Shown here piece after piece: positions 1-64,000 of a stretch of 64,000 bases of DNA (position 1 is the first letter of the stretch; each line of letters starts with the position of its first letter). Location: assembly GCA_013823945.1 (NCBI GenBank), contig PNMZ01000002.1:372001-436000 (forward strand), given 5' to 3'. The notes beneath the pieces were generated by a model. That model had not been told where the DNA came from, did not search any database, and was given only the letters and a program-made list of their open reading frames with translations. Position numbers and translations under genes: made by a program. The DNA is from a bacterium. Its GTDB lineage: Bacteria > Armatimonadota > Fimbriimonadia > Fimbriimonadales > Fimbriimonadaceae.

Positions 1-311
1 GAAATGTCCCCGAGCATTCCTTCGAGGTAGCGTTTTTCGAGTTGGTCTCGAATCATCGCCGGGTCGGCAAGAAAGACTTCTACATTTTTTCCGACGAGGA
101 CAGCGAGATCGTCGGTCGCAGAAATGGACTTGAGGCTACCGATGGCGACGTTCAGGGTGCCGTTTTGGGTTGAGAGGGGAAGAAGTTGATGCTTGAGGGC
201 AAAGTCTCGCGGAACAAGGTCGATGACATCATTGGATGGCTTAGTTTCTTCAAGATTGATATAGCCAAATCCAAGATCAGCTGCTTGTTCATGTTCGGGA
301 GTAATCGCCAC
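1..311 (-). CDS. Type II secretion / type IV pilus assembly ATPase, N-terminal part (PilB/GspE-like), cut by window edge
   Basis: The reading frame opens with GTG at 311, preceded by AGGA about 13 nt upstream, and stays open to the window edge, giving 103 codons. The translated part contains VPRDFALKHQLLPLSTQNG, followed by a GTLNVAIG strand, ASDD-like ATDDLAVL and a VEVFLADPAMI segment. This is the layout of the T2SSE_N/MshEN domain that precedes the hexameric ATPase of PilB/GspE proteins. That domain anchors the ATPase to the inner-membrane platform and can bind c-di-GMP in some relatives. The ATPase core lies outside the window, so pilus versus secretion cannot be decided. Confidence 0.72.
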   Translation of the reverse strand, partial: MAITPEHEQAADLGFGYINLEETKPSNDVIDLVPRDFALKHQLLPLSTQNGTLNVAIGSLKSISATDDLAVLVGKNVEVFLADPAMIRDQLEKRYLEGMLGDI

Positions 312-472
312 CGTTTGTTTTGTCCTCAAATGCAAGTAACCGGGGTACTGACGGCATTGATCGCCATAAGTTCAACCTCGTTCAAAATTTTGTTCAGAAT
401 CGGGTCGCTTGGCAGTAGATACGATTCACTACAAAGAGAAGTGCCTCCGCAGAAGTGATTTTGGGTAGATAA

Positions 473-964
473 TCAGCGACCGATGGGCCGCCGAATGTGA
501 CAGCCATGGCCACCATTTTTGAGGAAATATTCTTGGTGATACTCTTCAGCGCGAATAAACTCAGTTGCAGGCACGATTTCCGTCACGATGGGGCGATTGA
601 AGTATTGCTGCGCCCAGGCTCTCGATTCTTCGGCTAGTTGGACTTGCACGTCAGTGGTTGTGAAAATGGCGGATCTGTATTGGGTGCCAATATCAGGGCC
701 TTGTCGGTTGAGGGTGGTGGGGTCGTGGATTTCCCAGAAGTAGTGGAGGATTTCTTTGTAGCTGACTATTTCTGGATCGAATTGGACACGGACGGCTTCA
801 GCGTGACCGGTGAGGCCGCTGCATACTTCCCGGTATGTGCTGTTTGGGTGATGTCCGCCGATGTAACCGGACTCGGCTTTAAGAACTCCAGGAAGTTTCC
901 AGTAGAGGTCTTCTACTCCCCAGAAGCATCCTCCGGCGACGATAGCGATTTCAGTTTGAGCCAT
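473..964 (-). CDS. msrA: Peptide-methionine (S)-S-oxide reductase MsrA
   Basis: This 163-residue cytoplasmic repair enzyme reduces the S-epimer of methionine sulfoxide in proteins and free amino acid, using thioredoxin as donor. The signature GCFWG is at residues 12-16, with the catalytic Cys at 13. The family strings ESGYIGG, FWEIHDPTTLNRQGPDIGTQYRS and EEYHQEYF follow in order. The length fits the minimal MsrA type without a fused MsrB. The gene stands alone, with the glycosyltransferase gene 41 bp upstream on the same strand. The function is secure from the motifs. Confidence 0.95.
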   Translation of the reverse strand: MAQTEIAIVAGGCFWGVEDLYWKLPGVLKAESGYIGGHHPNSTYREVCSGLTGHAEAVRVQFDPEIVSYKEILHYFWEIHDPTTLNRQGPDIGTQYRSAIFTTTDVQVQLAEESRAWAQQYFNRPIVTEIVPATEFIRAEEYHQEYFLKNGGHGCHIRRPIGR

Positions 965-1005
965 GGTTGTTCTAAGCGGTGAGAGGGGGAAATCGTTCGG
1001 AGGGT

Positions 1006-2430
1006 TTAGGACCGATCACTCTCTTTGAAAAGAGCAAGGTCTTCTTCGAGTTCATCCTGCGGCTTTTTGCCGGGATGAAGGGCTTCGTCGGCGGGAAGTT
1101 TAACATTCGGAACGGCGATGTTGGGCATCGGTCGGGCTACGTATGCACCGGTCTTTGCTTTGTCTTTGACGCGAAGGAGTTCAGCCCGTTCACGTGCACC
1201 TTCCGAAATTGGCCAGAGGGTTCGATCAGCCCAATAGGAGCCGAGGAATTCGTTCCAGACCCGGTCATAGACGGCGATGGTTTGATCGGCGATAAGGCCC
1301 CAATCGAATTCTGTGTCGAGTCGCTTGTTTGCCGCTTTCTTGAACGCTTCAGTTTTTTCAGGGTTCCGAAGGGCATGGAGAATGGCCCAAGCAAGTGATT
1401 CGGGGTTGCCGGCCCAATGCGTGAGACCCGTTTCCTCGTGGAGAACGACCTCTTTCAGTCCTCCGGCATCAGAGGCGATGACAGCGGCTCCGGCAGCCAT
1501 ACCTTCTAGCGCGACAATTCCAAATGGTTCATAAAGGCTGGGAAATACTGCGACATCGGCACATCGGTAAAGTTGGTGGAGCGAACGGTTGGCCATGAAA
1601 CCGGTGAAGAGCACTTTGTCGGTGAGGCCGTACCAGCGGACAAATTTTTCGAGGGACTCTCGATTGCCGCCCCCAACGATGACGAACTTGGTGTTGGGCT
1701 CGTTGGCGAGAACGACACTTGCGGCATTCAGGAGAACATGGATGCCTTTCTCGCGGACGAAACGACCAACGTACATGACGATTTTTTCGTTAGGGAGCGC
1801 GAGCTTGCCACGCCATGCGGATCGTTCTTCGTCGCTCCATTCGAAGCGGAATTTCTTTGCATCGACTCCGTTGTAAATGATGTCAACTTTGTCTCCGGGG
1901 CAGTTGAAGTAGCGGTTGACTTCATCTTTCATGTATTGAGTGCAGACGATGACGCGCCATGCTTCATAGGTCAGCCAGTATTCGGCTTCGTGGATGTATC
2001 GTTGGAGGTCGTTGTGAATCCCTTGATTGCGACCTTGCTCGGTCGCGTGCACTGTGGCGATCATAGGAAGTTGGTATTCATACTTGAGTGATCGCGCAGA
2101 ATCGAGGCTGAGCCAATCGTGGGCGTGGAAGATGGTTGGCTTGCCTTCCTCGCGCCATTCTTCGAGGAGTTGGCGACACCGGAGGTCTGTGGCCTTGTTC
2201 AGAAGCTGAATTTCATGAACAAAGTTGTCGGGTTCTTTTTCGAGATGGACGCGGTGGATTTGGACTCCAGATGGTTCGGTTTCTTCATCGGGAGCGAGCG
2301 GGGTGGCTTTGGTGACAACGTGGACTTCAATTCCGCGTGCGGCGAGTTTTTGGGAGAGTTCGTAAACGTGGGGGCTGATTCCGCCGACGATGCGGGGCGG
2401 GTATTCCCAGGACAACATGACGACTCTCAT
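1006..2430 (-). CDS. GT4-family glycosyltransferase (glycogen/starch-synthase-like)
   Basis: This is a GT-B-fold retaining glycosyltransferase of 474 residues. The N-terminal domain starts MRVVMLSWEYPPRIVGGIS with the glycine loop that binds the sugar-nucleotide phosphates. FHAHDWLS is near residue 100. The C-terminal Rossmann domain has YVGRFVREKGIHVLL and the nucleotide-binding EPFGIVALEGMAAG (an E-x7-E motif). Such proteins often use ADP- or UDP-glucose in glycogen or maltose-1-phosphate synthesis. The acceptor cannot be read from sequence. About 75 residues at the C-terminus are charged, low in similarity signal, and possibly disordered. No signal peptide is visible, so it is probably cytoplasmic. 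Confidence 0.85.
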   Translation of the reverse strand: MRVVMLSWEYPPRIVGGISPHVYELSQKLAARGIEVHVVTKATPLAPDEETEPSGVQIHRVHLEKEPDNFVHEIQLLNKATDLRCRQLLEEWREEGKPTIFHAHDWLSLDSARSLKYEYQLPMIATVHATEQGRNQGIHNDLQRYIHEAEYWLTYEAWRVIVCTQYMKDEVNRYFNCPGDKVDIIYNGVDAKKFRFEWSDEERSAWRGKLALPNEKIVMYVGRFVREKGIHVLLNAASVVLANEPNTKFVIVGGGNRESLEKFVRWYGLTDKVLFTGFMANRSLHQLYRCADVAVFPSLYEPFGIVALEGMAAGAAVIASDAGGLKEVVLHEETGLTHWAGNPESLAWAILHALRNPEKTEAFKKAANKRLDTEFDWGLIADQTIAVYDRVWNEFLGSYWADRTLWPISEGARERAELLRVKDKAKTGAYVARPMPNIAVPNVKLPADEALHPGKKPQDELEEDLALFKESDRS

Positions 2431-2462
2431 TGGAGTTCATTGTGGCTGATTGTGCAGGGCAC

Positions 2463-3389
2463 TTAGTAACTTTGATAGATGTTTGTCACTGAGCCGTCAT
2501 CGAACAAGTCAATCACGGCAAATCCAGGGCCGAATTCGTAGTAGTTGCCGCCCCACCATGCCCCAGAAACCGCCCCGTTGCAGTAGTAATCAATGCCAAG
2601 AAAATTGGCCATGTCAACTTGATGCATATGACCGGAAACGGCGGCTTTGACATTGGGGTGTTTGTGGAACAGGTTTTTGAGTCGAAGAAAATCAATGTGC
2701 ATCCAAGACCCGGGAACAACCCAATTTCCAGATTTAGCGTTGTCGCCATCCACGAAACCGCACACGCACAAAAGTGGGATGTGGGATGAAAGAAGAATAT
2801 TTGTTTCTTTTGGAGTGGTTTTGAGTTCATTTTCGAGCCATTCAAACTGAGGCTCGTCCAATTTAGCCGTGTAGCCACCGCCACTTGGATATGTGCTGTC
2901 AAGTGCGATGATTTTCCAGTTGTTCTTGGTCACGGAGTGGTAGGGCATGGCAATTTGAAATTGCTCCATGCACCAATTTTTGCCCCATTTTGCTTCCTGT
3001 CCGGTTGTTTGAGACGAGGACTTGTTCCACCCCCAGATATCGTGATTTCCGATCGTGTGGATGGCGGGTATTTCCAGATTGGCCTTCTTTACGGAGTTGT
3101 AGGAATCCCATTGGGCTTTTGTTTTGGATTCGTCAGCGGCAAATGCGTCCATGATTTCATCGCCGCCAAAGAGGATGTAGTCTGGTTTTGGATTGAGAGC
3201 TTGGGCGGCTTCGAGGGCTTTTTGGAAACCCAGTTGAGCTTTTGACTCAGTGGTGATGTGGGTATCGGTGAGGTGCGCAATCCGGAGCTGTCGTTTGGGA
3301 GCAAGTGCTGTGGACGCTGGGAGAAGTGCGGATGCTCCGGCGAGGAGAGAGGTACCGAGGAGGGATCGGCGGGTGAGATTTTGAGACAT
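2463..3389 (-). CDS. Tat-exported calcineurin-like metallophosphoesterase
   Basis: The protein has 308 residues. The N-terminus TRRSLLGTSLLAGASALLP is a twin-arginine signal, so the protein is exported folded. The mature part carries the metallophosphoesterase metal-ligand blocks in order: HLTDTHI, GGDEIMD, GNHD and GHMHQVD. These coordinate a two-metal centre that hydrolyses phosphomono- or diesters. The substrate is unknown; similar secreted enzymes act on phosphoproteins, nucleotides or phospholipid headgroups. The start lies just past the terminator hairpin of the upstream PEP-CTERM gene, so it is probably transcribed separately. Confidence 0.88.
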   Translation of the reverse strand: MSQNLTRRSLLGTSLLAGASALLPASTALAPKRQLRIAHLTDTHITTESKAQLGFQKALEAAQALNPKPDYILFGGDEIMDAFAADESKTKAQWDSYNSVKKANLEIPAIHTIGNHDIWGWNKSSSQTTGQEAKWGKNWCMEQFQIAMPYHSVTKNNWKIIALDSTYPSGGGYTAKLDEPQFEWLENELKTTPKETNILLSSHIPLLCVCGFVDGDNAKSGNWVVPGSWMHIDFLRLKNLFHKHPNVKAAVSGHMHQVDMANFLGIDYYCNGAVSGAWWGGNYYEFGPGFAVIDLFDDGSVTNIYQSY

Positions 3390-3400
3390 GACAAATGAAG

Positions 3401-3428
3401 TTACCCAGGGGAGTGAACCCCTGGGTAA
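3401..3428 (-). terminator. Perfect 11-bp stem-loop after the PEP-CTERM gene
   Basis: TTACCCAGGGG, a six-base loop AGTGAA and CCCCTGGGTAA form a perfect hairpin. It lies 29 bp past the stop of the PEP-CTERM gene at 3457 and just upstream of the phosphoesterase start. There is no long T tract, only CTTCATTT downstream on the minus strand, so it may be an imperfect intrinsic terminator. Confidence 0.6.
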
Positions 3429-3456
3429 GAGTTTAACCGAGATTTATTCTTCCGGT

Positions 3457-4233
3457 TTACTTTTTGCGTCTTCGCAGGGCGGCCATGGCGGCAGCACCGG
3501 CAAGGATGGTCATTGTTGCGGGTTCTGGTACAGCTTCTGCAGAGAAGTTAAAGTCATCAACGGCCAAGATATGGTCGTTACCACTATCGTTAAGATCGAT
3601 AAATCGAATCATTATCGTGTCTCCTGGATTCAATGATACTCCTGTCAATGAAGTTGAAAGGACTGCACGGTTCGCATTTTGGTTACCATCTAGTGCAGTT
3701 GCCGATGTTGCGCCAGTAATAGGACTCGCAAATCCCATCGGATTCACGAAGTTGTAGACACCGCTCGTGAGGGAGGTATTATTTAGTGAGTAGCTGAAAG
3801 ATAGCGCATTTGCAGAAGAATTATTCTCCTTTCTCCATTGCTCCCCTGTGTACCCAACGACAATGTTCTCAAGGACATCAGATGAAGTATTCTGAATCAG
3901 AACACCGATGTACCCTCTACCAGTGCTACTCGCACCTGTGAAAGCGTTGCTTGCAACAAAGCCGATTGCACGGTCACTAGCACTTGCGATTCCAAATCCG
4001 TAAAGTCCCGCAGTCGTTGAAGTTCCGACACCTGCTCCGACGGTCGTGATTGAAGCAGTAGCATCTGTAATTGCGCTCCATCCAACTAGCGTAGAGTTGT
4101 TAGTCCAAGTAGCTGAGCCGGTGCTTGGAAGAGAATTGAAGTTTTGTGTGTATGTTCCGCCTGTGAACGAAACTTGTGCCAGGGCCGAAGTTGCGAGGCA
4201 TAGGGGTGCCGCGATGAGAATGAGTTTTTTCAT
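3457..4233 (-). CDS. PEP-CTERM sorting-domain protein, secreted
   Basis: The protein has 258 residues. It starts with a Sec signal peptide (MKKLILIAAPLCLATSALA) and ends with VPEPATMTILAGAAAMAALRRRKK. That ending is the PEP motif, a hydrophobic helix and a basic tail, as recognised by exosortase/EpsH systems. Between them is a Ser/Thr/Asn/Gly-rich beta-type ectodomain without a recognised enzyme motif. A purine-rich GAGAGGAG lies just before the ATG. PEP-CTERM proteins are usually retained in or released to the exopolysaccharide matrix. The exosortase gene is not in this window. Confidence 0.87.
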   Translation of the reverse strand: MKKLILIAAPLCLATSALAQVSFTGGTYTQNFNSLPSTGSATWTNNSTLVGWSAITDATASITTVGAGVGTSTTAGLYGFGIASASDRAIGFVASNAFTGASSTGRGYIGVLIQNTSSDVLENIVVGYTGEQWRKENNSSANALSFSYSLNNTSLTSGVYNFVNPMGFASPITGATSATALDGNQNANRAVLSTSLTGVSLNPGDTIMIRFIDLNDSGNDHILAVDDFNFSAEAVPEPATMTILAGAAAMAALRRRKK

Positions 4234-4341
4234 TTGTGCTCCTCTCGAGTCCCCAAATCAGGGACAACGATGTGAATACTTTACCAAAAGACCAAGCACA
4301 ATTCCTGTGCGATGGGATGATAAACACTAAATTTAACAGTA

Positions 4342-4371
4342 GCCCGGCAAAGACTGGTAGTTTTGCCGGGC
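4342..4371 (-). terminator. 10-bp GC-rich hairpin ending the BNR-propeller gene
   Basis: GCCCGGCAAA, a ten-base loop and TTTGCCGGGC form a perfect stem 9 bp beyond the stop at 4380. On the minus strand it is followed by TACTGTTAAATTT, which is only moderately T-rich. Its position at the gene end supports a terminator role. Confidence 0.65.
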
Positions 4372-4379
4372 GAGTTAGG

Positions 4380-7058
4380 CTATTCGAGAATCGTGACCGT
4401 GCCTTCTTGGGTGTGATCGCCCATCTTGAGCTTGATTTTATACATGCCGGGTCGGCAGTGCCACTTATTCATCATCATCTCCTCCGACTTGTCGGCGAGC
4501 TTGTGCCAATCGTCGGGTTCCATGTTCCAGACGATGCGGTTGTAACCCGGAGCGTTCGAACCGGAAAGTTTCTTGACGGTTACACCCTTTTCATTTTCAA
4601 TGACACAGGAGACTTCGTCACCCGTATATTCGTTTACCCAGTAGTCAATGATGATTCCGAACGGAGCATTTTTTGCGCGGAACATTTTGTGGCTCCAAAG
4701 TCCGTTGAAGTGAAGGAATTGTCGTGATTTTCCGGGTTTGGATGAGAACAAGTGCAAGGGTTTGGCAAGGTTCTCCGCGGTTGCATCGCCGAGCCAGTTG
4801 GCGTTGTCAAGAACCCAAACGGAGCGTCCGTGAGTGGCGATCACGAGATCGCGTTCTCGCTTGTGCTGCTTGATGTCGTAAACCGGAACAGTAGGGAGTC
4901 CTTTCCCGTGCATTTTCACCCATGATTCGCCTTGGTTCAGGCTGACGTACATCCCGGACTCTGTCCCGCAATACAAGACATCCTCGTTGGCGTCGTCCTC
5001 GCGAACGAGCATCACACTGTGGGATGGGGGGAGGTTGGCCGAGATTTCGCGCCAAGTCTTACCAAAATCGTTGGTGACCATGATGCAGGGGGTCATGTCG
5101 TCCATTCTGTGACCATCAAACGTGGCGTAGCAGCGGCCTTCTTTGAAATGACTGGCTTCGACTCGACTGACGTAACGACCGCCGGCATCTTTGGGGGTGA
5201 CGTTTTCCCAGGATTTGCCATCGTTTTGGCTCAGGTGAATCAGTCCGTCATCCGAGCCTGACCAGAGAAGTCCGGCTTTGATTGGGGACTCAGCGAGACT
5301 GACGAGAGTGCAAAAATTCTCTGCGTTTGAACCAGCGGCAACCATCTTGGAGCCATCGGCGGTGGTCAGATCGGGGCTGATCGCTTCCCAGTTATCGCCT
5401 TTGTTGGTGAGTTTGAACACCATGTTTCCTCCAAGGTAGATCGCGTGGGGTTTATGCTGACTGACAAAGAACGGCGCGTTCCAGTTGAAACGGTGCTTGG
5501 GCTGACCTTCACGGGCTTCGGGAATGAGCCATCGTCTTTCGCCTGTTTTGAGGTTGACTCGCGTGAGGTTTCCACCTTGCCATTCGGCGTAAACGATGTT
5601 CTCGTCTTCAGGGTCGAAGTCAGTGTGGAAGCCGTCGCCCCAGAGAATGAAGTCAATATCGCCGTTCGTTAAGCCCGTAGCCGGAGTCCGGCAGGCTTTA
5701 TCCTCTTCGGCTTCACGAACAAAGTTCGTTGAGGGCCAAACCCACGAACCATTGTCTTGGAGTCCACCGGAAATACGGTATGGCTCTGAATTGTCGATCG
5801 CGATGTTATAGAACTGACCAACTGCGATTGTGTTAAGAAAATCCCAGTTTTCTCCTTTGTCGAATGTGAGGTAGGCGCCGCCATCTGTTCCTACAATGAT
5901 GTGGGTGGGGTCAGTAGGATTGACGATGATTGCGTGATGGTCGGCATGGAGCAGGTCTCCCCATCCGCCACGGAAGGTTTCGCCGCCGTCGTCGCTGACT
6001 TCGGTTGTCCATCCAAGCATGTAGACCCGGTTGTCATCTTGGCTATCGAACTTGATTTTGCTGAAGTAGAACGCGCGCGGCGATCGGTGGGAACACCGTC
6101 GCCAAGATTCGCCGCCGTCATCCGAGCGGAAGACACCGCCTCCACGCATGCGATCGTCGCGAATGGAGTTCGCACCGCCATCAGTGGCTTCGACTACGGC
6201 TATCAGCTTTTGAGTGTCTTGGATAAAAACATCGAGCCCAATGCGACCGGTGTTTTTGGGTAGGCCCTTGGTGAGTTGTTTCCAGGTTTTTCCGCCGTCG
6301 GTTGACTTGTAAATACCGCCCTTTTTGCCGCCGGATTTGAAGCTGTATGAAGATCGGATTCGCTCGTAGAAAGCTGCGTAAATCGTATCAGGATTTTTGG
6401 GATCTAGGGCGACGTCACAGCATCCGGTCTTATCGTCAAGGTAGAGGACTTTATCCCAGGTTTGCCCGCCGTCTGAAGTTTTGAAGAGACCGCGCTCTTG
6501 GTTGTAACCCCAGAGGTGTCCGAGCGCGGCGACGTAGCAAACATCTGGATTGCGGGGGTCGACAACGAGGCGCGGAATATCGTGGGTTTCATTGAGGCCA
6601 ACATTTGTCCAGGTTTTGCCGGAGTCGGTGGAACGGTAAACACCGTTGCCCCAACTGGATGAATTTCGACCATTGCCTTCTCCGGTTCCGACCCATATGA
6701 TGCGTTCCTTGCCTTTTTCAAGTCGGTCAGCTTTTTTAATATCGCTCGTCCAGCCTTCCCAGTCCGTTGGGGCATCGCAAACGGCGATTGCTCCGATTGC
6801 GCAAGTATCTTCCTTGTCGAAGAGGGATTCGAAAGTCACGCCGTGATTTTTTGATCTCCAGAGACCAGATGTTGCGTAAGCAACATAGAATGTTTTGGGG
6901 TTTCCGGGGGCAAAACACATATCGCTGATCCGTCCACCCATAATTGCGGGGCCAACTGAACGCCAGGGGAGTCGTTTAAGATCGTTTTCGGTTAGGACCC
7001 GGTTGGGGGTTGTCTTTGGAGTGCCAACTTCTTTGGGGGCAGCTTTCTTGGATGCCAT
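4380..7058 (-). CDS. Large BNR/sortilin-type (VPS10-like) beta-propeller protein, apparently cytoplasmic
   Basis: The 892-residue protein is made of Asp-box (BNR) beta-propeller blades. STDSGKTW, TSDGGQTW, STDGGKTW, SDDGGESW, SDDGGETF, QNDGKSW and NQGESW recur along it, and ATHGRSVWVLD closes the propeller region. The family is usually annotated as a VPS10/sortilin-like glycosyl hydrolase, but hydrolytic activity is not shown by these motifs. The N-terminus MASKKAAPKEVGTPKTTPNRVL is basic and lacks a signal peptide. Its paralogue at 49506 has one. A C-terminal domain of about 120 residues resembles a beta-sandwich (GYNRIVWNM) shared with the paralogue. The substrate is unknown. Confidence 0.8.
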   Translation of the reverse strand: MASKKAAPKEVGTPKTTPNRVLTENDLKRLPWRSVGPAIMGGRISDMCFAPGNPKTFYVAYATSGLWRSKNHGVTFESLFDKEDTCAIGAIAVCDAPTDWEGWTSDIKKADRLEKGKERIIWVGTGEGNGRNSSSWGNGVYRSTDSGKTWTNVGLNETHDIPRLVVDPRNPDVCYVAALGHLWGYNQERGLFKTSDGGQTWDKVLYLDDKTGCCDVALDPKNPDTIYAAFYERIRSSYSFKSGGKKGGIYKSTDGGKTWKQLTKGLPKNTGRIGLDVFIQDTQKLIAVVEATDGGANSIRDDRMRGGGVFRSDDGGESWRRCSHRSPRAFYFSKIKFDSQDDNRVYMLGWTTEVSDDGGETFRGGWGDLLHADHHAIIVNPTDPTHIIVGTDGGAYLTFDKGENWDFLNTIAVGQFYNIAIDNSEPYRISGGLQDNGSWVWPSTNFVREAEEDKACRTPATGLTNGDIDFILWGDGFHTDFDPEDENIVYAEWQGGNLTRVNLKTGERRWLIPEAREGQPKHRFNWNAPFFVSQHKPHAIYLGGNMVFKLTNKGDNWEAISPDLTTADGSKMVAAGSNAENFCTLVSLAESPIKAGLLWSGSDDGLIHLSQNDGKSWENVTPKDAGGRYVSRVEASHFKEGRCYATFDGHRMDDMTPCIMVTNDFGKTWREISANLPPSHSVMLVREDDANEDVLYCGTESGMYVSLNQGESWVKMHGKGLPTVPVYDIKQHKRERDLVIATHGRSVWVLDNANWLGDATAENLAKPLHLFSSKPGKSRQFLHFNGLWSHKMFRAKNAPFGIIIDYWVNEYTGDEVSCVIENEKGVTVKKLSGSNAPGYNRIVWNMEPDDWHKLADKSEEMMMNKWHCRPGMYKIKLKMGDHTQEGTVTILE

Positions 7059-7122
7059 AGGTTCACGGGAGTATACGCACCTCGTCAGCGAAAAATGCCC
7101 TGAACATTTAACGAATCCTGTT

Positions 7123-7150
7123 TTTGGAAAACAAATAATTGCCCTATACT
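7123..7150 (+). promoter_or_regulatory. Candidate sigma70-type promoter for the DUF1800 gene
   Basis: TATACT at 7145-7150 is preceded after 16 bp by TTTGGA (7123-7128). The ATG at 7162 is 11 nt beyond the box, so the leader would be only a few bases. It lies in the divergent gap between the BNR and DUF1800 genes. Confidence 0.4.
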
Positions 7151-7161
7151 AAGGGTCAGGG

Positions 7162-8646
7162 ATGAACAACTTAACGGACCGTCAAAAGATTTCTCACCTG
7201 TTGCGAAGGTTTGGATTTGGAGCTTCGACATGGGAGATGGAAGAGTTTGTTCCGCTGGGAGTTCGAGGGACCGTTGACCGACTACTGGATTTCTCGGTGT
7301 CGAAGGATTTGGGTGATCCACTTCGGTACGCATTCAAAAAGGATGAAGATGCTGAGCCGGGTGGCTATCGGTTCCGATTGCACTGGGCGTTGCAGATGGT
7401 GACGACCAAAACTCCTCTGCGAGAGAAGCTGGCGTTGTTTTGGCACGACCATTTTGCGGTGAACGAAGACAACGTATCGCACGGAATTGCAATGCTGGAT
7501 TATATGGAGCGGATTCGACGGAATCCAGCAGGGAAGTTCGCGGACATTTTGACTTTGGTCGGAAAAAGTCCAGCAGTGATGCGGGAATTGAATGTTGAGC
7601 TGTTCAGCCGATTGAAGCCGAACGAAAACTATGCGCGGGAGCTTATGGAGCTTTACACTCTTGGTGAAGGGAATGGATACACCGAGAAAGATGTGAAGGA
7701 GGTGGCCCGGGCTTTAACGGGTTGGGGTCATTTGGATGTGTTCTGGGCTTTGGGCAAAACCAACAACGAGCGGCTTGAAAATATGCGACGAGCCGAAGTG
7801 AATCCGGTTTTGTTTGTCAATGCGCCGGAAGTGAACATTCCGGGGAAGAAGCGGGTTTTGGGTCAGGATCTTGAGGATGGCGATGATGTCATTGCGCTCC
7901 TAGCAAAGCATCCCCAAACCGCAAAATTTATCTGCGAGAAACTTTGGGGTTGGTTCGCGGGCAAGAATCCGAGCGAAAAAGTGATTTCACGGCTGAGTAA
8001 ACGATTCATCGCGACGGATGGAAATATTGCGTTAGTTCTTCGTGAAATGGCGGAGATGGATGAGTTTTATGCGACTTACCGCCAGCTCATCAAAAATCCA
8101 TTTGATTATGTTGTTGGTTTAGTTCGAGCCCAAAATGGTGGACCGAGATTCATCAAGGAACTAGAAGCGGGAGCCGAGTTCACAAAACCGATGGCGGATG
8201 ACGTTTTTACTGGCTGCGGTGAAGTGATCTACTGGGCAGACCAAGTCGGTATGGGGTTATTTTTCCCACAATCGGTTGCGGGTTGGGATTGGCATGAAGG
8301 TTGGACGAGCACAAGTATGTTGATCCGACGAAAAGATTTCACGGGATGTCGCACTTGGTATCCGGTCGAGCAGGCTGGTAAGGAGACAGAGTGGCACCCC
8401 GATTTACCAGTTCAATATGTGATTGGTCAAATCAGAAAGCGAAATCCTGCGGACTTGGAGGCCTTAGTGAATGCGTTTTGCACGGTATATGACTGTTCGC
8501 TTTCTCCGGATCAGCAAGCGGTTTTGGTCAAGCACTTCGAAAAGAATGGCGGGCTTGGGATGATGAGCAATGATCGCCATTTCGGGTGGATTTGCACAAC
8601 CGCTTTAAATCTTTTGGGATCAGCACCTGAATTTCAACTCTGTTAG
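7162..8646 (+). CDS. DUF1800 domain protein
   Basis: The 494-residue protein begins LTDRQKISHLLRRFGFGAS, the hallmark opening of DUF1800 proteins. It also has WHDHFAVN, NENYARELMELYTLGEGNGYTEKDVKEVARALTGW and LAKHPQTAKFICEKLW, all conserved in the family. The biochemical role is unknown. In many planctomycetes and relatives the gene sits beside a secreted DUF1501 protein, but no DUF1501 gene is adjacent here. No signal peptide is visible. The start is supported by a -10-like TATACT and CAGGG just upstream. Confidence 0.88.
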   Translation: MNNLTDRQKISHLLRRFGFGASTWEMEEFVPLGVRGTVDRLLDFSVSKDLGDPLRYAFKKDEDAEPGGYRFRLHWALQMVTTKTPLREKLALFWHDHFAVNEDNVSHGIAMLDYMERIRRNPAGKFADILTLVGKSPAVMRELNVELFSRLKPNENYARELMELYTLGEGNGYTEKDVKEVARALTGWGHLDVFWALGKTNNERLENMRRAEVNPVLFVNAPEVNIPGKKRVLGQDLEDGDDVIALLAKHPQTAKFICEKLWGWFAGKNPSEKVISRLSKRFIATDGNIALVLREMAEMDEFYATYRQLIKNPFDYVVGLVRAQNGGPRFIKELEAGAEFTKPMADDVFTGCGEVIYWADQVGMGLFFPQSVAGWDWHEGWTSTSMLIRRKDFTGCRTWYPVEQAGKETEWHPDLPVQYVIGQIRKRNPADLEALVNAFCTVYDCSLSPDQQAVLVKHFEKNGGLGMMSNDRHFGWICTTALNLLGSAPEFQLC

Positions 8647-8679
8647 GTCGGTCGCAATGCAGTCCCGGCTTAAGCGGTC

Positions 8680-9348
8680 ATGATGGTTGAAGCCATGAGC
8701 GTTGACTCAACCAGTGAAGTGAAAGGAGAGGAGACCCACAGTCTTTCGGAAGAGATCACTTTGGTCTTTGATCGGCTCGGCGAGGAAGCTACGATTGGCG
8801 ATTTGGTGAAGTCGGTCGAGCATAAAGGGTTCGGCTTTCTCTTTGTGATCATGAGTTTGATTCCAGTTTTGCCCGGCACGAGTGGAATTGCAACACCATT
8901 CGGGATTCTTTGCGCTCTGCTCGCAATTCAAATCATTGCAGGTCGAAACGAGCCTTGGTTTCCTGAGAAAATTCTTAGAAAGCGTGTTGGATCGGGGCTA
9001 AGGAAGGTCTTAACCTCGTTTTCGGTGAAGCTTAAAAAGATTGAGAAGATGCTTAAGCCGAGGATGAGTTTTTTGTTTCACAAGAATATTTTTCGATTCG
9101 GGATGGCTCCAGTGCTTATCATTTTGGGGTTCTGCATTGCTCTTCCATTCCCGGGGGTGAACTCGATTGCGGGCTTGGCGGTTTTTTTAATTGGATTAGG
9201 AATGCTTGAGGATGACGGCCTCTTTGGATTTGCAGGAGTTGGAATTGCGGTAGCGAGTTTTGGCCTTGCGCTTGTTGGGCTGTACTTTGTAATCACCTAT
9301 GGAGCAGATGGTTTGAACCAGATGCGAGAAATGCTGAGGGGCCTCTAG
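8680..9348 (+). CDS. ExoD-family integral membrane protein
   Basis: This 222-residue protein matches the exopolysaccharide-synthesis ExoD family. A soluble N-terminus (SLSEEITLVFDRLGEEATIGDLV) precedes hydrophobic helices at about 50-85 (IMSLIPVLPGTSGIATPFGI), 145-165, 165-185 and 190-215. LPGTSGIATPFG and ALPFPGVNSIAGLAVFLIGLGMLEDDG are the family's paired glycine/proline motifs. The exact role of ExoD is not established. The start could also be the in-frame ATG codons at 8683 or 8695. The stop overlaps the convergent flavoprotein gene by 4 bp. Confidence 0.82.
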   Translation: MMVEAMSVDSTSEVKGEETHSLSEEITLVFDRLGEEATIGDLVKSVEHKGFGFLFVIMSLIPVLPGTSGIATPFGILCALLAIQIIAGRNEPWFPEKILRKRVGSGLRKVLTSFSVKLKKIEKMLKPRMSFLFHKNIFRFGMAPVLIILGFCIALPFPGVNSIAGLAVFLIGLGMLEDDGLFGFAGVGIAVASFGLALVGLYFVITYGADGLNQMREMLRGL

Positions 9349-9935
9349 GGAACAACCCAACTTGCCTGCCAAGTTTCATCAAACTGATAGGTGCAGCGGG
9401 TATGCCCGGTAAAGGCGAGCGAGTAGACATCGAACGTATCGACGTAAGTGTTGACAAGGCAAAAGTTGTCTCGACCCAATTCACTTTCTTCCTCGGTGGG
9501 TTCACGATCGGTCAGATACTCGGGGAATCCGCCCGTCGGGTGTTCAACAAAACTGCCAGGGGCGGTTGTCGCCAGGTAACAGCGACGAGAGAGGAGTTGC
9601 GTCTCCGTCCAAGCTTGATCGACTTCTAGTGTGTCCGTTTCGATGGTACAGGGGCCGGACGCCCTGATTTGGAGTTTGAGTTGTGGTGACTGAAAAACCC
9701 AGGCCAGACGCGTTCCATTCTGAATTGATTCAAATTTCTGACTTCGAATGTCCGTATGAAAGCGCAGAATTCTCTCGTCGCGGTCAGCATAACGGAGGAC
9801 GACGGTGCGAGCTTCCGGGCCGAGTACGGATGAATTTGCGACGACTCCTATTCGGAACGGATGTTTTCGGTTCCGAACTGCGAGAATAAGCTCATGCCAA
9901 GCGCCGTTGAACGTTTCGGTCTGTTCTGGGGACAT
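9345..9935 (-). CDS. Pyridoxamine 5'-phosphate oxidase-like FMN-binding protein (Alr4036 type)
   Basis: The 196-residue sequence fits the split-barrel flavin-binding fold. It has ARTVVLRYADRDERILRFHTDIRSQKFESI near residues 42-72 and LAWVFQSPQLKLQIRASG. RRCYLATTAPGS (about 117-128) is the substrate-side segment typical of the Alr4036-type PNPOx subfamily. The protein is probably cytoplasmic and binds FMN. True vitamin B6 oxidase activity is not assured because this subfamily is poorly characterised. The gene converges with the ExoD gene. Confidence 0.75.
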   Translation of the reverse strand: MSPEQTETFNGAWHELILAVRNRKHPFRIGVVANSSVLGPEARTVVLRYADRDERILRFHTDIRSQKFESIQNGTRLAWVFQSPQLKLQIRASGPCTIETDTLEVDQAWTETQLLSRRCYLATTAPGSFVEHPTGGFPEYLTDREPTEEESELGRDNFCLVNTYVDTFDVYSLAFTGHTRCTYQFDETWQASWVVP

Positions 9936-9997
9936 CGCCTTAGTTGGATATTATGGCTGACTATGGGCCTGAACAGGGCAAAAGGTAAGTTGAGATC

Positions 9998-10375
9998 ATG
10001 AACTTTGTTCGTTGGTCGATGTTGGTTTACGGACTTGCTTTGATTGCTATGGGGGTGCAATCGTTCTTTTTTCCTCATGACGGCAGTAAGCCTTCTATGA
10101 TCAGTCTTGCGGCGGCAGGGGGCATGGGAATGGTGACGCTGGTTTTGACTTACTTGTCGACCAAGGTTGCAAACCCTCGCGGTGTTTACATTGGGATGAT
10201 CTTTTTGGCTCTGTTTGCGAGTTCAAGATTTGTGATGACCGGAATTACCAAAGGATTTGTGTTTTATCCAGGGATCGTGACGATTGCTTTGAGCCTTGGA
10301 TTGATCGCAATTCTTGGTATGGGCCACATGTCCGCCATGAAGAAGCGAAAAGAGCTACAAACTGAAGGGGAGTGA
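9998..10375 (+). CDS. Small four-helix membrane protein (TMEM14-like)
   Basis: The protein has 125 residues with four predicted membrane helices: about 5-25, 35-52, 63-83 and 88-108. SLAAAGGMG and YIGMIFLALFASSRFVMTG resemble the small TMEM14/Tmemb_14 family of glycine-rich four-helix proteins; this is a weak match by eye. A short charged tail (MKKRKELQTEGE) ends the protein. AGGTAAG at about 9980 may serve as the ribosome site. The last 21 bp overlap the convergent ygfZ-like gene. Function is unknown. Confidence 0.6.
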   Translation: MNFVRWSMLVYGLALIAMGVQSFFFPHDGSKPSMISLAAAGGMGMVTLVLTYLSTKVANPRGVYIGMIFLALFASSRFVMTGITKGFVFYPGIVTIALSLGLIAILGMGHMSAMKKRKELQTEGE

Positions 10376-11176
10376 TTGGACGGTCGCGGTTCCGGATTCC
10401 CATTTCAATTGGGAACCTGAACCGGTGAATTCATTTCTTAAGGTCGCAGTAGCCAAGAAACCGTGCTGAACGGAATGAGCAACGCGATGAATTATTCCGA
10501 CCTTTTGCCCGCCTGACACGACTTCTCCAACTTTCAACTCGCAATCTGAAAGGAGTCCGACAAGTGTTTTGTTGGTGTGTCCGCGAGAGTGGATCCTTTG
10601 GAGCACTTCTTGTCCGGTGTAGCACCCTTTCTCGTAGTTTATGAACTCTCGGTCAAAGTTTGGACCAAGCTCTGGTGGAAGTGTTTTCGGGCCGATTTCA
10701 AATCCAAATCGGGGAATACCGGCAAGAATTTCGAAATCAAAGAGTTCTGATTCGCTCAATACATCGGGGACGGATTCTAAGTAATCAAATCCCCCGAATC
10801 CAGTTCTATCGTGAATGAGACTGCCACTCGCACCGAGTCCTTGTTCTGTAGAAACGGCTCCAGGCAAGAGTTCGGCTGAAACATCTTCCATGATCACGAA
10901 GTCTTCAACTCGACTGAGTAGAACTTCAGGATGCGGAGTGACTGCAATGATGCTGTTCGTTTGATCGTGAAGGCGCACTGTGGTCATCAATTGACCGGTT
11001 GGGGAGCAAATACAAGCCGAGAGCGGAGATTCTGGATTGAGCTTGTGGATGTCGTTAGTCATCTGACCTTGAAGCCATGACCGAGTATCGGCACCAGTAA
11101 ACAGGACGGCTCGGTCTGCAGTCGAGAACGCAAGACTTCCGGACGTGAGCCGCTTAATCAGATCATCGATTGTCAT
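10355..11176 (-). CDS. ygfZ: YgfZ/GcvT-domain tetrahydrofolate-binding protein (IBA57-like)
   Basis: This 273-residue member of the YgfZ/IBA57 family binds folate and assists maturation or repair of certain Fe-S enzymes. The diagnostic motif is YEKGCYTGQEVLQR (about 178-191) with its conserved Cys. LFTGADTRSWLQGQMTNDI near residues 26-44 is the GcvT-like N-terminal block. PPELGPNFDREF also fits. The protein is cytoplasmic and about 50 residues shorter than E. coli YgfZ, mainly in the C-terminal barrel, as in many bacterial homologues. Confidence 0.87.
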   Translation of the reverse strand: MTIDDLIKRLTSGSLAFSTADRAVLFTGADTRSWLQGQMTNDIHKLNPESPLSACICSPTGQLMTTVRLHDQTNSIIAVTPHPEVLLSRVEDFVIMEDVSAELLPGAVSTEQGLGASGSLIHDRTGFGGFDYLESVPDVLSESELFDFEILAGIPRFGFEIGPKTLPPELGPNFDREFINYEKGCYTGQEVLQRIHSRGHTNKTLVGLLSDCELKVGEVVSGGQKVGIIHRVAHSVQHGFLATATLRNEFTGSGSQLKWESGTATVQSLPFSL

Positions 11177-11240
11177 TTTTGGTTAGTCTGTTTGGTAGTT
11201 ACGAGGAACGATTTGCTTCCGTTCAGGTTAAGCTATTGAG

Positions 11241-12065
11241 ATGGGATTATTGAGCATCTTGCTGGTGGGGAGCGGATTGTTTTTTGCTGATCAGGAGAAG
11301 GGACGATTCGAACGCAAAGCTGCAAGCGACATTTTGGCGCAAATGGTTGATGGGAAAGGGAAAGTCGAAGTGCGAGTTGAACCGACGCTTCTGGGTGGCT
11401 TGACAGGAGAACTCCACTCCGCCACGATTCGCGGCTCCGAGTTCCAACTCGATGAGATGCCTCTCTTCTTGGAGCCTGAACGGAGTAAGAGCGGAAAAAT
11501 TGGCGAGTTGAGGCTAGAGCTAAAAGAGTTTCAACTTCGGAAGCTCCGGGTTTCTGAGTTGAAGGCAACCATCCCAGGCTGTCGGTACGACTATGGGTTG
11601 GCAAAGTCGAAGAGCCAAATTCGGGTGAGCCAAACGGGAGAGGGGGATGGGTATGTTAAGTTACTTGAGCAAGATTTGGCGGACTATTTGGTGGCAAAGT
11701 ACCACGAGATCAAGTCGTGCAAGGTTAAGCTCCATGGTGATACGGTTTGGGTGGAAGGTTATGGGGAATTTTTGATAGTGAACTCAAAATTTGCCGTTAT
11801 TGGTCAAGTCAAAATTGTTGACGGGACTAAGTTGATGCTTGATAACCCGAGCATCTACTTTGATTGGGTGAAGGCTGATCCGCTCGCCACCCAAGGGCTC
11901 CTCAAGATTCTTAATCCGATCGTGGACTTGGAGCGCGATCTCGGTTTGGCAAATTCAGTGACGGTGGAAAAAGTAAAGATGAAGGATGGAGTCTTGACTG
12001 CTTCGGGGAAGACAAGAATTCCGACCCGACCATCTGACGATTCCATCTCTGAAGTCCGAAAATGA
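11241..12065 (+). CDS. DUF2993/LmeA-family lipid-binding protein
   Basis: The 274-residue protein has a short hydrophobic N-terminus (MGLLSILLVGSGLFFA) that probably exports or anchors it. A DUF2993-like body follows: LGGLTGELHSATIRGSEF early, and GYGEFLIVNSKFAVIGQVKIVDGTKLML near residues 174-200. LmeA proteins are periplasmic phospholipid-binding proteins linked to envelope maturation in actinobacteria; the role here is inferred only. A TAAGCT box ends 6 nt before the ATG, as at several other starts in this window. The next gene begins 4 bp after the stop, so the two are likely co-transcribed. Confidence 0.7.
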   Translation: MGLLSILLVGSGLFFADQEKGRFERKAASDILAQMVDGKGKVEVRVEPTLLGGLTGELHSATIRGSEFQLDEMPLFLEPERSKSGKIGELRLELKEFQLRKLRVSELKATIPGCRYDYGLAKSKSQIRVSQTGEGDGYVKLLEQDLADYLVAKYHEIKSCKVKLHGDTVWVEGYGEFLIVNSKFAVIGQVKIVDGTKLMLDNPSIYFDWVKADPLATQGLLKILNPIVDLERDLGLANSVTVEKVKMKDGVLTASGKTRIPTRPSDDSISEVRK

Positions 12066-12069
12066 GATT

Positions 12070-12837
12070 GTGATTGCGGCGGTTGCAGCAGGGATCGCGC
12101 TCGGATGGGGCGTGACTGGCCCCAATATGGTTGAATTTTCACGGGGGCAAAAGATTGCCGCTAAATGGGATCGCGATCATTGGCGTCGCCAACTGGAGCT
12201 TCCTCCTGAAACAAGTCAACTCACCGATATTTCCGAAGTGTTCCAAGAGGATCGGGTTATTCTAGGAACCTGGAGCGAAGGATGGAGAAAGCTTGATGTG
12301 GAGTGGGCGATTCGGCTCTCGCCAGAGCTAATTGCGCGGTGGTTGGGATTCTTGAGCGTCCGTGAGGCTTGGCCGGACGGGGAACTATTAAGACGTTGGG
12401 AATGGGTTAGGCAAGAAATTGGAAATCGTCCGGTGTTTATCGTGATACTTTCTGCTTTTCCAAAGAAAGAGCTTTTGGGTTTAGGGGAAACTACCGCGCC
12501 AACTACGGATGAGATTGAGAACATCAGAATTGTATTTGAGACTCACGGGCGAGTAACGGAGGCGATGAGCTACGAGTTGTTGACTACTCGAGCTGAATCA
12601 AGGAGTCGGATCGACTCGGTGCCTTGGTGGCAGTTAACGCGATTGGCTGACGTTTTGACGTTTGAGTTCGAAAAGCGGTTTGAAGAACCTTTGGTTCCGC
12701 GCGGCGACTTCCATCGTTCTTGGCGTTGGGTCGTGCCGATGGATGAGCTCACTTGTTCCAAGACGACAATTAAGGTCGTGAGTCGCCGGAAGATTCGGTC
12801 GGCAGAGTTTTCGCTGGTTTCCAATTCCGGTATCTGA
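12070..12837 (+). CDS. Hypothetical protein with N-terminal membrane anchor
   Basis: The 255-residue ORF starts with GTG, 4 bp after the DUF2993 gene. Its N-terminus (MIAAVAAGIALGWGVTG) looks like a signal or anchor helix. The rest is a Trp/Arg/Glu-rich soluble domain (LDVEWAIRLSPELIARWLGF, RRWEWVRQEIGNRPVFIVILSAFPKKELLGLG) that I do not recognise. Its 3' end overlaps the convergent glycosyltransferase gene by 68 bp. Linkage to the DUF2993 gene suggests an envelope role, which is inference. Confidence 0.65.
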   Translation: MIAAVAAGIALGWGVTGPNMVEFSRGQKIAAKWDRDHWRRQLELPPETSQLTDISEVFQEDRVILGTWSEGWRKLDVEWAIRLSPELIARWLGFLSVREAWPDGELLRRWEWVRQEIGNRPVFIVILSAFPKKELLGLGETTAPTTDEIENIRIVFETHGRVTEAMSYELLTTRAESRSRIDSVPWWQLTRLADVLTFEFEKRFEEPLVPRGDFHRSWRWVVPMDELTCSKTTIKVVSRRKIRSAEFSLVSNSGI

Positions 12838-13513
12838 ACAGAGTGAGAAATGCCTCAGGGGCATCCGTCCATCGAATTTTCTTGCCGGCGGCTTTGGATC
12901 GCGGCTCATAAGTAATGGGGAGTTCTTTGATTTTTTCACCCATATTGATCGCCTTGGCGGTTACTTCGGGGCAAAACTCAAACCGCTGGCATTCCAGGTC
13001 CATTTGGTTGATCAGATGGCGGTCGAATGCTTTGTAACAGGTCGCTTCATCGGTGAGTTTTTGTCTGAAAAGCACTTGAACGGCAAGCCGGAGCAGAACA
13101 TTCACGACTTTGTTTGGGAGAGCCATGCTGGGGTGCAATCCATGAAGGAACCGGGTTCCGTAAACGACTTTTGATTCGTTCTGAGTGATTGGGGCGATCA
13201 ACGCCGGAATCTCTTCTGGGCGGTATTCCAGATCAGCGTCTTGAATGATCACCGCATGTCCAGTGCAAGCGGGCAAGGCTTTACGGATCGCGTTCCCCTT
13301 ACCGCCGGGAGAAGGGTTGGTCAGAACTTTTATTTGGTTGCCAAACTCCGCGAGAATTGTTCCCGTTTTGTCGGTGCTGCCATCGTTGACAACGACAATT
13401 TCAGAATCTATGGGGAGAGCAAGGAGACGTTCGATTACTTCGCGTATCGTGTCTTCTTCGTTGTATGCGGGGACGATTACGGAAACAGTTGGTGTTTTCG
13501 CGTCCTCAGGCAT
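12770..13513 (-). CDS. GT2-family glycosyltransferase (dolichyl-phosphate-mannose-synthase-like)
   Basis: The 247-residue GT-A enzyme opens TPTVSVIVPAYNEEDTIREVIERL. It has EIVVVNDGSTDKTG and a metal-binding GHAVIIQDADLEYRPEEIPAL, the classic GT2 motifs. TYEPRSKAAGKKIRWTDA is typical of the polyprenyl-phosphate mannose/glucose synthase subgroup, which transfers sugar from a nucleotide donor to a polyprenyl phosphate at the cytoplasmic face. There is no C-terminal membrane domain, as in the soluble DPM1-like members. The donor sugar is unknown. Confidence 0.87.
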   Translation of the reverse strand: MPEDAKTPTVSVIVPAYNEEDTIREVIERLLALPIDSEIVVVNDGSTDKTGTILAEFGNQIKVLTNPSPGGKGNAIRKALPACTGHAVIIQDADLEYRPEEIPALIAPITQNESKVVYGTRFLHGLHPSMALPNKVVNVLLRLAVQVLFRQKLTDEATCYKAFDRHLINQMDLECQRFEFCPEVTAKAINMGEKIKELPITYEPRSKAAGKKIRWTDAPEAFLTLFRYRNWKPAKTLPTESSGDSRP

Positions 13514-13566
13514 GTGAGGGAAGGATACCCGGGACAGAACGGTTGTGGATTGATTAATATAGGGGC

Positions 13567-14898
13567 ATGCAAGAGTTTGATTTGGTCATTCGTGGAGGGC
13601 AAATCGTGAGTTCGTCCGGGATTAGCCAGGCAGATATTGGGATACGAGATGGTCGGATTGTTGCCATGGGATCGCTCGAATCATCATCTGGAAAAGCTTC
13701 GGTGGACGTTACGGGTTGTCATATTTTCCCGGGGGCGATTGATACTCAGGTTCATTTCCGAGAGCCGGGACTTGAACACAAGGAGGATATTTCGACCGGA
13801 ACCCACGCGGCGATTTGCGGGGGCGTGACGACAATTTTTGAGATGCCAAATACTCAACCGACGACGACCTCCCAAGAAGCTTTGGCGGACAAATTGGCCC
13901 GGTCAACCGCACGGGCGTATTGTGACTTTGCGTACTTTGTGGGTGCGGCTTCTACCAACTTGGAACATCTCGCGGAGTTTGAAATGCTTCCTGGCTCGCC
14001 GGGAATTAAGATGTTTGCTGGGAGTTCGACTGGTGATTTGCTGGTGGAAGGGGAGGGCGACCAGCGGAAAGTTATGCAGAACGGAACGAGGCCGATGTCG
14101 ATCCACAGCGAAGACGAAGCGCGATTGCGTCATCTCAAGGAGTCTTTGGGGGAGAATCTGCATGTCCGGCAACATCCAGATGTTCGAGATGCCGAAGCCG
14201 CCCGGCTGTGTACAGAAAGGATGATCCGCCTTTGCGAAGAAACAGGACGACCGATTCATATTCTCCATATTTCGACTAAGGAGGAATTACCTTTACTTGC
14301 CGATGCAAAGAAGCGAGGATTGCCGGTCACCTGCGAGGTGACTCCTCACCACCTGACTTTGAATAGCGATCAGTACGAAACGCTGGGAACCTTGATCCAA
14401 ATGAACCCCCCGGTACGGAGTGAAGACCACCGACTAGCTTTGTGGAATGCAGTAAAGGAAGGATTATTTGACGTTTTTGGCAGCGATCACGCACCGCATA
14501 CGCTGGAGGAAAAGGCTAAGCCTTATCCGAATAGTCCAAGCGGGATGCCCGGAGTCCAAACCTTGTTCCCCGTGATGCTTGATTGGTCTCTGAAAGGTGA
14601 GCTTCCTTTGACTCAGCTCGTCAAAATGCTGATGGAACGCCCCGCCGAGCTTTTTGGGATTGCGGGGAAGGGCCATATTCAAGTGGGCTACGATGCTGAT
14701 CTTGTCGTCGTTGATTTGGAGCGGAAATGGACGGTGACCAACGAGGCGATGAAAAGCAAGTGTGGTTGGACGCCTTATGCAGGGAGAGAACTCAAGGGCG
14801 CTATTGAGCACGTGTTTCTGCGCGGGGAGCAAGTGGTTCAAGGTGGGATAAGCCTAGAAAGACCAATCGGCCAGCCCGTCAAGTTCACATGGAAATGA
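13567..14898 (+). CDS. pyrC: Dihydroorotase (amidohydrolase)
   Basis: This 443-residue zinc amidohydrolase converts carbamoyl aspartate to dihydroorotate in pyrimidine synthesis. Motifs in order: PGAIDTQVHFREPGLEHKED, the Lys in GIKMFAGSSTGDLLVE, HSEDEARLRH, HILHISTKEELPL, CEVTPHHL and FGSDHAPHTLEEK. The usual first HxH metal motif is QxH here, a variant I know from Bacteroidetes-type dihydroorotases. Allantoinase is the main alternative. It stands alone rather than in a pyr operon. TAATAT ends 6 nt before the ATG. Confidence 0.85.
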   Translation: MQEFDLVIRGGQIVSSSGISQADIGIRDGRIVAMGSLESSSGKASVDVTGCHIFPGAIDTQVHFREPGLEHKEDISTGTHAAICGGVTTIFEMPNTQPTTTSQEALADKLARSTARAYCDFAYFVGAASTNLEHLAEFEMLPGSPGIKMFAGSSTGDLLVEGEGDQRKVMQNGTRPMSIHSEDEARLRHLKESLGENLHVRQHPDVRDAEAARLCTERMIRLCEETGRPIHILHISTKEELPLLADAKKRGLPVTCEVTPHHLTLNSDQYETLGTLIQMNPPVRSEDHRLALWNAVKEGLFDVFGSDHAPHTLEEKAKPYPNSPSGMPGVQTLFPVMLDWSLKGELPLTQLVKMLMERPAELFGIAGKGHIQVGYDADLVVVDLERKWTVTNEAMKSKCGWTPYAGRELKGAIEHVFLRGEQVVQGGISLERPIGQPVKFTWK

Positions 14899-14943
14899 CG
14901 CGCATTACGGGACAGCCGTCGTAGGAACGTCATAGAGATAGCC

Positions 14944-15474
14944 GTGAAATATTCAAGCGAGTACCAGGAAGAATACATTCTCACCAGCGGAGAAATCATA
15001 GAGTTAAGATTGGTACGTCCAGAAGACAAGCCGGCCTTTGTGAGTGGTTTGGAATTGTGTAGCCCTCTGACGATTTACAACCGGTTCATGGGGGCGAAGC
15101 CAAGGTTCTCAGAATCCGATTTGAAATACTTGACGGAGGCTGACCCAGCGGATCACGTCGCAATTGTGGGGTTTCGCGAGAGTGATTTGGTTGCGGTGGG
15201 TCGAGCGATTCGCTATGCCCGGCGACCCGATGCGGCGGATTTTGGGTTAATCGTTGCGGACTGCTGTCAACGCCAAGGAATTGGAGCATTCTTATTGAAA
15301 CGGCTTGCGGAAGCGCTGACAGAGCGAGATATTCGATATATGTGTGGCGAGATGTTTTCGACGAATTCGGCGATGTTCCGGGTCGTAGATGACATGCCAT
15401 ACATCACGGACTGGGTTCTGGATGGTTCGGTTGCATCTTTTGAAATTGATCTGAGTTCACCAAAATTAGGGTGA
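14944..15474 (+). CDS. GNAT-family N-acetyltransferase
   Basis: The 176-residue protein starts with GTG. It shows IELRLVRPEDKPAFVSGLELCSP and FMGAKPRFSESDLKYLTEADPADHVAIVG. The acetyl-CoA loop lies near QRQGIGAFLLKRLAEALTERDI (about 114-135), the Q/R-x-x-G-x-G/A signature of GNAT motif A. The same opening occurs in the GNAT module of Pat-type protein acetyltransferases, but no CoA-ligase part is present. The substrate is unknown. The stop overlaps the region just upstream of the S9 peptidase gene, which has its own -10-like box. Confidence 0.8.
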   Translation: MKYSSEYQEEYILTSGEIIELRLVRPEDKPAFVSGLELCSPLTIYNRFMGAKPRFSESDLKYLTEADPADHVAIVGFRESDLVAVGRAIRYARRPDAADFGLIVADCCQRQGIGAFLLKRLAEALTERDIRYMCGEMFSTNSAMFRVVDDMPYITDWVLDGSVASFEIDLSSPKLG

Positions 15475-15506
15475 TATTTGGGTGTCTGGTTGCGTATGAT
15501 GGGGTC

Positions 15507-17879
15507 ATGCGTGCATGGAAAGCGTTGGCCCTCCTTGGTTTTGGGCTAACTTCGATTGGCTTTGCGAACACCGGACTAGAGCTTGCAACTCAGCGAGAGA
15601 CCGACCTCAAGTTTGATGATCTTTTCCCAAGGAGGTCTCATTTTGGTTCGAGTGCTCGGCTCCTCGGTTGGTCGCACGACGACCGGTACTTGGCTTACAC
15701 CTGGAATCCGTTTGGAGTGATCGGGAGCGACCTGTATCTGTACGATTCAAGATCAGGAAAATCTGTTCAAGTAACAACTCCAGACACTTTCAAACCGTTT
15801 GATGGAGATATTACAGATGCCCTCAAACAACATGAAGAGTCCCAAAAGCGGCTGGATGAATGGGAGAAATTGGGTGATAAGGAGTACCGAGAAACCCGAG
15901 AAAAGTTTGAAGAGGAGCAGCGCAAGAACACAACTCCTCGAAAATCATACGGAGGTCCAAGTGAAGTCAGTTGGGCCAATGGTAAGCATGAATTCTTAAT
16001 GACATATCGCGGTGATATCTACCGGTGGAAAGTGGGCGAGAAAGCTCCTGTTCGTTTGACGGACACCTCTGATACCGAAAGCAGCGTTGAATACTTGCCC
16101 GATGACAAGGGATTTGTTTTCCGGCGAGGGAGTGCGGTTTACAAGATGGTTTTTGATTCTCCTTTGACAATTCAACTTTCACCATCTCTTGAAGGAGGGG
16201 TCAATTTTGGTGGATTCTCACTTTCGCCAGACGGGAACCGAATGCTGGTTTTTGGAAACAAGAGTGGCCCTCCAGCGCGACAGGTGGACTATATTGTTTA
16301 TCGGGGACGATTCGCGGAAGCTAGGAAAACGAGCCGAAGCGTTGCCGATGACGACTTTACAGGCGAATCTTATGTGTACTTGTACGATATTCGGCAAGAA
16401 ACGATTGCTGACAAGAGCAAGAAGAACGAACCATTCGAAATTTGGAAATGGAAAGGCGGCGAAGAGTGGGAAGAAATTGCCGTGAGTTCGGAGCCTTGGA
16501 GCAAGGATGGCAACCGATTTGTATTTGGCTCATGGGCTCGAGATAAAAATGAACTGAAGATTCACCAAGCGAACATTGTTGACCGCAAAGTTGATGTGCT
16601 CTACCAAGGAACCAGTAATGGGGAGCACGGCACTCCGGGAATGGCCAATCCGTTCTACACAGCAGATGATCAATCTGTTGTTGTCTTGCTTGATAAGAGC
16701 GATTGGCGTCATGTCCACTTATTGGATGGGAAAGGCGGCGAGCGCCAGATAACGTCGGGAGCATTTGAGGTTTATCCCTTGCAAATGTCTGCTGATGGTA
16801 AATCCGTGCTTGTGACAAGTTCCAAAGAGAATTTGGCTCGAAGAGACATTTATCGTGTGAGTTTGACTAATGGTGCAATGCAGAAACTGTCTACTGAGCC
16901 AGGTAGCCGAACGACACCAGTCTTTGCTCATAAAAGCGACAAATATGGCCTGACGTTTAGCTCGTGGAGTCAATTGAGAGAACTGTATATCCACAATGGA
17001 AAAGGCGAAGAGAAGATCACAGATTCCCACCGCAGCGACCGGTTTTGGTCAACAGTAAAGGTCAAACCAGAGTTGTTCACCTACGAGAATCGCCACGGCG
17101 ACACGATCCATGGGTATCAGATGATTCCAAAGGATATGAAACCCGGGGAGAAGCGTCCGCTCTTCATTTACGTTTATGGCGGACCGCTCGGTGAAGGAAA
17201 TTCGGTTCAGGATGGCACTTGGAACTCGACCAGCGTGATGTTTGCTCAGTACCTAACGCATGTCCTTGGCTACGTTACGGTGACAATTGACCCGCGCGGA
17301 CAAAGTGGATACTCAGCAAAGTTTGGTCGGGCCAACTGGGAGAATGTTGGGGTTGCGCAGACAGAAGACCTGGTTGATTTGATCAAACATTACGAAGCAA
17401 AAGGGATGATTGATCGGAACCGAGTTGGGTTGAATGGATGGTCGTTTGGTGGATTCCAAACGCAGCACACAATGTACACGCAACCCGGATGGGTCACGCT
17501 CGGCATTGCTGGAGCCGGACCAACGGAATGGCAAAACTACAACACTTGGTACTCGGGTGGAGTGATCGCCAATTCTCCGAAAGGCAAGCCTGAGGAGATA
17601 GATAAATTCTCCCTCACCCATGTCGCCAAGAACCTCACCCATCCATTGATGCTGCTTCACGGGGTCGAAGACACGAACGTGCTTTACCAAGACACGGTGA
17701 ACGTCTACCGTAAGCTGTTACAAGCAGGGAAAGGGCCGCTAGTTGAACTATCGATTGACCCGACGGGCGGACATGGAATGGGAGGGGATATGAATAATCG
17801 GGATCGCCATGCTATTTATCTGGCATTCATCCTGAAGTATTGGGAAGCCCCGTATCAAAACCGGTCTGCGTTGCCATAG
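15507..17879 (+). CDS. S9-family (prolyl oligopeptidase-type) serine peptidase, exported
   Basis: I chose the ATG at 15507 (790 residues) because it starts a clean signal peptide, MRAWKALALLGFGLTSIGFA, and TATGAT ends 6 nt upstream. The N-terminal two-thirds is a beta-propeller that gates access. The C-terminal alpha/beta-hydrolase carries the catalytic Ser in GWSFGGFQT, Asp in LLHGVEDTNV and His in PTGGHGMG. The enzyme likely cleaves short peptides outside the cytoplasm. A charged coiled insert (about 105-145, EESQKRLDEWEKLGDKEYR) interrupts the propeller. Dipeptidyl-peptidase-IV-like activity is possible but unproven. Confidence 0.9.
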   Translation: MRAWKALALLGFGLTSIGFANTGLELATQRETDLKFDDLFPRRSHFGSSARLLGWSHDDRYLAYTWNPFGVIGSDLYLYDSRSGKSVQVTTPDTFKPFDGDITDALKQHEESQKRLDEWEKLGDKEYRETREKFEEEQRKNTTPRKSYGGPSEVSWANGKHEFLMTYRGDIYRWKVGEKAPVRLTDTSDTESSVEYLPDDKGFVFRRGSAVYKMVFDSPLTIQLSPSLEGGVNFGGFSLSPDGNRMLVFGNKSGPPARQVDYIVYRGRFAEARKTSRSVADDDFTGESYVYLYDIRQETIADKSKKNEPFEIWKWKGGEEWEEIAVSSEPWSKDGNRFVFGSWARDKNELKIHQANIVDRKVDVLYQGTSNGEHGTPGMANPFYTADDQSVVVLLDKSDWRHVHLLDGKGGERQITSGAFEVYPLQMSADGKSVLVTSSKENLARRDIYRVSLTNGAMQKLSTEPGSRTTPVFAHKSDKYGLTFSSWSQLRELYIHNGKGEEKITDSHRSDRFWSTVKVKPELFTYENRHGDTIHGYQMIPKDMKPGEKRPLFIYVYGGPLGEGNSVQDGTWNSTSVMFAQYLTHVLGYVTVTIDPRGQSGYSAKFGRANWENVGVAQTEDLVDLIKHYEAKGMIDRNRVGLNGWSFGGFQTQHTMYTQPGWVTLGIAGAGPTEWQNYNTWYSGGVIANSPKGKPEEIDKFSLTHVAKNLTHPLMLLHGVEDTNVLYQDTVNVYRKLLQAGKGPLVELSIDPTGGHGMGGDMNNRDRHAIYLAFILKYWEAPYQNRSALP

Positions 17880-17924
17880 GGCTGAATTGGGAACGGGGCG
17901 CAGGTCAAAACTGTCTAAAGGGAT

Positions 17925-18557
17925 GTGAAGCAACATCGCCGGGGATGGTTTTGGCCTGCAACTGCACTCTTAGCAGTGCTTGGAATTGGGTTTGGATTAG
18001 GTCGAGGTGGAGGACAAGAAGTTCGCCCCACACCTACACCCGTTGTCTTACAACAAGTCCGCGACCTGGGTGAGTTGCACTTGGTGCAGCATCAATATCA
18101 GACCGTCTTTGAAATGGAGAGTCACAAGGATGCGCCGGACTGGACACAAGAAGTCCCAGTCCTGAATCGACTGGCTTCAAGCATTGCTGAGGGAGCAACC
18201 AAGAACGTTGCCCTTGTGACGGTCACGGGGACGGTCGAGGCAGGTATTGACCTGAGTCAAGCAGAGATTTCTCAAAGGGGAAACTCGATTACGGTCGTTA
18301 TTCCAGCCGCTAAGATCTATCCGGCGAATGTCGATGCGGTGTTGCACAGTCAAAAGCGCGGAGTCACGTGGGATGATCGAAATCTGGCCCTAAAAGCTCG
18401 CCGAGAAGGGGCAAATCGATTTGAGAAAAGTAGCCGAGAGGCGGGGATTCTCGAGGATGCAAGAAAGCGAGCCGTTGACCAAGTGACCCGGCTGTTTGAC
18501 GCAGCGGGCGTAGATTCGGTAAATGTAGAATTCAAGGGCGAGAAAATTACGTCTTAA
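17925..18557 (+). CDS. DUF4230-domain membrane-anchored protein
   Basis: The 210-residue ORF starts with GTG after AAAGGG. A basic N-terminus and one helix (FWPATALLAVLGIGFGLG) anchor it. The body has LGELHLVQHQYQTVFEME, ALVTVTGTVEAGIDLSQAEI, VVIPAAKIYPANVDAVL and the C-terminal ARKRAVDQVTRLFDAAGVDSVNVEF, which is the DUF4230 pattern. Members are extracytoplasmic proteins of unknown function. The neighbouring gene is an L,D-transpeptidase, but no functional link is shown. Confidence 0.78.
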   Translation: MKQHRRGWFWPATALLAVLGIGFGLGRGGGQEVRPTPTPVVLQQVRDLGELHLVQHQYQTVFEMESHKDAPDWTQEVPVLNRLASSIAEGATKNVALVTVTGTVEAGIDLSQAEISQRGNSITVVIPAAKIYPANVDAVLHSQKRGVTWDDRNLALKARREGANRFEKSSREAGILEDARKRAVDQVTRLFDAAGVDSVNVEFKGEKITS

Positions 18558-18598
18558 TTGCTTGAAGTTGGAGTGAATTCTCGCCAAAGATATTGAAC

Positions 18599-19366
18599 AT
18601 GAAAGTCCTCGGCATTGGTTTGGCACTTGCAATTGCGGCGGTTTCCTTCGCACAGAAGGGGCCGACGGTAGTGATGCCCGCCTCTGATTCACTCGTCGGA
18701 GTGACGTATGCTTCCGTGCCGGGTGCGGTTTTCCTGCCGATCGATGAGTTGTCTGAAGAATTGGGTTTGGTTGCTGACTGGGATACCAGGGCCAAATCCT
18801 ATCAAGTTGGCACTCAAATTTTTAAGGAGAAAGATGTCCGTAATTTGTTTGATGGCACTCCGATGATCAATGTCCTTGCGTTGAAAGGTGAAGGGGTTGA
18901 AGTCGAATATGACGAAGCGCAAAAGGAAATTACGATTCAATCGGGAACCCACTTTGGAGTGGTCACAGTTGGCGAGCAGTGGGTTGAGGTGAATTTGAAA
19001 GCCCAGCGATTACGGGCCTACCAGGGTGACCGCTTGGTGATGGAAACAAAGATTAGCTCGGGAAAGAAGGGAAGTCCCACGATCACAGGTGAGTTCAAAA
19101 CGGGGCCAGAAAAGTCAAAATATCGCACCTCTAGTCTGTATAATGATGCACCGATGCCGTTTGCGATTCAGGTACACGGCAACTACTTCATTCACGGGTC
19201 TTCGAGCGTTCCTAATTATCCAGCCTCGCACGGGTGTGTGCGAATGCCTTTAACAGGACAGAATGCGGCAAGGTACTTTTTTGAATGGGTGGAACTGGGT
19301 GTACCCGTATCACTCAGACACGGGTGGTCGGAAAGAGTTGCCGAGTTAGATCGAAGTTCAGACTAG
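18599..19366 (+). CDS. L,D-transpeptidase (YkuD domain) with N-terminal copper-amine-oxidase-like fold
   Basis: Using the ATG at 18599 gives 255 residues with signal peptide MKVLGIGLALAIAAVSFA. Residues about 30-110 resemble a copper amine oxidase N-terminal-like domain, a non-enzymatic envelope module (VPGAVFLPIDELSEELGLVADWD). The YkuD domain ends with IHGSSSVPNYPASHGCVRMP, which holds the catalytic Cys. These enzymes make 3-3 cross-links in peptidoglycan or attach proteins to it. The protein is secreted to the periplasm. The function is secure at family level. Confidence 0.9.
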   Translation: MKVLGIGLALAIAAVSFAQKGPTVVMPASDSLVGVTYASVPGAVFLPIDELSEELGLVADWDTRAKSYQVGTQIFKEKDVRNLFDGTPMINVLALKGEGVEVEYDEAQKEITIQSGTHFGVVTVGEQWVEVNLKAQRLRAYQGDRLVMETKISSGKKGSPTITGEFKTGPEKSKYRTSSLYNDAPMPFAIQVHGNYFIHGSSSVPNYPASHGCVRMPLTGQNAARYFFEWVELGVPVSLRHGWSERVAELDRSSD

Positions 19367-19536
19367 GCGAATTTGATTTTCGCGAAGTTCGGCACTGCGC
19401 CTCGCCGACCGAGGAGTTGTCCCAGCTTGAGCACAAGAGACCAGGCAAACCGAACGAGACGCATAAGGGTCTCTACCGACGTCACCAAGGCGGCGAGGGT
19501 CAAGAGGACTTTAATGACTTTGGCGATTGCGCTCAT
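19363..19536 (-). CDS. Possible small membrane-associated protein (57 residues)
   Basis: An ATG-initiated minus-strand ORF fills the 211-bp gap between the transpeptidase and nitrilase genes. It reads MSAIAKVIKVLLTLAALVT and later FAWSLVLKLGQLLGRRG, so it has one or two hydrophobic helices with Arg/Lys flanks. No good ribosome-binding site is visible and no family is recognised. Its stop overlaps the transpeptidase stop by 4 bp. It could be a real small membrane protein or a chance ORF. Confidence 0.35.
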   Translation of the reverse strand: MSAIAKVIKVLLTLAALVTSVETLMRLVRFAWSLVLKLGQLLGRRGAVPNFAKIKFA

Positions 19537-19577
19537 GATCAGTTAGACGTTATATTTGGCGTTGGGTTGCGAAATGA

Positions 19578-20444
19578 TTAGGGCTGGGTGGGACGGAACT
19601 CAGTTACTGTCCAGTTTCCTCGGTCGCGGTCATGCCAATTGCGGACATCGTCACCGTCTCGGGCTATATCTATCAAGTCTAAGTCGATGTCGGCAATTGC
19701 AATCGCCTCTTGGTTGAAAGGCGTTTCGGCAAGGATTCCGGTTTCTTTGAAGGGGGCAACGCTGGGACACAGTACTGCGCTGGATCCAAATGTCGTGGTC
19801 ACGGGCTCTCGTCCAAGGGAACCAACGAGAGAGGCATGGATCACGAATGTCTGACATTCGACGGTTCGAGCGTGGCATGACCATCTCACCCGATTGAATC
19901 CGCGTCGGACTTCGGTATAAGCGGGGACAGCAAGAATCTTTGCTCCTGCTTCACAGAGGGCTCGGGCGGCGGGCGGGAATTCGCTGTCGTAACAGACCAT
20001 AGTTCCGAATTCGAGATAAGAATCAAATGTAAGACCATTTCCGCCTTGAATTTGCCATTCGGCGAGTTCCCATTGAGTCAAGACATTTTTGGATTGCGTA
20101 AATGAACCACTAGGCGTACATATCAATGCGGAGTTATAAAATGCATCATTAAGCTCGTGAATGTGGGTGCCGGCCAAAATAGTGACGGAGTGGGTTCGGG
20201 AGAGAAACTCGAAATGTGCCTGAACTTCGGGGAAATCGGGGGCAAGAGTGCGAGCAACTTGATCCTGCGGAACAATGCCGTGGTACGAGATGCGCTCTAA
20301 GTCAATGGATTCGGGAAGAACAACCAGTTGAGCCCCTTGTTCAATCGCCTGACTCACCAAGTCGGTGCAATGATCCAAGAACGCTTGTAGATTCGGAATT
20401 TGGCGGACTTCCCAACTGGCGGCGGCAACTCTTAAACTTGCCAT
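19578..20444 (-). CDS. Carbon-nitrogen hydrolase (nitrilase superfamily)
   Basis: This 288-residue nitrilase-superfamily enzyme hydrolyses an amide or nitrile. The catalytic triad is visible: Glu in LVVLPESIDLE (about 41-51), Lys in FTQSKNVLTQWE (about 117-128) and Cys in MVCYDSEFPPAARAL (about 151-165). Its start overlaps the end of the upstream GNAT gene by 13 bp. The pair matches the order of the two halves of the YhcX-type GNAT-nitrilase fusion protein. The substrate is unknown. The protein is cytoplasmic. Confidence 0.87.
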   Translation of the reverse strand: MASLRVAAASWEVRQIPNLQAFLDHCTDLVSQAIEQGAQLVVLPESIDLERISYHGIVPQDQVARTLAPDFPEVQAHFEFLSRTHSVTILAGTHIHELNDAFYNSALICTPSGSFTQSKNVLTQWELAEWQIQGGNGLTFDSYLEFGTMVCYDSEFPPAARALCEAGAKILAVPAYTEVRRGFNRVRWSCHARTVECQTFVIHASLVGSLGREPVTTTFGSSAVLCPSVAPFKETGILAETPFNQEAIAIADIDLDLIDIARDGDDVRNWHDRDRGNWTVTEFRPTQP

Positions 20445-21037
20445 TTCAAAATTGCTCCTGCGTTTCCGCTCTCTTGATCTTCCATATAATTGGGGATTAT
20501 GCCTTGAAAAATACCTCCCAGTTTGAGGAGGGGAGTCAGTGTTGGGTCAGTCTCCTTTTCTTCTCCAACAGCAATTGCGTATTGGAGAGGATCATCAAAT
20601 GACGATTGGATAAAGCCAGGTAGTCGGCAAACAGTTCCATATTGCACATTTTGATCACGGCAGTATTGGAGTCGTTTCATGTAGAGCAAACGGGCAATGC
20701 CTTGACCACGAAAATTCGGATGGACGGAGATATCAATGCCGTACATGACATCGCCTTGAGGATCATGGTTGGGTAGGGACAGGCCGCCTGTGGTGGTCTG
20801 CCAGTCATGGTGGGCTTGCCAAACTTGCGCACTGATAAGCATATTTGTACAGCTTGCGAGGATGGAGTTGTTGATTTCCGCGAGAAATTGGCCAGCTGGG
20901 AATTGGTCAATATGGCTTGCAATGTGAACATCGGCCCAAAGCAGGTCTTCGGGAAATGGTTCGGGGAAGCATTCTCTTTGGAGGGCGACAACGCCGGGAA
21001 TGTCGGCTCGCGTTATCTCGCGAATGATCAGGCTCAC
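20432..21037 (-). CDS. GNAT N-acetyltransferase paired with the nitrilase
   Basis: Homology-like sequence begins at a GTG at 21037 (VSLIIREITRADIPGVVALQRECFPEPFPEDLLW), giving 201 residues. Upstream extension is possible but reads into the divergent gene's promoter region. Motif A is DISVHPNFRGQGIARLLYMKRLQYC. The C-terminal GGIFQGIIPNYMEDQESGNAGAILKW is typical of the acetyltransferase half of YhcX-like fusions. It overlaps the downstream nitrilase gene by 13 bp in another frame, so translation is probably coupled and the proteins may work together. Confidence 0.78.
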   Translation of the reverse strand: MSLIIREITRADIPGVVALQRECFPEPFPEDLLWADVHIASHIDQFPAGQFLAEINNSILASCTNMLISAQVWQAHHDWQTTTGGLSLPNHDPQGDVMYGIDISVHPNFRGQGIARLLYMKRLQYCRDQNVQYGTVCRLPGFIQSSFDDPLQYAIAVGEEKETDPTLTPLLKLGGIFQGIIPNYMEDQESGNAGAILKWQV

Positions 21038-21109
21038 GCGACTATTTTGCCGAATCTGAAGAAAATGGGCACAGAATCTTTGTTTTTGTTGTATCCCAGT
21101 ATGGGAAAC

Positions 21110-22015
21110 ATGTCTCACATCATTGAATCAATTCAGGCAACTGATCTAGGCGTTGCCGTTGAGCGAGGAGCAAAATTTTATGCCGAGAGTGCGAACGGGG
21201 CGGTTCGAGCGATTGGGTCTCGGACGGGGGAAGTCGTTCTCTTCGGCAATGGGGTTTATGGAACAGGAAGCTTCAATGTTCGACCGGCGCGAACGAAGAG
21301 TAATTCAGAAGCGGAACTCCAGGGTCTCTGGCTGAGCGAGACCGGGGACTTGCTTTTTGTTGCGACTTCTGTGGACTTACTTTGTATCAATTCCTCGACG
21401 AAAACTATTGCTTGGCAATTTGCTCAGAAGCGCCAATGGGGGTTCTTGCCCAGCATTCCTCAAGGTGCAGTTCTTCAAGAGGATGATGTTTTGGTGGTGT
21501 TTTATTCGAGCGGTGAAGTGGTTGCATTGGACCGGAAAGCGCGCGTAGTCGGATCCGAAACTTTCTCAGATTCCGTGCGGTCTGTCGTTACAAGCGGAAC
21601 GGTCGGATTTGCGACAGATGGTCATACCATTTGGAAATTCGATGTTGCTCGTGGATTTGGATACCGTGAAAAATTCGCATATCTTCACAATTATGAGATT
21701 GCTTTGAGTGACAATGCAGAGAAGCTTTTCGTGCGGATTCCGAATCGTGTTTTGATCTTTGATACGGTCACGAGTGAAGTTGAGCGGGAGTACGAGACTG
21801 GCCCTGGCTTGCCTCAAATGGCGGTGAATACTGATGGATCCCAGTGGGCGCTTTTGACAGCAGGAGGAGTAGATGTCCGGGACATGGAGGGAAGCATTCT
21901 GGGCTCAATCCAAAGCGATGAATTCCCGATTTCTGTTTATTGCAGTAGTGCTACGGCGAGCTTTATCATTGGAATGCGATCAGGATCGGTCTATTGTGTG
22001 CCTTGGAATCAGTAG
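21110..22015 (+). CDS. Beta-propeller (WD40/PQQ-like) repeat protein
   Basis: The likely start is the ATG at 21110, giving 301 residues. An in-frame stretch upstream is antisense to the GNAT gene and is not credible. The protein shows repeated strand-turn units such as GEVVLFGNGVYG, LWLSETGDLLFVATSVDLLCIN, DDVLVVFYSSGEVVALDR, ALSDNAEKLFVRIPNRVLIFD and GSILGSIQSDEFPISVYC. This is about six propeller blades. No signal peptide, enzyme motif or membrane helix is seen. The role is unknown, probably protein-protein scaffolding. It is transcribed divergently from the GNAT-nitrilase pair. Confidence 0.65.
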   Translation: MSHIIESIQATDLGVAVERGAKFYAESANGAVRAIGSRTGEVVLFGNGVYGTGSFNVRPARTKSNSEAELQGLWLSETGDLLFVATSVDLLCINSSTKTIAWQFAQKRQWGFLPSIPQGAVLQEDDVLVVFYSSGEVVALDRKARVVGSETFSDSVRSVVTSGTVGFATDGHTIWKFDVARGFGYREKFAYLHNYEIALSDNAEKLFVRIPNRVLIFDTVTSEVEREYETGPGLPQMAVNTDGSQWALLTAGGVDVRDMEGSILGSIQSDEFPISVYCSSATASFIIGMRSGSVYCVPWNQ

Positions 22016-22674
22016 ATCGTGCAGATTTGTCCCAGTGATTTTCTGGATAAGTCAGGAACTTCACATGTTGGCGATGGGTAGCCAACGGGCATGAGTACGA
22101 ACGGCTTTTCGTTGATTGGCCGGTTGCAAATCTCTCTTAGAAAAGTCATTGGAGCTGGTGTGTGGGTGAGCGTGGCTAGCCCAGCTCTGTGGAGAGCCTG
22201 GATGAGAAATCCAACGGAGATACCGACGCTTTCGGTCATATAGTAGTTTTTTGATCGAGTTCCATCCGGAAGAACTTCATATTCTTGACGGAAGACAACG
22301 ATCAGCCATGGTGCATCAGTGATGTGCTCCTTGTTGAAGTCAGTTCCGAGGGGAGCAAGGGCATCGAGCCATTCCTGGGTTGCTCTTCGCTCGTAAAATT
22401 CTCGTTCCTCAGCTTCGGCTGCTTCTCGAATCTTCGCTTTAAGTTCGGGGTTGTTGATTGCAACAAAGTGCCAAGGTTGTTTGTGTGCGCCGGACGGTGC
22501 GGTTCCTGCCGAGAGAATCGCGTTTTCGATAACTTTCTGATCAACCGCGTCGGTGGAGAAATGCCGGACTGATCGCCGCAAGTTGGCAATTGCGTAGTCT
22601 GACTGGGCGATTTCGAGAGATTTTGTTGCAGATATTCGCGGTGGATTATACGATATCGTGGGCAACTTTGGCAT
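22009..22674 (-). CDS. Nitroreductase-family FMN oxidoreductase
   Basis: I take the ATG at 22674 (221 residues). The frame is open further upstream but that part is antisense to the beta-lactamase-like gene and has no family signal. NLRRSVRHFSTDAVDQKVIENAILSAGTAPSGAHKQPWHFVAI holds the FMN-binding Arg and Ser residues of the nitroreductase fold. SVGISVGFLIQALHRAGLATLTHTP and PVGYPSP complete it. NAD(P)H-dependent reduction is expected; the natural substrate is unknown. TAGATT ends 7 nt before the ATG. The stop overlaps the convergent propeller gene by 7 bp. Confidence 0.85.
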   Translation of the reverse strand: MPKLPTISYNPPRISATKSLEIAQSDYAIANLRRSVRHFSTDAVDQKVIENAILSAGTAPSGAHKQPWHFVAINNPELKAKIREAAEAEEREFYERRATQEWLDALAPLGTDFNKEHITDAPWLIVVFRQEYEVLPDGTRSKNYYMTESVGISVGFLIQALHRAGLATLTHTPAPMTFLREICNRPINEKPFVLMPVGYPSPTCEVPDLSRKSLGQICTIY

Positions 22675-22704
22675 GGAGTTCAATCTACCTGGTAAACCTT
22701 GGAT

Positions 22705-23661
22705 ATGACGGTGGCAGTGGCGGCCCTCGCCCTGATCGTTCCGAGTGGGCGGATGGAACAAATCAATCTGGATCAAATTTGCGCGACTGCGGTTGCGGCG
22801 GCCCAATCTCACTTTCCTGCGGACAATATATTGCCTGAGGACATTGGCATCAGCTTGTACCTGGTGAATAGGGCCGAGAAGTCTTGGGTTCGGGGGGGAT
22901 TCAGGGCCGACATGCAGATGTATCCCGCGAGTGTGGTCAAGATGTTCTTCATGGCCTATGCTGCCCACATGTTGGAGACCGGAGAGATTGTCAGTTCTCC
23001 AGAGTTCGAAAGGGCGGCATCCGACATGATTAAGGTGTCGAGTAATGATGCGACGGGATACATCGTGGATACGATATGCGGCACAACACCTGGTCGAGAA
23101 CTCAGTGACGAAGACTTGAAAGAGTTTGCTAAAAAGCGACGAGCCGTTAACCGGTGGTTTGAATCCCTTGGTTATCAAGGGGTCAATGCCGTTCAGAGAA
23201 CGTATAACGAAGGGCCGTATGGTCGAGAGCGGCAATGGGTTGGCGAGAAATTCGACAATCGGAACATGCTGAGTCCGGACAATTGTTCAATGCTCATGGC
23301 GGATATTGCCTTTGGACGTCATTGGGATCAACCACGGGTTGAATGGATGAAAAATCTCCTCAGTCGAATCAATCCGCAGGATGACTTTGAGAAGTCCGAC
23401 GGTCAAGCAAGGGCTTATATTGGACGAGTGATTCCGGCAGGCACGAAGCTTTATTCCAAAGCTGGTTGGACAAGTTCGACGCGCCACGACTCCGCCTGGT
23501 TGGTTTTGCCCGATGGGCGAGAAGTTACGCTAACGATCTTCACGACTAAGGCTCAGAACCTCCAACTGGTGAGCTACATCGCGGGAGAGATATTGACCGG
23601 CCTAGGCTACAAAGTGACGCTACCAATTGGCGACCCGGTCATGCCAGTGATAACGGATTAA
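22705..23661 (+). CDS. Serine beta-lactamase-like hydrolase (class A-type fold)
   Basis: Using the ATG at 22705 gives 318 residues. The active-site motifs are SVVK within YPASVVKMFF (S-x-x-K), SSNDAT (S-x-N) and YSKAGW in place of K-T/S-G. The fold is that of penicillin-binding and class A-like serine enzymes. The KTG box variant KAG and the lack of a clear omega-loop Glu leave actual beta-lactamase activity open. The N-terminus (MTVAVAALALIVPSG) is short and hydrophobic and may be a weak export signal. It overlaps the convergent SIS gene by 4 bp. Confidence 0.8.
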   Translation: MTVAVAALALIVPSGRMEQINLDQICATAVAAAQSHFPADNILPEDIGISLYLVNRAEKSWVRGGFRADMQMYPASVVKMFFMAYAAHMLETGEIVSSPEFERAASDMIKVSSNDATGYIVDTICGTTPGRELSDEDLKEFAKKRRAVNRWFESLGYQGVNAVQRTYNEGPYGRERQWVGEKFDNRNMLSPDNCSMLMADIAFGRHWDQPRVEWMKNLLSRINPQDDFEKSDGQARAYIGRVIPAGTKLYSKAGWTSSTRHDSAWLVLPDGREVTLTIFTTKAQNLQLVSYIAGEILTGLGYKVTLPIGDPVMPVITD

Positions 23662-24602
23662 AGCGTTTCTGTGACCTTTTTAAGGTTTTGAGCTTGATCA
23701 GGGTTTAACCCGCGCGCTCGGGATGCAAGGAGCGAAAGCCACTGTCCAAATTGGATGTTCCAGAGCGGTGCCCAGACGCCTTTATCGGCTTTTGGAGCTT
23801 CAATGACGGTTGCCCCAGTGGCTCGAAGATCATCGGGAACCTCACCGTAGAGGATGCATGCAGTTGCTGGATTCGCTAAAGCCTTTGGGCCGTGGTGGAA
23901 ATCGGCAATGCTATAACTCTTTGCCGGAATCAGCGCGCACTCCATGAGTTTGAGCGCGGTTTCGACGGCTGTGCAGTAGCTGTAGCCTCGGCCCAAAGCA
24001 AAGATAGGGCTGCATCGGACAATGTGACCGCTGTTTTCGCTAGCAACTTGCAATGAGAATTCAAGCCATTCTTGATCGGGAAGGAAAGGGGCGGGAATAT
24101 CGGCACCCATTGCTCGAACGAGTTGTCCGAGGGCGAGCAATGAAGTGGAATAGGTTTTGGTTGCGGCAATGCTTTGTTCTTCACCAGCACCAAGGACAAC
24201 TGAACAGGCGGCCTCTTGGGTTAATCGACTTCCTGGAGTGTTGGTGATTGCAAGCGTATCGTGACCCTGCTCGCGGCAATAAGCGATTACTTCACTGACA
24301 TCGGGCGCGGCCCCTGATTGACTGATCCCAACAGCCAGTGACTTAGGGAATCGAATTCTGCTGTTGTGCTGGGTAATAACACTCGGGGCAGCGAGACTTA
24401 CGGGGATTCCGAGGTGGATTTCAATCATGTAGCGGGCGTAAAGAGCAGCATGGTCGCTACTCCCCCGAGCCGCAAGAAGAATCATGTCATACGACTTTCC
24501 CGCGAGAAATTGCTTGAGTTCAGAAAAGTAGCGATCGGCGTTTTCGGCAAGCACCTGTGGTTGTTGCCGAATCTCCTTTTCCATCAAAATCCCAAGGGCC
24601 AT
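23658..24602 (-). CDS. SIS-domain sugar isomerase/deaminase (GlmS C-terminal-like)
   Basis: The 314-residue protein contains two SIS domains and no glutaminase domain. MILLAARGSSDHAALYARYMIE and AVGISQSGAAPDVSEVIAYCREQGHDTLAITNTPGS form the phosphosugar-binding loops of the first. EEQSIAATKTYST follows, and the second has LGRGYSYCTAVETALKLMECALIPAKSYSIADFHHGP. This matches AgaS/FrlB-type or GlmS-like proteins that isomerise or deaminate amino-sugar phosphates without glutamine. It could serve amino-sugar breakdown or recycling. A second ATG at 24584 is possible. Confidence 0.83.
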   Translation of the reverse strand: MALGILMEKEIRQQPQVLAENADRYFSELKQFLAGKSYDMILLAARGSSDHAALYARYMIEIHLGIPVSLAAPSVITQHNSRIRFPKSLAVGISQSGAAPDVSEVIAYCREQGHDTLAITNTPGSRLTQEAACSVVLGAGEEQSIAATKTYSTSLLALGQLVRAMGADIPAPFLPDQEWLEFSLQVASENSGHIVRCSPIFALGRGYSYCTAVETALKLMECALIPAKSYSIADFHHGPKALANPATACILYGEVPDDLRATGATVIEAPKADKGVWAPLWNIQFGQWLSLLASRARGLNPDQAQNLKKVTETL

Positions 24603-24698
24603 GACTCTTTGAGACTACCTTTGGTTAGGTAGATTAAATTGCCATTGGTCGGAGGATTCCTGGTGTCTGCGAAGCGGACGCCGAAGGTGAGCCGTCTG

Positions 24699-25736
24699 AT
24701 GGAATACAAAACCATGGTCTTGCCTGCACTTGCCCTTGTCCTGATGTTTCAGGAGACTCCCACGAAGGAGTATGTCAACACGAATGTTGACCTCAAAATG
24801 AAGTATCCCGCCGATTGGGAACTCAAAAGAGAAAAGCTTTCGGATCAATTGAGGTTCAAAGTGGATGGGAAGCAGGTTTATGTTGATCTTATGGGAATTG
24901 AAATGAACTTCCCGGCATCCCACTGGCAGGAAGTTACGCGTGAAATCAATACCAACAACGATCGCGCAGTCTTACGGCAATGGGAGGAAGAGTTCTTAGG
25001 AGTTCCACTTCTTTTGACCAAAGTTCGGGACATCAGCAAGGCAGATTCCGAGATAACCATCACTGGCCTGTTGATGAGTAACCGTCCACAACGATTTTTA
25101 TTCCGTCTGTTTGCGCCCGATTCAGTTTCGGTCCAAGCTGAGGAGATTTGGAATCGAGTGCTATTGAGTGCAGATACAGTCAGTGGCAAGCTCCCGAGCG
25201 AAGCATTAACAACTGGTCAGCAAGGAGGCGGAACGACCCCGCCGCCGACATCGGATAATGGAAAAACTCATGTCCTCCGACCACGAGATATGGCCCCAAA
25301 GAACCCGGTTTTGGGTTCTCAGCGAACTGTCCTCGAAGAGTCTCGTGGAACTTTCCTCTATCTTCCGGAAGGATGGTCGAGAGAGAATGATCAGCTTAGC
25401 TTAGGGGCAACCAGAGTCGTATTTGGACATGGAATTGGAGACGAGCGGGTTGCCCGGCGCGATTGGTTGCAAGCGTGTGGGCGAGCGCTTGACCGAATCA
25501 CCCGCGTTGAAAGTCGAGTCGAACCGGAATTGGGTTATCTAGACACTGGTTGTAAGGGAACTCATTTGCTTCGGAGGGGCCAGAAGGATGGTCAAACGGA
25601 AGTACAGTGGGTTGCGTACGGCTGGAAGGGTGGCTACTTCTACCACTTGAGCTGGTTTGGAACTGAGCTTGAGTTCAAAACTGCGGAGAGCCAGCTTACG
25701 ATTCTGCACAACCGACTGGCAATTTCGTCCGAATGA
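24699..25736 (+). CDS. Hypothetical exported protein
   Basis: The ATG at 24699, preceded by AAGGTGAG, gives 345 residues with a hydrophobic N-terminus (MVLPALALVLMF). It holds two similar-looking modules: YPADWELKREKLSDQLRFKVDG in the first and YLPEGWSRENDQLSLGATRVVFG in the second. A Thr/Pro/Gly-rich linker near 165-185 joins them. The W-x-x-x-x/E pattern recalls PsbP/DUF1795-like domains that bind small ligands or membranes, but I cannot assign a family. It overlaps tsaB by 4 bp (ATGA), suggesting one transcript. Confidence 0.62.
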   Translation: MEYKTMVLPALALVLMFQETPTKEYVNTNVDLKMKYPADWELKREKLSDQLRFKVDGKQVYVDLMGIEMNFPASHWQEVTREINTNNDRAVLRQWEEEFLGVPLLLTKVRDISKADSEITITGLLMSNRPQRFLFRLFAPDSVSVQAEEIWNRVLLSADTVSGKLPSEALTTGQQGGGTTPPPTSDNGKTHVLRPRDMAPKNPVLGSQRTVLEESRGTFLYLPEGWSRENDQLSLGATRVVFGHGIGDERVARRDWLQACGRALDRITRVESRVEPELGYLDTGCKGTHLLRRGQKDGQTEVQWVAYGWKGGYFYHLSWFGTELEFKTAESQLTILHNRLAISSE

Positions 25737-26293
25737 CCCTCGCTTTATCGACATCAACTCCATTCGCGGTAGTTGCGCTATTTGATGGTGCGCAACTCGT
25801 TGCCCGGAATTGCAAAGAAAGCCGTCGAGCGGCTTCTTCAGCAATCATCGAAATGTGCGAGTCGTTACCAAAGGGAGCAATTTCTCGAATCGTTGTCGAC
25901 GTCGGTCCGGGGAGCTTTACAGGCGTCCGGGTCGGAGTGACAATGGCAAAGATGTGGGCTGAGATAGAAGCACTTCCGCTTTTCGGAATAGAGTCGTTCG
26001 ACTTGTTTGGATCAGGGCCGATTGCGATTCCGAGTAAGCGGGGTGAAGTTTTCTTGCGAAATCCTGGACAGCCGTTGCAATCGATAGCTGTGGGAGAGGC
26101 TGAACTTGTTGACGGAATCAAGTTTATAGATGAGCCTGAAATGAAATCGATTCTGACCTTTTTGCCGTTAGATCGAATCTTCGAATCTTCTCCCCTGGAA
26201 TTGATGCCGAGCTATGTGGGAGAGCCAAATATTTCGGTAGCCAAACAGGCGCATATCATGGGTGAAACCTTCGGTGGGAGGGGCGATGTTTGA
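25733..26293 (+). CDS. tsaB: tRNA t6A biosynthesis protein TsaB
   Basis: The 186-residue ASKHA-fold protein begins MTLALSTSTPFAVVALFDG and has the family motif VDVGPGSFTGVRVGVTMAK (about 55-73). TsaB forms a complex with TsaD and TsaE to install threonylcarbamoyl on A37 of ANN-decoding tRNAs. It is shorter than E. coli TsaB (231) because the second half is reduced, which is common. Its start overlaps the upstream gene by 4 bp and murB begins 8 bp before its stop, so translation is likely coupled. Confidence 0.88.
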   Translation: MTLALSTSTPFAVVALFDGAQLVARNCKESRRAASSAIIEMCESLPKGAISRIVVDVGPGSFTGVRVGVTMAKMWAEIEALPLFGIESFDLFGSGPIAIPSKRGEVFLRNPGQPLQSIAVGEAELVDGIKFIDEPEMKSILTFLPLDRIFESSPLELMPSYVGEPNISVAKQAHIMGETFGGRGDV

Positions 26294-27257
26294 TCTTTCG
26301 GGCATGGTTGCCGATCATCGGTTGGATGTTTACACAACCCTCAAAGCCGGAGGATGTGCCGAGCTGTTCTATTCCGCTCGAACACGAAACGAATTGGCGA
26401 ATTCGGCTATTCAAGCCCAAGAAAATGGAATCACACAGACAATTCTTGGATGGGGTAGCAATGTATTGCCATCTGACAAAGGCGTTGCTGGACTGGTGAC
26501 ATTGAATCAGGCGGCGAACATAAGGTGCGATCAAAGCGGCTTTGTGGAAGTGGATTCGGGAGCGGGATTTCAGGATTTGTTCCTGAGGACGGCTCAAGCG
26601 GGATTGGGGGGCTTTGAATTTGCGGTGGGGATTCCGGGCACGGTGGGCGGAGCGTTAGTGAGCAACGCAGGCGCGTACCGGAATAATGTTTCAGCTTTTC
26701 TCACCGAGATTGAAGTTGTCGAGAATGGTAACCGTGAATGGCGTTCTCCAGAATTCATGAAATTTGAGTACCGGGATTCAGTTCTTCGACAGCTCGACGC
26801 ACCCCAAATTGTGCTTCTTGCCGTACGATTCCAATTGGAAAGTCGCAACCGGAAAGAAATTTATGATGATGCGCGGGACTACCAAAGGCAAAGGATTGGC
26901 AAACAACCTCCCTCCGCGAGTTGCGGGAGTTTCTTTAAGAACGTGGTTGATCAAGACCTTGCTCAACAGATTGAAGGACTCTCTGACGGAATGCGAGCGG
27001 CAGGAGTCATCCCGGCGGGATTTTTGATCGAACAATGTGGTTTGAAAGGGACACGATTTGGTGGGGCAATGATCGGGGCTCGCCACGCAAATTTTTTACT
27101 CAACGTGCGTGGTGCGACAGCGAGTGACATTCGTCGGCTTGCCGAGCATGCGGCGAGTCAGGTGAATGATCGATTTGGCGTGCAATTAGAGGAAGAGGCT
27201 CTTTATTTAGGAGATTGGTCACAGTGGCAAACCACTGGTCACCTCAGTCATTCTTGA
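26286..27257 (+). CDS. murB: UDP-N-acetylenolpyruvoylglucosamine reductase MurB
   Basis: The start at 26286 follows a strong GGGAGGGG ribosome site inside the end of tsaB and gives 323 residues. This FAD enzyme reduces UDP-GlcNAc-enolpyruvate to UDP-MurNAc in peptidoglycan synthesis. Visible landmarks are GWGSNVLPSD (FAD loop), GIPGTVGGALVSNAGAY, FEYRDSVLRQ and PPSASCGSFFKNV with the catalytic Ser. GLKGTRFGGAMIGARHANFLLN is at about residue 250. The YRDS form fits the common MurB type. The protein is cytoplasmic. Confidence 0.93.
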   Translation: MFDLSGMVADHRLDVYTTLKAGGCAELFYSARTRNELANSAIQAQENGITQTILGWGSNVLPSDKGVAGLVTLNQAANIRCDQSGFVEVDSGAGFQDLFLRTAQAGLGGFEFAVGIPGTVGGALVSNAGAYRNNVSAFLTEIEVVENGNREWRSPEFMKFEYRDSVLRQLDAPQIVLLAVRFQLESRNRKEIYDDARDYQRQRIGKQPPSASCGSFFKNVVDQDLAQQIEGLSDGMRAAGVIPAGFLIEQCGLKGTRFGGAMIGARHANFLLNVRGATASDIRRLAEHAASQVNDRFGVQLEEEALYLGDWSQWQTTGHLSHS

Positions 27258-27258
27258 A

Positions 27259-28437
27259 TTACAGAACCATCATTTCACGCTGAGGCGGCATAAGCCACTC
27301 GCAACCGGAATCGGTGACTAGAACCATCTCTTCGAGGCCAAGGTAACCTCGGTCAGGGATTGTGACGCCGAGCTCCAGGGTGTAGATTTCTCCGGCTCGG
27401 ATTGGGATGTTGGGGGTATTTCCGTAGCGGGGCCATTGCGGCCCGAGGATTGCACCCCCGTCGTGGGCTTTCCGACCAACTTGGTGACCCAGTGCGTGCT
27501 GATACTCCGGAAATCCTGCCTGGACGATGTACTCCCGGGCGACTTGGTCAACCTCATGCCCCAAAATTCCTGGTCGCAGAAACTGTGATGCAGCTTGGAT
27601 TGCGCCGGAGACTCCGTCGAACGTAGCGGCAACATCTTCGGAGATTTCGTCGCCGACATACCAGCTTCGCTGAATATCCCCGCTATAGCCGTTTTTGGTC
27701 AGTCCAAGATCAACGTGGAAGATGTGACCTGGTTGGATCGTGATTTGATTGGATGGAATTCCGTGGCCGATCATCGAATCAGGGCCTGAGTTCACGATTG
27801 GATCACCAGATGGATCCCACGAAAAAGTTAAGTTTCGCTCTCTGGCTAAAGCATGAACATGGTTGTAAACTGATCGTTCAGATTTTCCGATTTGGGCAAA
27901 GGAGGCAATATCGTCAAACATCCGTTGAGTTTCGATCAATGCATCGCGAACCCGTTCAACTTCTTGTGGAGATTTAACACCTCTGAGTGCCATCACAGTT
28001 GGCGCAGCAGAAACTAATTCGTAGCGATCTCCGATCATGCGCTTGAGGTTGAGGAACATTCCGTGGGAGAGGCCGTCCGCCATGACGTCATCCTCGCTGT
28101 AATTCACAGCGATCCGACCGCCGCTGGGGAGGAGTTGGGCGAGTGTGTCAAGAAGAATCGGCTCTATGTCTTGAACGTAGGGAATCACTTCATCCCAATC
28201 TCCCGAGTGGAGAAGGGGGTCTGCATCGTAATTGCCGACGATTGCGATTGATTGACCGGATGGACTGACGAGCAATGCGCTTTGCCAGGTTAGCCCGCCG
28301 TCCATGAGAAGCGGCAGAACCGGGTCCGAACCAGCTGATGTTTCTCGAACATAGGTCATCCAAAGATCGGCTCCGCTGAGAGAAATGAGGTCTGCGGCTT
28401 GACGAAGCTTTTCGCGATAGAGAGAGATCATTTTCAT
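27259..28437 (-). CDS. M24-family metallopeptidase (Xaa-Pro aminopeptidase-like)
   Basis: The 392-residue protein has a creatinase-type N-terminal domain (LRQAADLISLSGADLWMTYVRE). It is followed by a pita-bread catalytic domain. Metal ligands appear in HVDLGLTKNGYSGDIQRSWYVG (two Asp), ALGHQVGRKAHDGGA (His) and YTLELGVTIPDRGYLGLEEMVLV (two Glu). It probably removes N-terminal residues next to proline or cleaves dipeptides. No signal peptide is seen. It converges with murB (1 bp apart) and diverges from glnA. Confidence 0.87.
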   Translation of the reverse strand: MKMISLYREKLRQAADLISLSGADLWMTYVRETSAGSDPVLPLLMDGGLTWQSALLVSPSGQSIAIVGNYDADPLLHSGDWDEVIPYVQDIEPILLDTLAQLLPSGGRIAVNYSEDDVMADGLSHGMFLNLKRMIGDRYELVSAAPTVMALRGVKSPQEVERVRDALIETQRMFDDIASFAQIGKSERSVYNHVHALARERNLTFSWDPSGDPIVNSGPDSMIGHGIPSNQITIQPGHIFHVDLGLTKNGYSGDIQRSWYVGDEISEDVAATFDGVSGAIQAASQFLRPGILGHEVDQVAREYIVQAGFPEYQHALGHQVGRKAHDGGAILGPQWPRYGNTPNIPIRAGEIYTLELGVTIPDRGYLGLEEMVLVTDSGCEWLMPPQREMMVL

Positions 28438-28489
28438 ATTGTGGACAACTTTGGCAATTGGTCAGCCAATTTTTAAGAGAGTGTGATGG

Positions 28490-28562
28490 TATGATGAATA
28501 TCCGACGGCAATGAAGCTGAACGGGCGCAATGGAGCCTCCAGGATGTGAATTCTGGGGGCTC
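28490..28562 (+). promoter_or_regulatory. glnA promoter region and leader with terminator-like hairpin (possible attenuator)
   Basis: A -10-like TATGAT (28490-28495) stands 107 nt before the glnA ATG, so the leader is long. Inside it GAGCCTCCAG (28533-28542), a ten-base loop and CTGGGGGCTC (28553-28562) pair over 10 bp with one G-U. The hairpin is followed by TTGTCTTT. It starts no other gene's end region, because the upstream gene is divergent. A premature terminator or protein/RNA-controlled attenuator is therefore likely. Confidence 0.5.
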
Positions 28563-28602
28563 TTGTCTTTCAAGTTTAGTGGAATTGGCAAAGGAACAAC
28601 TC

Positions 28603-30012
28603 ATGACGGCGGCTGAAGCAATTGATCTCATAGAATCCAACGACTGCGAATTCGTGGACATTCGATTTACTGACCCATTTGGGATGTGGCACCACTTTAC
28701 AATGCCAACCCACGCCTTCACCGAGGAGACTTTTGCGGACGGATTGCCGTTTGATGGCTCGAGTATCCGAGGATTTAAGTCGATCAATGAGTCGGATATG
28801 CTCCTGAAGCCCGACCCGACCAGTGTTTTCATTGATCCGTTCTTTGAGCATACGACAGCAGTAGTGATTTGCGACATCGAAGATCCGATTACGCACGAGC
28901 CGTATTCGCGTGATCCTCGGTATACGGCGCGCAAAGGTTTGGAATATTTGAACAGTACAGGTATCGCGGACACGGCGTTCTTTGGACCAGAGCCAGAGTT
29001 TTTTGTCTTCGACAAAATGGCTTACTCCATTGATCCGAACAACATGTTCTTTGCGATTGACAGTATGGAGGCAAGTTGGAACAGTGGGAAAGAGGACGCC
29101 ACTGGCTACTCAATGCGAACAAAGGGTGGTTACTTCCCGGCTCCGCCGAGCGATAAGCTTCACGATATGCGATCCAACATGATCCTAACTTTGGAAAATG
29201 TCGGAATTCAAACGGAGATTCATCACCATGAAGTCGGAGGAGCAGGTCAATGTGAGATTGACTTCCGGTTTGACGAACTCTTGAACACGGCCGACAAGGT
29301 GATGAAGTTCAAATATGTTGTCAAGAATGTTGCCGCCCAATATGGCTGTGCAGCGACCTTTATGCCGAAGCCGCTTTTTGGCGACAACGGCAGCGGGATG
29401 CATGTTCACCAATCACTCTGGAAGAATGGTGAGAATTTGTTCTACGATCGCGACGGATATGGTGGGTTGAGCGAAATGGCCATTCACTACATCGGCGGGA
29501 TTTTGAAGCATGCTCCCGCCTTGCTCGCTTTCACCAATCCAAGCACGAACAGCTACCGGCGGTTGGTTCCGGGCTACGAGGCACCGATTAACTTGGTTTA
29601 CTCGGCGCGAAACCGGTCGGCTTGCATTCGGATTCCGATGGTGGGCGATTCTCCCAAGGCTAAGCGCATTGAATTCCGGGCACCGGATCCAACGGCTAAC
29701 CCGTATCTCGCTTTTACCGCAATGATGATGGCGGGTCTAGACGGGATCATCAACAAAATTGAACCGCCGAAACCCGTTGACAAAGACCTTTATGAGTTGG
29801 CACCGGAAGAAAAAACGGATATTCCGCAAACTCCGGGCAATCTCCGGGAAGTGTTGCAAGCCCTGCGCGAAGATCATGAATTTTTGACTCGGGGAGATGT
29901 CTTCACGGAAGACTTGATTGATGCCTACATCAACTTCAAACTCGTTCACGAATGCGATGCGGTTGACTTGCGACCACACCCAATGGAGTTTTATCTTTAC
30001 AACGACATTTAA
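28603..30012 (+). CDS. glnA: Glutamine synthetase, type I
   Basis: The ATG at 28603 follows AAAGGA and gives 469 residues, the normal GSI length. The enzyme makes glutamine from glutamate, ammonia and ATP as a dodecamer. It shows VDIRFTDPFGMWHH, PFDGSSIRGF, FFGPEPEFFVFD, HHEVGGAGQCEIDFRF, GDNGSGMHVHQS, NPSTNSYRRLVPGYEAP and RIEFRAPD. The segment LYELAPEE matches the loop with the adenylylatable Tyr of GSI-beta enzymes, so GlnE-type control is possible. The structured leader upstream suggests a second control at RNA level. Confidence 0.96.
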   Translation: MTAAEAIDLIESNDCEFVDIRFTDPFGMWHHFTMPTHAFTEETFADGLPFDGSSIRGFKSINESDMLLKPDPTSVFIDPFFEHTTAVVICDIEDPITHEPYSRDPRYTARKGLEYLNSTGIADTAFFGPEPEFFVFDKMAYSIDPNNMFFAIDSMEASWNSGKEDATGYSMRTKGGYFPAPPSDKLHDMRSNMILTLENVGIQTEIHHHEVGGAGQCEIDFRFDELLNTADKVMKFKYVVKNVAAQYGCAATFMPKPLFGDNGSGMHVHQSLWKNGENLFYDRDGYGGLSEMAIHYIGGILKHAPALLAFTNPSTNSYRRLVPGYEAPINLVYSARNRSACIRIPMVGDSPKAKRIEFRAPDPTANPYLAFTAMMMAGLDGIINKIEPPKPVDKDLYELAPEEKTDIPQTPGNLREVLQALREDHEFLTRGDVFTEDLIDAYINFKLVHECDAVDLRPHPMEFYLYNDI

Positions 30013-30029
30013 GTCGTGAAGACTCGATT

Positions 30030-30054
30030 CCCCCGGAAGATTCTTTTCCGGGGG
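30030..30054 (+). terminator. Intrinsic terminator of glnA
   Basis: CCCCCGGAA, loop GATTCTT and TTCCGGGGG form a perfect 9-bp stem 18 bp after the glnA stop. ATTTTCTTTT follows. Confidence 0.88.
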
Positions 30055-30112
30055 ATTTTCTTTTGTGGGGAAAGATTTGGGGGAATCGTTCTCGATAATG
30101 AGTCCGTCCAAA

Positions 30113-30160
30113 AAACTGCATGTTGTAAGCTCAACTTGCCTTTCACCCCATATCTTGTAG
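30113..30160 (+). promoter_or_regulatory. Candidate NrdR-box pair upstream of the RNR gene
   Basis: ACCCCATATCTTGTAG (30145-30160) matches 12 of 16 positions of the NrdR consensus as I remember it (ACACAATATMTTGTGT). A weaker copy (30113-30128, ending TTGTAA) lies 32 bp upstream, close to three helical turns, which is the usual spacing of paired NrdR boxes. The weaker box is poor, so this is tentative. Confidence 0.3.
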
Positions 30161-30292
30161 CTGGCCGGATAGAGAAAATATTGCAATCGTGCTAACGGAG
30201 CGCAGGAGAATGGGGTAGAACTAGACAGTCGTCTACGCTGCCCGGACAGGGATGCGGGAGTGGCGCTGGTAACAAGGACGAAACGACAGAAA

Positions 30293-31381
30293 ATGAACAC
30301 AATTTCAATCAAATTGGGCGAACGTGAATTTGTGCTGGACCGCGAGAAGGCCGAGGCGGCCCAGGCGGGTAAGCAAGTGATTAATGGTCGGGAGACGATG
30401 GCCTTCAATTTGCTGCCGCTCAAATACACCTGGGCCTATGAGTTGTATCGCAAGATGAAGGCGAATCACTGGGAGCCCGAAGATATTCCGATGCAACGGG
30501 ATGTTGAGCAATGGCGCAGTGACACGGCCCTCAGCGACGTTGACCGTTGGGTTATTCGGATGGCGATTGGCTACTTTAGCGCGGCCGAAGGAATTGTAGG
30601 TGACAACATTCTCCACGTTGTTCGGGAAGAGGTGACGGCTTCGGAGCTGAAACTCGTCTTGGGTCGCCACGCTCATGAAGAGAATATCCACGCCGACAGT
30701 TTGCTGTACATGATTTCTAGCTTGGGGATCAATCCGCATGAATGCGAGGCGATGTTTGAAGACGTAGCCACGATTAAGCGGAAGAACGAGTTTCTGACCC
30801 GGGTGAGCCACGACCTACGCCGGGATATGGATCTCACTCAGACATCAGAAAAGCAGAAGCTGGCGAAGAACATTTTCATGTTTGGTCAGTGCATGGAGGG
30901 CACACAGTTTTATGGTCTGTTCGGGATGGTTCTGAGTTTGTATCGGCAAGGAAAGATTCCCGGAATTGGGCAGATGTTCCGCTACACCTTGCGCGATGAG
31001 AGCAACCACATTGAGGTGTTCCGACAACTCCTGATGGAATTGGTGGACGAGAACCCGGACATTTGGACGGAGTCATTCAAAGTGGAACTTGTCGAAACGA
31101 TGAAAGAAGCGGTTGCGTTGGAGAAAGAGTTCATCAAGGACTGCTTGCCGGTTGCGGCGGTTGGTCTGAGTGCCGAAGAGTTCATGCAATACATTGACTA
31201 CATTGCGGATCGCCGTCTCGAAGGGTGCGGATTGCCGGAGTTGAATCCTGGGATTCAGAATCCGTTGCCGTGGCTCGCCGAGTTGATGGACATGAAGAAG
31301 GAACAAAACTTCTTTGAAGGCCGGGTGACCGAGTATCAGAAGTCATCGGCTCTGGCTTCGGTCAGCGACGACGAGTTGTGA
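30293..31381 (+). CDS. nrdB: Class I ribonucleotide reductase small subunit, Ic-like (no radical Tyr)
   Basis: The 362-residue beta subunit (start at 30293) generates the oxidant needed by NrdA to make deoxyribonucleotides. Metal ligands are Glu99 in FSAAEG, Glu130 and His133 in EENIHADSLLYM, Glu in FGQCMEGTQF, and Glu/His in RDESNHIEVF. In E. coli NrdB the radical Tyr is four residues after that His; here the position is Leu137. The first ligand is Glu rather than Asp. Both fit subclass Ic enzymes, which use a Mn/Fe centre. The partner nrdA is not in this window. Confidence 0.88.
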   Translation: MNTISIKLGEREFVLDREKAEAAQAGKQVINGRETMAFNLLPLKYTWAYELYRKMKANHWEPEDIPMQRDVEQWRSDTALSDVDRWVIRMAIGYFSAAEGIVGDNILHVVREEVTASELKLVLGRHAHEENIHADSLLYMISSLGINPHECEAMFEDVATIKRKNEFLTRVSHDLRRDMDLTQTSEKQKLAKNIFMFGQCMEGTQFYGLFGMVLSLYRQGKIPGIGQMFRYTLRDESNHIEVFRQLLMELVDENPDIWTESFKVELVETMKEAVALEKEFIKDCLPVAAVGLSAEEFMQYIDYIADRRLEGCGLPELNPGIQNPLPWLAELMDMKKEQNFFEGRVTEYQKSSALASVSDDEL

Positions 31382-31390
31382 CGTTAGGAT

Positions 31391-31412
31391 GGGGTGAGTG
31401 GAAGCTCACCCC
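31391..31412. repeat. Perfect 8-bp palindromic hairpin between nrdB and the RAYT-like gene
   Basis: GGGGTGAG, loop TGGAAG and CTCACCCC form a perfect stem-loop 10 bp after the nrdB stop. No T tract follows. It may be a terminator of nrdB or a relic REP-type palindrome of the adjacent transposase-like gene. Confidence 0.5.
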
Positions 31413-31423
31413 AATCGCAATTT

Positions 31424-31903
31424 ATGGGCAAGTGGGAAAACTTCAATATCTGGCGGGGGCGGTTGCCGCATTGGCGAGCGGATGATGTCCGATACTACGC
31501 CACATTTCGCCACCGGCGCCCTCTCACCGACATGGAGCAGTGGCTATTGTATCAGCGTCTCATGCGGGCGCAACGGCGAAAATTTGATTATCTGATTCTG
31601 TGTGTCCTTCCAGAAAAGACGGAAATGATCTTTACGGTCAATACAGGGCTAGATGATGAGCCGTACGAGCTAAGCGATGTGATCGAAAAGGCAAAGCGGC
31701 AAGCGGGGAACCAAATCATCAAGAAAAGTGAAGAACGGTGGCCCCCGTTCTACGGCGAAAGCTATGACCGGATTATTCGAGACGAAGCGGAGTTTGAAGC
31801 AACCTGGGAATCTATTTTGAGTTCTCCGGTTGATAACGAACTCTGCGAAGATCCGGACGAGTGGGAAACACTATTTGTGCCGGACGCTCCGGATACTATT
31901 TAG
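31424..31903 (+). CDS. REP-associated tyrosine transposase (RAYT)-like protein lacking the HUH motif
   Basis: The 159-residue ORF (ATG at 31424) lines up with RAYT/Y1_Tnp proteins across its length. WRGRLPHWRADDVRYYATFRH matches the usual GRLPHW-x-YFVTFR opening. FDYLILCVLPEKTEMIFTV sits where VVMPNHVHVLF is expected. LSDVIEKAKRQAGNQI is the recognition helix region, and GESYDRIIRDEAEFEATWESILSSPVDNEL matches the catalytic-Tyr helix. Both histidines of the HUH motif are absent (EKTE instead of NHVH), so metal-dependent nicking should be lost. It may be a domesticated DNA-binding protein. This is a by-eye assignment. Confidence 0.62.
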   Translation: MGKWENFNIWRGRLPHWRADDVRYYATFRHRRPLTDMEQWLLYQRLMRAQRRKFDYLILCVLPEKTEMIFTVNTGLDDEPYELSDVIEKAKRQAGNQIIKKSEERWPPFYGESYDRIIRDEAEFEATWESILSSPVDNELCEDPDEWETLFVPDAPDTI

Positions 31904-31929
31904 GGATTCAGGGTGTTCTAGAATAAGCG

Positions 31930-33666
31930 ATGGATTTTCGGATTGAAGTGCTGGGAGAGTTTCGGTTGATCGATCTGCGCACTCAGTCAGAAATCCCGAT
32001 TCGGAGTTATCGAACTGTATTAGTTGCCCTTGTTTTGAATAGAGATCGGTTAGTGCCCCGGCGCGAACTGGAGGTCAGCATTTTCTCAGACGGCGATTCC
32101 ATTGCCGCACAGAATCGAATGCGCGTCGCCCTCTTTCGATTGCGAAAAGTGATCGGATCGGCTCTTGTTGAGTCAGGCGGAATGGTGGGGTTGAACTCCG
32201 GTTTGGTTGAATGTGATTTATGGGAAGCGGAAGACCATTGTCAAGATTTTCGCGATGCACCGGACGTAGAATCGCAACTTTCGAGCCTCATCGCTGCATC
32301 CCAATTGAGTCTCGTGCGTGGGGCTCTCTCCTTACAAAGAACGGCACCAGAATTTGCGCGGCAGATTTTGAGCGATTTGAAGATAGCTGTTCGGCTGGCG
32401 GCCGAATCTGGAAAGCATGAGGAAGGGTTTCGATTAGCCTTATCCGGATTGAGGTTATCTGCGATTGAAAATAGTGAAGGATTGAAGGAGTTCTTTTCTG
32501 CGGCAATTGACTTTGCAAACGAGAATGGCGGTGGGCCGTCTCTGTCCGAGCAAATTGAATTGGCCCTAGGTGGCATTGATCGGCTGAGCGGTAAAGAACG
32601 AACAAACCTCAAGTTGTTGCGATCTGGGTCAGCAAAAAAGGACTCGGTCAATACGCTAGAGCGTCGATTTCTTATTGAATTGCTCCAAATTGGCATAAGG
32701 ACGTATCCAGAGTTAATTCGCCAACTCTTGGCCAAGCCAGAAGCACTTCCATTTGCTGGACAAAACCCGGCAATGATGATCGTTCTTCTGGAGCAAGTTG
32801 TTGGTGAATTGGAACCAGGCGATGAAGTTCAGGAACGGTGTTTGGCGCGTTTAGTGGGTTTACGGGCTTGGCAGAATGACGCTCCAGGGGTCTTGCGTGA
32901 TGCGCCCGCCTTGTTAAATTCAAGCAAGAATCCCCTGGTGCTTCGGGCAACATGGAACTACGTGAGCCTGGCGCATGCCCTTTCGCGAAATTGGCAGCAG
33001 GCGGATAACGCATTAGCGAAGACGGAAGAGTTTGCGCGTGAATCGGGCGACGAGATTGATCTTTTGAGTGTCCAAGGAACTCGGGCGTTCTATCTTCTCC
33101 ATCAAGGCAAGTACAAAGATTCTTTGCACCAATATGATCTTTGCTTGGATGCACTCCGGCGGATTGATCACCCCCGAGCGGCCCTTGATTATGCGGTTGC
33201 CAATGGTTACCGGGCCATGATTCCGGTTTATGCCGGAGAGTGGGAAGCTGGAATGGAGGCTTTGACAAAAGCCATTGCTATCCGAAAGGGATTGAATCCA
33301 CCTTGCCAACATAGTCTCCTATCGTCGGCCCGGAGTCTTTGCGGAATAAAGACAGATCGCTGGGAAGATGTTTTGTCGGATATGGTTGAGGCTCTCCGGG
33401 AGGCATTTAATGGCTCGGTAGCCCGAGACCAGATATTGACATTGGAGTTTTTGGCGCGAGTGCTATACGAACTTGACCAAGGAGAATCTCCGATAAGCAT
33501 CTGTGAGAGGACAGACCAGTGGCGCAGGGATTGTCATTTGCCCCGAAGTGAGGCAGAAGATTCATTGGTGCGGATGATTGGCCGATCCGGTAAACCGCTC
33601 GATGATATCCAACCAGAAGTCTTGGCTCGGCATGGAATTCGGGTGTTGAGACGTATTTTAGCTTAG
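31930..33666 (+). CDS. SARP/BTAD-type transcriptional regulator with TPR-like domain
   Basis: The 578-residue protein starts with an OmpR-like winged helix: MDFRIEVLGEFRLIDL, RSYRTVLVALVLNRDRLVPRRELEVSIFSD and NRMRVALFRLRKVIG. That is the SARP DNA-binding layout. About 450 residues of helical repeats follow (for example NPLVLRATWNYVSLAHALSRNWQQADNALAKTEEFA and QGKYKDSLHQYDLCLDALRR), typical of BTAD/TPR signal-sensing domains. No NB-ARC ATPase is present. The target genes are unknown. TAGAAT ends 5 nt before the ATG. Confidence 0.8.
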   Translation: MDFRIEVLGEFRLIDLRTQSEIPIRSYRTVLVALVLNRDRLVPRRELEVSIFSDGDSIAAQNRMRVALFRLRKVIGSALVESGGMVGLNSGLVECDLWEAEDHCQDFRDAPDVESQLSSLIAASQLSLVRGALSLQRTAPEFARQILSDLKIAVRLAAESGKHEEGFRLALSGLRLSAIENSEGLKEFFSAAIDFANENGGGPSLSEQIELALGGIDRLSGKERTNLKLLRSGSAKKDSVNTLERRFLIELLQIGIRTYPELIRQLLAKPEALPFAGQNPAMMIVLLEQVVGELEPGDEVQERCLARLVGLRAWQNDAPGVLRDAPALLNSSKNPLVLRATWNYVSLAHALSRNWQQADNALAKTEEFARESGDEIDLLSVQGTRAFYLLHQGKYKDSLHQYDLCLDALRRIDHPRAALDYAVANGYRAMIPVYAGEWEAGMEALTKAIAIRKGLNPPCQHSLLSSARSLCGIKTDRWEDVLSDMVEALREAFNGSVARDQILTLEFLARVLYELDQGESPISICERTDQWRRDCHLPRSEAEDSLVRMIGRSGKPLDDIQPEVLARHGIRVLRRILA

Positions 33667-34805
33667 CGCTTCACAAGCTCGTAAAGGTCTTCATCACCGA
33701 CTTCGGACTTGGTGTCAGCGACTTCCAAGAAGTAGGTATAAACCTCTTCAAATCGTTCAGCGGGGAAGCTGAATCCCAGCTCGCTGAGTCGGTGTTTGAG
33801 GCCGTGCCGACCGGACCGGGCAGTCAGAATAATCTCAGATTTTTCTGCTCCAACGAGGAGCGGATCAATGATTTCGTAGGTGCTGCGTTCTTTGAGGACT
33901 CCATCTTGATGGATGCCGCTACTGTGCGCGTAGGCATTTGCACCAACGACGGCTTTGTTCCGCTGGACAAGCATTCCGGTATGACGACTGACTAGCTTGG
34001 AAACTGAGAGGAGCTGTTGGGTTTTGATGGATGTTTCGAGATTGAACTTATCGTTACGGATATGGAGGGCCATAACGACTTCTTCCAGAGAAGTATTTCC
34101 TGCACGCTCACCGATTCCATTAACGGTAACTTCGACTTGACGGGCTCCGCCCATGACTCCACCGAGGGTGTTTGCGGTTGCCATTCCGAGGTCGTTGTGG
34201 CAATGGCAAGAGAAAATGGCTTTGTCCGAATTCGGAACGTTGTTGATCAGATCGTGGAACAGATCGTGGTACTCGTCTGGTGTTGTGTAGCCGGTCGTGT
34301 CGGGGACATTAATGACCGTGGCTCCGGCGTTAATGACTGCCTCAGTGACTCGATAGAGGTATTCGCGACGAGCGCGACCGGAATCTTCCATGAAGTATTC
34401 GACATCATCCACATACTGACGGGCAAGCTTCACCGCCGCGACACCCTTTTCAAGTGCCTGATCTTCGGTCATTTTGAGCTTGAGTTGAAGGTGGTTATCA
34501 CTGACTCCGAGCCCAGTATGAATCCGTGGTCGCTCCGCAGGCTTGAGGGCTTCGGCGGCACATTCAATGTCCTTGGTGACGGCACGGGTGAGTCCACAAA
34601 TCGTTACGCCTTTGAGTTCGGTGGCAAGGGTGTGAACACTTTCGAAATCTCCGGGGCTTGAGATCGGAAAACCTGCCTCTACGATATTTACTCCGAGATC
34701 AACGAGTGCGTGACCAATTTCGAGCTTTTGCTCCATATTGAGGCGAACTCCCGGGGATTGCTCTCCATCGCGGAGAGTGGTATCGAAAATGTGGACTTGC
34801 TTCAT
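33663..34805 (-). CDS. leuA: 2-isopropylmalate synthase (short form without C-terminal regulatory domain)
   Basis: The ATG at 34805 gives 380 residues starting MKQVHIFDTTLRDGEQSPGVRLN. The HMGL-type barrel condenses acetyl-CoA with 2-oxoisovalerate in leucine synthesis. EAGFPISSPGDFE, HCHNDLGMATAN (metal His residues) and VNGIGERAGNTSLEEVVMAL are present. NAYAHSSGIHQDGVLKERSTYEI and LTARSGRHGLKHRL match LeuA rather than NifV. The usual leucine-binding dimer domain of about 120 residues is missing, so feedback inhibition may be absent. Homocitrate or citramalate synthase is the alternative. Confidence 0.82.
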   Translation of the reverse strand: MKQVHIFDTTLRDGEQSPGVRLNMEQKLEIGHALVDLGVNIVEAGFPISSPGDFESVHTLATELKGVTICGLTRAVTKDIECAAEALKPAERPRIHTGLGVSDNHLQLKLKMTEDQALEKGVAAVKLARQYVDDVEYFMEDSGRARREYLYRVTEAVINAGATVINVPDTTGYTTPDEYHDLFHDLINNVPNSDKAIFSCHCHNDLGMATANTLGGVMGGARQVEVTVNGIGERAGNTSLEEVVMALHIRNDKFNLETSIKTQQLLSVSKLVSRHTGMLVQRNKAVVGANAYAHSSGIHQDGVLKERSTYEIIDPLLVGAEKSEIILTARSGRHGLKHRLSELGFSFPAERFEEVYTYFLEVADTKSEVGDEDLYELVKR

Positions 34806-34890
34806 TGCTGATCTTTCTATAGGGTACTCAGAATTGGGCTTAATCCACATGCCCAAGTAGGGATTTTATGGAGGGAGGTAAATTAACGTC

Positions 34891-35130
34891 ATGACGGCGA
34901 TTGATGTGAACTTGACGGCGCGTGATGGACAGGTGGGCGAGCCCTGGATGTGCCGCCTTTGCCGCGACTTTGAGATTAAGGCAACGATCACGAAAGCAAA
35001 TATCGATACGGATTTTGGCTGGATGCAAGTGCGGCTTGAAGGTCCGCTTGAAGAAGTTCAGCGGGCGATTACTTGGCTGATGACCACAGGTCTTCATGTT
35101 GATGCCGAGCAACGATCCGTTGGGGCATGA
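34891..35130 (+). CDS. Stand-alone NIL-domain protein
   Basis: The 79-residue protein matches the NIL ferredoxin-like ligand-binding domain usually found at the C-terminus of MetN methionine-importer ATPases. GEPWMCRLCRDFEIKATITKANIDTDFGWMQVRLEGPLEEVQRAITWLMTTGLHVD covers the whole fold. GGAGG lies about 15 nt before the ATG. Its stop overlaps the next gene by 4 bp (ATGA). As a free domain it could sense a small molecule or be part of a two-piece protein. Its ligand is unknown. Confidence 0.75.
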   Translation: MTAIDVNLTARDGQVGEPWMCRLCRDFEIKATITKANIDTDFGWMQVRLEGPLEEVQRAITWLMTTGLHVDAEQRSVGA

Positions 35131-36035
35131 GCTACGAGTCTGATCTCCTCAGACCTTACGTGCCGCCTGGTTTTGAGTCGTTTTGGCGTGAAACCACCGA
35201 TCAGGCGATGGATGCTCCAATCGAATTTGACCTTTTTGAGCAAGACAAAGTTGATCCGCCGTGGCACACTGTGCAGACTCTCTCATTCCGAGGAATTGAT
35301 GGAAGTAATTTGTGGGGGTGGGTTGCGAAGCCCAAAGAAGTAGAGAAAGCCCCCGGATTCCTATGGCTTGCCCCCTATTCACGTTGGTCAATGCCTCCCA
35401 ATCAGTACGGAACCCGGAAGGGAATGGCAAGCATCAGCTTCAATTTTCACGGAGAAGGTTCTTTTCACCGTGAAGAATATTCTCCAGAGCGGGGGTATAT
35501 GTCGGACGGGATTGAAAGCCGAGAAACGTGGGTGTTCCGACGCATGTACCAGGATGCCGTAATTCTAGGCAGAATATTTGCGGGTCTAGACTTTGTTGAC
35601 GAGAACCGAATTGCGGCCAAAGGGATGAGCCAAGGCGGTGGTTTAGCGATCTGGATGGGGGCGTGGGTGGATTCGATCAAAGCCGTTGTTGCGGATGAAC
35701 CATTTTTGGCAGGGGTTCCATGGATTTTGGATTCGAAATACTTTCGGTATCCGTTGAAAGAGTTGACCGATGTTGCTTTTAGCTCTCCAGACATGGAGAG
35801 CCGGGTGCGGGATGTTTTGAGTTTTTTTGATACGATGAATCAAGCCGCGTTTTGCGAAGTGCCTACCCGTGTGACCTTGGGATTGAAGGATCCGAGTGTC
35901 CGACCCGCTCAAGTGAGAGCGGTATTTGAGACACTGCCGGGTGTGAAAGATTTGGAAGAACTTGATTGGGGGCACGACTGGCATCCCCGGATGATCGAAG
36001 GGGCCGCCGAGTTCTTGAAAAAGGTTGGTTTTTAG
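35127..36035 (+). CDS. Acetyl xylan esterase / cephalosporin-C deacetylase-like alpha/beta hydrolase (AXE1)
   Basis: The 302-residue protein opens VPPGFESFWRETTDQAMDAP, as AXE1 esterases do. The nucleophile Ser is in GMSQGGGLAIWMGAW, the Asp in LGLKDPSVRPAQ and the His in DWGHDWHPRM. VRGID-like SFRGIDGSNLWGWVAKP and FNFHGEGSFHREEYS also fit. These enzymes deacetylate sugars or short xylan oligomers. No signal peptide is present, so it would act in the cytoplasm on imported sugars. It is translationally coupled to the NIL-domain gene. Confidence 0.83.
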   Translation: MSYESDLLRPYVPPGFESFWRETTDQAMDAPIEFDLFEQDKVDPPWHTVQTLSFRGIDGSNLWGWVAKPKEVEKAPGFLWLAPYSRWSMPPNQYGTRKGMASISFNFHGEGSFHREEYSPERGYMSDGIESRETWVFRRMYQDAVILGRIFAGLDFVDENRIAAKGMSQGGGLAIWMGAWVDSIKAVVADEPFLAGVPWILDSKYFRYPLKELTDVAFSSPDMESRVRDVLSFFDTMNQAAFCEVPTRVTLGLKDPSVRPAQVRAVFETLPGVKDLEELDWGHDWHPRMIEGAAEFLKKVGF

Positions 36036-36051
36036 ATAAACTTGATTGGAT

Positions 36052-37020
36052 ATGACCACCTCTCTGCTCGCCTGTTTACTGACTGTCAGTCCGGCTGGGG
36101 TAGGGCCAACCAGCGTCACGATTGATCCATCCAAATTTCAACCGCAGATTGTCGTCGGGAAAGGAAGAGTGGGATCGCTCGATACGTTTGCGAATATGAT
36201 CAAGCGGAGTAAGGCCGAATTTGCGATCAACGGGGCATTTTTTGATGCGTATAGCAACCGTCCCATCCGAAACACTGTTCAAACCTTGATTCGCGATGGC
36301 GAGCTAATAAACATGAGCGACATCGGATCCGTGATTGGTTTTTCCGAATCGGGACAGGCTCGAATCGGGCGTTTGAAGCCTCGCATTCGGGGGAAAGTTG
36401 GCACTCAAAGTTGGTATGCCTACCGGATCAACAACGACCCTTCACTGACTTCTAATCTAGCGATGGAGTTCAACCGATTTTGGGGAACGGAAACGGGGTT
36501 TGACGGGGGAATTCAGGTTCAGGTTAAGAACGGAACGGTCACAAAAATTAATCGTGTTTCCACGTCGATTCCACCCGATGGATATGTCCTGTTTTTTAAA
36601 GGGACGGAGGAATCCTTGGGTAAGCGGTTTTCTGTCGGAGCGCGAGTCACCCGAGAAGTCAATCTGGATGGCTCCCCAACGACATTTTGGAAAAAGGCTG
36701 TCACCGCGGTCGGTGCCGGCCCAACATTAGTGCGCGGGGGGAAAGTTGTTGTCAATGCCCAGTCCGAAGGATTCAATGATCCAAAAATTTTGACCGGTTC
36801 GGGCGCGCGGTCGATGATTGGAGTCAAGGCAAACGGTCACATTGTGTTGGCGATTTCAAGCGGCACAATGTCTCAGATTGCGAAAGAGATGGTCAATCTT
36901 GGGTGCGTCGATGCTATGAACTTGGACGGTGGTGCCAGCTCTGGGCTTTATGCTTCAGGAAAATATCTAAGAACAGCCGGACGCGAACTCACCAACAGTC
37001 TGGTTTTTGTCCCGAGATAG
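36052..37020 (+). CDS. Exported phosphodiester glycosidase-family protein (NAGPA domain)
   Basis: The start at 36052 gives 322 residues with an N-terminal export signal (MTTSLLACLLTVSPAG). The body has KAEFAINGAFFDAYSNRPIRN, VTAVGAGPTLVRGGKVV and MNLDGGASSGLYASGKYL, which are hallmarks of the NAGPA/YigE family. Members remove GlcNAc-1-phosphate caps or act on cell-wall polymers. The substrate here is unknown. TAAACT lies 9 nt upstream of the ATG. Confidence 0.82.
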   Translation: MTTSLLACLLTVSPAGVGPTSVTIDPSKFQPQIVVGKGRVGSLDTFANMIKRSKAEFAINGAFFDAYSNRPIRNTVQTLIRDGELINMSDIGSVIGFSESGQARIGRLKPRIRGKVGTQSWYAYRINNDPSLTSNLAMEFNRFWGTETGFDGGIQVQVKNGTVTKINRVSTSIPPDGYVLFFKGTEESLGKRFSVGARVTREVNLDGSPTTFWKKAVTAVGAGPTLVRGGKVVVNAQSEGFNDPKILTGSGARSMIGVKANGHIVLAISSGTMSQIAKEMVNLGCVDAMNLDGGASSGLYASGKYLRTAGRELTNSLVFVPR

Positions 37021-37055
37021 TGCAACCTCGGAGCCGTAATCTCGTCTGAATAGGC

Positions 37056-37775
37056 ATGGTTAAGAGCACCTTTGCATTGGTCGCACTCCTCACGATGTCG
37101 GCCCCGGTTCAAGAGTCTACGAAACTCGAATGGAAGCCGAAACTCAACGAAGTAACGAAGTATCAATTCAATCTGAATATCCCGATTGATATGGGTGGGG
37201 CGTCTGGTGCCGTCGAAGTTTCATTCATGTCGATCTCAAAGATTACAGAAATCAAAGATGATCTCGTGACTTCTGAAGGAAGCATGGATGCGTTCAAGGT
37301 GATCTTTAACGGTCAAGAAATGGACATGAGCCAAATGGGCGGTCCGGACATGAGCGGAACCGTTAAAGTTGTAACTCGATTGAACGGAGAAGTCGTCAGC
37401 AACTCAACGCCTCAAGAAATGGGCGGTGGCGAAGGGATGCAACGCATGAATGCTTTTTACCGACCTAAGTCGGCGATCAAGGTCGGAGATTCGTGGGAGC
37501 AAGAGTGGAAAGCGAATAAGGAAAAAGGCTTGCAGAACGCTAAAGCCCGTTGGACTCTCAAAGGGGACGAGATGAAGAACAACGTTGGCTGCTGGAAAGT
37601 GGACTATGTATTCGCTGAATTAGATACCGCCAATGGAATGAGCGCTAGCGGAACGATTTGGATCAACAAAGTGGATGGTCAGATGGAGTACCTTCAATAT
37701 CAATTCAACAATGTCTCTATGAACGAGATGATGCCTCCAAGCAGTGGAACGGGTACGGTTACTCGCATTCGATAA
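37056..37775 (+). CDS. Hypothetical secreted protein, Met/Gly-rich
   Basis: The 239-residue protein has a signal peptide (MVKSTFALVALLTMSAPVQ). A beta-rich body contains YQFNLNIPIDMGGASGAVEVSFMSISKITEIKDD and GQEMDMSQMGGPDMSGTVKV. AIKVGDSWEQEWKAN and GTIWINKVDGQMEYLQYQF follow. The layout resembles DUF6263-type secreted proteins, but I cannot confirm a family. A strong terminator follows it. Function is unknown. Confidence 0.62.
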   Translation: MVKSTFALVALLTMSAPVQESTKLEWKPKLNEVTKYQFNLNIPIDMGGASGAVEVSFMSISKITEIKDDLVTSEGSMDAFKVIFNGQEMDMSQMGGPDMSGTVKVVTRLNGEVVSNSTPQEMGGGEGMQRMNAFYRPKSAIKVGDSWEQEWKANKEKGLQNAKARWTLKGDEMKNNVGCWKVDYVFAELDTANGMSASGTIWINKVDGQMEYLQYQFNNVSMNEMMPPSSGTGTVTRIR

Positions 37776-37793
37776 GTTTTCGAACTTCAAGAT

Positions 37794-37825
37794 GCCTCCT
37801 GCTTTTGTTGCGCAGGAGGCTTTTT
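37794..37825 (+). terminator. Strong intrinsic terminator
   Basis: GCCTCCTGC (37794-37802) pairs with GCAGGAGGC (37812-37820) and is followed by TTTTT. It ends the secreted-protein gene and lies 4 bp from the convergent acyl-CoA dehydrogenase stop. Confidence 0.9.
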
Positions 37826-37828
37826 ACT

Positions 37829-39424
37829 TTATGCGAAGCTCAGTGGTCCGCCTTGCTTGTATATTGCGTCGGCAAGTTCTGATACATGTCCGCTAAATGG
37901 CGCAGGAATCGAAATAGATTCTCCTGAAAGAGCCGCATATCGGGCCGCTCCTATCGCATTGGCGTAATTTGCGAACCGTTCATAGGCCGCTCGACCGAGT
38001 TCACCTGTTTTGCTAGCTCGTAGCCTTGCCGATTGCTCGGCGTACGTGAGAAGTGTTAAGTCGCTAATCGCGCCGAGGACTGACTGGTCTTTACTGAACT
38101 TTGCATAAGCACGGCCCGTTAGTTCATTCAGAAATCCATCGCCGGAGGCGGTCAGGCTGCATTTTCCTTCGTTGGCCCGGCGCATTAGTCGATCGGCAAG
38201 AAAGAGCCGGTTAATCTCGTTTGTTCCTTCGTAGATTCGGCTGATCCGCGCATCTCGATATATCCGGGCGACGGGGAATTCTTCTGTGAAACCGTATCCT
38301 CCGTACACTTGGAGACAGTGGTCGACGATAGCTGCCTCGAGCTCAGTTGCAAGAATTTTGCAAGCACTGCATTCGACCGCGTACTCCTCGGCAGCGATGC
38401 GATTTTGTTCGAGTGATCCGTCAGACTTCGCGAAAGCGGCATCTATATTGGCTCCGGTTCGATAAAGCATGGATTCAATCGCGAAGTAAAACGCCGCCAT
38501 ATCGGCGAATTTTTCTTGGATGAGCCCAAAATTGCTGATTGATTGTCCAAACTGCTTACGATCTTGGGCGTAAGACGCAGCATGACCAATTGCTTGGCGA
38601 GCTGGACCAATTGACATTGCACCGAGCTTAAACCGCCCGATGTTGAGCGCGTTGAACGCCACATGGTGTCCCTTACCCGGCTCGTAGAGCATATTTTCTT
38701 TAGGGACAATCGCGTTTTCGAGGACAAGGCGAGCCGTTGATGACCCTTTAAGCCCCATCTTATGCTCTTCTCGTGCGACGCTTACCCCGGGGAAGTCTTT
38801 CTCGACAATGAAAGCGGTGACGTGTTCACCATCAATTTTAGCCATGACGAGGAAGAAGTTCGCCCACTTGGCATTACTGATCCACATTTTTGTGCCGTTG
38901 AGGACAAAGTGGTCGCCCTTATCTTCCGCCCGAGTCGTCATGCTGAGGGCATCGGATCCTGAATTTGGTTCGCTCAAGGCATAGGCTCCAATCCATTCAC
39001 CACTGGTCAATTTGGGGAGATACTTAATGCGCTGATCATCGTTACCGAAAGCCGTTAGTCCAAACTGAGAAATTCCACTTGTTATCCCGACGGTCACGCT
39101 GAATGAGGCATCAAGGCTCAAAAATTCAAGTATCCGGGCAGCTAAGTTTTTGCTGAGGCCGAGTCCACCGAACTGTTCTGGCGTATCGACGCCGCAGAAT
39201 CCGAGTTGCCCAGCTTTGGTGATCAGGGATGGCATGAGGCCGTCTTCTTGTTTTTCAAGTCTTTCAACAACAGGTAAGACTTCCTTGCGGCTAAAGTCAT
39301 CTGCCATCTGAATCATCAGTTGCTCGTCAGAGCTAAAGTCTTCAGGCGTAAAGATACTGGTGGGAGTTTGGCTGAGGAACGAGCCACCTTGCTCGGTCAA
39401 ATCCGTGAGAATCATCTGATTCAA
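37829..39424 (-). CDS. Acyl-CoA dehydrogenase family protein, long form
   Basis: The 531-residue FAD enzyme oxidises an acyl-CoA thioester. GAYALSEPNSGSDALSMTTRA and HFVLNGTKMWISNA are the FAD/substrate motifs. QVYGGYGFTEEFPVARIYRDARISRIYEGTNEINRLFLADRL holds the likely catalytic Glu (YEGT). An extra C-terminal domain of about 130 helical residues makes it VLCAD-like in size. It belongs with the other dehydrogenase at 48182 to fatty- or branched-chain acid catabolism, although no thiolase or hydratase is nearby. The protein is cytoplasmic. Confidence 0.9.
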   Translation of the reverse strand: MNQMILTDLTEQGGSFLSQTPTSIFTPEDFSSDEQLMIQMADDFSRKEVLPVVERLEKQEDGLMPSLITKAGQLGFCGVDTPEQFGGLGLSKNLAARILEFLSLDASFSVTVGITSGISQFGLTAFGNDDQRIKYLPKLTSGEWIGAYALSEPNSGSDALSMTTRAEDKGDHFVLNGTKMWISNAKWANFFLVMAKIDGEHVTAFIVEKDFPGVSVAREEHKMGLKGSSTARLVLENAIVPKENMLYEPGKGHHVAFNALNIGRFKLGAMSIGPARQAIGHAASYAQDRKQFGQSISNFGLIQEKFADMAAFYFAIESMLYRTGANIDAAFAKSDGSLEQNRIAAEEYAVECSACKILATELEAAIVDHCLQVYGGYGFTEEFPVARIYRDARISRIYEGTNEINRLFLADRLMRRANEGKCSLTASGDGFLNELTGRAYAKFSKDQSVLGAISDLTLLTYAEQSARLRASKTGELGRAAYERFANYANAIGAARYAALSGESISIPAPFSGHVSELADAIYKQGGPLSFA

Positions 39425-39445
39425 TTATACGATGGTCGCATAGTT

Positions 39446-39847
39446 CTACTTAGCGGGTTTAGTCGGTTCGGTAACACCAAATTTGGCAAAGATGATGGGG
39501 TCGTCGGCAATTTCTTCCAGTTCAGTTGCGGTTGCGTCAGCCCGAAAGCTTGTTGTTTCTCCCGATTCTTTGTCCGTCAGATCCAGTTTTCCGGCGGAAT
39601 ACTGCCATGTTCCCGAGCTTTCCGTGTCTCCAGCGATGATTCGCCAATGGTCGCTCGCAATGATTAATTGGGGGAGATTTTCCACTCCGCCGGCTTCAAC
39701 CGCTTCATCGGGAGTTGCTTTGAGGCGATAGGATCCTTCAATTGCATTGGCTTGACGCGGTGCTGTTGTCTGCAACTTATCGGAAGAGCCGGATTGGCAA
39801 CCAGCTATGATCAAGACGCCGAGGAGGATAGGGGCAGAACGAACCAC
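39446..39847 (-). CDS. Small lipoprotein, function unknown
   Basis: The 133-residue protein has a lipoprotein signal peptide: MVRSAPILLGVLIIAGC, with lipobox IAGC and the acylated Cys at residue 17. The mature part is a small beta domain with EGSYRLKATPDEA, HWRIIAGDTESSGTWQYSAGKLDLTD and DPIIFAKFG. It resembles domains that monitor or bind small ligands, but no family is recognised. It is transcribed divergently from mnmE. Confidence 0.72.
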   Translation of the reverse strand: MVRSAPILLGVLIIAGCQSGSSDKLQTTAPRQANAIEGSYRLKATPDEAVEAGGVENLPQLIIASDHWRIIAGDTESSGTWQYSAGKLDLTDKESGETTSFRADATATELEEIADDPIIFAKFGVTEPTKPAK

Positions 39848-39879
39848 AACGAAAGTCTACTCGGCTGTAGAATGGGGCA

Positions 39880-41190
39880 GTGAGCGGATTAGCGGGATGG
39901 ACGGAAACGATTGCCGCGCGCATTACGGGCCCGGGAAAGGGCGCGGTAGCCGTTGTAAGAATTTCTGGATCGAGAACCGTTGAAATCCTGAATCAGGTGG
40001 TGCCTTTTCTGCCGCCAGCAATTTCTTTCCGCCACGCTTACTATGGAACCTTTTCGACGGGTGATGATGGATTAGTTACTGTGTTCAGCGAAGGAGCTAG
40101 TTTTACGGGAGAACTCTCGGCGGAGCTGAGCGGCCACGGTTCGCCGGTTGCGGTTCAGCGACTTTTGGAAGCAATTTTTCAGGCAGGAGCCAGACCCGCT
40201 GAGCCTGGCGAATTCAGTTTGCGGGCTTTTCTGAACGGTCAAATTGATCTGAGTCAAGCGGAAGGAATTCGTGAGACTGTGGATGCGGTTACGGATCGCC
40301 AACTTTTCGAAGCCCACCGACTGCGGGAAGGAAGAATTTCTCAAGAACTTGAGGGGCTTTTATCCGCCGTGCGCCATGCTTTGACTACGGTCGAAGCTCT
40401 GACTGATTTTAGCGAGGAGTTGGACGGGGTTGGGATTGACTTGGCAATCTATAAAGTAGATGAGGCTATAGCCTTCTGTGATCGCTTTTTGGCGACCGAA
40501 CCGCTTGCACGTCAGATTCGTGAAGGCATGCTGGTCGTCCTGGCTGGTCAGCCGAACGCGGGGAAGAGTTCGCTCCTGAATGCCCTAATCAAAGAAGATC
40601 GAGCGATTGTGACGCCAATTCCCGGGACAACTCGTGATTCCATTGAAGAACGACTTGTTTTGGATGGGATTCCGATCCGAATTGTGGATACGGCGGGTTT
40701 ACGGGAGTCAGGAGATGTAGTGGAGCAACTGGGCATCGCCCGAACTCAGGACTTGATGGAGCAGTCTGATTTGATTCTCTATTTGTTTGACGGTTCACTG
40801 GGTTGGACGGATATTGACCGAGACCAGTGGCAAAGAATAGAAGATAAAGCAGTACTGGTGGCGACTAAGTCTGACCTTGGCCAGTCCGACAGGGGAATTG
40901 GGATATCTGTCTTAACCGGAAGTGGATTGCCGGAATTGATCAGTGCACTCAAAAAACACATTCTTGTCGGCGAACCAGCTTCGCTTGTTGAGCGGCATTA
41001 CGAAATAATATTAGAAGTCCGTACTTGCCTTTCAGAAGCTCGAACTGTGTTATGCAATCCGACTGTTCCCGATGATTTGGCTTCGGTTAGCTTAAGAAGT
41101 GCGCTGAGAAAGATTGGCGAATTGACTGGAGAATCTGCTCCAGCAGATGTACTGGAGCAGATTTTTAGTCAGTTTTGTATCGGCAAGTGA
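39880..41190 (+). CDS. mnmE: tRNA modification GTPase MnmE
   Basis: The 436-residue protein starts with GTG, with TAGAAT ending 6 nt upstream. It works with MnmG to modify U34 of tRNAs. The N-terminal formyl-THF-binding domain starts ETIAARITGPGKGAVAVVRISG. The G domain near 210-350 has GQPNAGKSSLLNAL (G1), TTRDSIEE (G2), DTAGLRES (G3) and TKSD (G4). The C-terminus is FCIGK with the conserved catalytic Cys. Length and domain order are normal. Confidence 0.95.
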   Translation: MSGLAGWTETIAARITGPGKGAVAVVRISGSRTVEILNQVVPFLPPAISFRHAYYGTFSTGDDGLVTVFSEGASFTGELSAELSGHGSPVAVQRLLEAIFQAGARPAEPGEFSLRAFLNGQIDLSQAEGIRETVDAVTDRQLFEAHRLREGRISQELEGLLSAVRHALTTVEALTDFSEELDGVGIDLAIYKVDEAIAFCDRFLATEPLARQIREGMLVVLAGQPNAGKSSLLNALIKEDRAIVTPIPGTTRDSIEERLVLDGIPIRIVDTAGLRESGDVVEQLGIARTQDLMEQSDLILYLFDGSLGWTDIDRDQWQRIEDKAVLVATKSDLGQSDRGIGISVLTGSGLPELISALKKHILVGEPASLVERHYEIILEVRTCLSEARTVLCNPTVPDDLASVSLRSALRKIGELTGESAPADVLEQIFSQFCIGK

Positions 41191-41191
41191 C

Positions 41192-42154
41192 TTACAACAC
41201 TTTCGTGTAGGAATGCCACACCCAATACGGCTTGAATCCGAGCTGGTAGTTCAGTTGGAGCATCGGGTTCTTTTCCTCGTTGTCGCAAGTAATTTGCTTT
41301 CCACCTGCTTCTTTGGCCAATTTGAAATTGGTCACTTTGAGTGCGGTTGCAATCCCACGTCGGCGATAATCCCGAAGAACACCCGTCAATCCAGTATGGT
41401 AATACTCTGATGCAACTTTTGATCGAAAGAGCATTGATGTACCGACCAGTCGGTCTCCATCAATGGCAAAATGAATCGTCTTAAACGATTCCTTATTCAC
41501 CATCATTGACTCAATGTAAGTCTCCAGCGGCTCACCTGTGAACTCATATGGAAGGGGAACGTCCTGAAGGATTTCCATGTCCATGTCGTAGATGGCTTTC
41601 CAACCAGTTTCTGGATTTTGATCAATGTAGTCCGCCATGCTCATGATCTTAAGCCCGCTATCCAAAACCGACTGAATGTTTGGTTCAAATGGTGAGGTAT
41701 CCAAATCACTCAGCATCAAGACTGATTCTGGATTCGCCTGGTCAAGTTCATAGCCGTTGCCTTCCAATTCGGAAGTCCAAGCGGTGTGGTGATTTGGTGT
41801 CCAAACGTTGATTTTCTTGGCCCCTTGAGCGACGAGCTTTTCGGTGCAGTATGCGAGGGCCTTTTGAGCAATCTCGGGACTGATCGTTCCTTTTGGGCGG
41901 AGCCATATCTCAAAGAGAGTGGAGTCATTGCTCCAATAAACTTGAAGCATTGTCACACCGCATTGGGGCTCATCAGCGCAACAGATGAGATTGCGCTCAA
42001 AGAAGGCAGTTGAGGGACGAGCGGCGTCATGTTTCTTCAACGAATCGACGTCGTCAACCATATCGGGCCGCTCATCCCGAGGAAGAGTGGCATAGATCTG
42101 AAATTCGTCGTCCGAAACGACAGGCTTGATTGTGAGTTGTGTCTGAGTTGACAT
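41192..42154 (-). CDS. GNAT-family protein with two acetyltransferase-like halves
   Basis: The start at 42154 gives 320 residues. The first half (MLQVYWSNDSTLFEIWLRPKGTISPEIAQKALAYC) and the second half (YHTGLTGVLRDYRRRGIATALKVTNFKLAKEAGGKQI) each look like a GNAT domain. The acetyl-CoA loop R-R-R-G-I-A is only in the second. TDNEEKNPMLQLNYQLGFKP-like CDNEEKNPMLQLNYQLGF is the typical GNAT end. The layout recalls mycothiol-synthase-like tandem GNATs. The substrate is unknown. No good ribosome site is visible before the start. Confidence 0.75.
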   Translation of the reverse strand: MSTQTQLTIKPVVSDDEFQIYATLPRDERPDMVDDVDSLKKHDAARPSTAFFERNLICCADEPQCGVTMLQVYWSNDSTLFEIWLRPKGTISPEIAQKALAYCTEKLVAQGAKKINVWTPNHHTAWTSELEGNGYELDQANPESVLMLSDLDTSPFEPNIQSVLDSGLKIMSMADYIDQNPETGWKAIYDMDMEILQDVPLPYEFTGEPLETYIESMMVNKESFKTIHFAIDGDRLVGTSMLFRSKVASEYYHTGLTGVLRDYRRRGIATALKVTNFKLAKEAGGKQITCDNEEKNPMLQLNYQLGFKPYWVWHSYTKVL

Positions 42155-42397
42155 TGTTTTATGATTTGTTGTGGTCAGACAGGGCAACAGATGTTGCAGA
42201 GTTCAGCGTGCAAAGGAATTGAGCGGGGAACCTGACTCAACCTAGGTTGGACTCGGGAGTTCTGGGTTCAGTTGCTGATCGGGGAGAGGTTATTCATAGG
42301 CCGGCTACCTCCTCTCAGAAAGGGAACCATAGTATTACCCGGATTACAGGAAGTGTGCAACCCGGGCCTAGAAAGACGATCTATTTGAATGAGTCGG

Positions 42398-42745
42398 TTA
42401 GCTCATAGCTATGGTTCCGCCAATGAACCAGACGGTCCAAATGCCGACGTATGCGCATGCACCCGCCATTGCCGCTTTGCGAACAAATGTTTCGTGCGTT
42501 TTGAAATACTTGACCATCACGGCCCATGCCAGGAGAAGGGTCATTGCTTTCACCGCAGCAAAAAGCCATTCGCTGTATTCGATGATGGGCTTCATCAGGG
42601 GGTTCAACTCGACGATGAGGCCGTGGTGGTGGAGCACCGCCGTGGTCACAAGGTCAAGGAATCCGATTCCCATGAGGGCGAGGAGAGCGCGGGTTGGAAA
42701 CATCTTCTTCCACAGGGTCACACCATTTCGCATTGTCATTGTCAA
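42398..42745 (-). CDS. Small membrane protein, DUF5658-like
   Basis: The 115-residue protein has about three membrane helices (ALLALMGIGFLDLVTTAVL, WLFAAVKAMTLLLAWAVMV and AAMAGACAYVGIWTVWFIGG). FLDLVTTAVLHHHGLIVELNPLMKPI is the DUF5658 hallmark. Function is unknown. Its first about 30 codons overlap the 3' end of the upstream carboxypeptidase gene; a later start at 42733 or 42703 would reduce the overlap. Confidence 0.68.
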   Translation of the reverse strand: MTMTMRNGVTLWKKMFPTRALLALMGIGFLDLVTTAVLHHHGLIVELNPLMKPIIEYSEWLFAAVKAMTLLLAWAVMVKYFKTHETFVRKAAMAGACAYVGIWTVWFIGGTIAMS

Positions 42746-43991
42746 GCCTCTCTGAATCCAGCGATTGCAGAACTGTTTCCACTATCGTATCTTGCATTTG
42801 CCGAGCTTGTGCTGATGAAAATACGTGATGATTCATCATAACGGCAAAGATCACAGGTTCACCTGATCTGGGCCAAGCGTAGCCGGAGAGGCAAGAGACA
42901 ACGTCGAGAGTTCCGGTTTTCGCCGTGACTCTTAAGCCCGCAAGACGACTTCGCAGAGTCCCTTCACCGCTAGCGGGAAGAGCCTGTATGAAATCATCTC
43001 GGTAAGGCTTGGAATAGGCATGGCGCAATAACTGTGCCAGCGTCCTGGGGGTGACTAAATTGTGGCGGCTCAAGCCACTACCATCATCTGGACGAAGACC
43101 ACCTGGCTTGACACCGGGAATCTTCAAAAAACTCTCTGTCATCGTTCGCTGAGCCTGAGAATAATTTGTCGTTTTTGAACCAGTTAAAAAGAGACTCTCA
43201 GCCAGGAGATTATCGCTGGGCTCAAGGCAAAGTTTGGCGTATTCGGCTAATCGAGGACTCAAAATAATGGCATCAGGCTCACGATTGGGAACCTGAGCAA
43301 CGGGTTGAAAAGACCGCCCGAAAATGCGAGCCGCCGCACGATCAGGGTCGGGTAGAGCGAATACACCGAGACTCGCTACTTTGGGATCAATTTTTCCGCG
43401 AATGGTTACCAGTCCTTGTTCGCGGCTATAACTCGTTTGGCTCGGCTTAGGGCCGGGAATATGGCGCAATCGAACTCCGGCCCAATCAGGAACCGTTGGA
43501 ATCCCTTCGGAATTGGAGACAACAAACTGGGCTCGGTCAACGCACAATGCTGTGACAGCCGGACTATATCGAAAAGGCATATCGTCGAGTTCCCAACTCG
43601 GCCCGGACTCAAAACGATAAGCCTGACGAACGTAAACCCGACCGGAACCATCAACCCCGAGCTGGCTCCTGATTTCTTTGAGCTGACTTGCGGTAATGGT
43701 GAGGTCACCGGGTGCATCAATCCAGACGTTGTTGCCATCTCGCCAGAATTTAGTTTCAAATCGGAAATCCGGTCCAAGCTCATCGAATGCCCGAACCGCC
43801 GATAGGATTTTTTGATTACTCGCCGGAACCATACGAGTATTGCCCATCATTGAGTACAACTCAGTGCCATCTGTTCGCATAACGACAACACCAATCAAGG
43901 AGCCATTCGCGATTTCCGGATTGATGAGTGAGTCAAGCGATTCGGTGAGCGAACCCGAATATGCGGCGATGAAGGCACCTAGTGCGAGCAT
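42654..43991 (-). CDS. dacB: D-alanyl-D-alanine carboxypeptidase/endopeptidase, PBP4 (DacB) type
   Basis: The 445-residue S13 peptidase starts with a signal or anchor (MLALGAFIAAYSGSLTESL). The active-site boxes are SNQK in PASNQKILSAV (S-x-x-K), SDN in EPSDNLLAESLF and KTGT in RVTAKTGTLDVVS. These enzymes trim or cut peptidoglycan peptides in the periplasm. DGSGLSRHNLVTPRTLAQLL is also typical. The last about 30 residues after LQSLDSERL seem unconstrained and overlap the DUF5658-like gene. Confidence 0.9.
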   Translation of the reverse strand: MLALGAFIAAYSGSLTESLDSLINPEIANGSLIGVVVMRTDGTELYSMMGNTRMVPASNQKILSAVRAFDELGPDFRFETKFWRDGNNVWIDAPGDLTITASQLKEIRSQLGVDGSGRVYVRQAYRFESGPSWELDDMPFRYSPAVTALCVDRAQFVVSNSEGIPTVPDWAGVRLRHIPGPKPSQTSYSREQGLVTIRGKIDPKVASLGVFALPDPDRAAARIFGRSFQPVAQVPNREPDAIILSPRLAEYAKLCLEPSDNLLAESLFLTGSKTTNYSQAQRTMTESFLKIPGVKPGGLRPDDGSGLSRHNLVTPRTLAQLLRHAYSKPYRDDFIQALPASGEGTLRSRLAGLRVTAKTGTLDVVSCLSGYAWPRSGEPVIFAVMMNHHVFSSAQARQMQDTIVETVLQSLDSERLDNDNAKWCDPVEEDVSNPRSPRPHGNRIP

Positions 43992-44014
43992 TACCAGAAG
44001 ATACCGCTTTGAGC

Positions 44015-45859
44015 TTAATCCGAGAATGCGGGTGAAAGTTCAGATTCTGAATCTTGCCGGGACTTTGCGTTGATTTGCTCGGTGTAGAGCTTGGTGTAGA
44101 GACCACCCAAAGCGAGCAGTTCTTCATGCTTTCCGTGCTCAACAATCTGTCCTTTTTCCAAAACGAGAATCTGATCGGCGTGGAGAATTGTGCTCAGGCG
44201 GTGGGCTATCGCAAACGTAGTCCGACCTTGCATCAGGTTGCCAAGAGCCTCCTGGATCATTCGCTCAGATCGGGTGTCAAGGGCTGATGTTGCTTCATCC
44301 AGAATGAGAATCTTAGGGTTCTTCAGGATGGCCCGAGCAATGGCAAGGCGTTGCTTTTCTCCACCGCTCAACTTGTACCCGCGCTCGCCAACGATTGTTT
44401 CGTACCCTTTCTCCAATCCGGCAATGTGATCATGAATCGCGGCAAGTTTGCAGGCTTCTTCGAGTTCAGACTGAGTGGCTTCTGGTTTGGCAACGCGGAG
44501 ATTTTCGGCGACGCTGGTATGCATCAGATAAGTCTCTTGAGTCACGGCACCGACCAACTTGCTGAGATCGTCGAGTCTGAAGTCCTTGATGTTTTCGCCA
44601 TCAAGCAAGACTTCGCCGGAATCCGCATCATAAAGCCGTGGGATGAGATAAGTGAGAGTTGTTTTACCGGCTCCGGATGGTCCAACGAGGGCGATAAGTT
44701 GGCCTGGTTCGGCGGTGAAGTTGACGTCGGTCAACGTGTTGCGATCTGAGTCAGCTTCGTACTTAAACTGGACGGATCGAAATTCGACCCGACCTTGCAC
44801 GGTCGCTGGAATTGGTTTGGCATTCGGCGCATCGGCAATGTCAACCGGGTGGTCAATGTATTCAAAAATGCGCTTGAAGAGGGCCAGCGAGGACATGATC
44901 TCAACTTGTGCGCCAAAGAGGGCAGTCATGGGGAAGAACAGCCTGATTTGAAGCCCGGTGAAGGCAACGAGCATCCCGACTGTGATGCGTTCGTCGCCTT
45001 GGATGATCAGCAGGTAGCCAGCGAGCCAATAAACCAGGGCCGGTGCGAGTTGGGTGATCAACCTGATCATCCCAAAAAAGAGATATTGAATAACACTTGA
45101 TTTGATCTGCCAGCCCGAAAGTTTTTGATTTTCTACGGAGAAGCGGCTGGAAAGGGTTTGGCTTTGACCAACTGCTTTGGTCAGGAGAATCCCGGAAACG
45201 GAGAGAGTCTCTTGCATCATGGCGTTGAGTTCTCCGGTTTGCTCCTGGGTGCCGAGCCGAACATCGCGGGCATAGTCACCGACCCACTTGCCAATGAACG
45301 CAAAAAGAGGAACCAGGCCAATGCTGAGCAGGGTCAGTCGCCACTCCATGAGGAACATTGCGACCAGGGTTGAAATGACGATGGCGATGTTGCTGATTTG
45401 GTCGACAAGGGTGTTGCTGACGACGGTTTGGACGCCTTGCACATCGCTGATCAGGCGAGTTTGGATTTCCCCGGTTCGGGAGTTGGTGAAGAACCGGAGC
45501 GACATTTTCTGGAGGTGTTCAAAAAGCTGTTGGCGGAGCGAGAACATGATTTTCTGCCCGACAACAACCCCGCCATAGCCATAGACCAGGGTCATTCCTG
45601 CTCCAGCAAGAACCGCGACGAGCATAAAAATAGAGTATTGCCCGATGATTCCAAGGTCTTTTTTGGCGAACCCTTGATCAATGACGACCTGGATGAGATA
45701 GGGCGGAATGATCCCTAAAACAACGCCAATCAGAACCGCAATGATGGTGAGGAAGACTTCTTTTTTGTAAGGAGCGAATAACCGGATGATCCGGCGGAGC
45801 ATAATGCGATCTTCTTCTCGGGTCGGCTTTTCTTTCGGCTGGGGATCCACTCCCTTCAC
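44015..45859 (-). CDS. ABC transporter, fused permease-ATPase (MsbA/exporter type)
   Basis: The 614-residue half-transporter starts with GTG. About six membrane helices in residues 30-330 form the exporter fold (FLTIIAVLIGVVLGIIPPYLIQVVI and YSIFMLVAVLAGAGMTLVYG). The ATPase has Walker A GPSGAGKTTLTYL, a Q loop (AVTQETYLM), signature LSGGEKQRLAIARAIL, Walker B ILILDEATSALD and the H loop IAHRLST. It would act as a homodimer pumping lipid, drug or peptide outward. The substrate cannot be told. A C-terminal charged tail of about 25 residues is present. Confidence 0.92.
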   Translation of the reverse strand: MKGVDPQPKEKPTREEDRIMLRRIIRLFAPYKKEVFLTIIAVLIGVVLGIIPPYLIQVVIDQGFAKKDLGIIGQYSIFMLVAVLAGAGMTLVYGYGGVVVGQKIMFSLRQQLFEHLQKMSLRFFTNSRTGEIQTRLISDVQGVQTVVSNTLVDQISNIAIVISTLVAMFLMEWRLTLLSIGLVPLFAFIGKWVGDYARDVRLGTQEQTGELNAMMQETLSVSGILLTKAVGQSQTLSSRFSVENQKLSGWQIKSSVIQYLFFGMIRLITQLAPALVYWLAGYLLIIQGDERITVGMLVAFTGLQIRLFFPMTALFGAQVEIMSSLALFKRIFEYIDHPVDIADAPNAKPIPATVQGRVEFRSVQFKYEADSDRNTLTDVNFTAEPGQLIALVGPSGAGKTTLTYLIPRLYDADSGEVLLDGENIKDFRLDDLSKLVGAVTQETYLMHTSVAENLRVAKPEATQSELEEACKLAAIHDHIAGLEKGYETIVGERGYKLSGGEKQRLAIARAILKNPKILILDEATSALDTRSERMIQEALGNLMQGRTTFAIAHRLSTILHADQILVLEKGQIVEHGKHEELLALGGLYTKLYTEQINAKSRQDSESELSPAFSD

Positions 45860-45992
45860 TATGAACCAATTTCGGAATCATTATTGGGGTCACCGCAACA
45901 TGAGAATGGTGAAGCTGCTGAATATTGCTGTTCTAACCGCAAACTTGCAAATCTACTTGGTATGATTGAAAAACTTACATACGATATTCTTG

Positions 45993-46802
45993 ATGAAACA
46001 TTTCATTTTAACCGCGTTCAGTCTTTTGTTGAGTTCCACAACCCTTGCGGGAACCTATTTAGTCACAGGATATAGTGGAAGCACAACCTACGAATACAGT
46101 GCTCCGGATGGAGCCTTTGGGAGAAGTACAACCCACTCGGTTCCATTTGCGGGAACAGCCCAAGTTCTGTTCAACGCAGGAATTCTTCTTGATACCGTTG
46201 ATGGTGGTCATGGTGACATCCCCTATTCTTATCGTTCAAAAGCCAACCATACGGTGACTGCGCATTTAAAGTACATTCCAGCAGTTAACGGAGCAAGACC
46301 TGGGAGTAACATTCTGGTCTCGGCAAAATCCAGACAAAGATATGGGGTTTCTACCTTTACAGCTTCAAATCATATGTTCTACCTAGCACCACACTCCGCG
46401 GAGTCATACGGGCATGTCACAAGTGGAACCTCTGGAATTTATCCTGGACACATTGTCGACTTTCTGTTCTCTACACCGGCAGATTGGTACAACTATCCTG
46501 CTTCAGGGGGAGGAGAGACCGACGGCGATTACACCTTGGGAGGAAGTTGGGTATCAGGAGCATCGATTGCTAACCAAACTGTCAACTTTACATTGGTTAA
46601 CGGGGAATATATTGCGAGCGTGAGTTGGCAGTTCTCTGATGAATTCAGAGGATATCATCCCAATCAAACAAATACCACTGATGTCGCGACTGTTGACTTG
46701 AATGGTGCTGCCAACGGCTGGATGATTTCCGAACTCATTGCCAAAGTCCAGAGCCAGCTTCGCGTCACTCAGATTGGAGGCACAACAATCTCAGGTTGGT
46801 GA
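45993..46802 (+). CDS. Hypothetical secreted protein
   Basis: The ATG at 45993 gives 269 residues with signal peptide MKHFILTAFSLLLSSTTLA. The mature part is Ser/Thr/Tyr/Gly-rich (TYLVTGYSGSTTYEYSAPDGAFG, HTVTAHLKYIPAVNGARPGSNILVSAKSRQRYG, SWVSGASIANQTVNFTLVNGEY). It looks beta-sheet-rich and extracellular. No PEP-CTERM tail or known domain is seen. The gene stands alone between divergent and convergent neighbours. Confidence 0.62.
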   Translation: MKHFILTAFSLLLSSTTLAGTYLVTGYSGSTTYEYSAPDGAFGRSTTHSVPFAGTAQVLFNAGILLDTVDGGHGDIPYSYRSKANHTVTAHLKYIPAVNGARPGSNILVSAKSRQRYGVSTFTASNHMFYLAPHSAESYGHVTSGTSGIYPGHIVDFLFSTPADWYNYPASGGGETDGDYTLGGSWVSGASIANQTVNFTLVNGEYIASVSWQFSDEFRGYHPNQTNTTDVATVDLNGAANGWMISELIAKVQSQLRVTQIGGTTISGW

Positions 46803-46812
46803 AATTGAAGAC

Positions 46813-46843
46813 AGCGAGTCATGACTAAATGTTATGGCTCGCT
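46813..46843 (+). terminator. Possible terminator hairpin after the secreted-protein gene
   Basis: AGCGAGTCAT pairs with ATGGCTCGCT over 10 bp with one G-U, 10 bp past the stop. There is no T tract, so confidence is limited. Confidence 0.42.
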
Positions 46844-46865
46844 GAGCAACAAGTTATTCTGACTA

Positions 46866-47060
46866 TTATTCCCCGGCACTAAGCTCAGGATCAGCAGGTG
46901 CATTTGGTCCACGATCGGGGTTTTCAGGCAAGGTTTCGCTAGCAATCTCCTTTGGAGCGTCGGTACCTGAAGCACCTCCTGCGGAAGAATTGTTGCAACC
47001 GCCGACAAGACCTGCCGCGATGACGGTGATCAAAAGAAGGGTTCGAGATAGTGAGTTCAC
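46866..47060 (-). CDS. Tiny lipoprotein, 64 residues
   Basis: A lipoprotein signal (RTLLLITVIAAGLVGGC, lipobox VGGC, Cys at 22) is followed by a short Ser/Gly/Pro/Glu-rich unstructured chain (NNSSAGGASGTDAPKE). No domain is present. It lies downstream of the prepilin-like gene on the same strand, behind a strong terminator. Confidence 0.7.
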   Translation of the reverse strand: MNSLSRTLLLITVIAAGLVGGCNNSSAGGASGTDAPKEIASETLPENPDRGPNAPADPELSAGE

Positions 47061-47094
47061 ATGGAGACTGACGGTAGAGAAGTCCTGTCGGATG

Positions 47095-47129
47095 CAAAAA
47101 ATCCCCGAGAATTAGAACTACCCGGGGAT
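47095..47129 (-). terminator. Strong intrinsic terminator of the prepilin-like gene
   Basis: On the minus strand ATCCCCG and CGGGGAT (47123-47129 and 47101-47107) form a 7-bp stem followed directly by a run of six T (opposite 47095-47101). It lies 14 bp after the stop at 47143. Confidence 0.85.
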
Positions 47130-47142
47130 TACCGTATGGGGG

Positions 47143-47979
47143 TTAGTTGCTACAGGTGATTCCGTAGAGTGTTGATGCTGCCGTTCGCAGAAGTTCGCGC
47201 TGACTTTCGTTCGCAGCAAAGAAGTTTGCAGCGGCACATCGAGCCTTTCCACGATCTGCATTGTTCAATGTCAATGTGGTGAAGTTTCGCCCTGGGTTTG
47301 GATACATCTTGTCTCCCCGCTCATGCTTGGCATGACTGTCGCAGAAAACATAGTTGGAGCCTTCGCCGCCGTAACGCCAAGGAGCTGAACGGGTTGGATT
47401 AATTTTCAGAATCCACTTGTCGTTGTAGCCATTGAAGAAATAAACAGGTTCATAGCGTCCATCGGGGCCGCCATCGGCAACGAAAACCGTTCGGGCGTGT
47501 TCGTCAATGAATGAACCAGTTGGCCAGACGTACTCGCCACCTCCATTGGTTGGTGTTGAAGCACGAGTAATGTCCCAGATGAGCTGTTGATTAATAACGA
47601 TTGATCGACCAACTGACGGAGCATATTCGGCACCCGGAGATTGCCAAATTCCGTTGAACTGCTGAGTCTCAGGTTTCCCGTTCTTTACATAAGGAGACAA
47701 CAGTGCATCCCACATTCTTGTATAGCTTGGTGGAGGGGATGCCGGGCGGTTAGCTACTGGGTAGATAGAAAAGAACCAGTCCCAGGTTGGCAGACCATCG
47801 TCATAGTCACTCATATAGATTTGGACAGCTGTTCCGATTTGCTTCATTTGGGCTAGACCTTGAGTCTTTTTGGCGGCTTCTTTTGCTTTTGCAAAAACAG
47901 GGAAGAGGATAGCGGCGAGGATTGCAATGATTGCAATCACGACCAGCAGTTCGATGAGGGTAAAGGCTTTTTTTCGCAT
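47143..47979 (-). CDS. Prepilin-type N-terminal cleavage/methylation protein (pseudopilin-like)
   Basis: The 278-residue protein begins MRKKAFTLIELLVVIAIIAILAAILFPVFAKAKEAAKK. That is a class III signal cut before Phe by prepilin peptidase, with the conserved Glu at +5. GLAQMKQIGTAVQIYMSDYDDGLPTW and VFVADGGPDG with a C-terminal YVFCDSHAKHERG resemble the large H-X9-DG/DUF1559-like families of planctomycetes and Armatimonadota. It likely assembles through the T2SS/pilus machinery, whose ATPase may be the gene at the window start. Confidence 0.88.
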   Translation of the reverse strand: MRKKAFTLIELLVVIAIIAILAAILFPVFAKAKEAAKKTQGLAQMKQIGTAVQIYMSDYDDGLPTWDWFFSIYPVANRPASPPPSYTRMWDALLSPYVKNGKPETQQFNGIWQSPGAEYAPSVGRSIVINQQLIWDITRASTPTNGGGEYVWPTGSFIDEHARTVFVADGGPDGRYEPVYFFNGYNDKWILKINPTRSAPWRYGGEGSNYVFCDSHAKHERGDKMYPNPGRNFTTLTLNNADRGKARCAAANFFAANESQRELLRTAASTLYGITCSN

Positions 47980-48134
47980 GATAAGTGCTCCCGGCGCTGG
48001 GGTTCCAGACCGAAGTCATGATCGGATACAGCGATGTATCCGCATCAATCGTACCATAGGACGACAAAATCACCAAACTTGTGCCAAACAAAGCTCCCTA
48101 AAGGAACTATCCGCAAAAGAATATTTGAAAATGC

Positions 48135-48172
48135 CTGCCTTGATTCATTGCCAGGGAAACAAATCAAGGCAG
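48135..48172 (-). terminator. 11-bp hairpin after the short acyl-CoA dehydrogenase
   Basis: CTGCCTTGATT and AATCAAGGCAG pair perfectly around a 16-base loop, 10 bp past the stop at 48182. On the minus strand GCATTTTC follows. Confidence 0.68.
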
Positions 48173-48181
48173 GGCAGTTGA

Positions 48182-49372
48182 TCACTCAAACGGATATGTC
48201 GGCAAGTTGCGGGCGAGAGGTTTATCTTCTCTGTAACCCAACGCATACTCCGCCTGAACGAGAGTGTGAATCTCATGCGTTCCTTCGTAGATCATGGCTC
48301 CGCGTGAATTGCGGAAGTACCGCTCAACGGGGAATTCATCGCTGAAACCGTAGGCGCCGTGGATTTCCACCGCTTTGTTGGCGGCATCAAAGGCGGCTTC
48401 GCAATTGACCCACTTTGCCATGCTGACTTCGCGGGTATGGCGGAGGCCCTGATTTTTCATCCAGCCGACTTGATAATAGAGAAGTCGACCGATGTCTCGG
48501 CCTTTCGCCATGCTGGCGATCATCTGTTGAACAAGTTGCTTTTTGCCGATGGGTTCGGTGCCGACGACTCGGTCATTGGCATACTTGACGCTGGCTTCAA
48601 GGCTTGCCGTCATAATTCCGACCGCACCTGCAGCGACGGTGTAGCGACCGTGATCAAGGGCGGACATTGCAACTTTGAATCCATCGCCTTCTTCACCCAG
48701 CATGCAATCGGCTGGGATGCGCAGATCTTGGAAGAAGATTTCTCCCGTATTGCCCGCACGGACACCGAGCTTCCCTTTGAGGGGTCGGCTGCTGAAACCA
48801 GGAGTATTTCGATCGACAATAAATGCCGCGTAGGGTGCTTTTGCATCCGTTTCGGCTAGTTTGCATATGATCAAGAAATGGGTGGCATAGTCGGCCAGGC
48901 TAATCCACGTTTTTTGACCATTGATCACATAATGGTCGCCGTCCTTGCGCGCCGTTGTTTTGATGTTGATAGCATCAGATCCCGCATTTGGCTCTGTAAG
49001 TCCGAATGCACCAACAGATTCTCCAGTCGCCAGTTTGGGGAGCCACCGATGCTTTTGCTCCTCGGTGCCCCATTGCATCAGGGTCATGCAGTGGAGGCCA
49101 CTGTGAACGCTCATCACAACTCGCGCGGTGGAATCTGCCTTTTCAAGTTCCTCACAAACCAATCCAAGAGAGATGTAGTCGGTGTCGCTTCCGCCGTATT
49201 TTGCCGGAATGGCGATTCCGAGGAGACCCGCTTCGCCCATGCGCTTGAGGGTGTTGGGGTCAGATTCGTGCTTGCGGTCGAGTTCGCGAACGGTAGGGAG
49301 AATATATTGCTCGGCAAATTTCTGGGCCGATTCTCGAATGAGTTCGTGTTCTTGCGTCAGGGCAAAGTCCAT
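48182..49372 (-). CDS. Acyl-CoA dehydrogenase (glutaryl-/short-chain type length)
   Basis: The 396-residue FAD enzyme has MDFALTQEHELIRESAQKFAEQYI, GAFGLTEPNAGSDAINIKTTA and YVINGQKTWISLADYATHFLI. The C-terminal segment is EIHGAYGFSDEFPVERYFRNSRGAMIYEGTHEIHTLVQAEYALG. The Glu of YEGT is the likely catalytic base. The size is standard for short- and medium-chain dehydrogenases. It likely works in fatty or amino acid catabolism with an ETF not seen here. The start is supported by the conserved N-terminal helix. Confidence 0.92.
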   Translation of the reverse strand: MDFALTQEHELIRESAQKFAEQYILPTVRELDRKHESDPNTLKRMGEAGLLGIAIPAKYGGSDTDYISLGLVCEELEKADSTARVVMSVHSGLHCMTLMQWGTEEQKHRWLPKLATGESVGAFGLTEPNAGSDAINIKTTARKDGDHYVINGQKTWISLADYATHFLIICKLAETDAKAPYAAFIVDRNTPGFSSRPLKGKLGVRAGNTGEIFFQDLRIPADCMLGEEGDGFKVAMSALDHGRYTVAAGAVGIMTASLEASVKYANDRVVGTEPIGKKQLVQQMIASMAKGRDIGRLLYYQVGWMKNQGLRHTREVSMAKWVNCEAAFDAANKAVEIHGAYGFSDEFPVERYFRNSRGAMIYEGTHEIHTLVQAEYALGYREDKPLARNLPTYPFE

Positions 49373-49505
49373 GCCAGGAGTGTACGGGCTTTTTTTCGCC
49401 GTCCCATGGACAGTAGGGAACCGTACAGTGGGGCTTGAATAAGATTAGTTACGGCGTACTTCGTCAAAAAACGCGAACGATTCACTATTCCGGTTAAGTA
49501 AAGTA

Positions 49506-52070
49506 ATGGTCATGAGGGCATTGAAATCAAGTCAAAGCGCATTGCTCGCTCTGACTTTGCTTGTTTCTGGTGTTGGCATTTCTCGCGCAGAGACTTGGGA
49601 GCCACAACTTCAGGGCATCGTTCCGCGGGCGCTTGGTCCGACATCAATGGGTGGTCGGGTTTCCAACCTGGCGGTTTATGAGAAAGAGCCGAGGATTTTT
49701 TACGTTGCTACTGCTAGTGGTGGACTCTGGAAGACAACAAGCGCGGGGATCAAGTTTGAACCCGTTTTCCAGTATGAAAACAGCGTTGCTTTGGGTGCAG
49801 TTGCTATTGATCAAGACAATCCTGATGTTGTTTGGATTGGAACCGGTGAAGAGAACAGCCGCAACAGTACGAGTTGGGGCGACGGCGTTTATCGCTCAAC
49901 TGACGGAGGAAAGACATGGGCGCACATGGGGTTTAAATCGAGCCACCACATTGCCAACATCATTCTCCACCCTACGAACAAGAACATCGTCTATGTCGGC
50001 GTTTTAGGAAAGCTCTGGGGGCCGAGCGACGATCGAGGTGTTTACAAAACAACTGATGGGGGGAAGACTTGGAACAAGGTTTTTTCGATGCCTAACCAGA
50101 ACACGGGCGTGATCGAAATGATCATGGATCCGCGCAAACCCGATACGCTGATGGCAGCCATTTGGGAAAAGAAACGACTTCCTTACTACTTTGAAAGCGG
50201 CGGCGTTGGATCAGGACTTTACAAAACTACCGATGGAGGGAAGAACTGGCGAAAAATCATCAAGGGTCTGCCAGATTCGAAGATGGGTCGGATTGGTTTG
50301 TCGCAGTTTGCCAAGAATCCAGACGTGATCGTGGCTTCCATCGAAAGCGAAAAGGATCGGGGGGTTTACAAATCAAATGATAATGGTGAGAGTTGGACGT
50401 TTTTGAACAACCTCAACCCTCGGCCTTTCTATTTCAGTATGCCGAAGATTGACCCGCAAGACGAGCAACGCATTTATCTTCCAGCGGTGAACTTCCACTA
50501 TTCAGAAGATGGCGGGAAAACGTTCAAAGTCAACAACATGAATATCCACGTGGATCACCACGCCATTTGGATCGATCCGAAGGACAACAACCATTTGATC
50601 ATCGGAAATGATGGCGGGGTTGCGGTTTCTCGGGATCGTGGTGTGACTTGGGAATTCCTGAACAACTTGCCAATCGGCCAGTATTACGCTGTTGGAGTAG
50701 ACATGCGCCGTCCCTATTGGGTGTACGGCGGGTTGCAAGATAACGGAACGTGGGGAATTCCCACTCAAACAAACAAGGGATATGTCAGTTACGCCGATTC
50801 AAGATTCATCAATGGCGGTGATGGCTTCCATGCCCAAGTTGACCCTACGGATTGGCGAATTGTTTACGCGGAAAGCCAAGGCGGGGCACTTGTCCGGCAC
50901 AACATTGAGACGGGCGACCGCAGGTTTATTCGACCACGTCCACCCCAAGGAGAGACGTACCGGTTCAACTGGTCTTCGCCGATCTTGATCTCTCCGCACA
51001 ACGCATCAACGATTTGGTTTGGTGGAAACAAACTGTTCAAAAGCGTGAATCGGGGCGACACTTGGATTGAAGCCAGCCCAGACCTGAGTACCAATGATCC
51101 TGAAAAGCTCAAACGAGGCGCAGGGATGTCACCCGAGAACACGGGTGCCGAAGTTCACTGCACGATCATTACGATCAGTGAATCGGCGGTTAAGCCTGGT
51201 GTGGTTTGGGTTGGGACAGACGATGGCAATGTTCAACTGACGCAGGATGACGGCAAAACTTGGACTAACATCAAAGTTCCGGGAGTGCCTGCGAATACCT
51301 GGGTCAGCAAGGTTGCGGCATCGCGCCATGCTCTTGGTCGAGCCTATGTGACCTTTGATGGTCACCGGAGCAATGACTTCAACAGTTATGTTTACATGAC
51401 CGAAGACTTTGGTCAAACTTGGACGAAACTGAGTGATGGCTGGCCCGAAAATCATGTGGCTTACTGCATTACCGAGGGCCTGAAGAACCCTGATCTGCTC
51501 TTTGTCGGCACTGAGATGGGCATGTGGATGTCTTTGGATCGCGGAGCGAAATGGACGAAGTTTCACCAAAAGCAAGGCTTCCCAACGGTTCGCATTGATG
51601 ACATGATCATTCATCCTCGGGAGCTTGATCTCGTGGTTGGCACCCACGGGCGATCCATTTGGATTGTTCCAATCAGCGCCCTGGAACAGCTCACTCCCCA
51701 AGCTCGGGAAGCCGATGTGTTCCTCTGCCGACCAACCGACGCTTACAAATTTGGCAACTCATTTGACGGATGGTTCGAGGGGGATCGCACTTGGACAAGC
51801 CCCAATACCCAACCGGGCACGACGATTTACTACCACCTAAAAGAAAAAAGTGAGGAGAAAATCGAAGTGTTGATCAAAACGGCGACGGGCGAGCAAGTTG
51901 CACGGCTTGCCGGAACCGCCAATGCGGGGCTGAACGCCGTTCGATGGGCCGCCCGTGGCGCACGTAACGTTGTTCTGACAACGGGCGATTATTTGGTCGA
52001 ACTCAAGGTCGGGGAGAAAACATTCACCACGACCTTGCGATACGAAGACCTTGTAGCACCCAGAATGTAG
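49506..52070 (+). CDS. Secreted BNR/sortilin-type (VPS10-like) beta-propeller protein
   Basis: The 854-residue paralogue of the gene at 4380 has a signal peptide (LKSSQSALLALTLLVSGVGISRAE). Asp-box blades recur: STDGGKTW, TTDGGKTW, TTDGGKNW, NDNGESW, EDGGKTF, TQDDGKTW and TEDFGQTW. GTHGRSIWIVP closes the propeller. A C-terminal beta domain ends with KTFTTTLRYEDL. The two proteins share RALGPTSMGGRVS-like and GEENSRNSTSWGDGVYRSTDGGKTW-like segments. It would act outside the cytoplasm. Enzyme activity is unproven. Confidence 0.82.
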   Translation: MVMRALKSSQSALLALTLLVSGVGISRAETWEPQLQGIVPRALGPTSMGGRVSNLAVYEKEPRIFYVATASGGLWKTTSAGIKFEPVFQYENSVALGAVAIDQDNPDVVWIGTGEENSRNSTSWGDGVYRSTDGGKTWAHMGFKSSHHIANIILHPTNKNIVYVGVLGKLWGPSDDRGVYKTTDGGKTWNKVFSMPNQNTGVIEMIMDPRKPDTLMAAIWEKKRLPYYFESGGVGSGLYKTTDGGKNWRKIIKGLPDSKMGRIGLSQFAKNPDVIVASIESEKDRGVYKSNDNGESWTFLNNLNPRPFYFSMPKIDPQDEQRIYLPAVNFHYSEDGGKTFKVNNMNIHVDHHAIWIDPKDNNHLIIGNDGGVAVSRDRGVTWEFLNNLPIGQYYAVGVDMRRPYWVYGGLQDNGTWGIPTQTNKGYVSYADSRFINGGDGFHAQVDPTDWRIVYAESQGGALVRHNIETGDRRFIRPRPPQGETYRFNWSSPILISPHNASTIWFGGNKLFKSVNRGDTWIEASPDLSTNDPEKLKRGAGMSPENTGAEVHCTIITISESAVKPGVVWVGTDDGNVQLTQDDGKTWTNIKVPGVPANTWVSKVAASRHALGRAYVTFDGHRSNDFNSYVYMTEDFGQTWTKLSDGWPENHVAYCITEGLKNPDLLFVGTEMGMWMSLDRGAKWTKFHQKQGFPTVRIDDMIIHPRELDLVVGTHGRSIWIVPISALEQLTPQAREADVFLCRPTDAYKFGNSFDGWFEGDRTWTSPNTQPGTTIYYHLKEKSEEKIEVLIKTATGEQVARLAGTANAGLNAVRWAARGARNVVLTTGDYLVELKVGEKTFTTTLRYEDLVAPRM

Positions 52071-52087
52071 GTGTAGAAGCTAGATCG

Positions 52088-52120
52088 CCCCTCTCCGCCG
52101 TAAATCAGGGCAGGGAGGGG
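52088..52120 (+). terminator. Terminator of the secreted propeller gene
   Basis: CCCCTCTCCGCC pairs with GGGCAGGGAGGGG through about 11 pairs with one mismatch, followed by ATTTCATTTC. It lies 18 bp past the stop and just before the left att site. Confidence 0.65.
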
Positions 52121-52128
52121 ATTTCATT

Positions 52129-52887
52129 TCAAGACCGATACTTATTTGTCATAATATTGATTATCAGAAAGCCTGCCCGGGCTTTTCCGAGAATTTGAAC
52201 CCACGGAGCCCACGTTTCACGCTCACTAACCCTTTTATGTCCTTTACGTTGTTTAGGTTCGATGAACGACCTGAATAACGCTTTGATCTTGTCATATTCG
52301 TTTAGTCGGAACATATCAAAGAGCATTTGAGCCTTAATTCGTTTTGCTTCAATCTCGATTCTAAGCACATCACCTACCCCCGTTTTGGCCCCTCGATCAT
52401 AAACGCGAACATAGGCGTCTGATATGCGAGAACCTAGGTATAAGGTCCCGGCTTCGTTCCCTTCCCTATCGTATTTGACCATCCATTTCCGTTGCCGGAG
52501 CCGAGAAACCAACAAGCCGTTATCGTCCATTCGTTTGAACTTTCGAGCAGTCCAACCATAGCCGGCGATGTCTAGAGCCGCATCACAGCGAGTTATTTTC
52601 GCAGAGAGTACGGCGATCCATTCAAAGAATTCGGCCATTTTGCAAGTTTCGCCGATCAGCGCAAGGCCGGAGCCGCCGAGTTGAACGTGTACGCCCATCC
52701 CTTCTACCGCGCCGTCGAACATGATCGCAATGTGTGAGCCTTCTACGCCGAACGCCTTCGTATATCCGAACTTGGGAGTTTTCGGAACTAATCCGAAATC
52801 CTTGAATCGATCAATAATTTTTTCGAAGTGATCTTCGCTTACGGTGAACGAGAGCCAGTCTGGAGCAATTGAAACGCTTTTTTCCAT
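52129..52887 (-). CDS. Inovirus replication initiation protein Rep, 5' part truncated by integration
   Basis: The 252-residue ORF matches RstA/Rep_trans-type phage initiators. These nick the double-stranded form to start rolling-circle replication. It has IAPDWLSFTV (start), GMGVHVQLGGSGLALIGE, ITRCDAALDIAG, GTLYLGSRISDAYVRVYDRGAKTG and LRIEIEAKR. The last residues (after NIM, namely TNKYRS) are coded by host DNA beyond the att site. In the circular phage the frame continues into the 76-codon ORF at 56455-56685, giving about 321 residues. A TATAAT box ends 7 nt before the ATG. Confidence 0.88.
   Translation of the reverse strand: MEKSVSIAPDWLSFTVSEDHFEKIIDRFKDFGLVPKTPKFGYTKAFGVEGSHIAIMFDGAVEGMGVHVQLGGSGLALIGETCKMAEFFEWIAVLSAKITRCDAALDIAGYGWTARKFKRMDDNGLLVSRLRQRKWMVKYDREGNEAGTLYLGSRISDAYVRVYDRGAKTGVGDVLRIEIEAKRIKAQMLFDMFRLNEYDKIKALFRSFIEPKQRKGHKRVSERETWAPWVQILGKARAGFLIINIMTNKYRS
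52144..52171. other. Left att site, dif-like (XerC/XerD)
   Basis: The site has an 11-bp arm ATTTGTCATAA, centre TATTGA (52155-52160) and an arm TTATCAGAAAG. The arms are partly inverted (CATAA versus TTAT), as in bacterial dif sites such as that of B. subtilis. It lies inside the last codons of the truncated rep gene and 74 bp past the propeller gene. The left arm should be host sequence and the right arm phage sequence. Confidence 0.72.
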
Positions 52888-52894
52888 GGGGCTG

Positions 52895-52923
52895 ATTATA
52901 ACACAAGTTTGGACGTATGAAAA
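52895..52923 (-). promoter_or_regulatory. Promoter of phage rep, probably leaderless
   Basis: On the minus strand TTTTCA (52918-52923), a 17-bp spacer and a consensus TATAAT (52895-52900) stand 7 nt before the rep ATG. Transcription should start at or next to the ATG. The -35 box overlaps the foot of the hairpin at 52921-52949. Confidence 0.7.
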
Positions 52924-52949
52924 CCCCCGTATTACTAGTTCGGGGGTTT
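52921..52949 (-). other. Conspicuous 9-bp hairpin in the phage intergenic region
   Basis: AAACCCCCG and CGGGGGTTT pair perfectly around an 11-base loop in the only sizeable non-coding gap of the phage. It may be a second terminator, the packaging signal or part of the rolling-circle origin. The sequence alone does not decide. Confidence 0.6.
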
Positions 52950-52997
52950 CCGCGTCGTGATCTTTTTTTTGGAACCCACGAATCGAATTGCAGGTTC

Positions 52998-53025
52998 AAA
53001 AAAAAGACCACTTGCTAAAGAGGTC
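52998..53025 (-). terminator. Terminator of the phage structural operon
   Basis: GACCACTT, loop GCTA and AAGAGGTC form a stem with one mismatch at 53006-53025. On the minus strand it is followed by eight T. The zot stop codon lies in its loop. Confidence 0.78.
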
Positions 53026-53731
53026 TGGTTAGAGAGGTCTCAAAATTAGAGGTCAGTTTTGGTGGGTCATAACCGAGGCGAGCATGGAGGTCTACCGTTG
53101 CCAGATGTTCTAATCTTGGGTCGGTACGTTTGACATAGGTCACGGAACCCCCGATATCCACACGGACGTAGTTGGAACCCACCACCGGACCGCCGCTCAC
53201 CCTGTCCGCCCCTGCCCTTCCATCGTGTGCCCCGTTCCCTTCCCTATCGCCAATCACCTCGTACGTGTTGTACGCATTCCAGAGCTTCGACGAACTCAAG
53301 AAAATCTCACGGCCGAAGACGGTTTTTTTGTCGTCGATGCTTCGTTTATTGGCGACCACAAATTGGCCAATCAAGCGGCAATCCCAAATCCAGGCAGTCA
53401 GCTCGCGAATCCCCACGTCCACCCGGTTCTCGTGTTGAGCTACCCAAATCATATCGAGGCCGTTCTTTCTATGCTGCTGAAATATGCTCAGATCCGTTTG
53501 GACAGTTTTTGACCAATTCCGAGCAGAGAACCACATGTGAGCTTCGTCGATCACACATAAGGCGTCTGAAGCTTCTTTCATATCCTCCCATAACGCAAAT
53601 TCCCAGTTCCCAGCCGGATTCGAATGAAAATTGGCTAGGACGCGCCGCCGAGCCTCCAGAGCCGAGAGGATTCGCCGTACAGCCAACAACGTTTTCCCAT
53701 TGCCGGGAAGTCCCACAATCCCCTCGATCAT
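53015..53731 (-). CDS. Zot/pI-type phage assembly ATPase
   Basis: The 238-residue protein begins MIEGIVGLPGNGKTLLAVRRIL with a Walker A motif (GLPGNGKT, 7-14). Walker B is in ALCVIDEAHMWF. SIFQQHRKNGLDMIWVAQHENRVDVGIRELTAWIWDCRLIGQF is the conserved Zot-domain block. In inoviruses pI drives export of the filament through the inner membrane. Ff pI and most Zot proteins have a membrane helix after the ATPase; none is visible here, and the C-terminus (RLGYDPPKLTSNFE) is short. Membrane docking may use the pVI-like neighbour. It overlaps that gene by 4 bp. Confidence 0.92.
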   Translation of the reverse strand: MIEGIVGLPGNGKTLLAVRRILSALEARRRVLANFHSNPAGNWEFALWEDMKEASDALCVIDEAHMWFSARNWSKTVQTDLSIFQQHRKNGLDMIWVAQHENRVDVGIRELTAWIWDCRLIGQFVVANKRSIDDKKTVFGREIFLSSSKLWNAYNTYEVIGDREGNGAHDGRAGADRVSGGPVVGSNYVRVDIGGSVTYVKRTDPRLEHLATVDLHARLGYDPPKLTSNFETSLTRPL

Positions 53732-54048
53732 GAAGTACCAGCACCCCGAAGCGTACCGATCACTACCCGTATGATCTTGTACGTAATCATGATACCGTAC
53801 ACGAAAGCAATCAGACCCATCATGATCAAAGCCTGATCGACAGGCACAAAAGCATTCAAAGACGCCGCCATGGACAGAAGATAGAACATGGGATTGGATT
53901 GAACAGCCGCCCCCGTCACAGGGTGGAACGTTGAATTGCCAACGCTCGGTTCGTTCAAAATAGTTGAACTCACGTCCATGGGCGGAAGAAGAGCAATCAG
54001 GGCCGAAATCATATTTGCCAATAGGTTAATGAAGAAATCAAAAATCAC
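53728..54048 (-). CDS. Phage membrane protein, pVI-like
   Basis: The 106-residue protein has three hydrophobic segments: MIFDFFINLLANMISALIALL, MFYLLSMAASLNAFV and ALIMMGLIAFVYGIMITYKIIRVVIG. A polar stretch separates the first two. Size, topology and its place just before pI match the minor coat protein pVI, which caps the filament end beside pIII. Start and stop overlap both neighbours by 4 bp (ATGA type), so it is translationally coupled. Confidence 0.72.
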   Translation of the reverse strand: MIFDFFINLLANMISALIALLPPMDVSSTILNEPSVGNSTFHPVTGAAVQSNPMFYLLSMAASLNAFVPVDQALIMMGLIAFVYGIMITYKIIRVVIGTLRGAGTS

Positions 54049-54395
54049 TTTGTCACCCCGTGGCGTTCATTCACGCCCTTCAACCAAGAATCAAACGTGT
54101 TCACCTCCGGCGCCTTGTACGCTTCCATCCCCGGCAGTGTGATCTTCGCGCCAGGTTCATCGTCGCGAGCCGCATTGTTTTGAGCTTTGGCCCTGGCCTC
54201 TTTTATTCCCTCTTCGATCTTCTTGAGCGGCCCGCGCACCGGAGTCACCTCCCGAACAATCCAAGGAGCCGATTCGGCAACACTTTGCGAGCATGGCAAA
54301 GACTCGAGACGCTTTTGCGCACCTACATTATTGACCATCGCCCCGATAAGGAATCCGATCCCGCCGTAAATGAGAACTTTTGTTTTGTCTTTCAT
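54045..54395 (-). CDS. Phage single-pass membrane protein, function unknown
   Basis: The 116-residue ORF lies between the pIII-like and pVI-like genes. One N-terminal helix (VLIYGGIGFLIGAMVNNVG) is followed by a soluble, charged chain: GPLKKIEEGIKEARAKAQNNAARDDEP and AYKAPEVNTFDSWLKGVNERHG. Standard Ff phages have no gene here. It could help assembly, contact the pI ATPase, or supply the membrane link that pI lacks. Its stop overlaps the pVI-like start by 4 bp. Confidence 0.65.
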   Translation of the reverse strand: MKDKTKVLIYGGIGFLIGAMVNNVGAQKRLESLPCSQSVAESAPWIVREVTPVRGPLKKIEEGIKEARAKAQNNAARDDEPGAKITLPGMEAYKAPEVNTFDSWLKGVNERHGVTK

Positions 54396-54396
54396 T

Positions 54397-55404
54397 TTAT
54401 GCCTTACTAAAGATGATCTTCCACGCCCGATTAAGAACCGTCCACCACAGCAGACCCGCCATCAAATATCTAGCAAAAATAATGAATCCCGAATATGGAC
54501 TCATATCCATGGTCATGGTTCCAAACGGAGTTGGCAAGTCGATCTCATAAGCGTTCGGCCCCATAGTTGCCTCATTAGACAATGCGAATAAAGTCGACAG
54601 CAGCCCAAAAGGCCCCCAGTCCAAAAGTTCCATCATTGCATCAGAAAGGTTTTCCATCGCCGCCTCAGACGGTTGGAACAATCCTATAAACAGTTCCTCC
54701 CACCATGTTCTCTGATTGATGTTTTGGTTATTCAAATCATCGGCCGTAATTCCGCCGCCTTGACCGTCGTCGTCGAACCCTTCCCCACTTCCCCACCCAT
54801 CACCGTTTCCGGGGTCGTCGCCGTTTTCGTTGTACGATGCATCCCAAGCAGAAGTATCCACCCAATAAAACGGCCCCTTTTGAGACGTCACAACAGCCGT
54901 ACCGATGTTTGAACCCTTACGAATTTCGACCCGAAAAATTCCCGGAAAAGAGTCCATGTAGTTCTTCATTGCCGTGAAGTGGCCGGACGCCCCAGAGAGG
55001 TTCCATTCGTACTCCCCCGGAATGATTGAACCATGCTCGTCCAAGGCCTCTTGAGCTATCGGAATCGCATAACCGCCAGCCGTGTTTTCGAAAAATTCCG
55101 GAACCGAACACGGATTATGCTGGAACATTCGGCGCATGACCACCCACACGAGTGAACTCGGTGGCTGGTCACCGCCGTCCAGTTCTACGCGATCTACCGC
55201 AAAGGCACGACCCACAACAGCCATCGAAGCCGCCGAGACTTCAGTTTTTGCGAATGCATAGCCCGCCTTACCATAAACGATGATGCCGCCATCCCCTTCG
55301 ATAAAGTAGACGAAATCTTCCCCACTAATGGAAACCTTCCGGTCACATTGACCCCAACCGAAGGAACTAAGAGCGACGATCAGAGCAAGAAAACAGGGTT
55401 TCAT
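54397..55404 (-). CDS. pIII-like phage adsorption protein
   Basis: The 335-residue protein has a signal peptide (MKPCFLALIVALSSFGWG). A domain of about 180 residues follows, then a Gly/Asp-rich linker (NENGDDPGNGDGWGSGEGFDDDGQGGG, about 209-235, described here in two parts: NENGDDPGNGDGW then GSGEGFDDDGQGGG). A C-terminal membrane helix (FIIFARYLMAGLLWWTVL) and basic tail end it. This is the plan of inovirus pIII, which binds the pilus/host receptor and releases the particle. The N-terminal domain has no recognised relative, as expected for a host-specific receptor binder. Confidence 0.82.
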   Translation of the reverse strand: MKPCFLALIVALSSFGWGQCDRKVSISGEDFVYFIEGDGGIIVYGKAGYAFAKTEVSAASMAVVGRAFAVDRVELDGGDQPPSSLVWVVMRRMFQHNPCSVPEFFENTAGGYAIPIAQEALDEHGSIIPGEYEWNLSGASGHFTAMKNYMDSFPGIFRVEIRKGSNIGTAVVTSQKGPFYWVDTSAWDASYNENGDDPGNGDGWGSGEGFDDDGQGGGITADDLNNQNINQRTWWEELFIGLFQPSEAAMENLSDAMMELLDWGPFGLLSTLFALSNEATMGPNAYEIDLPTPFGTMTMDMSPYSGFIIFARYLMAGLLWWTVLNRAWKIIFSKA

Positions 55405-55476
55405 TTTTTTGAATGTGTTTCGGGCGGGTTCAGAGGAGCTTAAGTTCGTTCCCCGCCCTGGGGAGTGCCCCCCCGG

Positions 55477-55704
55477 TTATCGGCCTTTGGACAGGCGAGA
55501 TACCCAGCGGGTAACCCAAGTGAAGGCACCAACGATGACGATAATAGCCATGATGAGAGGGCCATTCGTCGAGAGCATGGTTCCGATATCGGTTTGAGCC
55601 GACGTCAACGAATCGGTAAAGTCAAGCGGATCGGGAGCGGCTTGAGCGAGTGACAGAACAGATGCCGACACGAGAGCCAGCACGAGCGAGAGTTTTGTTT
55701 TCAT
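55477..55704 (-). CDS. Major coat protein, pVIII-like
   Basis: The 75-residue precursor has a signal peptide ending in SLAQA. The mature protein is about 53 residues. Its acidic N-terminus (APDPLDFTDSLTSAQTDIG), one membrane helix (GPLIMAIIVIVGAFTWVT) and basic C-terminus (RWVSRLSKGR) are exactly the pVIII plan. The basic end would face the DNA in the filament. A GGGGGGAG run lies 11 nt before the ATG, which suits high expression. Confidence 0.88.
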   Translation of the reverse strand: MKTKLSLVLALVSASVLSLAQAAPDPLDFTDSLTSAQTDIGTMLSTNGPLIMAIIVIVGAFTWVTRWVSRLSKGR

Positions 55705-55743
55705 AGTTGTTTTTCTCCCCCCCCGGCACTTGGGGAAATCGTC

Positions 55744-55935
55744 TTATTGGAGGTTTTTCCCCCTTGTCCAATTGATGAGTTCCATAACAGCAACGACGAG
55801 AAGACCTGCCACTATCATAGTCACGGCACTCTTTCCCATGGCCCATAGATCGTTTGAATAGTTGTGGGCGTTTTGCAAATAATCGCCCGCGCCTAAATAC
55901 GGAGCGTTATCCCACCACTCAGAATAATTAAACAC
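55744..55935 (-). CDS. Phage small membrane protein, possible second coat protein
   Basis: The 63-residue ORF starts with GTG and overlaps the preceding 45-codon gene by 8 bp. A Trp/Tyr-rich polar N-terminus (FNYSEWWDNAPYLGAGDYLQ) precedes one helix (AVTMIVAGLLVVAVMELI) and a basic tail (NWTRGKNLQ). The layout is like a coat subunit but there is no signal peptide. It may be a minor coat protein or a variant major one. Confidence 0.7.
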   Translation of the reverse strand: MFNYSEWWDNAPYLGAGDYLQNAHNYSNDLWAMGKSAVTMIVAGLLVVAVMELINWTRGKNLQ

Positions 55936-56065
55936 CGAAGATACTCCTTAACACCTGCCCCGCGTATTCAACAACTCTTAGAGTAATAAGGAATCCACCT
56001 AGAGCCGCCACCCAGACGCCCATATCCACAGGTTCGCCATAAAGAAGGATTAACTCAAGAACCAT
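55928..56065 (-). CDS. Phage tiny membrane protein, pIX-like (45 residues)
   Basis: ATG at 56065 to TAA at 55928. The sequence is MVLELILLYGEPVDMG followed by VWVAALGGFLITLRVVEYA. One helix with a short polar part and basic tail fits the size and place of pVII/pIX, the tip proteins that start filament assembly. It overlaps the preceding gene by 11 bp and the following gene by 8 bp. It is below usual gene-caller length. Confidence 0.65.
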   Translation of the reverse strand: MVLELILLYGEPVDMGVWVAALGGFLITLRVVEYAGQVLRSIFGV

Positions 56066-56210
56066 AAGACCTCTTAAACGCTATGATGGTCAGCAGAAAA
56101 ATCTGAATCAATCCAAAGAGAACCAGTATAGCGGCAAAATCAACCAGAGGCCGATACAGTTGGTATCCGCCGTCTAGAAGAGTTATTGCTAACTTTTGTT
56201 CGTTGCTCAT
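56055..56210 (-). CDS. Phage tiny membrane protein, pVII-like (51 residues)
   Basis: ATG at 56210 overlaps the stop of the ssDNA-binding-like gene (ATGA). The protein is MSNEQKLAITLLDGGYQLYR then a helix (PLVDFAAILVLFGLIQIFLL) and a basic end (FKRSYGS). Its position just after the pV-like gene matches pVII. It is below usual gene-caller length. Confidence 0.65.
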   Translation of the reverse strand: MSNEQKLAITLLDGGYQLYRPLVDFAAILVLFGLIQIFLLTIIAFKRSYGS

Positions 56211-56461
56211 TTCGATGGTTGAATTCCGGTGATTCTGATCTCGTTTTTGGCATTAAAGGTAATACCAATTGCGATGTATTGCCCAGGTTCGCTAAACGAT
56301 TGGAAGACATCATAGGTGCACGGCAAGGCTCGCGGAATGCTTCCCTTTTGGTTTTTAGCGTTAGGGGAGTCGAAAAGGCAATGGAGTTTTCCGCCCTTAA
56401 TCTGGTCTCCGTTCTCTTTCTTGTAGTCATAGCCCTCGGCACCAAGGATGTTGATTAACAT
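56207..56461 (-). CDS. Probable phage ssDNA-binding protein (pV-like)
   Basis: The 84-residue soluble protein has the size of Ff pV (87) and sits directly after the end of rep, as gene V follows gene II/X. It begins MLINILGAEGYDYKKENGDQ and ends YIAIGITFNAKNEIRITGIQPSK, a beta-rich pattern with basic and aromatic residues. pV-type proteins coat the plus strand before packaging. The assignment rests on size, position and composition, not on a clear motif. Confidence 0.6.
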   Translation of the reverse strand: MLINILGAEGYDYKKENGDQIKGGKLHCLFDSPNAKNQKGSIPRALPCTYDVFQSFSEPGQYIAIGITFNAKNEIRITGIQPSK

Positions 56462-56685
56462 GGTCTCAATACTATATCCGAATTTTTAACCTTAAATATG
56501 TCCCGGGCTACTTCATGGAGGTATTCAGCGCACGCCCTATGATGCACAGGTCTCATTTTTTCCCTCCCGTGTTCTAACAAATCATGCAAAATGGACTCAG
56601 TACACAGTCCCACTTTTTCCGCCATAGCAAAAATACAAGAAGTAGTTTTTCGTAAATACATAAGCGATTTTTGAAGTTTTATCAT
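56455..56685 (-). CDS. Displaced 3' part of phage rep (in frame across attP)
   Basis: This 76-codon frame begins inside the right att site (ATG at 56683-56685). The codons before it through the site read I-I-N-I-M in the same phase as the end of the left rep part. The two parts are 4533 bp apart at the site, a multiple of three, so in the circle rep runs straight into this ORF. The sequence (MAEKVGLCTESILHDLLEH and later HHRACAEYLHEVARDIF) is helical and would be the Rep C-terminus. Its stop overlaps the pV-like start by 7 bp. A separate small regulator is the alternative. Confidence 0.78.
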   Translation of the reverse strand: MIKLQKSLMYLRKTTSCIFAMAEKVGLCTESILHDLLEHGREKMRPVHHRACAEYLHEVARDIFKVKNSDIVLRPC

Positions 56686-56704
56686 TATATTGATTATCGG
56701 AAAA
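56677..56704. other. Right att site, dif-like (XerC/XerD)
   Basis: Arm TTTTATCATTA, centre TATTGA (56688-56693), arm TTATCGGAAAA. It shares centre and inner arm bases with the left site. It lies 8 bp past the stop of the DUF1801 gene. The inferred empty host site is ATTTGTCATAA, TATTGA, TTATCGGAAAA. Confidence 0.72.
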
Positions 56705-56712
56705 GTATTGGA

Positions 56713-57177
56713 CTACTTCCCCTTAGGGGTTGGGCGGTGTTGAAGGTAATCCGCAATAAATGCTTCGGCGGTGACGCGGCGGACGGATTCTCCGATTAAA
56801 TCGAGCGGGAGATTGTCCCACTTCTTGAATCTCACGCAGCTTTTCCCCATGTCGAGTTTGAGGCCGGTCTTGGCGTATTCTTCGACAAACCAGTTGTAGT
56901 TGTCGGTGGAATTGTAAAGCATGCATCCATAGAATGCGATGAAATGCTTCTGGCTGGCAATTGAGACAAATGGGAGCGGCTGTTTGGGGTCGCAATGATA
57001 GCCGTCTGGGAAAACGGAATGTGGCACGTACCAGGATGGAAAACTGTACTGCATTCCCTCTTCAAATCCCGGATTTATGTTGGCGTTGATGACATCGCGC
57101 AGGGCGCGGAAGGCGGAGTGACGCTCTTCGGGAATTTGAGCGATGTATTCTTCAAAGCTCGATGCGGCAATGACCAT
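56713..57177 (-). CDS. DUF1801-family protein
   Basis: The ATG at 57177 gives 154 residues. EYIAQIPEERHSAFRALRDVINANINPGFEEGMQYSFPSWYVP, HFIAFYGCML and KLDMGKSCVRFKKWDNLPLDLIGESVRRVTAEAFI are the DUF1801 (YdhG-like, frataxin-type fold) pattern. The family is sometimes linked to iron handling; the role is not proven. A near-consensus promoter places the transcription start on the ATG. Its stop is 8 bp from the phage right att site, so it marks the host flank. Confidence 0.85.
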   Translation of the reverse strand: MVIAASSFEEYIAQIPEERHSAFRALRDVINANINPGFEEGMQYSFPSWYVPHSVFPDGYHCDPKQPLPFVSIASQKHFIAFYGCMLYNSTDNYNWFVEEYAKTGLKLDMGKSCVRFKKWDNLPLDLIGESVRRVTAEAFIADYLQHRPTPKGK

Positions 57178-57184
57178 GCCCAAT

Positions 57185-57213
57185 AGTATATGGGTTATTA
57201 TCCAGCCTGTCGA
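57185..57213 (-). promoter_or_regulatory. Near-consensus promoter of the DUF1801 gene, predicted leaderless
   Basis: On the minus strand TCGACA (57208-57213), a 17-bp spacer and TATACT (57185-57190) are followed by 7 nt and the ATG. The expected start point is at the A of ATG. Confidence 0.7.
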
Positions 57214-57428
57214 GATTCTTGGAACAAAATGTCGTCGAGTTTGGCGGCGGCGGCATCACATGCGTCGAGAATGCGTTCCGGATCCCACGAAATCTTCTTG
57301 TCATGACGCTGTTTGAGAAGCCAGGCCGCCGCACTCAAACCGACTACAAGGCCAGTTGCAAGGAGAATCACTCCCGTTGCACTTCCCTTCGATTGCGTTT
57401 TGCCTTCAGCTTGTTCGCTTGCATCCAT
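57198..57428 (-). CDS. Small single-pass membrane protein
   Basis: The ATG at 57428 after AGAGGTC gives 76 residues: a polar N-terminus (MDASEQAEGKTQSKGS), one helix (ATGVILLATGLVVGLSAAAWLL) and a charged C-terminus (ISWDPERILDACDAAAAKLDDILFQ). No family is recognised. A longer frame upstream to 57545 lacks a good start. The downstream DUF1801 gene has its own promoter inside this gene's end. Confidence 0.6.
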   Translation of the reverse strand: MDASEQAEGKTQSKGSATGVILLATGLVVGLSAAAWLLKQRHDKKISWDPERILDACDAAAAKLDDILFQESRQAG

Positions 57429-57589
57429 ATCTATTGACCTCTGTGTCAGTTTCTTTGACTGTTCATACAGATAATTGGTTTGATTTATTCCCGTATTCAG
57501 GCCAAATTCCAGACTATAGCAATACACCCCAGAACGACAAGCCACAATTGCAACTCACAATCAGCCAGCTTTGAAGACTACTTATGCTC

Positions 57590-58654
57590 CTATTTTCTGG
57601 GGTGAAGTCTGTTTCTTTGCATCATTGTTAAGCCAAGAACGCCGATTACAAAGAGTGTTGTTGGCTCGGGGACGGGAGAGGCAATGAAAGACCTCCACGT
57701 ACCATCAATGTAGGTAAAGCCAGTGATTTGACCAGCATCATTGATTCCCCTCACTGCAGCGACTTGCCAATCTAATCCTTCCACAATGAGATCATTAAGG
57801 TCATACATTTGTCCGTTTGAGTAGAGAAATGCACTTCCAAACTGACTGTCGCCGTACTGACCAATCACCTGACCAGAAGAATTTACATCGTAAGCTTTTG
57901 ACCATGTTCCGCTGAGAGTGCCAAGCCCATTCATAACGCCATTCGAGTACAGAAATGCTTCGTTATTTGAATATCCAACGACCTCCCCGCTGTCGTTGAT
58001 TGCGACACCGTGCGAATCTCCCCCCAGGGTGCCAAGATCCGTCATTATTCCATTATCATAGATAAACGCACGTTTCTCGTTACTAGAGTTATCTGATGTC
58101 CCTGTTACTTGGGCGAGCTGATTTATTCCACGTGCGCTCGTTGACACTCCGCCGAGTGTACCAATGTCTTGCATTAAGCCGTTTCTGTAAATGAAGCCCC
58201 GAAGAATATTATTTGAAAGTCCTGAATCTCCGACAATGTATCCATTGTTGTTGATTCCGTATGCTTCTGAAAAATTCCCACCCAGCGTTCCGATGCTTTT
58301 TGCTTGTCCAGAATTAGGGTCATCCATCAGGATGGCTCGCCGTCCTACAGGGCCAGTAATTCCTCCGACACCAACTACATGACCAAGATCGTTGATCGCA
58401 AAGGCCCGAGCAGTCCCTCCAACGTCGGACTGAAAGCGACGCCAGACGCCATTTTCAGTGAACCCTCCTGACTCACCCCCATTAAAGTTGATGGATATGC
58501 CTGCAAGCTCACCGCTACTGTTGATATCGTATGCTTGGGCCTTGTCAAAGCCAGGCATGAGTCCTGCATTGACTTCGGTCAAACGATATGACAATGCGCA
58601 ACAATATGTCGATGCAAGAATGCACGAAGCGATAGTCCAGACTTTCTTATTCAT
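57590..58654 (-). CDS. PEP-CTERM protein with HAF repeats, secreted
   Basis: The 354-residue protein has an N-terminal signal (MNKKVWTIASCILASTYCCAL). Seven or more HAF-type repeats of about 40 residues follow, for example IGTLGGNFSEAYGINNNG, IGTLGGVSTSARGINQLA and LGTLGGDSHGVAINDSGE. The end VPEPTTLFVIGVLGLTMMQRNRLHPRK is a PEP-CTERM sorting tail. HAF repeats form beta-propeller-like extracellular domains of unknown ligand. This is the second PEP-CTERM protein of the window. Confidence 0.9.
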   Translation of the reverse strand: MNKKVWTIASCILASTYCCALSYRLTEVNAGLMPGFDKAQAYDINSSGELAGISINFNGGESGGFTENGVWRRFQSDVGGTARAFAINDLGHVVGVGGITGPVGRRAILMDDPNSGQAKSIGTLGGNFSEAYGINNNGYIVGDSGLSNNILRGFIYRNGLMQDIGTLGGVSTSARGINQLAQVTGTSDNSSNEKRAFIYDNGIMTDLGTLGGDSHGVAINDSGEVVGYSNNEAFLYSNGVMNGLGTLSGTWSKAYDVNSSGQVIGQYGDSQFGSAFLYSNGQMYDLNDLIVEGLDWQVAAVRGINDAGQITGFTYIDGTWRSFIASPVPEPTTLFVIGVLGLTMMQRNRLHPRK

Positions 58655-58765
58655 TCACTTTTTCCCCTCGTCTCAAAATTGAATAAATCTATAGTGGATT
58701 CAATCCAATTGCAAAGTCAATAGTTAGGGCCAAAATTTAACATCGCGGTATCCTCTTCCCTACCA

Positions 58766-60094
58766 ATGCTGGACAATTTGACGAGGCGATTAGGGGGAAT
58801 CTTTGCGGGCATACGCAAGAAGGGGCGCCTGACGGAAGACGATGTGAAAGAAGTCATGCGCGAAATTCGCGTGGCGTTGCTTGAGGCAGACGTGAACTTC
58901 CAAATCACTAAAGATTTCATTGCCCGTGTTCGCGAAAAAGCCGTCGGTGAAGAAGTCTTTGGAAGCCTGAGTGCAGATCAAACGATCATCAAAATTGTCC
59001 GGGACGAACTGGTTGCTCTGCTCGGTCCGGAGGAAACCCCGATGAATTGGAATCCGGCCCCGCCGACCGTGATTCTGATGTGCGGTCTCCAGGGGAGCGG
59101 AAAAACTACCACGAGCGCCAAGCTAGCAATATGGCTCAAGAAGAAAGGCAAAAAGCCCCTCCTCGCCGCTTGTGATCTCCAGCGCCCAGCGGCGATCAAG
59201 CAGCTCCAAGTCTTGGGTGAGAGCATCGATGTTCCGGTTTATGCCGAAGAGGCCGGCGGTAACCCGGTAGAAGTCGCCAAGAACGCTTTAGCGAAAGCAA
59301 AGCACCTATTTTGTGATGTTCTGATCTTGGATACAGCGGGCCGTCTTGCGATTAATGAGTCTTTGATGAATGAAATTGCTGCGGTCAAGTCCGCGGTTCC
59401 ACCTCAAGAAGTCATGTTGGTGGTGGATTCCACAACCGGACAAGAAGCAGTGAATGTTGCGGATGCTTTCCATCAGAAGCTTGGTTTGACGGGCGCGATT
59501 TTCACAAAGATGGACGGGGACGCGCGAGGTGGGGCCGTGCTCAGTGTTCGGGAGGCGACCGGGGTTCCAGTGAGGTTTGTTGGGGTCGGAGAGCAGACCG
59601 ATGCATTGGAGCAGTTTCAGGCGGTTCGGATGGCTGAGCGCATCATTGGCATGGGCGATGTCATGGGGATCATTGAACGCGCCGAGCAAGCATTCAATCC
59701 TTCTGATATCGAAGGGCTTGAGTCAAAAATGCGATCCGGGAAGCTGGATTTCACGGACTTTTTGAACCAGATGCGAATGGTTAAACGCATGGGGCCGATC
59801 AAAAACGTCATGAAAATGATTCCCGGGGTTGCGGCTCAGATTCCCGAAGAAGCTCTGGATTCGATTGATGACCGGCAAGTGGATCGCTTAGAGGCCATGA
59901 TTCTTTCAATGACATTGAAGGAGCGGGCTAATCCCGATATCCTCAATGGATCACGCAGAAAAAGAATCGCAAATGGAGCGGGAGTCACGGTAACTGAGGT
60001 CAATAAACTGATCGAGCAGCTCTACCAGATGCGCCGAGGAATGAAAGAGATGGCGAAAATGGAGAAGAAGTTCAAGAAGTTCAAGCGGCGATGA
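58766..60094 (+). CDS. ffh: Signal recognition particle protein Ffh
   Basis: The 442-residue GTPase binds signal peptides and 4.5S RNA to target membrane proteins with FtsY. The N domain starts MLDNLTRRLGGIFAGIRKKGRLTEDDVKEVMREIRVALLEADVN. The G domain has GLQGSGKTTTSAKLA, DLQRPAAIKQL, DTAGRL and TKMDGDARGGAVLS. The C-terminal Met-rich M domain contains FLNQMRMVKRMGPIKNVMKMIPG and SRRKRIANGAGVTVTEVNKLI. It is complete and normal. TATCCT lies about 13 nt before the ATG. Confidence 0.97.
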   Translation: MLDNLTRRLGGIFAGIRKKGRLTEDDVKEVMREIRVALLEADVNFQITKDFIARVREKAVGEEVFGSLSADQTIIKIVRDELVALLGPEETPMNWNPAPPTVILMCGLQGSGKTTTSAKLAIWLKKKGKKPLLAACDLQRPAAIKQLQVLGESIDVPVYAEEAGGNPVEVAKNALAKAKHLFCDVLILDTAGRLAINESLMNEIAAVKSAVPPQEVMLVVDSTTGQEAVNVADAFHQKLGLTGAIFTKMDGDARGGAVLSVREATGVPVRFVGVGEQTDALEQFQAVRMAERIIGMGDVMGIIERAEQAFNPSDIEGLESKMRSGKLDFTDFLNQMRMVKRMGPIKNVMKMIPGVAAQIPEEALDSIDDRQVDRLEAMILSMTLKERANPDILNGSRRKRIANGAGVTVTEVNKLIEQLYQMRRGMKEMAKMEKKFKKFKRR

Positions 60095-60152
60095 AGCCAA
60101 ACCTTGGGCCTATATTCCCCGCCGACCTACCCGTGCAGTGAATTCCACGCGC

Positions 60153-60185
60153 TATAATGGTGAGTCCACGAGATTGTCTATCGTG
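60153..60185 (+). promoter_or_regulatory. Promoter -10 and leader hairpin of rpsP
   Basis: A consensus TATAAT (60153-60158) sits 81 nt before the rpsP GTG, but no good -35 is seen. CCACGA (60167-60172) and TCGTGG (60180-60185) can form a small hairpin in the leader. AAAGGA provides the ribosome site. Confidence 0.45.
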
Positions 60186-60239
60186 GCGCGAATGTGGCTG
60201 GTGTAACCTCACATTCACAATTGAAAGGAATTCGAAAAC

Positions 60240-60701
60240 GTGGTTAAAATCCGACTTAAAAGAATGGGCAATTCCCACCGACCGTTTTATCGGATCGTTG
60301 TGGCAAAGAGTGATTCGGCCCGAGATAGCGCAGCGATTGAATATATCGGCACTTACGATCCCCTCACCAAGCCGTCAACAATCGAAATGAAGAGCGATCG
60401 CGCCCTTCATTGGTTGATGAATGGCGCCCAACCGACAGAAACTGCCGCTATTCTGCTTAAGCGACAAGGCATTCTCGACGAGTTCTTTGCTCAGCGACCC
60501 AACGCAAAGAAGAAATACGGCTTTTTGGACAAGACCACGCAAGCAATGACCAAAGAGTCGGCGGTCAGCCAAGTTGCAGCTCCGGTCGAGGAAGCCAAAG
60601 TGGAAGAAGTCAAGGCCGAAGAGGTTGCTCCGGTTGAAGAAGCTCCAGTCGCCGAAGAAGCGGTTGCAGAAGAGCCCAAGACCGAGGAGTCCGCTGAATA
60701 A
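60240..60701 (+). CDS. rpsP: 30S ribosomal protein S16 with long acidic tail
   Basis: The S16 core fills residues 1-85: MVKIRLKRMGNSHRPFYRIV, VAKSDSARDSAAIEYIGTYDPL and LKRQGILDEFF. GTG start. It is followed by about 50 residues rich in Ala, Glu, Val and Pro (VEEAKVEEVKAEEVAPVEEA and similar repeats), making 153 residues instead of about 85-100. The tail is likely disordered. khpA begins at its stop (TAATGG overlap), so the two are coupled. Confidence 0.95.
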   Translation: MVKIRLKRMGNSHRPFYRIVVAKSDSARDSAAIEYIGTYDPLTKPSTIEMKSDRALHWLMNGAQPTETAAILLKRQGILDEFFAQRPNAKKKYGFLDKTTQAMTKESAVSQVAAPVEEAKVEEVKAEEVAPVEEAPVAEEAVAEEPKTEESAE

Positions 60702-60946
60702 TGGAGACGGTCGTTGCTTTTGTTGAAGAATCTGTCAAGCAACTGGTCAACGAGCCAGACGAGGTCAAGGTTGACACCGTCAGCGACCGACATGGTCAGA
60801 TCATCAAGGTAACAGTTTCGCCGAACGACGTCGGACGCATCATCGGTAAAGATGGTCGCGTCATTACCAACCTCCGAACCATGACGAATGCCGTCGCCGC
60901 CAAAGCGCGCGTGAAAGCAGTTGTCAAAGTTCAGACGGAAGACTAA
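60701..60946 (+). CDS. khpA: KH-domain RNA-binding protein KhpA (YlqC)
   Basis: The 81-residue protein holds one KH domain with VSPNDVGRIIGKDGRVITNLRTM (the GxxG loop is IGKDG). It usually lies between rpsP and rimM, as here. KhpA with KhpB binds RNA and affects cell-wall growth in some bacteria. It overlaps rpsP by 1 bp. Confidence 0.93.
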   Translation: METVVAFVEESVKQLVNEPDEVKVDTVSDRHGQIIKVTVSPNDVGRIIGKDGRVITNLRTMTNAVAAKARVKAVVKVQTED

Positions 60947-60960
60947 TCGAGTTCCCCATT

Positions 60961-61467
60961 ATGTCGGGCCGATCACCTCGCCCATCGCACATCACGATTG
61001 GACAGGTTGTCGGCCCGCACGGCATTCTAGGGGGGCTCAAAATTAAGCCATCAACGGACTTCTTCGAGCGATTTGAACCCGGCTCAGTGATTTTCTTAGA
61101 TGGAACACCGGTCACGATCACGCGATTGATGTCGCACAAGACCCAGTTGCGGATTGAAGTGAAAGAGGTTCGAGATCGGAATCATGCCGAGGCGCTCAAA
61201 TGGGCAAGCGTTACGGTTCCGGCAGAAGAGATGCCCGTATTAGAAGAAAACGAGTTTTACACGGCGGATCTCATTGGACTCAAGGTTGTCGATCAAAATG
61301 GAAATGTCCTCGGAAGAGTTGAAGACATCTTCCCTTCGCCCGCCCATGACATTTTGATGATTGGAACTGCAATGGTGCCAGTTGTCAAAGAATTTGTGAA
61401 GGAAATCGATTTAGAAAACAAACAAGTGGTCATTTCTCCCATTTCGGGGATGTTTGACGAGGATTAG
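60961..61467 (+). CDS. rimM: 16S rRNA processing protein RimM
   Basis: The 168-residue protein has ITIGQVVGPHGILGGLKIKPSTDFFERF at its start and a C-terminal PRC-barrel with EFYTADLIGLKVVDQNGNVLGRVEDIFPSPAHDILMI. RimM helps maturation of the 30S head near S19. The usual downstream trmD and rplS are missing; obgE follows 3 bp later. Confidence 0.94.
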   Translation: MSGRSPRPSHITIGQVVGPHGILGGLKIKPSTDFFERFEPGSVIFLDGTPVTITRLMSHKTQLRIEVKEVRDRNHAEALKWASVTVPAEEMPVLEENEFYTADLIGLKVVDQNGNVLGRVEDIFPSPAHDILMIGTAMVPVVKEFVKEIDLENKQVVISPISGMFDED

Positions 61468-61470
61468 AAC

Positions 61471-62736
61471 ATGGCATTTATTGATGAAGCTGAAGTGAAT
61501 TTCATTTCTGGGCGCGGCGGAGACGGTGCGGCCACGTTTCATCGTGAAAAGCATGTACCCCGAGGTGGCCCGAACGGTGCTGATGGAGGTCGTGGCGGCA
61601 ATATTACGCTTCTTGCCGATAGAAACAAACGCACGCTTTACGATTTCAAGCTCCGAGCTGAGTACAAAGCCGACGACGGAAGCAAAGCGGTTGGGAACAA
61701 GGCGGGAAAAGATGCAAAGGATATTGTCATTCGGGTTCCGGTTGGAACCATCCTCTATGATGCAGAAGATGACGAGCAGATCATTGACCTTGCTGTTGAC
61801 AAAATGCAATATGTCATTTGTCGGGGGGGTCGAGGGGGCCGGGGAAATCTTTATTACACCAATAGTGTTCGGCAATCTCCTAGTTTCGCCCAGCGAGGAG
61901 CGCCTGGCGACAACTTGAATGCACGATTAGAACTCAAACTCATGGCTGATGTTGGGCTCATTGGGTTACCAAACGCTGGCAAATCAACATTGCTGAGCGT
62001 TATGAGTGCGGCAAAACCCAAGATCGCTGACTATCCGTTCACAACTCTGGCACCGCAACTTGGCGTGGTTGCAATTGGCGACCACACTTTCGTGATGGCT
62101 GACCTTCCGGGGTTGATCGAGGGTGCGAGCGAAGGGATTGGTTTGGGGCATCAGTTTTTGCGCCACGCCGAGCGGAACAAGGTGTTGCTCCACGTTATCG
62201 ACGCTTACCCAATTGATGATTCGGATCCGGTTGATAATTTCCGGATGATTGAAGAAGAGTTAAAGCAATACAGCGAAGAACTTTACAATCGCCCCCGGAT
62301 CATTGCGCTCAATAAATCCGATATGGGAATTCCGGAAGCTGAAGAGGACATCATTGAGAGGCTGGGCCAGTTTGGAGTGCCAGTATTCGTAATCTCAGCA
62401 GCAACTTCACAGGGACTTGATCCTCTCAAATGGGCTTTGTGGAAATGTGTGGAAGAGATTTCAGCGGAAGAAGAGATTCCAATCATCGTTCCTACATATC
62501 GCAACGATGAAGGCAGTGCATGGGATGTTGAAGTTATCGAAGAGGGGTACCGCGTGGTTGGCAAACGGATTGAGCGCCTTGTTGAGATGACCAACCTGGG
62601 CAATCGCGACGCCATTCACTTCCTTTACCGCAAGATGCGGCGAATTGGGGTAATTGAGAAACTCGAAGAAATGGGTGCTGAGCCCGGAGACACAGTCTTG
62701 ATAGGAGCATTTGATTTCCAATATGAAGAGTGGTAA
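61471..62736 (+). CDS. obgE: GTPase Obg with OCT domain
   Basis: The 421-residue protein has the Gly-rich Obg fold (FISGRGGDGAATFHREKHVPRGGPNGADGGRGGN, given here as FISGRGGDGAATFHREKH then VPRGGPNGADGGRGG). The G domain has GLPNAGKSTLL, DLPGLIEGASEGIGLGHQFLRH and NKSD. The C-terminal OCT domain has WDVEVIEEGYRVVGKRIERLVEMTNLGN. Obg acts in 50S assembly and stress control. The end overlaps nadD by 14 bp. Confidence 0.96.
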   Translation: MAFIDEAEVNFISGRGGDGAATFHREKHVPRGGPNGADGGRGGNITLLADRNKRTLYDFKLRAEYKADDGSKAVGNKAGKDAKDIVIRVPVGTILYDAEDDEQIIDLAVDKMQYVICRGGRGGRGNLYYTNSVRQSPSFAQRGAPGDNLNARLELKLMADVGLIGLPNAGKSTLLSVMSAAKPKIADYPFTTLAPQLGVVAIGDHTFVMADLPGLIEGASEGIGLGHQFLRHAERNKVLLHVIDAYPIDDSDPVDNFRMIEEELKQYSEELYNRPRIIALNKSDMGIPEAEEDIIERLGQFGVPVFVISAATSQGLDPLKWALWKCVEEISAEEEIPIIVPTYRNDEGSAWDVEVIEEGYRVVGKRIERLVEMTNLGNRDAIHFLYRKMRRIGVIEKLEEMGAEPGDTVLIGAFDFQYEEW

Positions 62737-63337
62737 AAGCCGATATGCCCTTTTTGGTGGGAGCTTTGATCCTCCTCACCTTGGTCACCGATCCGTTGCA
62801 CAAGGCGTCCAAGAGTTGTTGGAACTGGATGAAGTAATTTGGGTTCCGAACTTCCGGAATCCCCTCCGCCGAAAAGCCTTTGCAACCGCATATGAACGTT
62901 TGCAAATGTGTCAACTTGCGACCGAAAATCTGCCGGGAATGGCCGTGAGTGACATTGAAGTTAGTCGGGGGACGAAAAGTTATACAATCGAAACAGTTGA
63001 GGAAATTCTCATGGTCAAGCCCGGTGATCTCTGGGTCATCATGGGGGCAGATGCGTTGGAGGGTCTTCTTGAGTGGAAAGAACCAGAACGACTTCTGCGC
63101 CTTTGCCGTATCGCCGTTGTGAAGCGCGAAGGCACAAACCTTGACCGTGCTCTTTCAAAGTTCAAAGATGAAATGCGGGATTCCATAGATGAGCTCACCC
63201 TTCCCCTTCATCGGGCATCCAGTTCGCAAGTACGCGACGACATTTTCCGAGACGCCACTCCCGAGCTGATGCTGGAACCATCCGTTTTGAAATACATCCA
63301 AGATAAAGGCCTGTACCGTGACAAACAAGAAGACTGA
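62723..63337 (+). CDS. nadD: Nicotinate-nucleotide adenylyltransferase NadD
   Basis: The ATG at 62723 lies inside the end of obgE and gives 204 residues. ALFGGSFDPPHLGHRSVAQG is the H-x-G-H nucleotidyltransferase motif, VWVPNFRNPLR a substrate loop, and LHRASSSQVRD the C-terminal ISSTxIR-like motif. It adenylylates nicotinate mononucleotide for NAD synthesis. It overlaps rsfS by 20 bp if rsfS starts at its GTG. Confidence 0.93.
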   Translation: MKSGKSRYALFGGSFDPPHLGHRSVAQGVQELLELDEVIWVPNFRNPLRRKAFATAYERLQMCQLATENLPGMAVSDIEVSRGTKSYTIETVEEILMVKPGDLWVIMGADALEGLLEWKEPERLLRLCRIAVVKREGTNLDRALSKFKDEMRDSIDELTLPLHRASSSQVRDDIFRDATPELMLEPSVLKYIQDKGLYRDKQED

Positions 63338-63734
63338 ACCCGAAATGACTTCCCTGGAGAAGTCTCACCTCATCCGAGAATACGCAGATGACATGAAGGC
63401 ATTGGATATTGAAACACTCGATATCCGCGAGAAAACGTCCATGGCGGACTTCTTTGTCATTTGCACCGGGACAAGCGATGTCCACGTCAAAGCAATCTGC
63501 GAGAAAGTTGCCGAGAAACTGCGGGAGCACGGAATCAAACCGTATCGCCAAACAGAAAGAACGGGCGATGGTGGCGGTTGGGTTCTGTTTGACTATGGCG
63601 ATGTTGTTTTCCACGTGATGCAAGAAGAAAAGCGTCAGTTTTACGATCTGGAAAGCTTCTGGGAGAGCCTGCCCAAGGATCCCAATTTGAGTCTCCAAGA
63701 ATCCGCACCAACCGAGCCAGTCGATGCGTCTTGA
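63318..63734 (+). CDS. rsfS: Ribosomal silencing factor RsfS (Iojap)
   Basis: The 138-residue frame starts with GTG at 63318; an ATG at 63345 is an equally good start. The core ALDIETLDIREKTSMADFFVICTGTSDVHVKAICEKVAEKL and GDGGGWVLFDYGDVVFHVM is the RsfS/YbeB signature. It binds L14 and blocks subunit joining when nutrients are low. nadD-rsfS adjacency is common. Confidence 0.93.
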   Translation: MTNKKTEPEMTSLEKSHLIREYADDMKALDIETLDIREKTSMADFFVICTGTSDVHVKAICEKVAEKLREHGIKPYRQTERTGDGGGWVLFDYGDVVFHVMQEEKRQFYDLESFWESLPKDPNLSLQESAPTEPVDAS

Positions 63735-63748
63735 ATGAGTAATTCATT

Positions 63749-64000
63749 GTGGAAGAACAACCCAAGCAAGCCGAAGAATCCGAACCAGAACCAACGGTAG
63801 AACCGGAAGCATTTGAACCTGATCCACCGGAAAAGGTCGAGCAGGCGGAGAGGATTTTGCGGGAAGCCAACCTGGCCCGGGTACGCGGTAATACAACCGT
63901 AGCTGATCGTTTGCTCAAAGAGGCCCAAGAGACGGCACCGAATTCTGCAGTCGTACTCGAGGCAATCGGCGATGACTTGGTCAAAAATGGTCAATTTCGC
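63749..64000 (+). CDS. TPR-like protein, N-terminal part, cut by window edge
   Basis: The GTG at 63749 opens a frame to the edge (84 codons). A Glu/Pro-rich start (EEQPKQAEESEPEPTVEPEA) leads to LREANLARVRGNTTVADRLLKEAQETAPNSAVVLEAIGDDLVKNG, which looks like tetratricopeptide repeats. No signal peptide is seen. The rest is outside the window. Confidence 0.6.
   Translation, partial: MEEQPKQAEESEPEPTVEPEAFEPDPPEKVEQAERILREANLARVRGNTTVADRLLKEAQETAPNSAVVLEAIGDDLVKNGQFR

Follow-up and report, generated by a model that had tools for sequence, protein, structure and literature searches.

A RAYT-derived gene downstream of nrdB

The window, a stretch of 64,000 nucleotides from a contig of the bacterial family Fimbriimonadaceae, carries a short gene about 40 bp downstream of nrdB for which we coined the name dRAYT (dead RAYT). 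The gene and its surroundings comprise the following features:

30260–31381, forward strand: nrdB, the upstream neighbour of dRAYT, with synteny at genus level only
31390–31413, no strand assigned: perfect 9-bp inverted repeat (6-nt loop) in the gap from nrdB to dRAYT, resembling a terminator or a REP
31424–31903, forward strand: dRAYT, a dead RAYT-derived protein of 159 aa, open frame with an ATG start
31439–31519, forward strand: N-terminal module and beta-1 (residues 6–32), with F7, W10, P15-H16-W17-R18-A19 and Y24 invariant in 55/55 family members
31610–31627, forward strand: former HUH block P-E-K-T-E-M (residues 63–68), with K65 and E67 at the His places
31742–31783, forward strand: beta-4 region PPFYGESYDRIIRD (residues 107–120), the tetranucleotide-contact places of TnpAREP
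31811–31813, forward strand: codon of Ser130, at the catalytic-Tyr place (Y115 of 4er8, by alignment)
31823–31825, forward strand: codon of Ser134, at the metal-ligand Asn place (N119 of 4er8, by alignment)

A longer frame from a GTG at 31394 is unlikely, because the starts of relatives lie at the ATG or close by. The gene is intact; an earlier note on this DNA had described it as of single copy in the window, and it is the sole match in the window's genome at E ≤ 0.001. The inverted repeat at 31390–31413 was seen at the same place only in L008, a 97% relative, and not in the other upstream stretches compared. Directly 3′ of dRAYT, positions 31930–33666 encode a SARP/AfsR-like protein of 578 aa that matches TPR weakly; its identity is 86% in the closest relative and 35% in L006, and it is therefore fast-evolving.

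Profile and structure searches established the relationship to RAYTs that the earlier note had proposed. The NCBIfam model REP_Tyr_transpos (NF047646) matched dRAYT with an E value of 4.4e-9, though at 36.4 bits this lies below the curated RAYT/TnpAREP cut-off of 80 bits, and the same model matched 41 of the 55 family members. A Pfam search of dRAYT gave no match, and nothing credible in the family. The AlphaFold2 model built from 55 sequences reached a mean pLDDT of 85.4 and a pTM of 0.80. Residues 1–19 fell under a pLDDT of 50, so that their role is unreadable from the model, although they belong to the best-conserved parts. Foldseek placed 4er8, TnpAREP with a REP hairpin, first among structures (E 5e-7, TM 0.63), as did VIA (Z 13.2, rmsd 2.8, 129 residues aligned), so the predicted model has the Y1 class 2 fold. 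The IS608 group came second in VIA (Z 10.1; group Z 9–10); VIA also returned ribosomal protein S6 and, at Z values of at most 8.9, Thg1, hits that we take as a common structural arrangement. The 4er8 structure is reportedly the subject of a 2012 paper, and domesticated bacterial transposases are said to be that of a 2017 paper. dRAYT thus belongs, as a diverged member, to the lineage of REP-associated tyrosine transposases (RAYT/TnpAREP).

The former active centre and the contact regions

Residues were paired by an hmmsearch of the dRAYT family profile against the TnpAREP chain 4er8 (E 0.048). In this alignment the HUH of 4er8 (VLPEHMH) falls on VLPEKTE of dRAYT, whose LPEKTEM spans 31607–31627, and Y115, N119 and W99 pair with Ser130, Ser134 and Tyr114 of the SYDRI motif, respectively. 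Y---NP is described as the Tyr motif of class 2, with N119 assigned as a metal ligand (PMC6006769), and in the E. coli protein Y115F serves as the catalytic mutant (PMC8266576). Among the 55 aligned family members, His is found at position 65 in none and at position 67 in one, and Tyr130 and Asn134 occur in none. Copies from 22 further genomes contain a single His65 and no His67, Tyr130 or Asn134. No copy of the 77 full-length ones thus holds both His, and the Tyr and Asn of Y---NP are missing from all 77. All four residues are present in 17 of 17 canonical relatives, rows that were picked as full-length and HUH-bearing.

These alignments confirm the loss of the HUH histidines and show that the whole H-H-Y-N cutting centre is gone from dRAYT. 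They also correct one assignment: SYDRIIRD had been read as the catalytic-Tyr helix, but its Tyr114 pairs with W99, and the nucleophile Y115 pairs with Ser130 and is itself lost. Because Tyr114 is replaced by Phe in 16 of the 55 relatives, its hydroxyl is dispensable.

In TnpAREP, the tetranucleotide is described as being contacted by beta-1, the surroundings of beta-4 and the C-terminus, and Q95, D100 and R104 are named as contacts also fairly conserved in group 3 (PMC8266576). At the R104 place, R119 of dRAYT is present in 77/77 copies; D115 occupies position 100, where the 4er8 chain itself has E, in 76/77; and E112 occurs in 77/77. The Q95 place is Pro107 in dRAYT, so the first of these three contacts has not been kept, and K82, the bulge contact of TnpAREP, aligns with the variable R92.

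We compared mean column identity between 43 dRAYT and 17 canonical rows, both thinned to <70% identity. dRAYT exceeded the canonical rows in residues 6–20 (0.80 versus 0.48), beta-1 (0.72 versus 0.42) and the beta-4 region (0.71 versus 0.49), and fell below them in the Tyr helix (0.33 versus 0.44) and at the four catalytic positions (0.29 versus 1.00, the latter partly by the choice of rows). Overall mean pairwise identity in the compared sets was 0.48 for dRAYT and 0.38 for the canonical rows. L143, L145, L149, L151, L154 and L066–L069 (fragments, short or more distant) were left out of the canonical set, as were L001, L072 and L074, which had no match; alignment A1 excludes L014, L053 and L064, in which dRAYT is cut at contig ends. 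Relative to the canonical rows, the N-terminal and beta-4 regions have gained conservation.

Distribution, selection and gene neighbourhood

Our genomic survey found dRAYT in 80 of 85 Fimbriimonadaceae genomes and in all 32 genera, with one copy per genome. Among good-quality genomes of the family (at least 90% complete, at most 5% contaminated) it is present in 70 of 70, and the five family genomes without it are 68–89% complete. Among named records the closest is that of Armatimonadetes bacterium Uphvl-Ar1 (97% identity), and the other four named matches are Fimbriimonadaceae MAGs. A whole-species exact-peptide scan, which detects close relatives only, returned nothing beyond Fimbriimonadaceae and Uphvl-Ar1, so that more distant dead relatives may exist in other phyla; dRAYT was not found in viral contigs (pattern search), plasmids or phages. 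RAYT matches outside the family were weaker only. The search for dead relatives covered 20 further loci, of which 18 are from other families and 2 from the family genome G118, plus nine earlier ones, drawn from a larger number of weak matches. By pattern, 17 of the 20 carry the HUH; L145 and L151 are fragments, and L149 lacks the full HUH. L149 (G118:C5) is a second, separate RAYT within the family, in which MPDHVQ replaces the HUH and YIRANP is kept, perhaps another inactivation.

Phylogenetic analysis (a quick tree) recovered the dRAYT family as one clade against the 17 canonical rows (SH-aLRT 100), within which a clade of its own (support 98) unites the window's genus, represented by seven full-length rows. 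Across the five closest pairs tested (identity at least 89%), dN/dS by three methods ranged from 0.018 to 0.123: 0.018–0.033 for the window and L008, 0.032–0.040 for L010 and L011, 0.058–0.075 for L036 and L038, 0.043–0.064 for L052 and L054, and 0.058–0.123 for L022 and L023. L050 and L057 gave 0.055–0.214, and many dS values among dRAYT pairs are saturated. No close pair comes near a ratio of 1, which indicates purifying selection. Of 39 rows, 28 have their closest dRAYT in a member of their own genus (mean 1.6 and at most 9 in shuffles). The correlation between dRAYT and DnaK distances in 51 genomes is weak (rho 0.12; 67 of 2000 permutations as high), and deep transfers of dRAYT are therefore possible; nearest neighbours in the two proteins agree in 22 of the 51, and single-reference identity correlations with DnaK (rho 0.05–0.11) are uninformative.

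The gene order around dRAYT differs among lineages. The earlier note had pointed to nrdB as the preceding gene; this is true of the window, and in relatives the synteny is confined to the window's genus, with nrdB upstream in 6 of 59 loci (2.3 kb off in L102). In this genus dRAYT sits between nrdB and leuA, and glnA together with nrdB lies upstream in the window, L075, L076, L077 and L103. Elsewhere the neighbour is often glnB, which encodes P-II: it occurs in 24 of the 59 fetched loci, immediately preceding dRAYT at no more than 200 bp in 16 and at no more than 260 bp in 17, and several junctions are ATGA or TGATG overlaps. The gene hslV is often found 5′ of glnB. On the other side, 18 of the 75 genomes in which both genes could be placed have dnaK 3′ of dRAYT, in the same orientation and no more than 1.2 kb away, and two of these, the diverged G036 and G002, belong to the window's genus; the two genes are on different contigs in 43 of the 75. 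Placement between glnB and dnaK is commoner and probably older, the nrdB link being local and confined to the genus, and we infer an ancestral order glnB-dRAYT-dnaK that was broken in many lineages.

In L038, L052, L079, L080, L091, L101 and others, a TTGAGT/ACTCAA-like inverted repeat separates dRAYT from dnaK. Ahead of dnaK it resembles the HspR (HAIR) operator, and dRAYT and dnaK are therefore probably not one unit. In some lineages the ATGA/TGATG coupling to glnB hints at a connection to nitrogen signalling; since it is absent in others, the window's included, dRAYT probably does not need P-II.

Repeats that might serve as REP partners were also surveyed. A 464-kb sample, made up of the window and a further 400 kb from its genome, held no GTAG/GGAG-tagged repeated hairpin family. 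A G-rich palindrome family, CCCTCCCC-N-GGGGAGGG, was observed (e.g., L161 9384–14850 and L169 11674–11743), with 59, 56, 43, 34, 20, 3, 0 and 0 copies in eight genus genomes, the 59 being those of the window's genome, and 0 for a control pattern. As a target of dRAYT it was rejected, being missing from two of the eight genomes, both of which keep the gene.

A probable non-cleaving RAYT descendant and its known relatives

Collectively, family-wide conservation, purifying selection, monophyly and loss of the whole active site point strongly to a kept non-catalytic RAYT fold rather than decay. We consider it probable that a family-ancestral RAYT was domesticated, lost its cleavage centre, kept its fold and now acts as a non-cleaving binder of a folded strand. 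The domestication of this class 2 Y1/HUH RAYT would date to the common ancestor of the Fimbriimonadaceae or earlier, probably at a place with glnB and dnaK as neighbours. The cleavage centre (both His, the nucleophilic Tyr and the metal-ligand Asn) has been lost entire, while the fold and the nucleic-acid-holding parts would have been kept. Conservation of the contact regions suggests that dRAYT may bind DNA or RNA: the beta-1/beta-4 face and the N-terminal arm would still hold a folded single strand, with a hairpin plus a short 5′ motif as the putative ligand. It may act by occupying a structured site, as a regulator, nucleoid factor or RNA factor, a housekeeping or regulatory role being most likely. 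The earlier note had favoured a kept DNA- or RNA-binding role over recent decay; the second half of that view stands (70/70 genomes, low dN/dS), while the binding role is what the sequence conservation suggests.

The leading alternative, which we regard as possible but unlikely, is that the fold is kept for a protein–protein role, for example with P-II, and that nucleic-acid binding has been lost. P-II proteins work via protein partners, dRAYT starts −4 to +9 nt from the glnB stop in 14 of the 17 P-II-adjacent loci, and the conserved, poorly modelled N-terminal F..W.GRLPHWRA could be a partner-binding arm. However, no locus of the window's genus is among the 24 with P-II, and the residues at the tetranucleotide-contact places are invariant or nearly so.

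Very unlikely, in our judgement, is that dRAYT has remained enzymatic through a new active site assembled from its conserved acidic residues (E67, E82, E88, E104 and E112). Four residues, E82, E88, E104 and T66, hardly vary in dRAYT, unlike in its canonical relatives; yet Tyr130 occurs in 0/77 copies, the His pair is never complete, and no family match points to another enzyme. More remote still is a dead transposase retained to restrain active RAYTs and the REP populations of the same genome. HUH-bearing RAYTs do exist in some family genomes (L065 in G020, L150 in G118), but 61 of 80 genomes have no second RAYT-like match at E ≤ 0.001 besides dRAYT and its pieces, a Y1_Tnp search of the window's genome gave nothing over the cut-off, and two of the eight genus genomes keep dRAYT without the CCCTCCCC-GGGGAGGG palindromes. 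A decaying RAYT remnant, to which the lost catalytic residues and a stop-bearing N-terminal dRAYT fragment in L102 (G003:C1:527167-527244, a duplication remnant some 0.9 kb 5′ of the intact copy) might point, has a negligible probability and is refuted by the conservation data, namely a frame open in all 77 full-length copies, presence across the family and dN/dS well under 1.

The non-cleaving binder would be of interest beyond this family. A gene that is near-universal in a family and without the means to cleave is a natural experiment parting binding from cutting, and makes the reason why bacteria keep RAYTs a testable question. Decidedly speculative is the bolder version, in which dRAYT is a clade-defining, transposase-born hairpin-binding regulator, translationally coupled to P-II in many lineages, that recognises structured sites in DNA or RNA and links nitrogen status to gene expression; it would then be a RAYT lineage that benefits its host purely through binding. 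A literature search with incomplete journal coverage found no description of dRAYT in print.

RAYTs are described as domesticated, housekeeping-like transposases co-opted for some host benefit (PMC8266576). dRAYT resembles TnpAREP/RAYT (4er8, NF047646) in predicted fold, element order, single copy and housekeeping-like behaviour, and differs in lacking the HUH, the catalytic Tyr and the Asn ligand, in its own F..W.GRLPHWRA N-terminus and ERxPPF insert, and in being a family-wide orthologue with no recognised REP partner. Because these defining catalytic features were sought and are missing, we do not file dRAYT as a RAYT. With the TnpA proteins of IS200/IS605 (IS608, ISDra2) it shares the Y1 fold (VIA Z 8–10); those are active mobile transposases with an HUH and Y---Q active site, whereas dRAYT lacks HUH and Tyr in 77/77 copies and has neither their mobility nor their multiple copies, occurring once per genome and in no plasmid, phage or viral contig. 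The nearest canonical relatives found are HUH-bearing RAYTs of the same phylum (L065, L135–L153), which share with it the LPHW motif, a TYFVTFR-like beta-1 and an ESYDRIIRD-like motif (E-S-Y-D-R-I-x-R). They fall outside the dRAYT branch, and the 17 rows chosen from them all keep H-H-Y-N. Against these relatives, dRAYT is a dead descendant whose likely way of working is to bind as RAYTs do.
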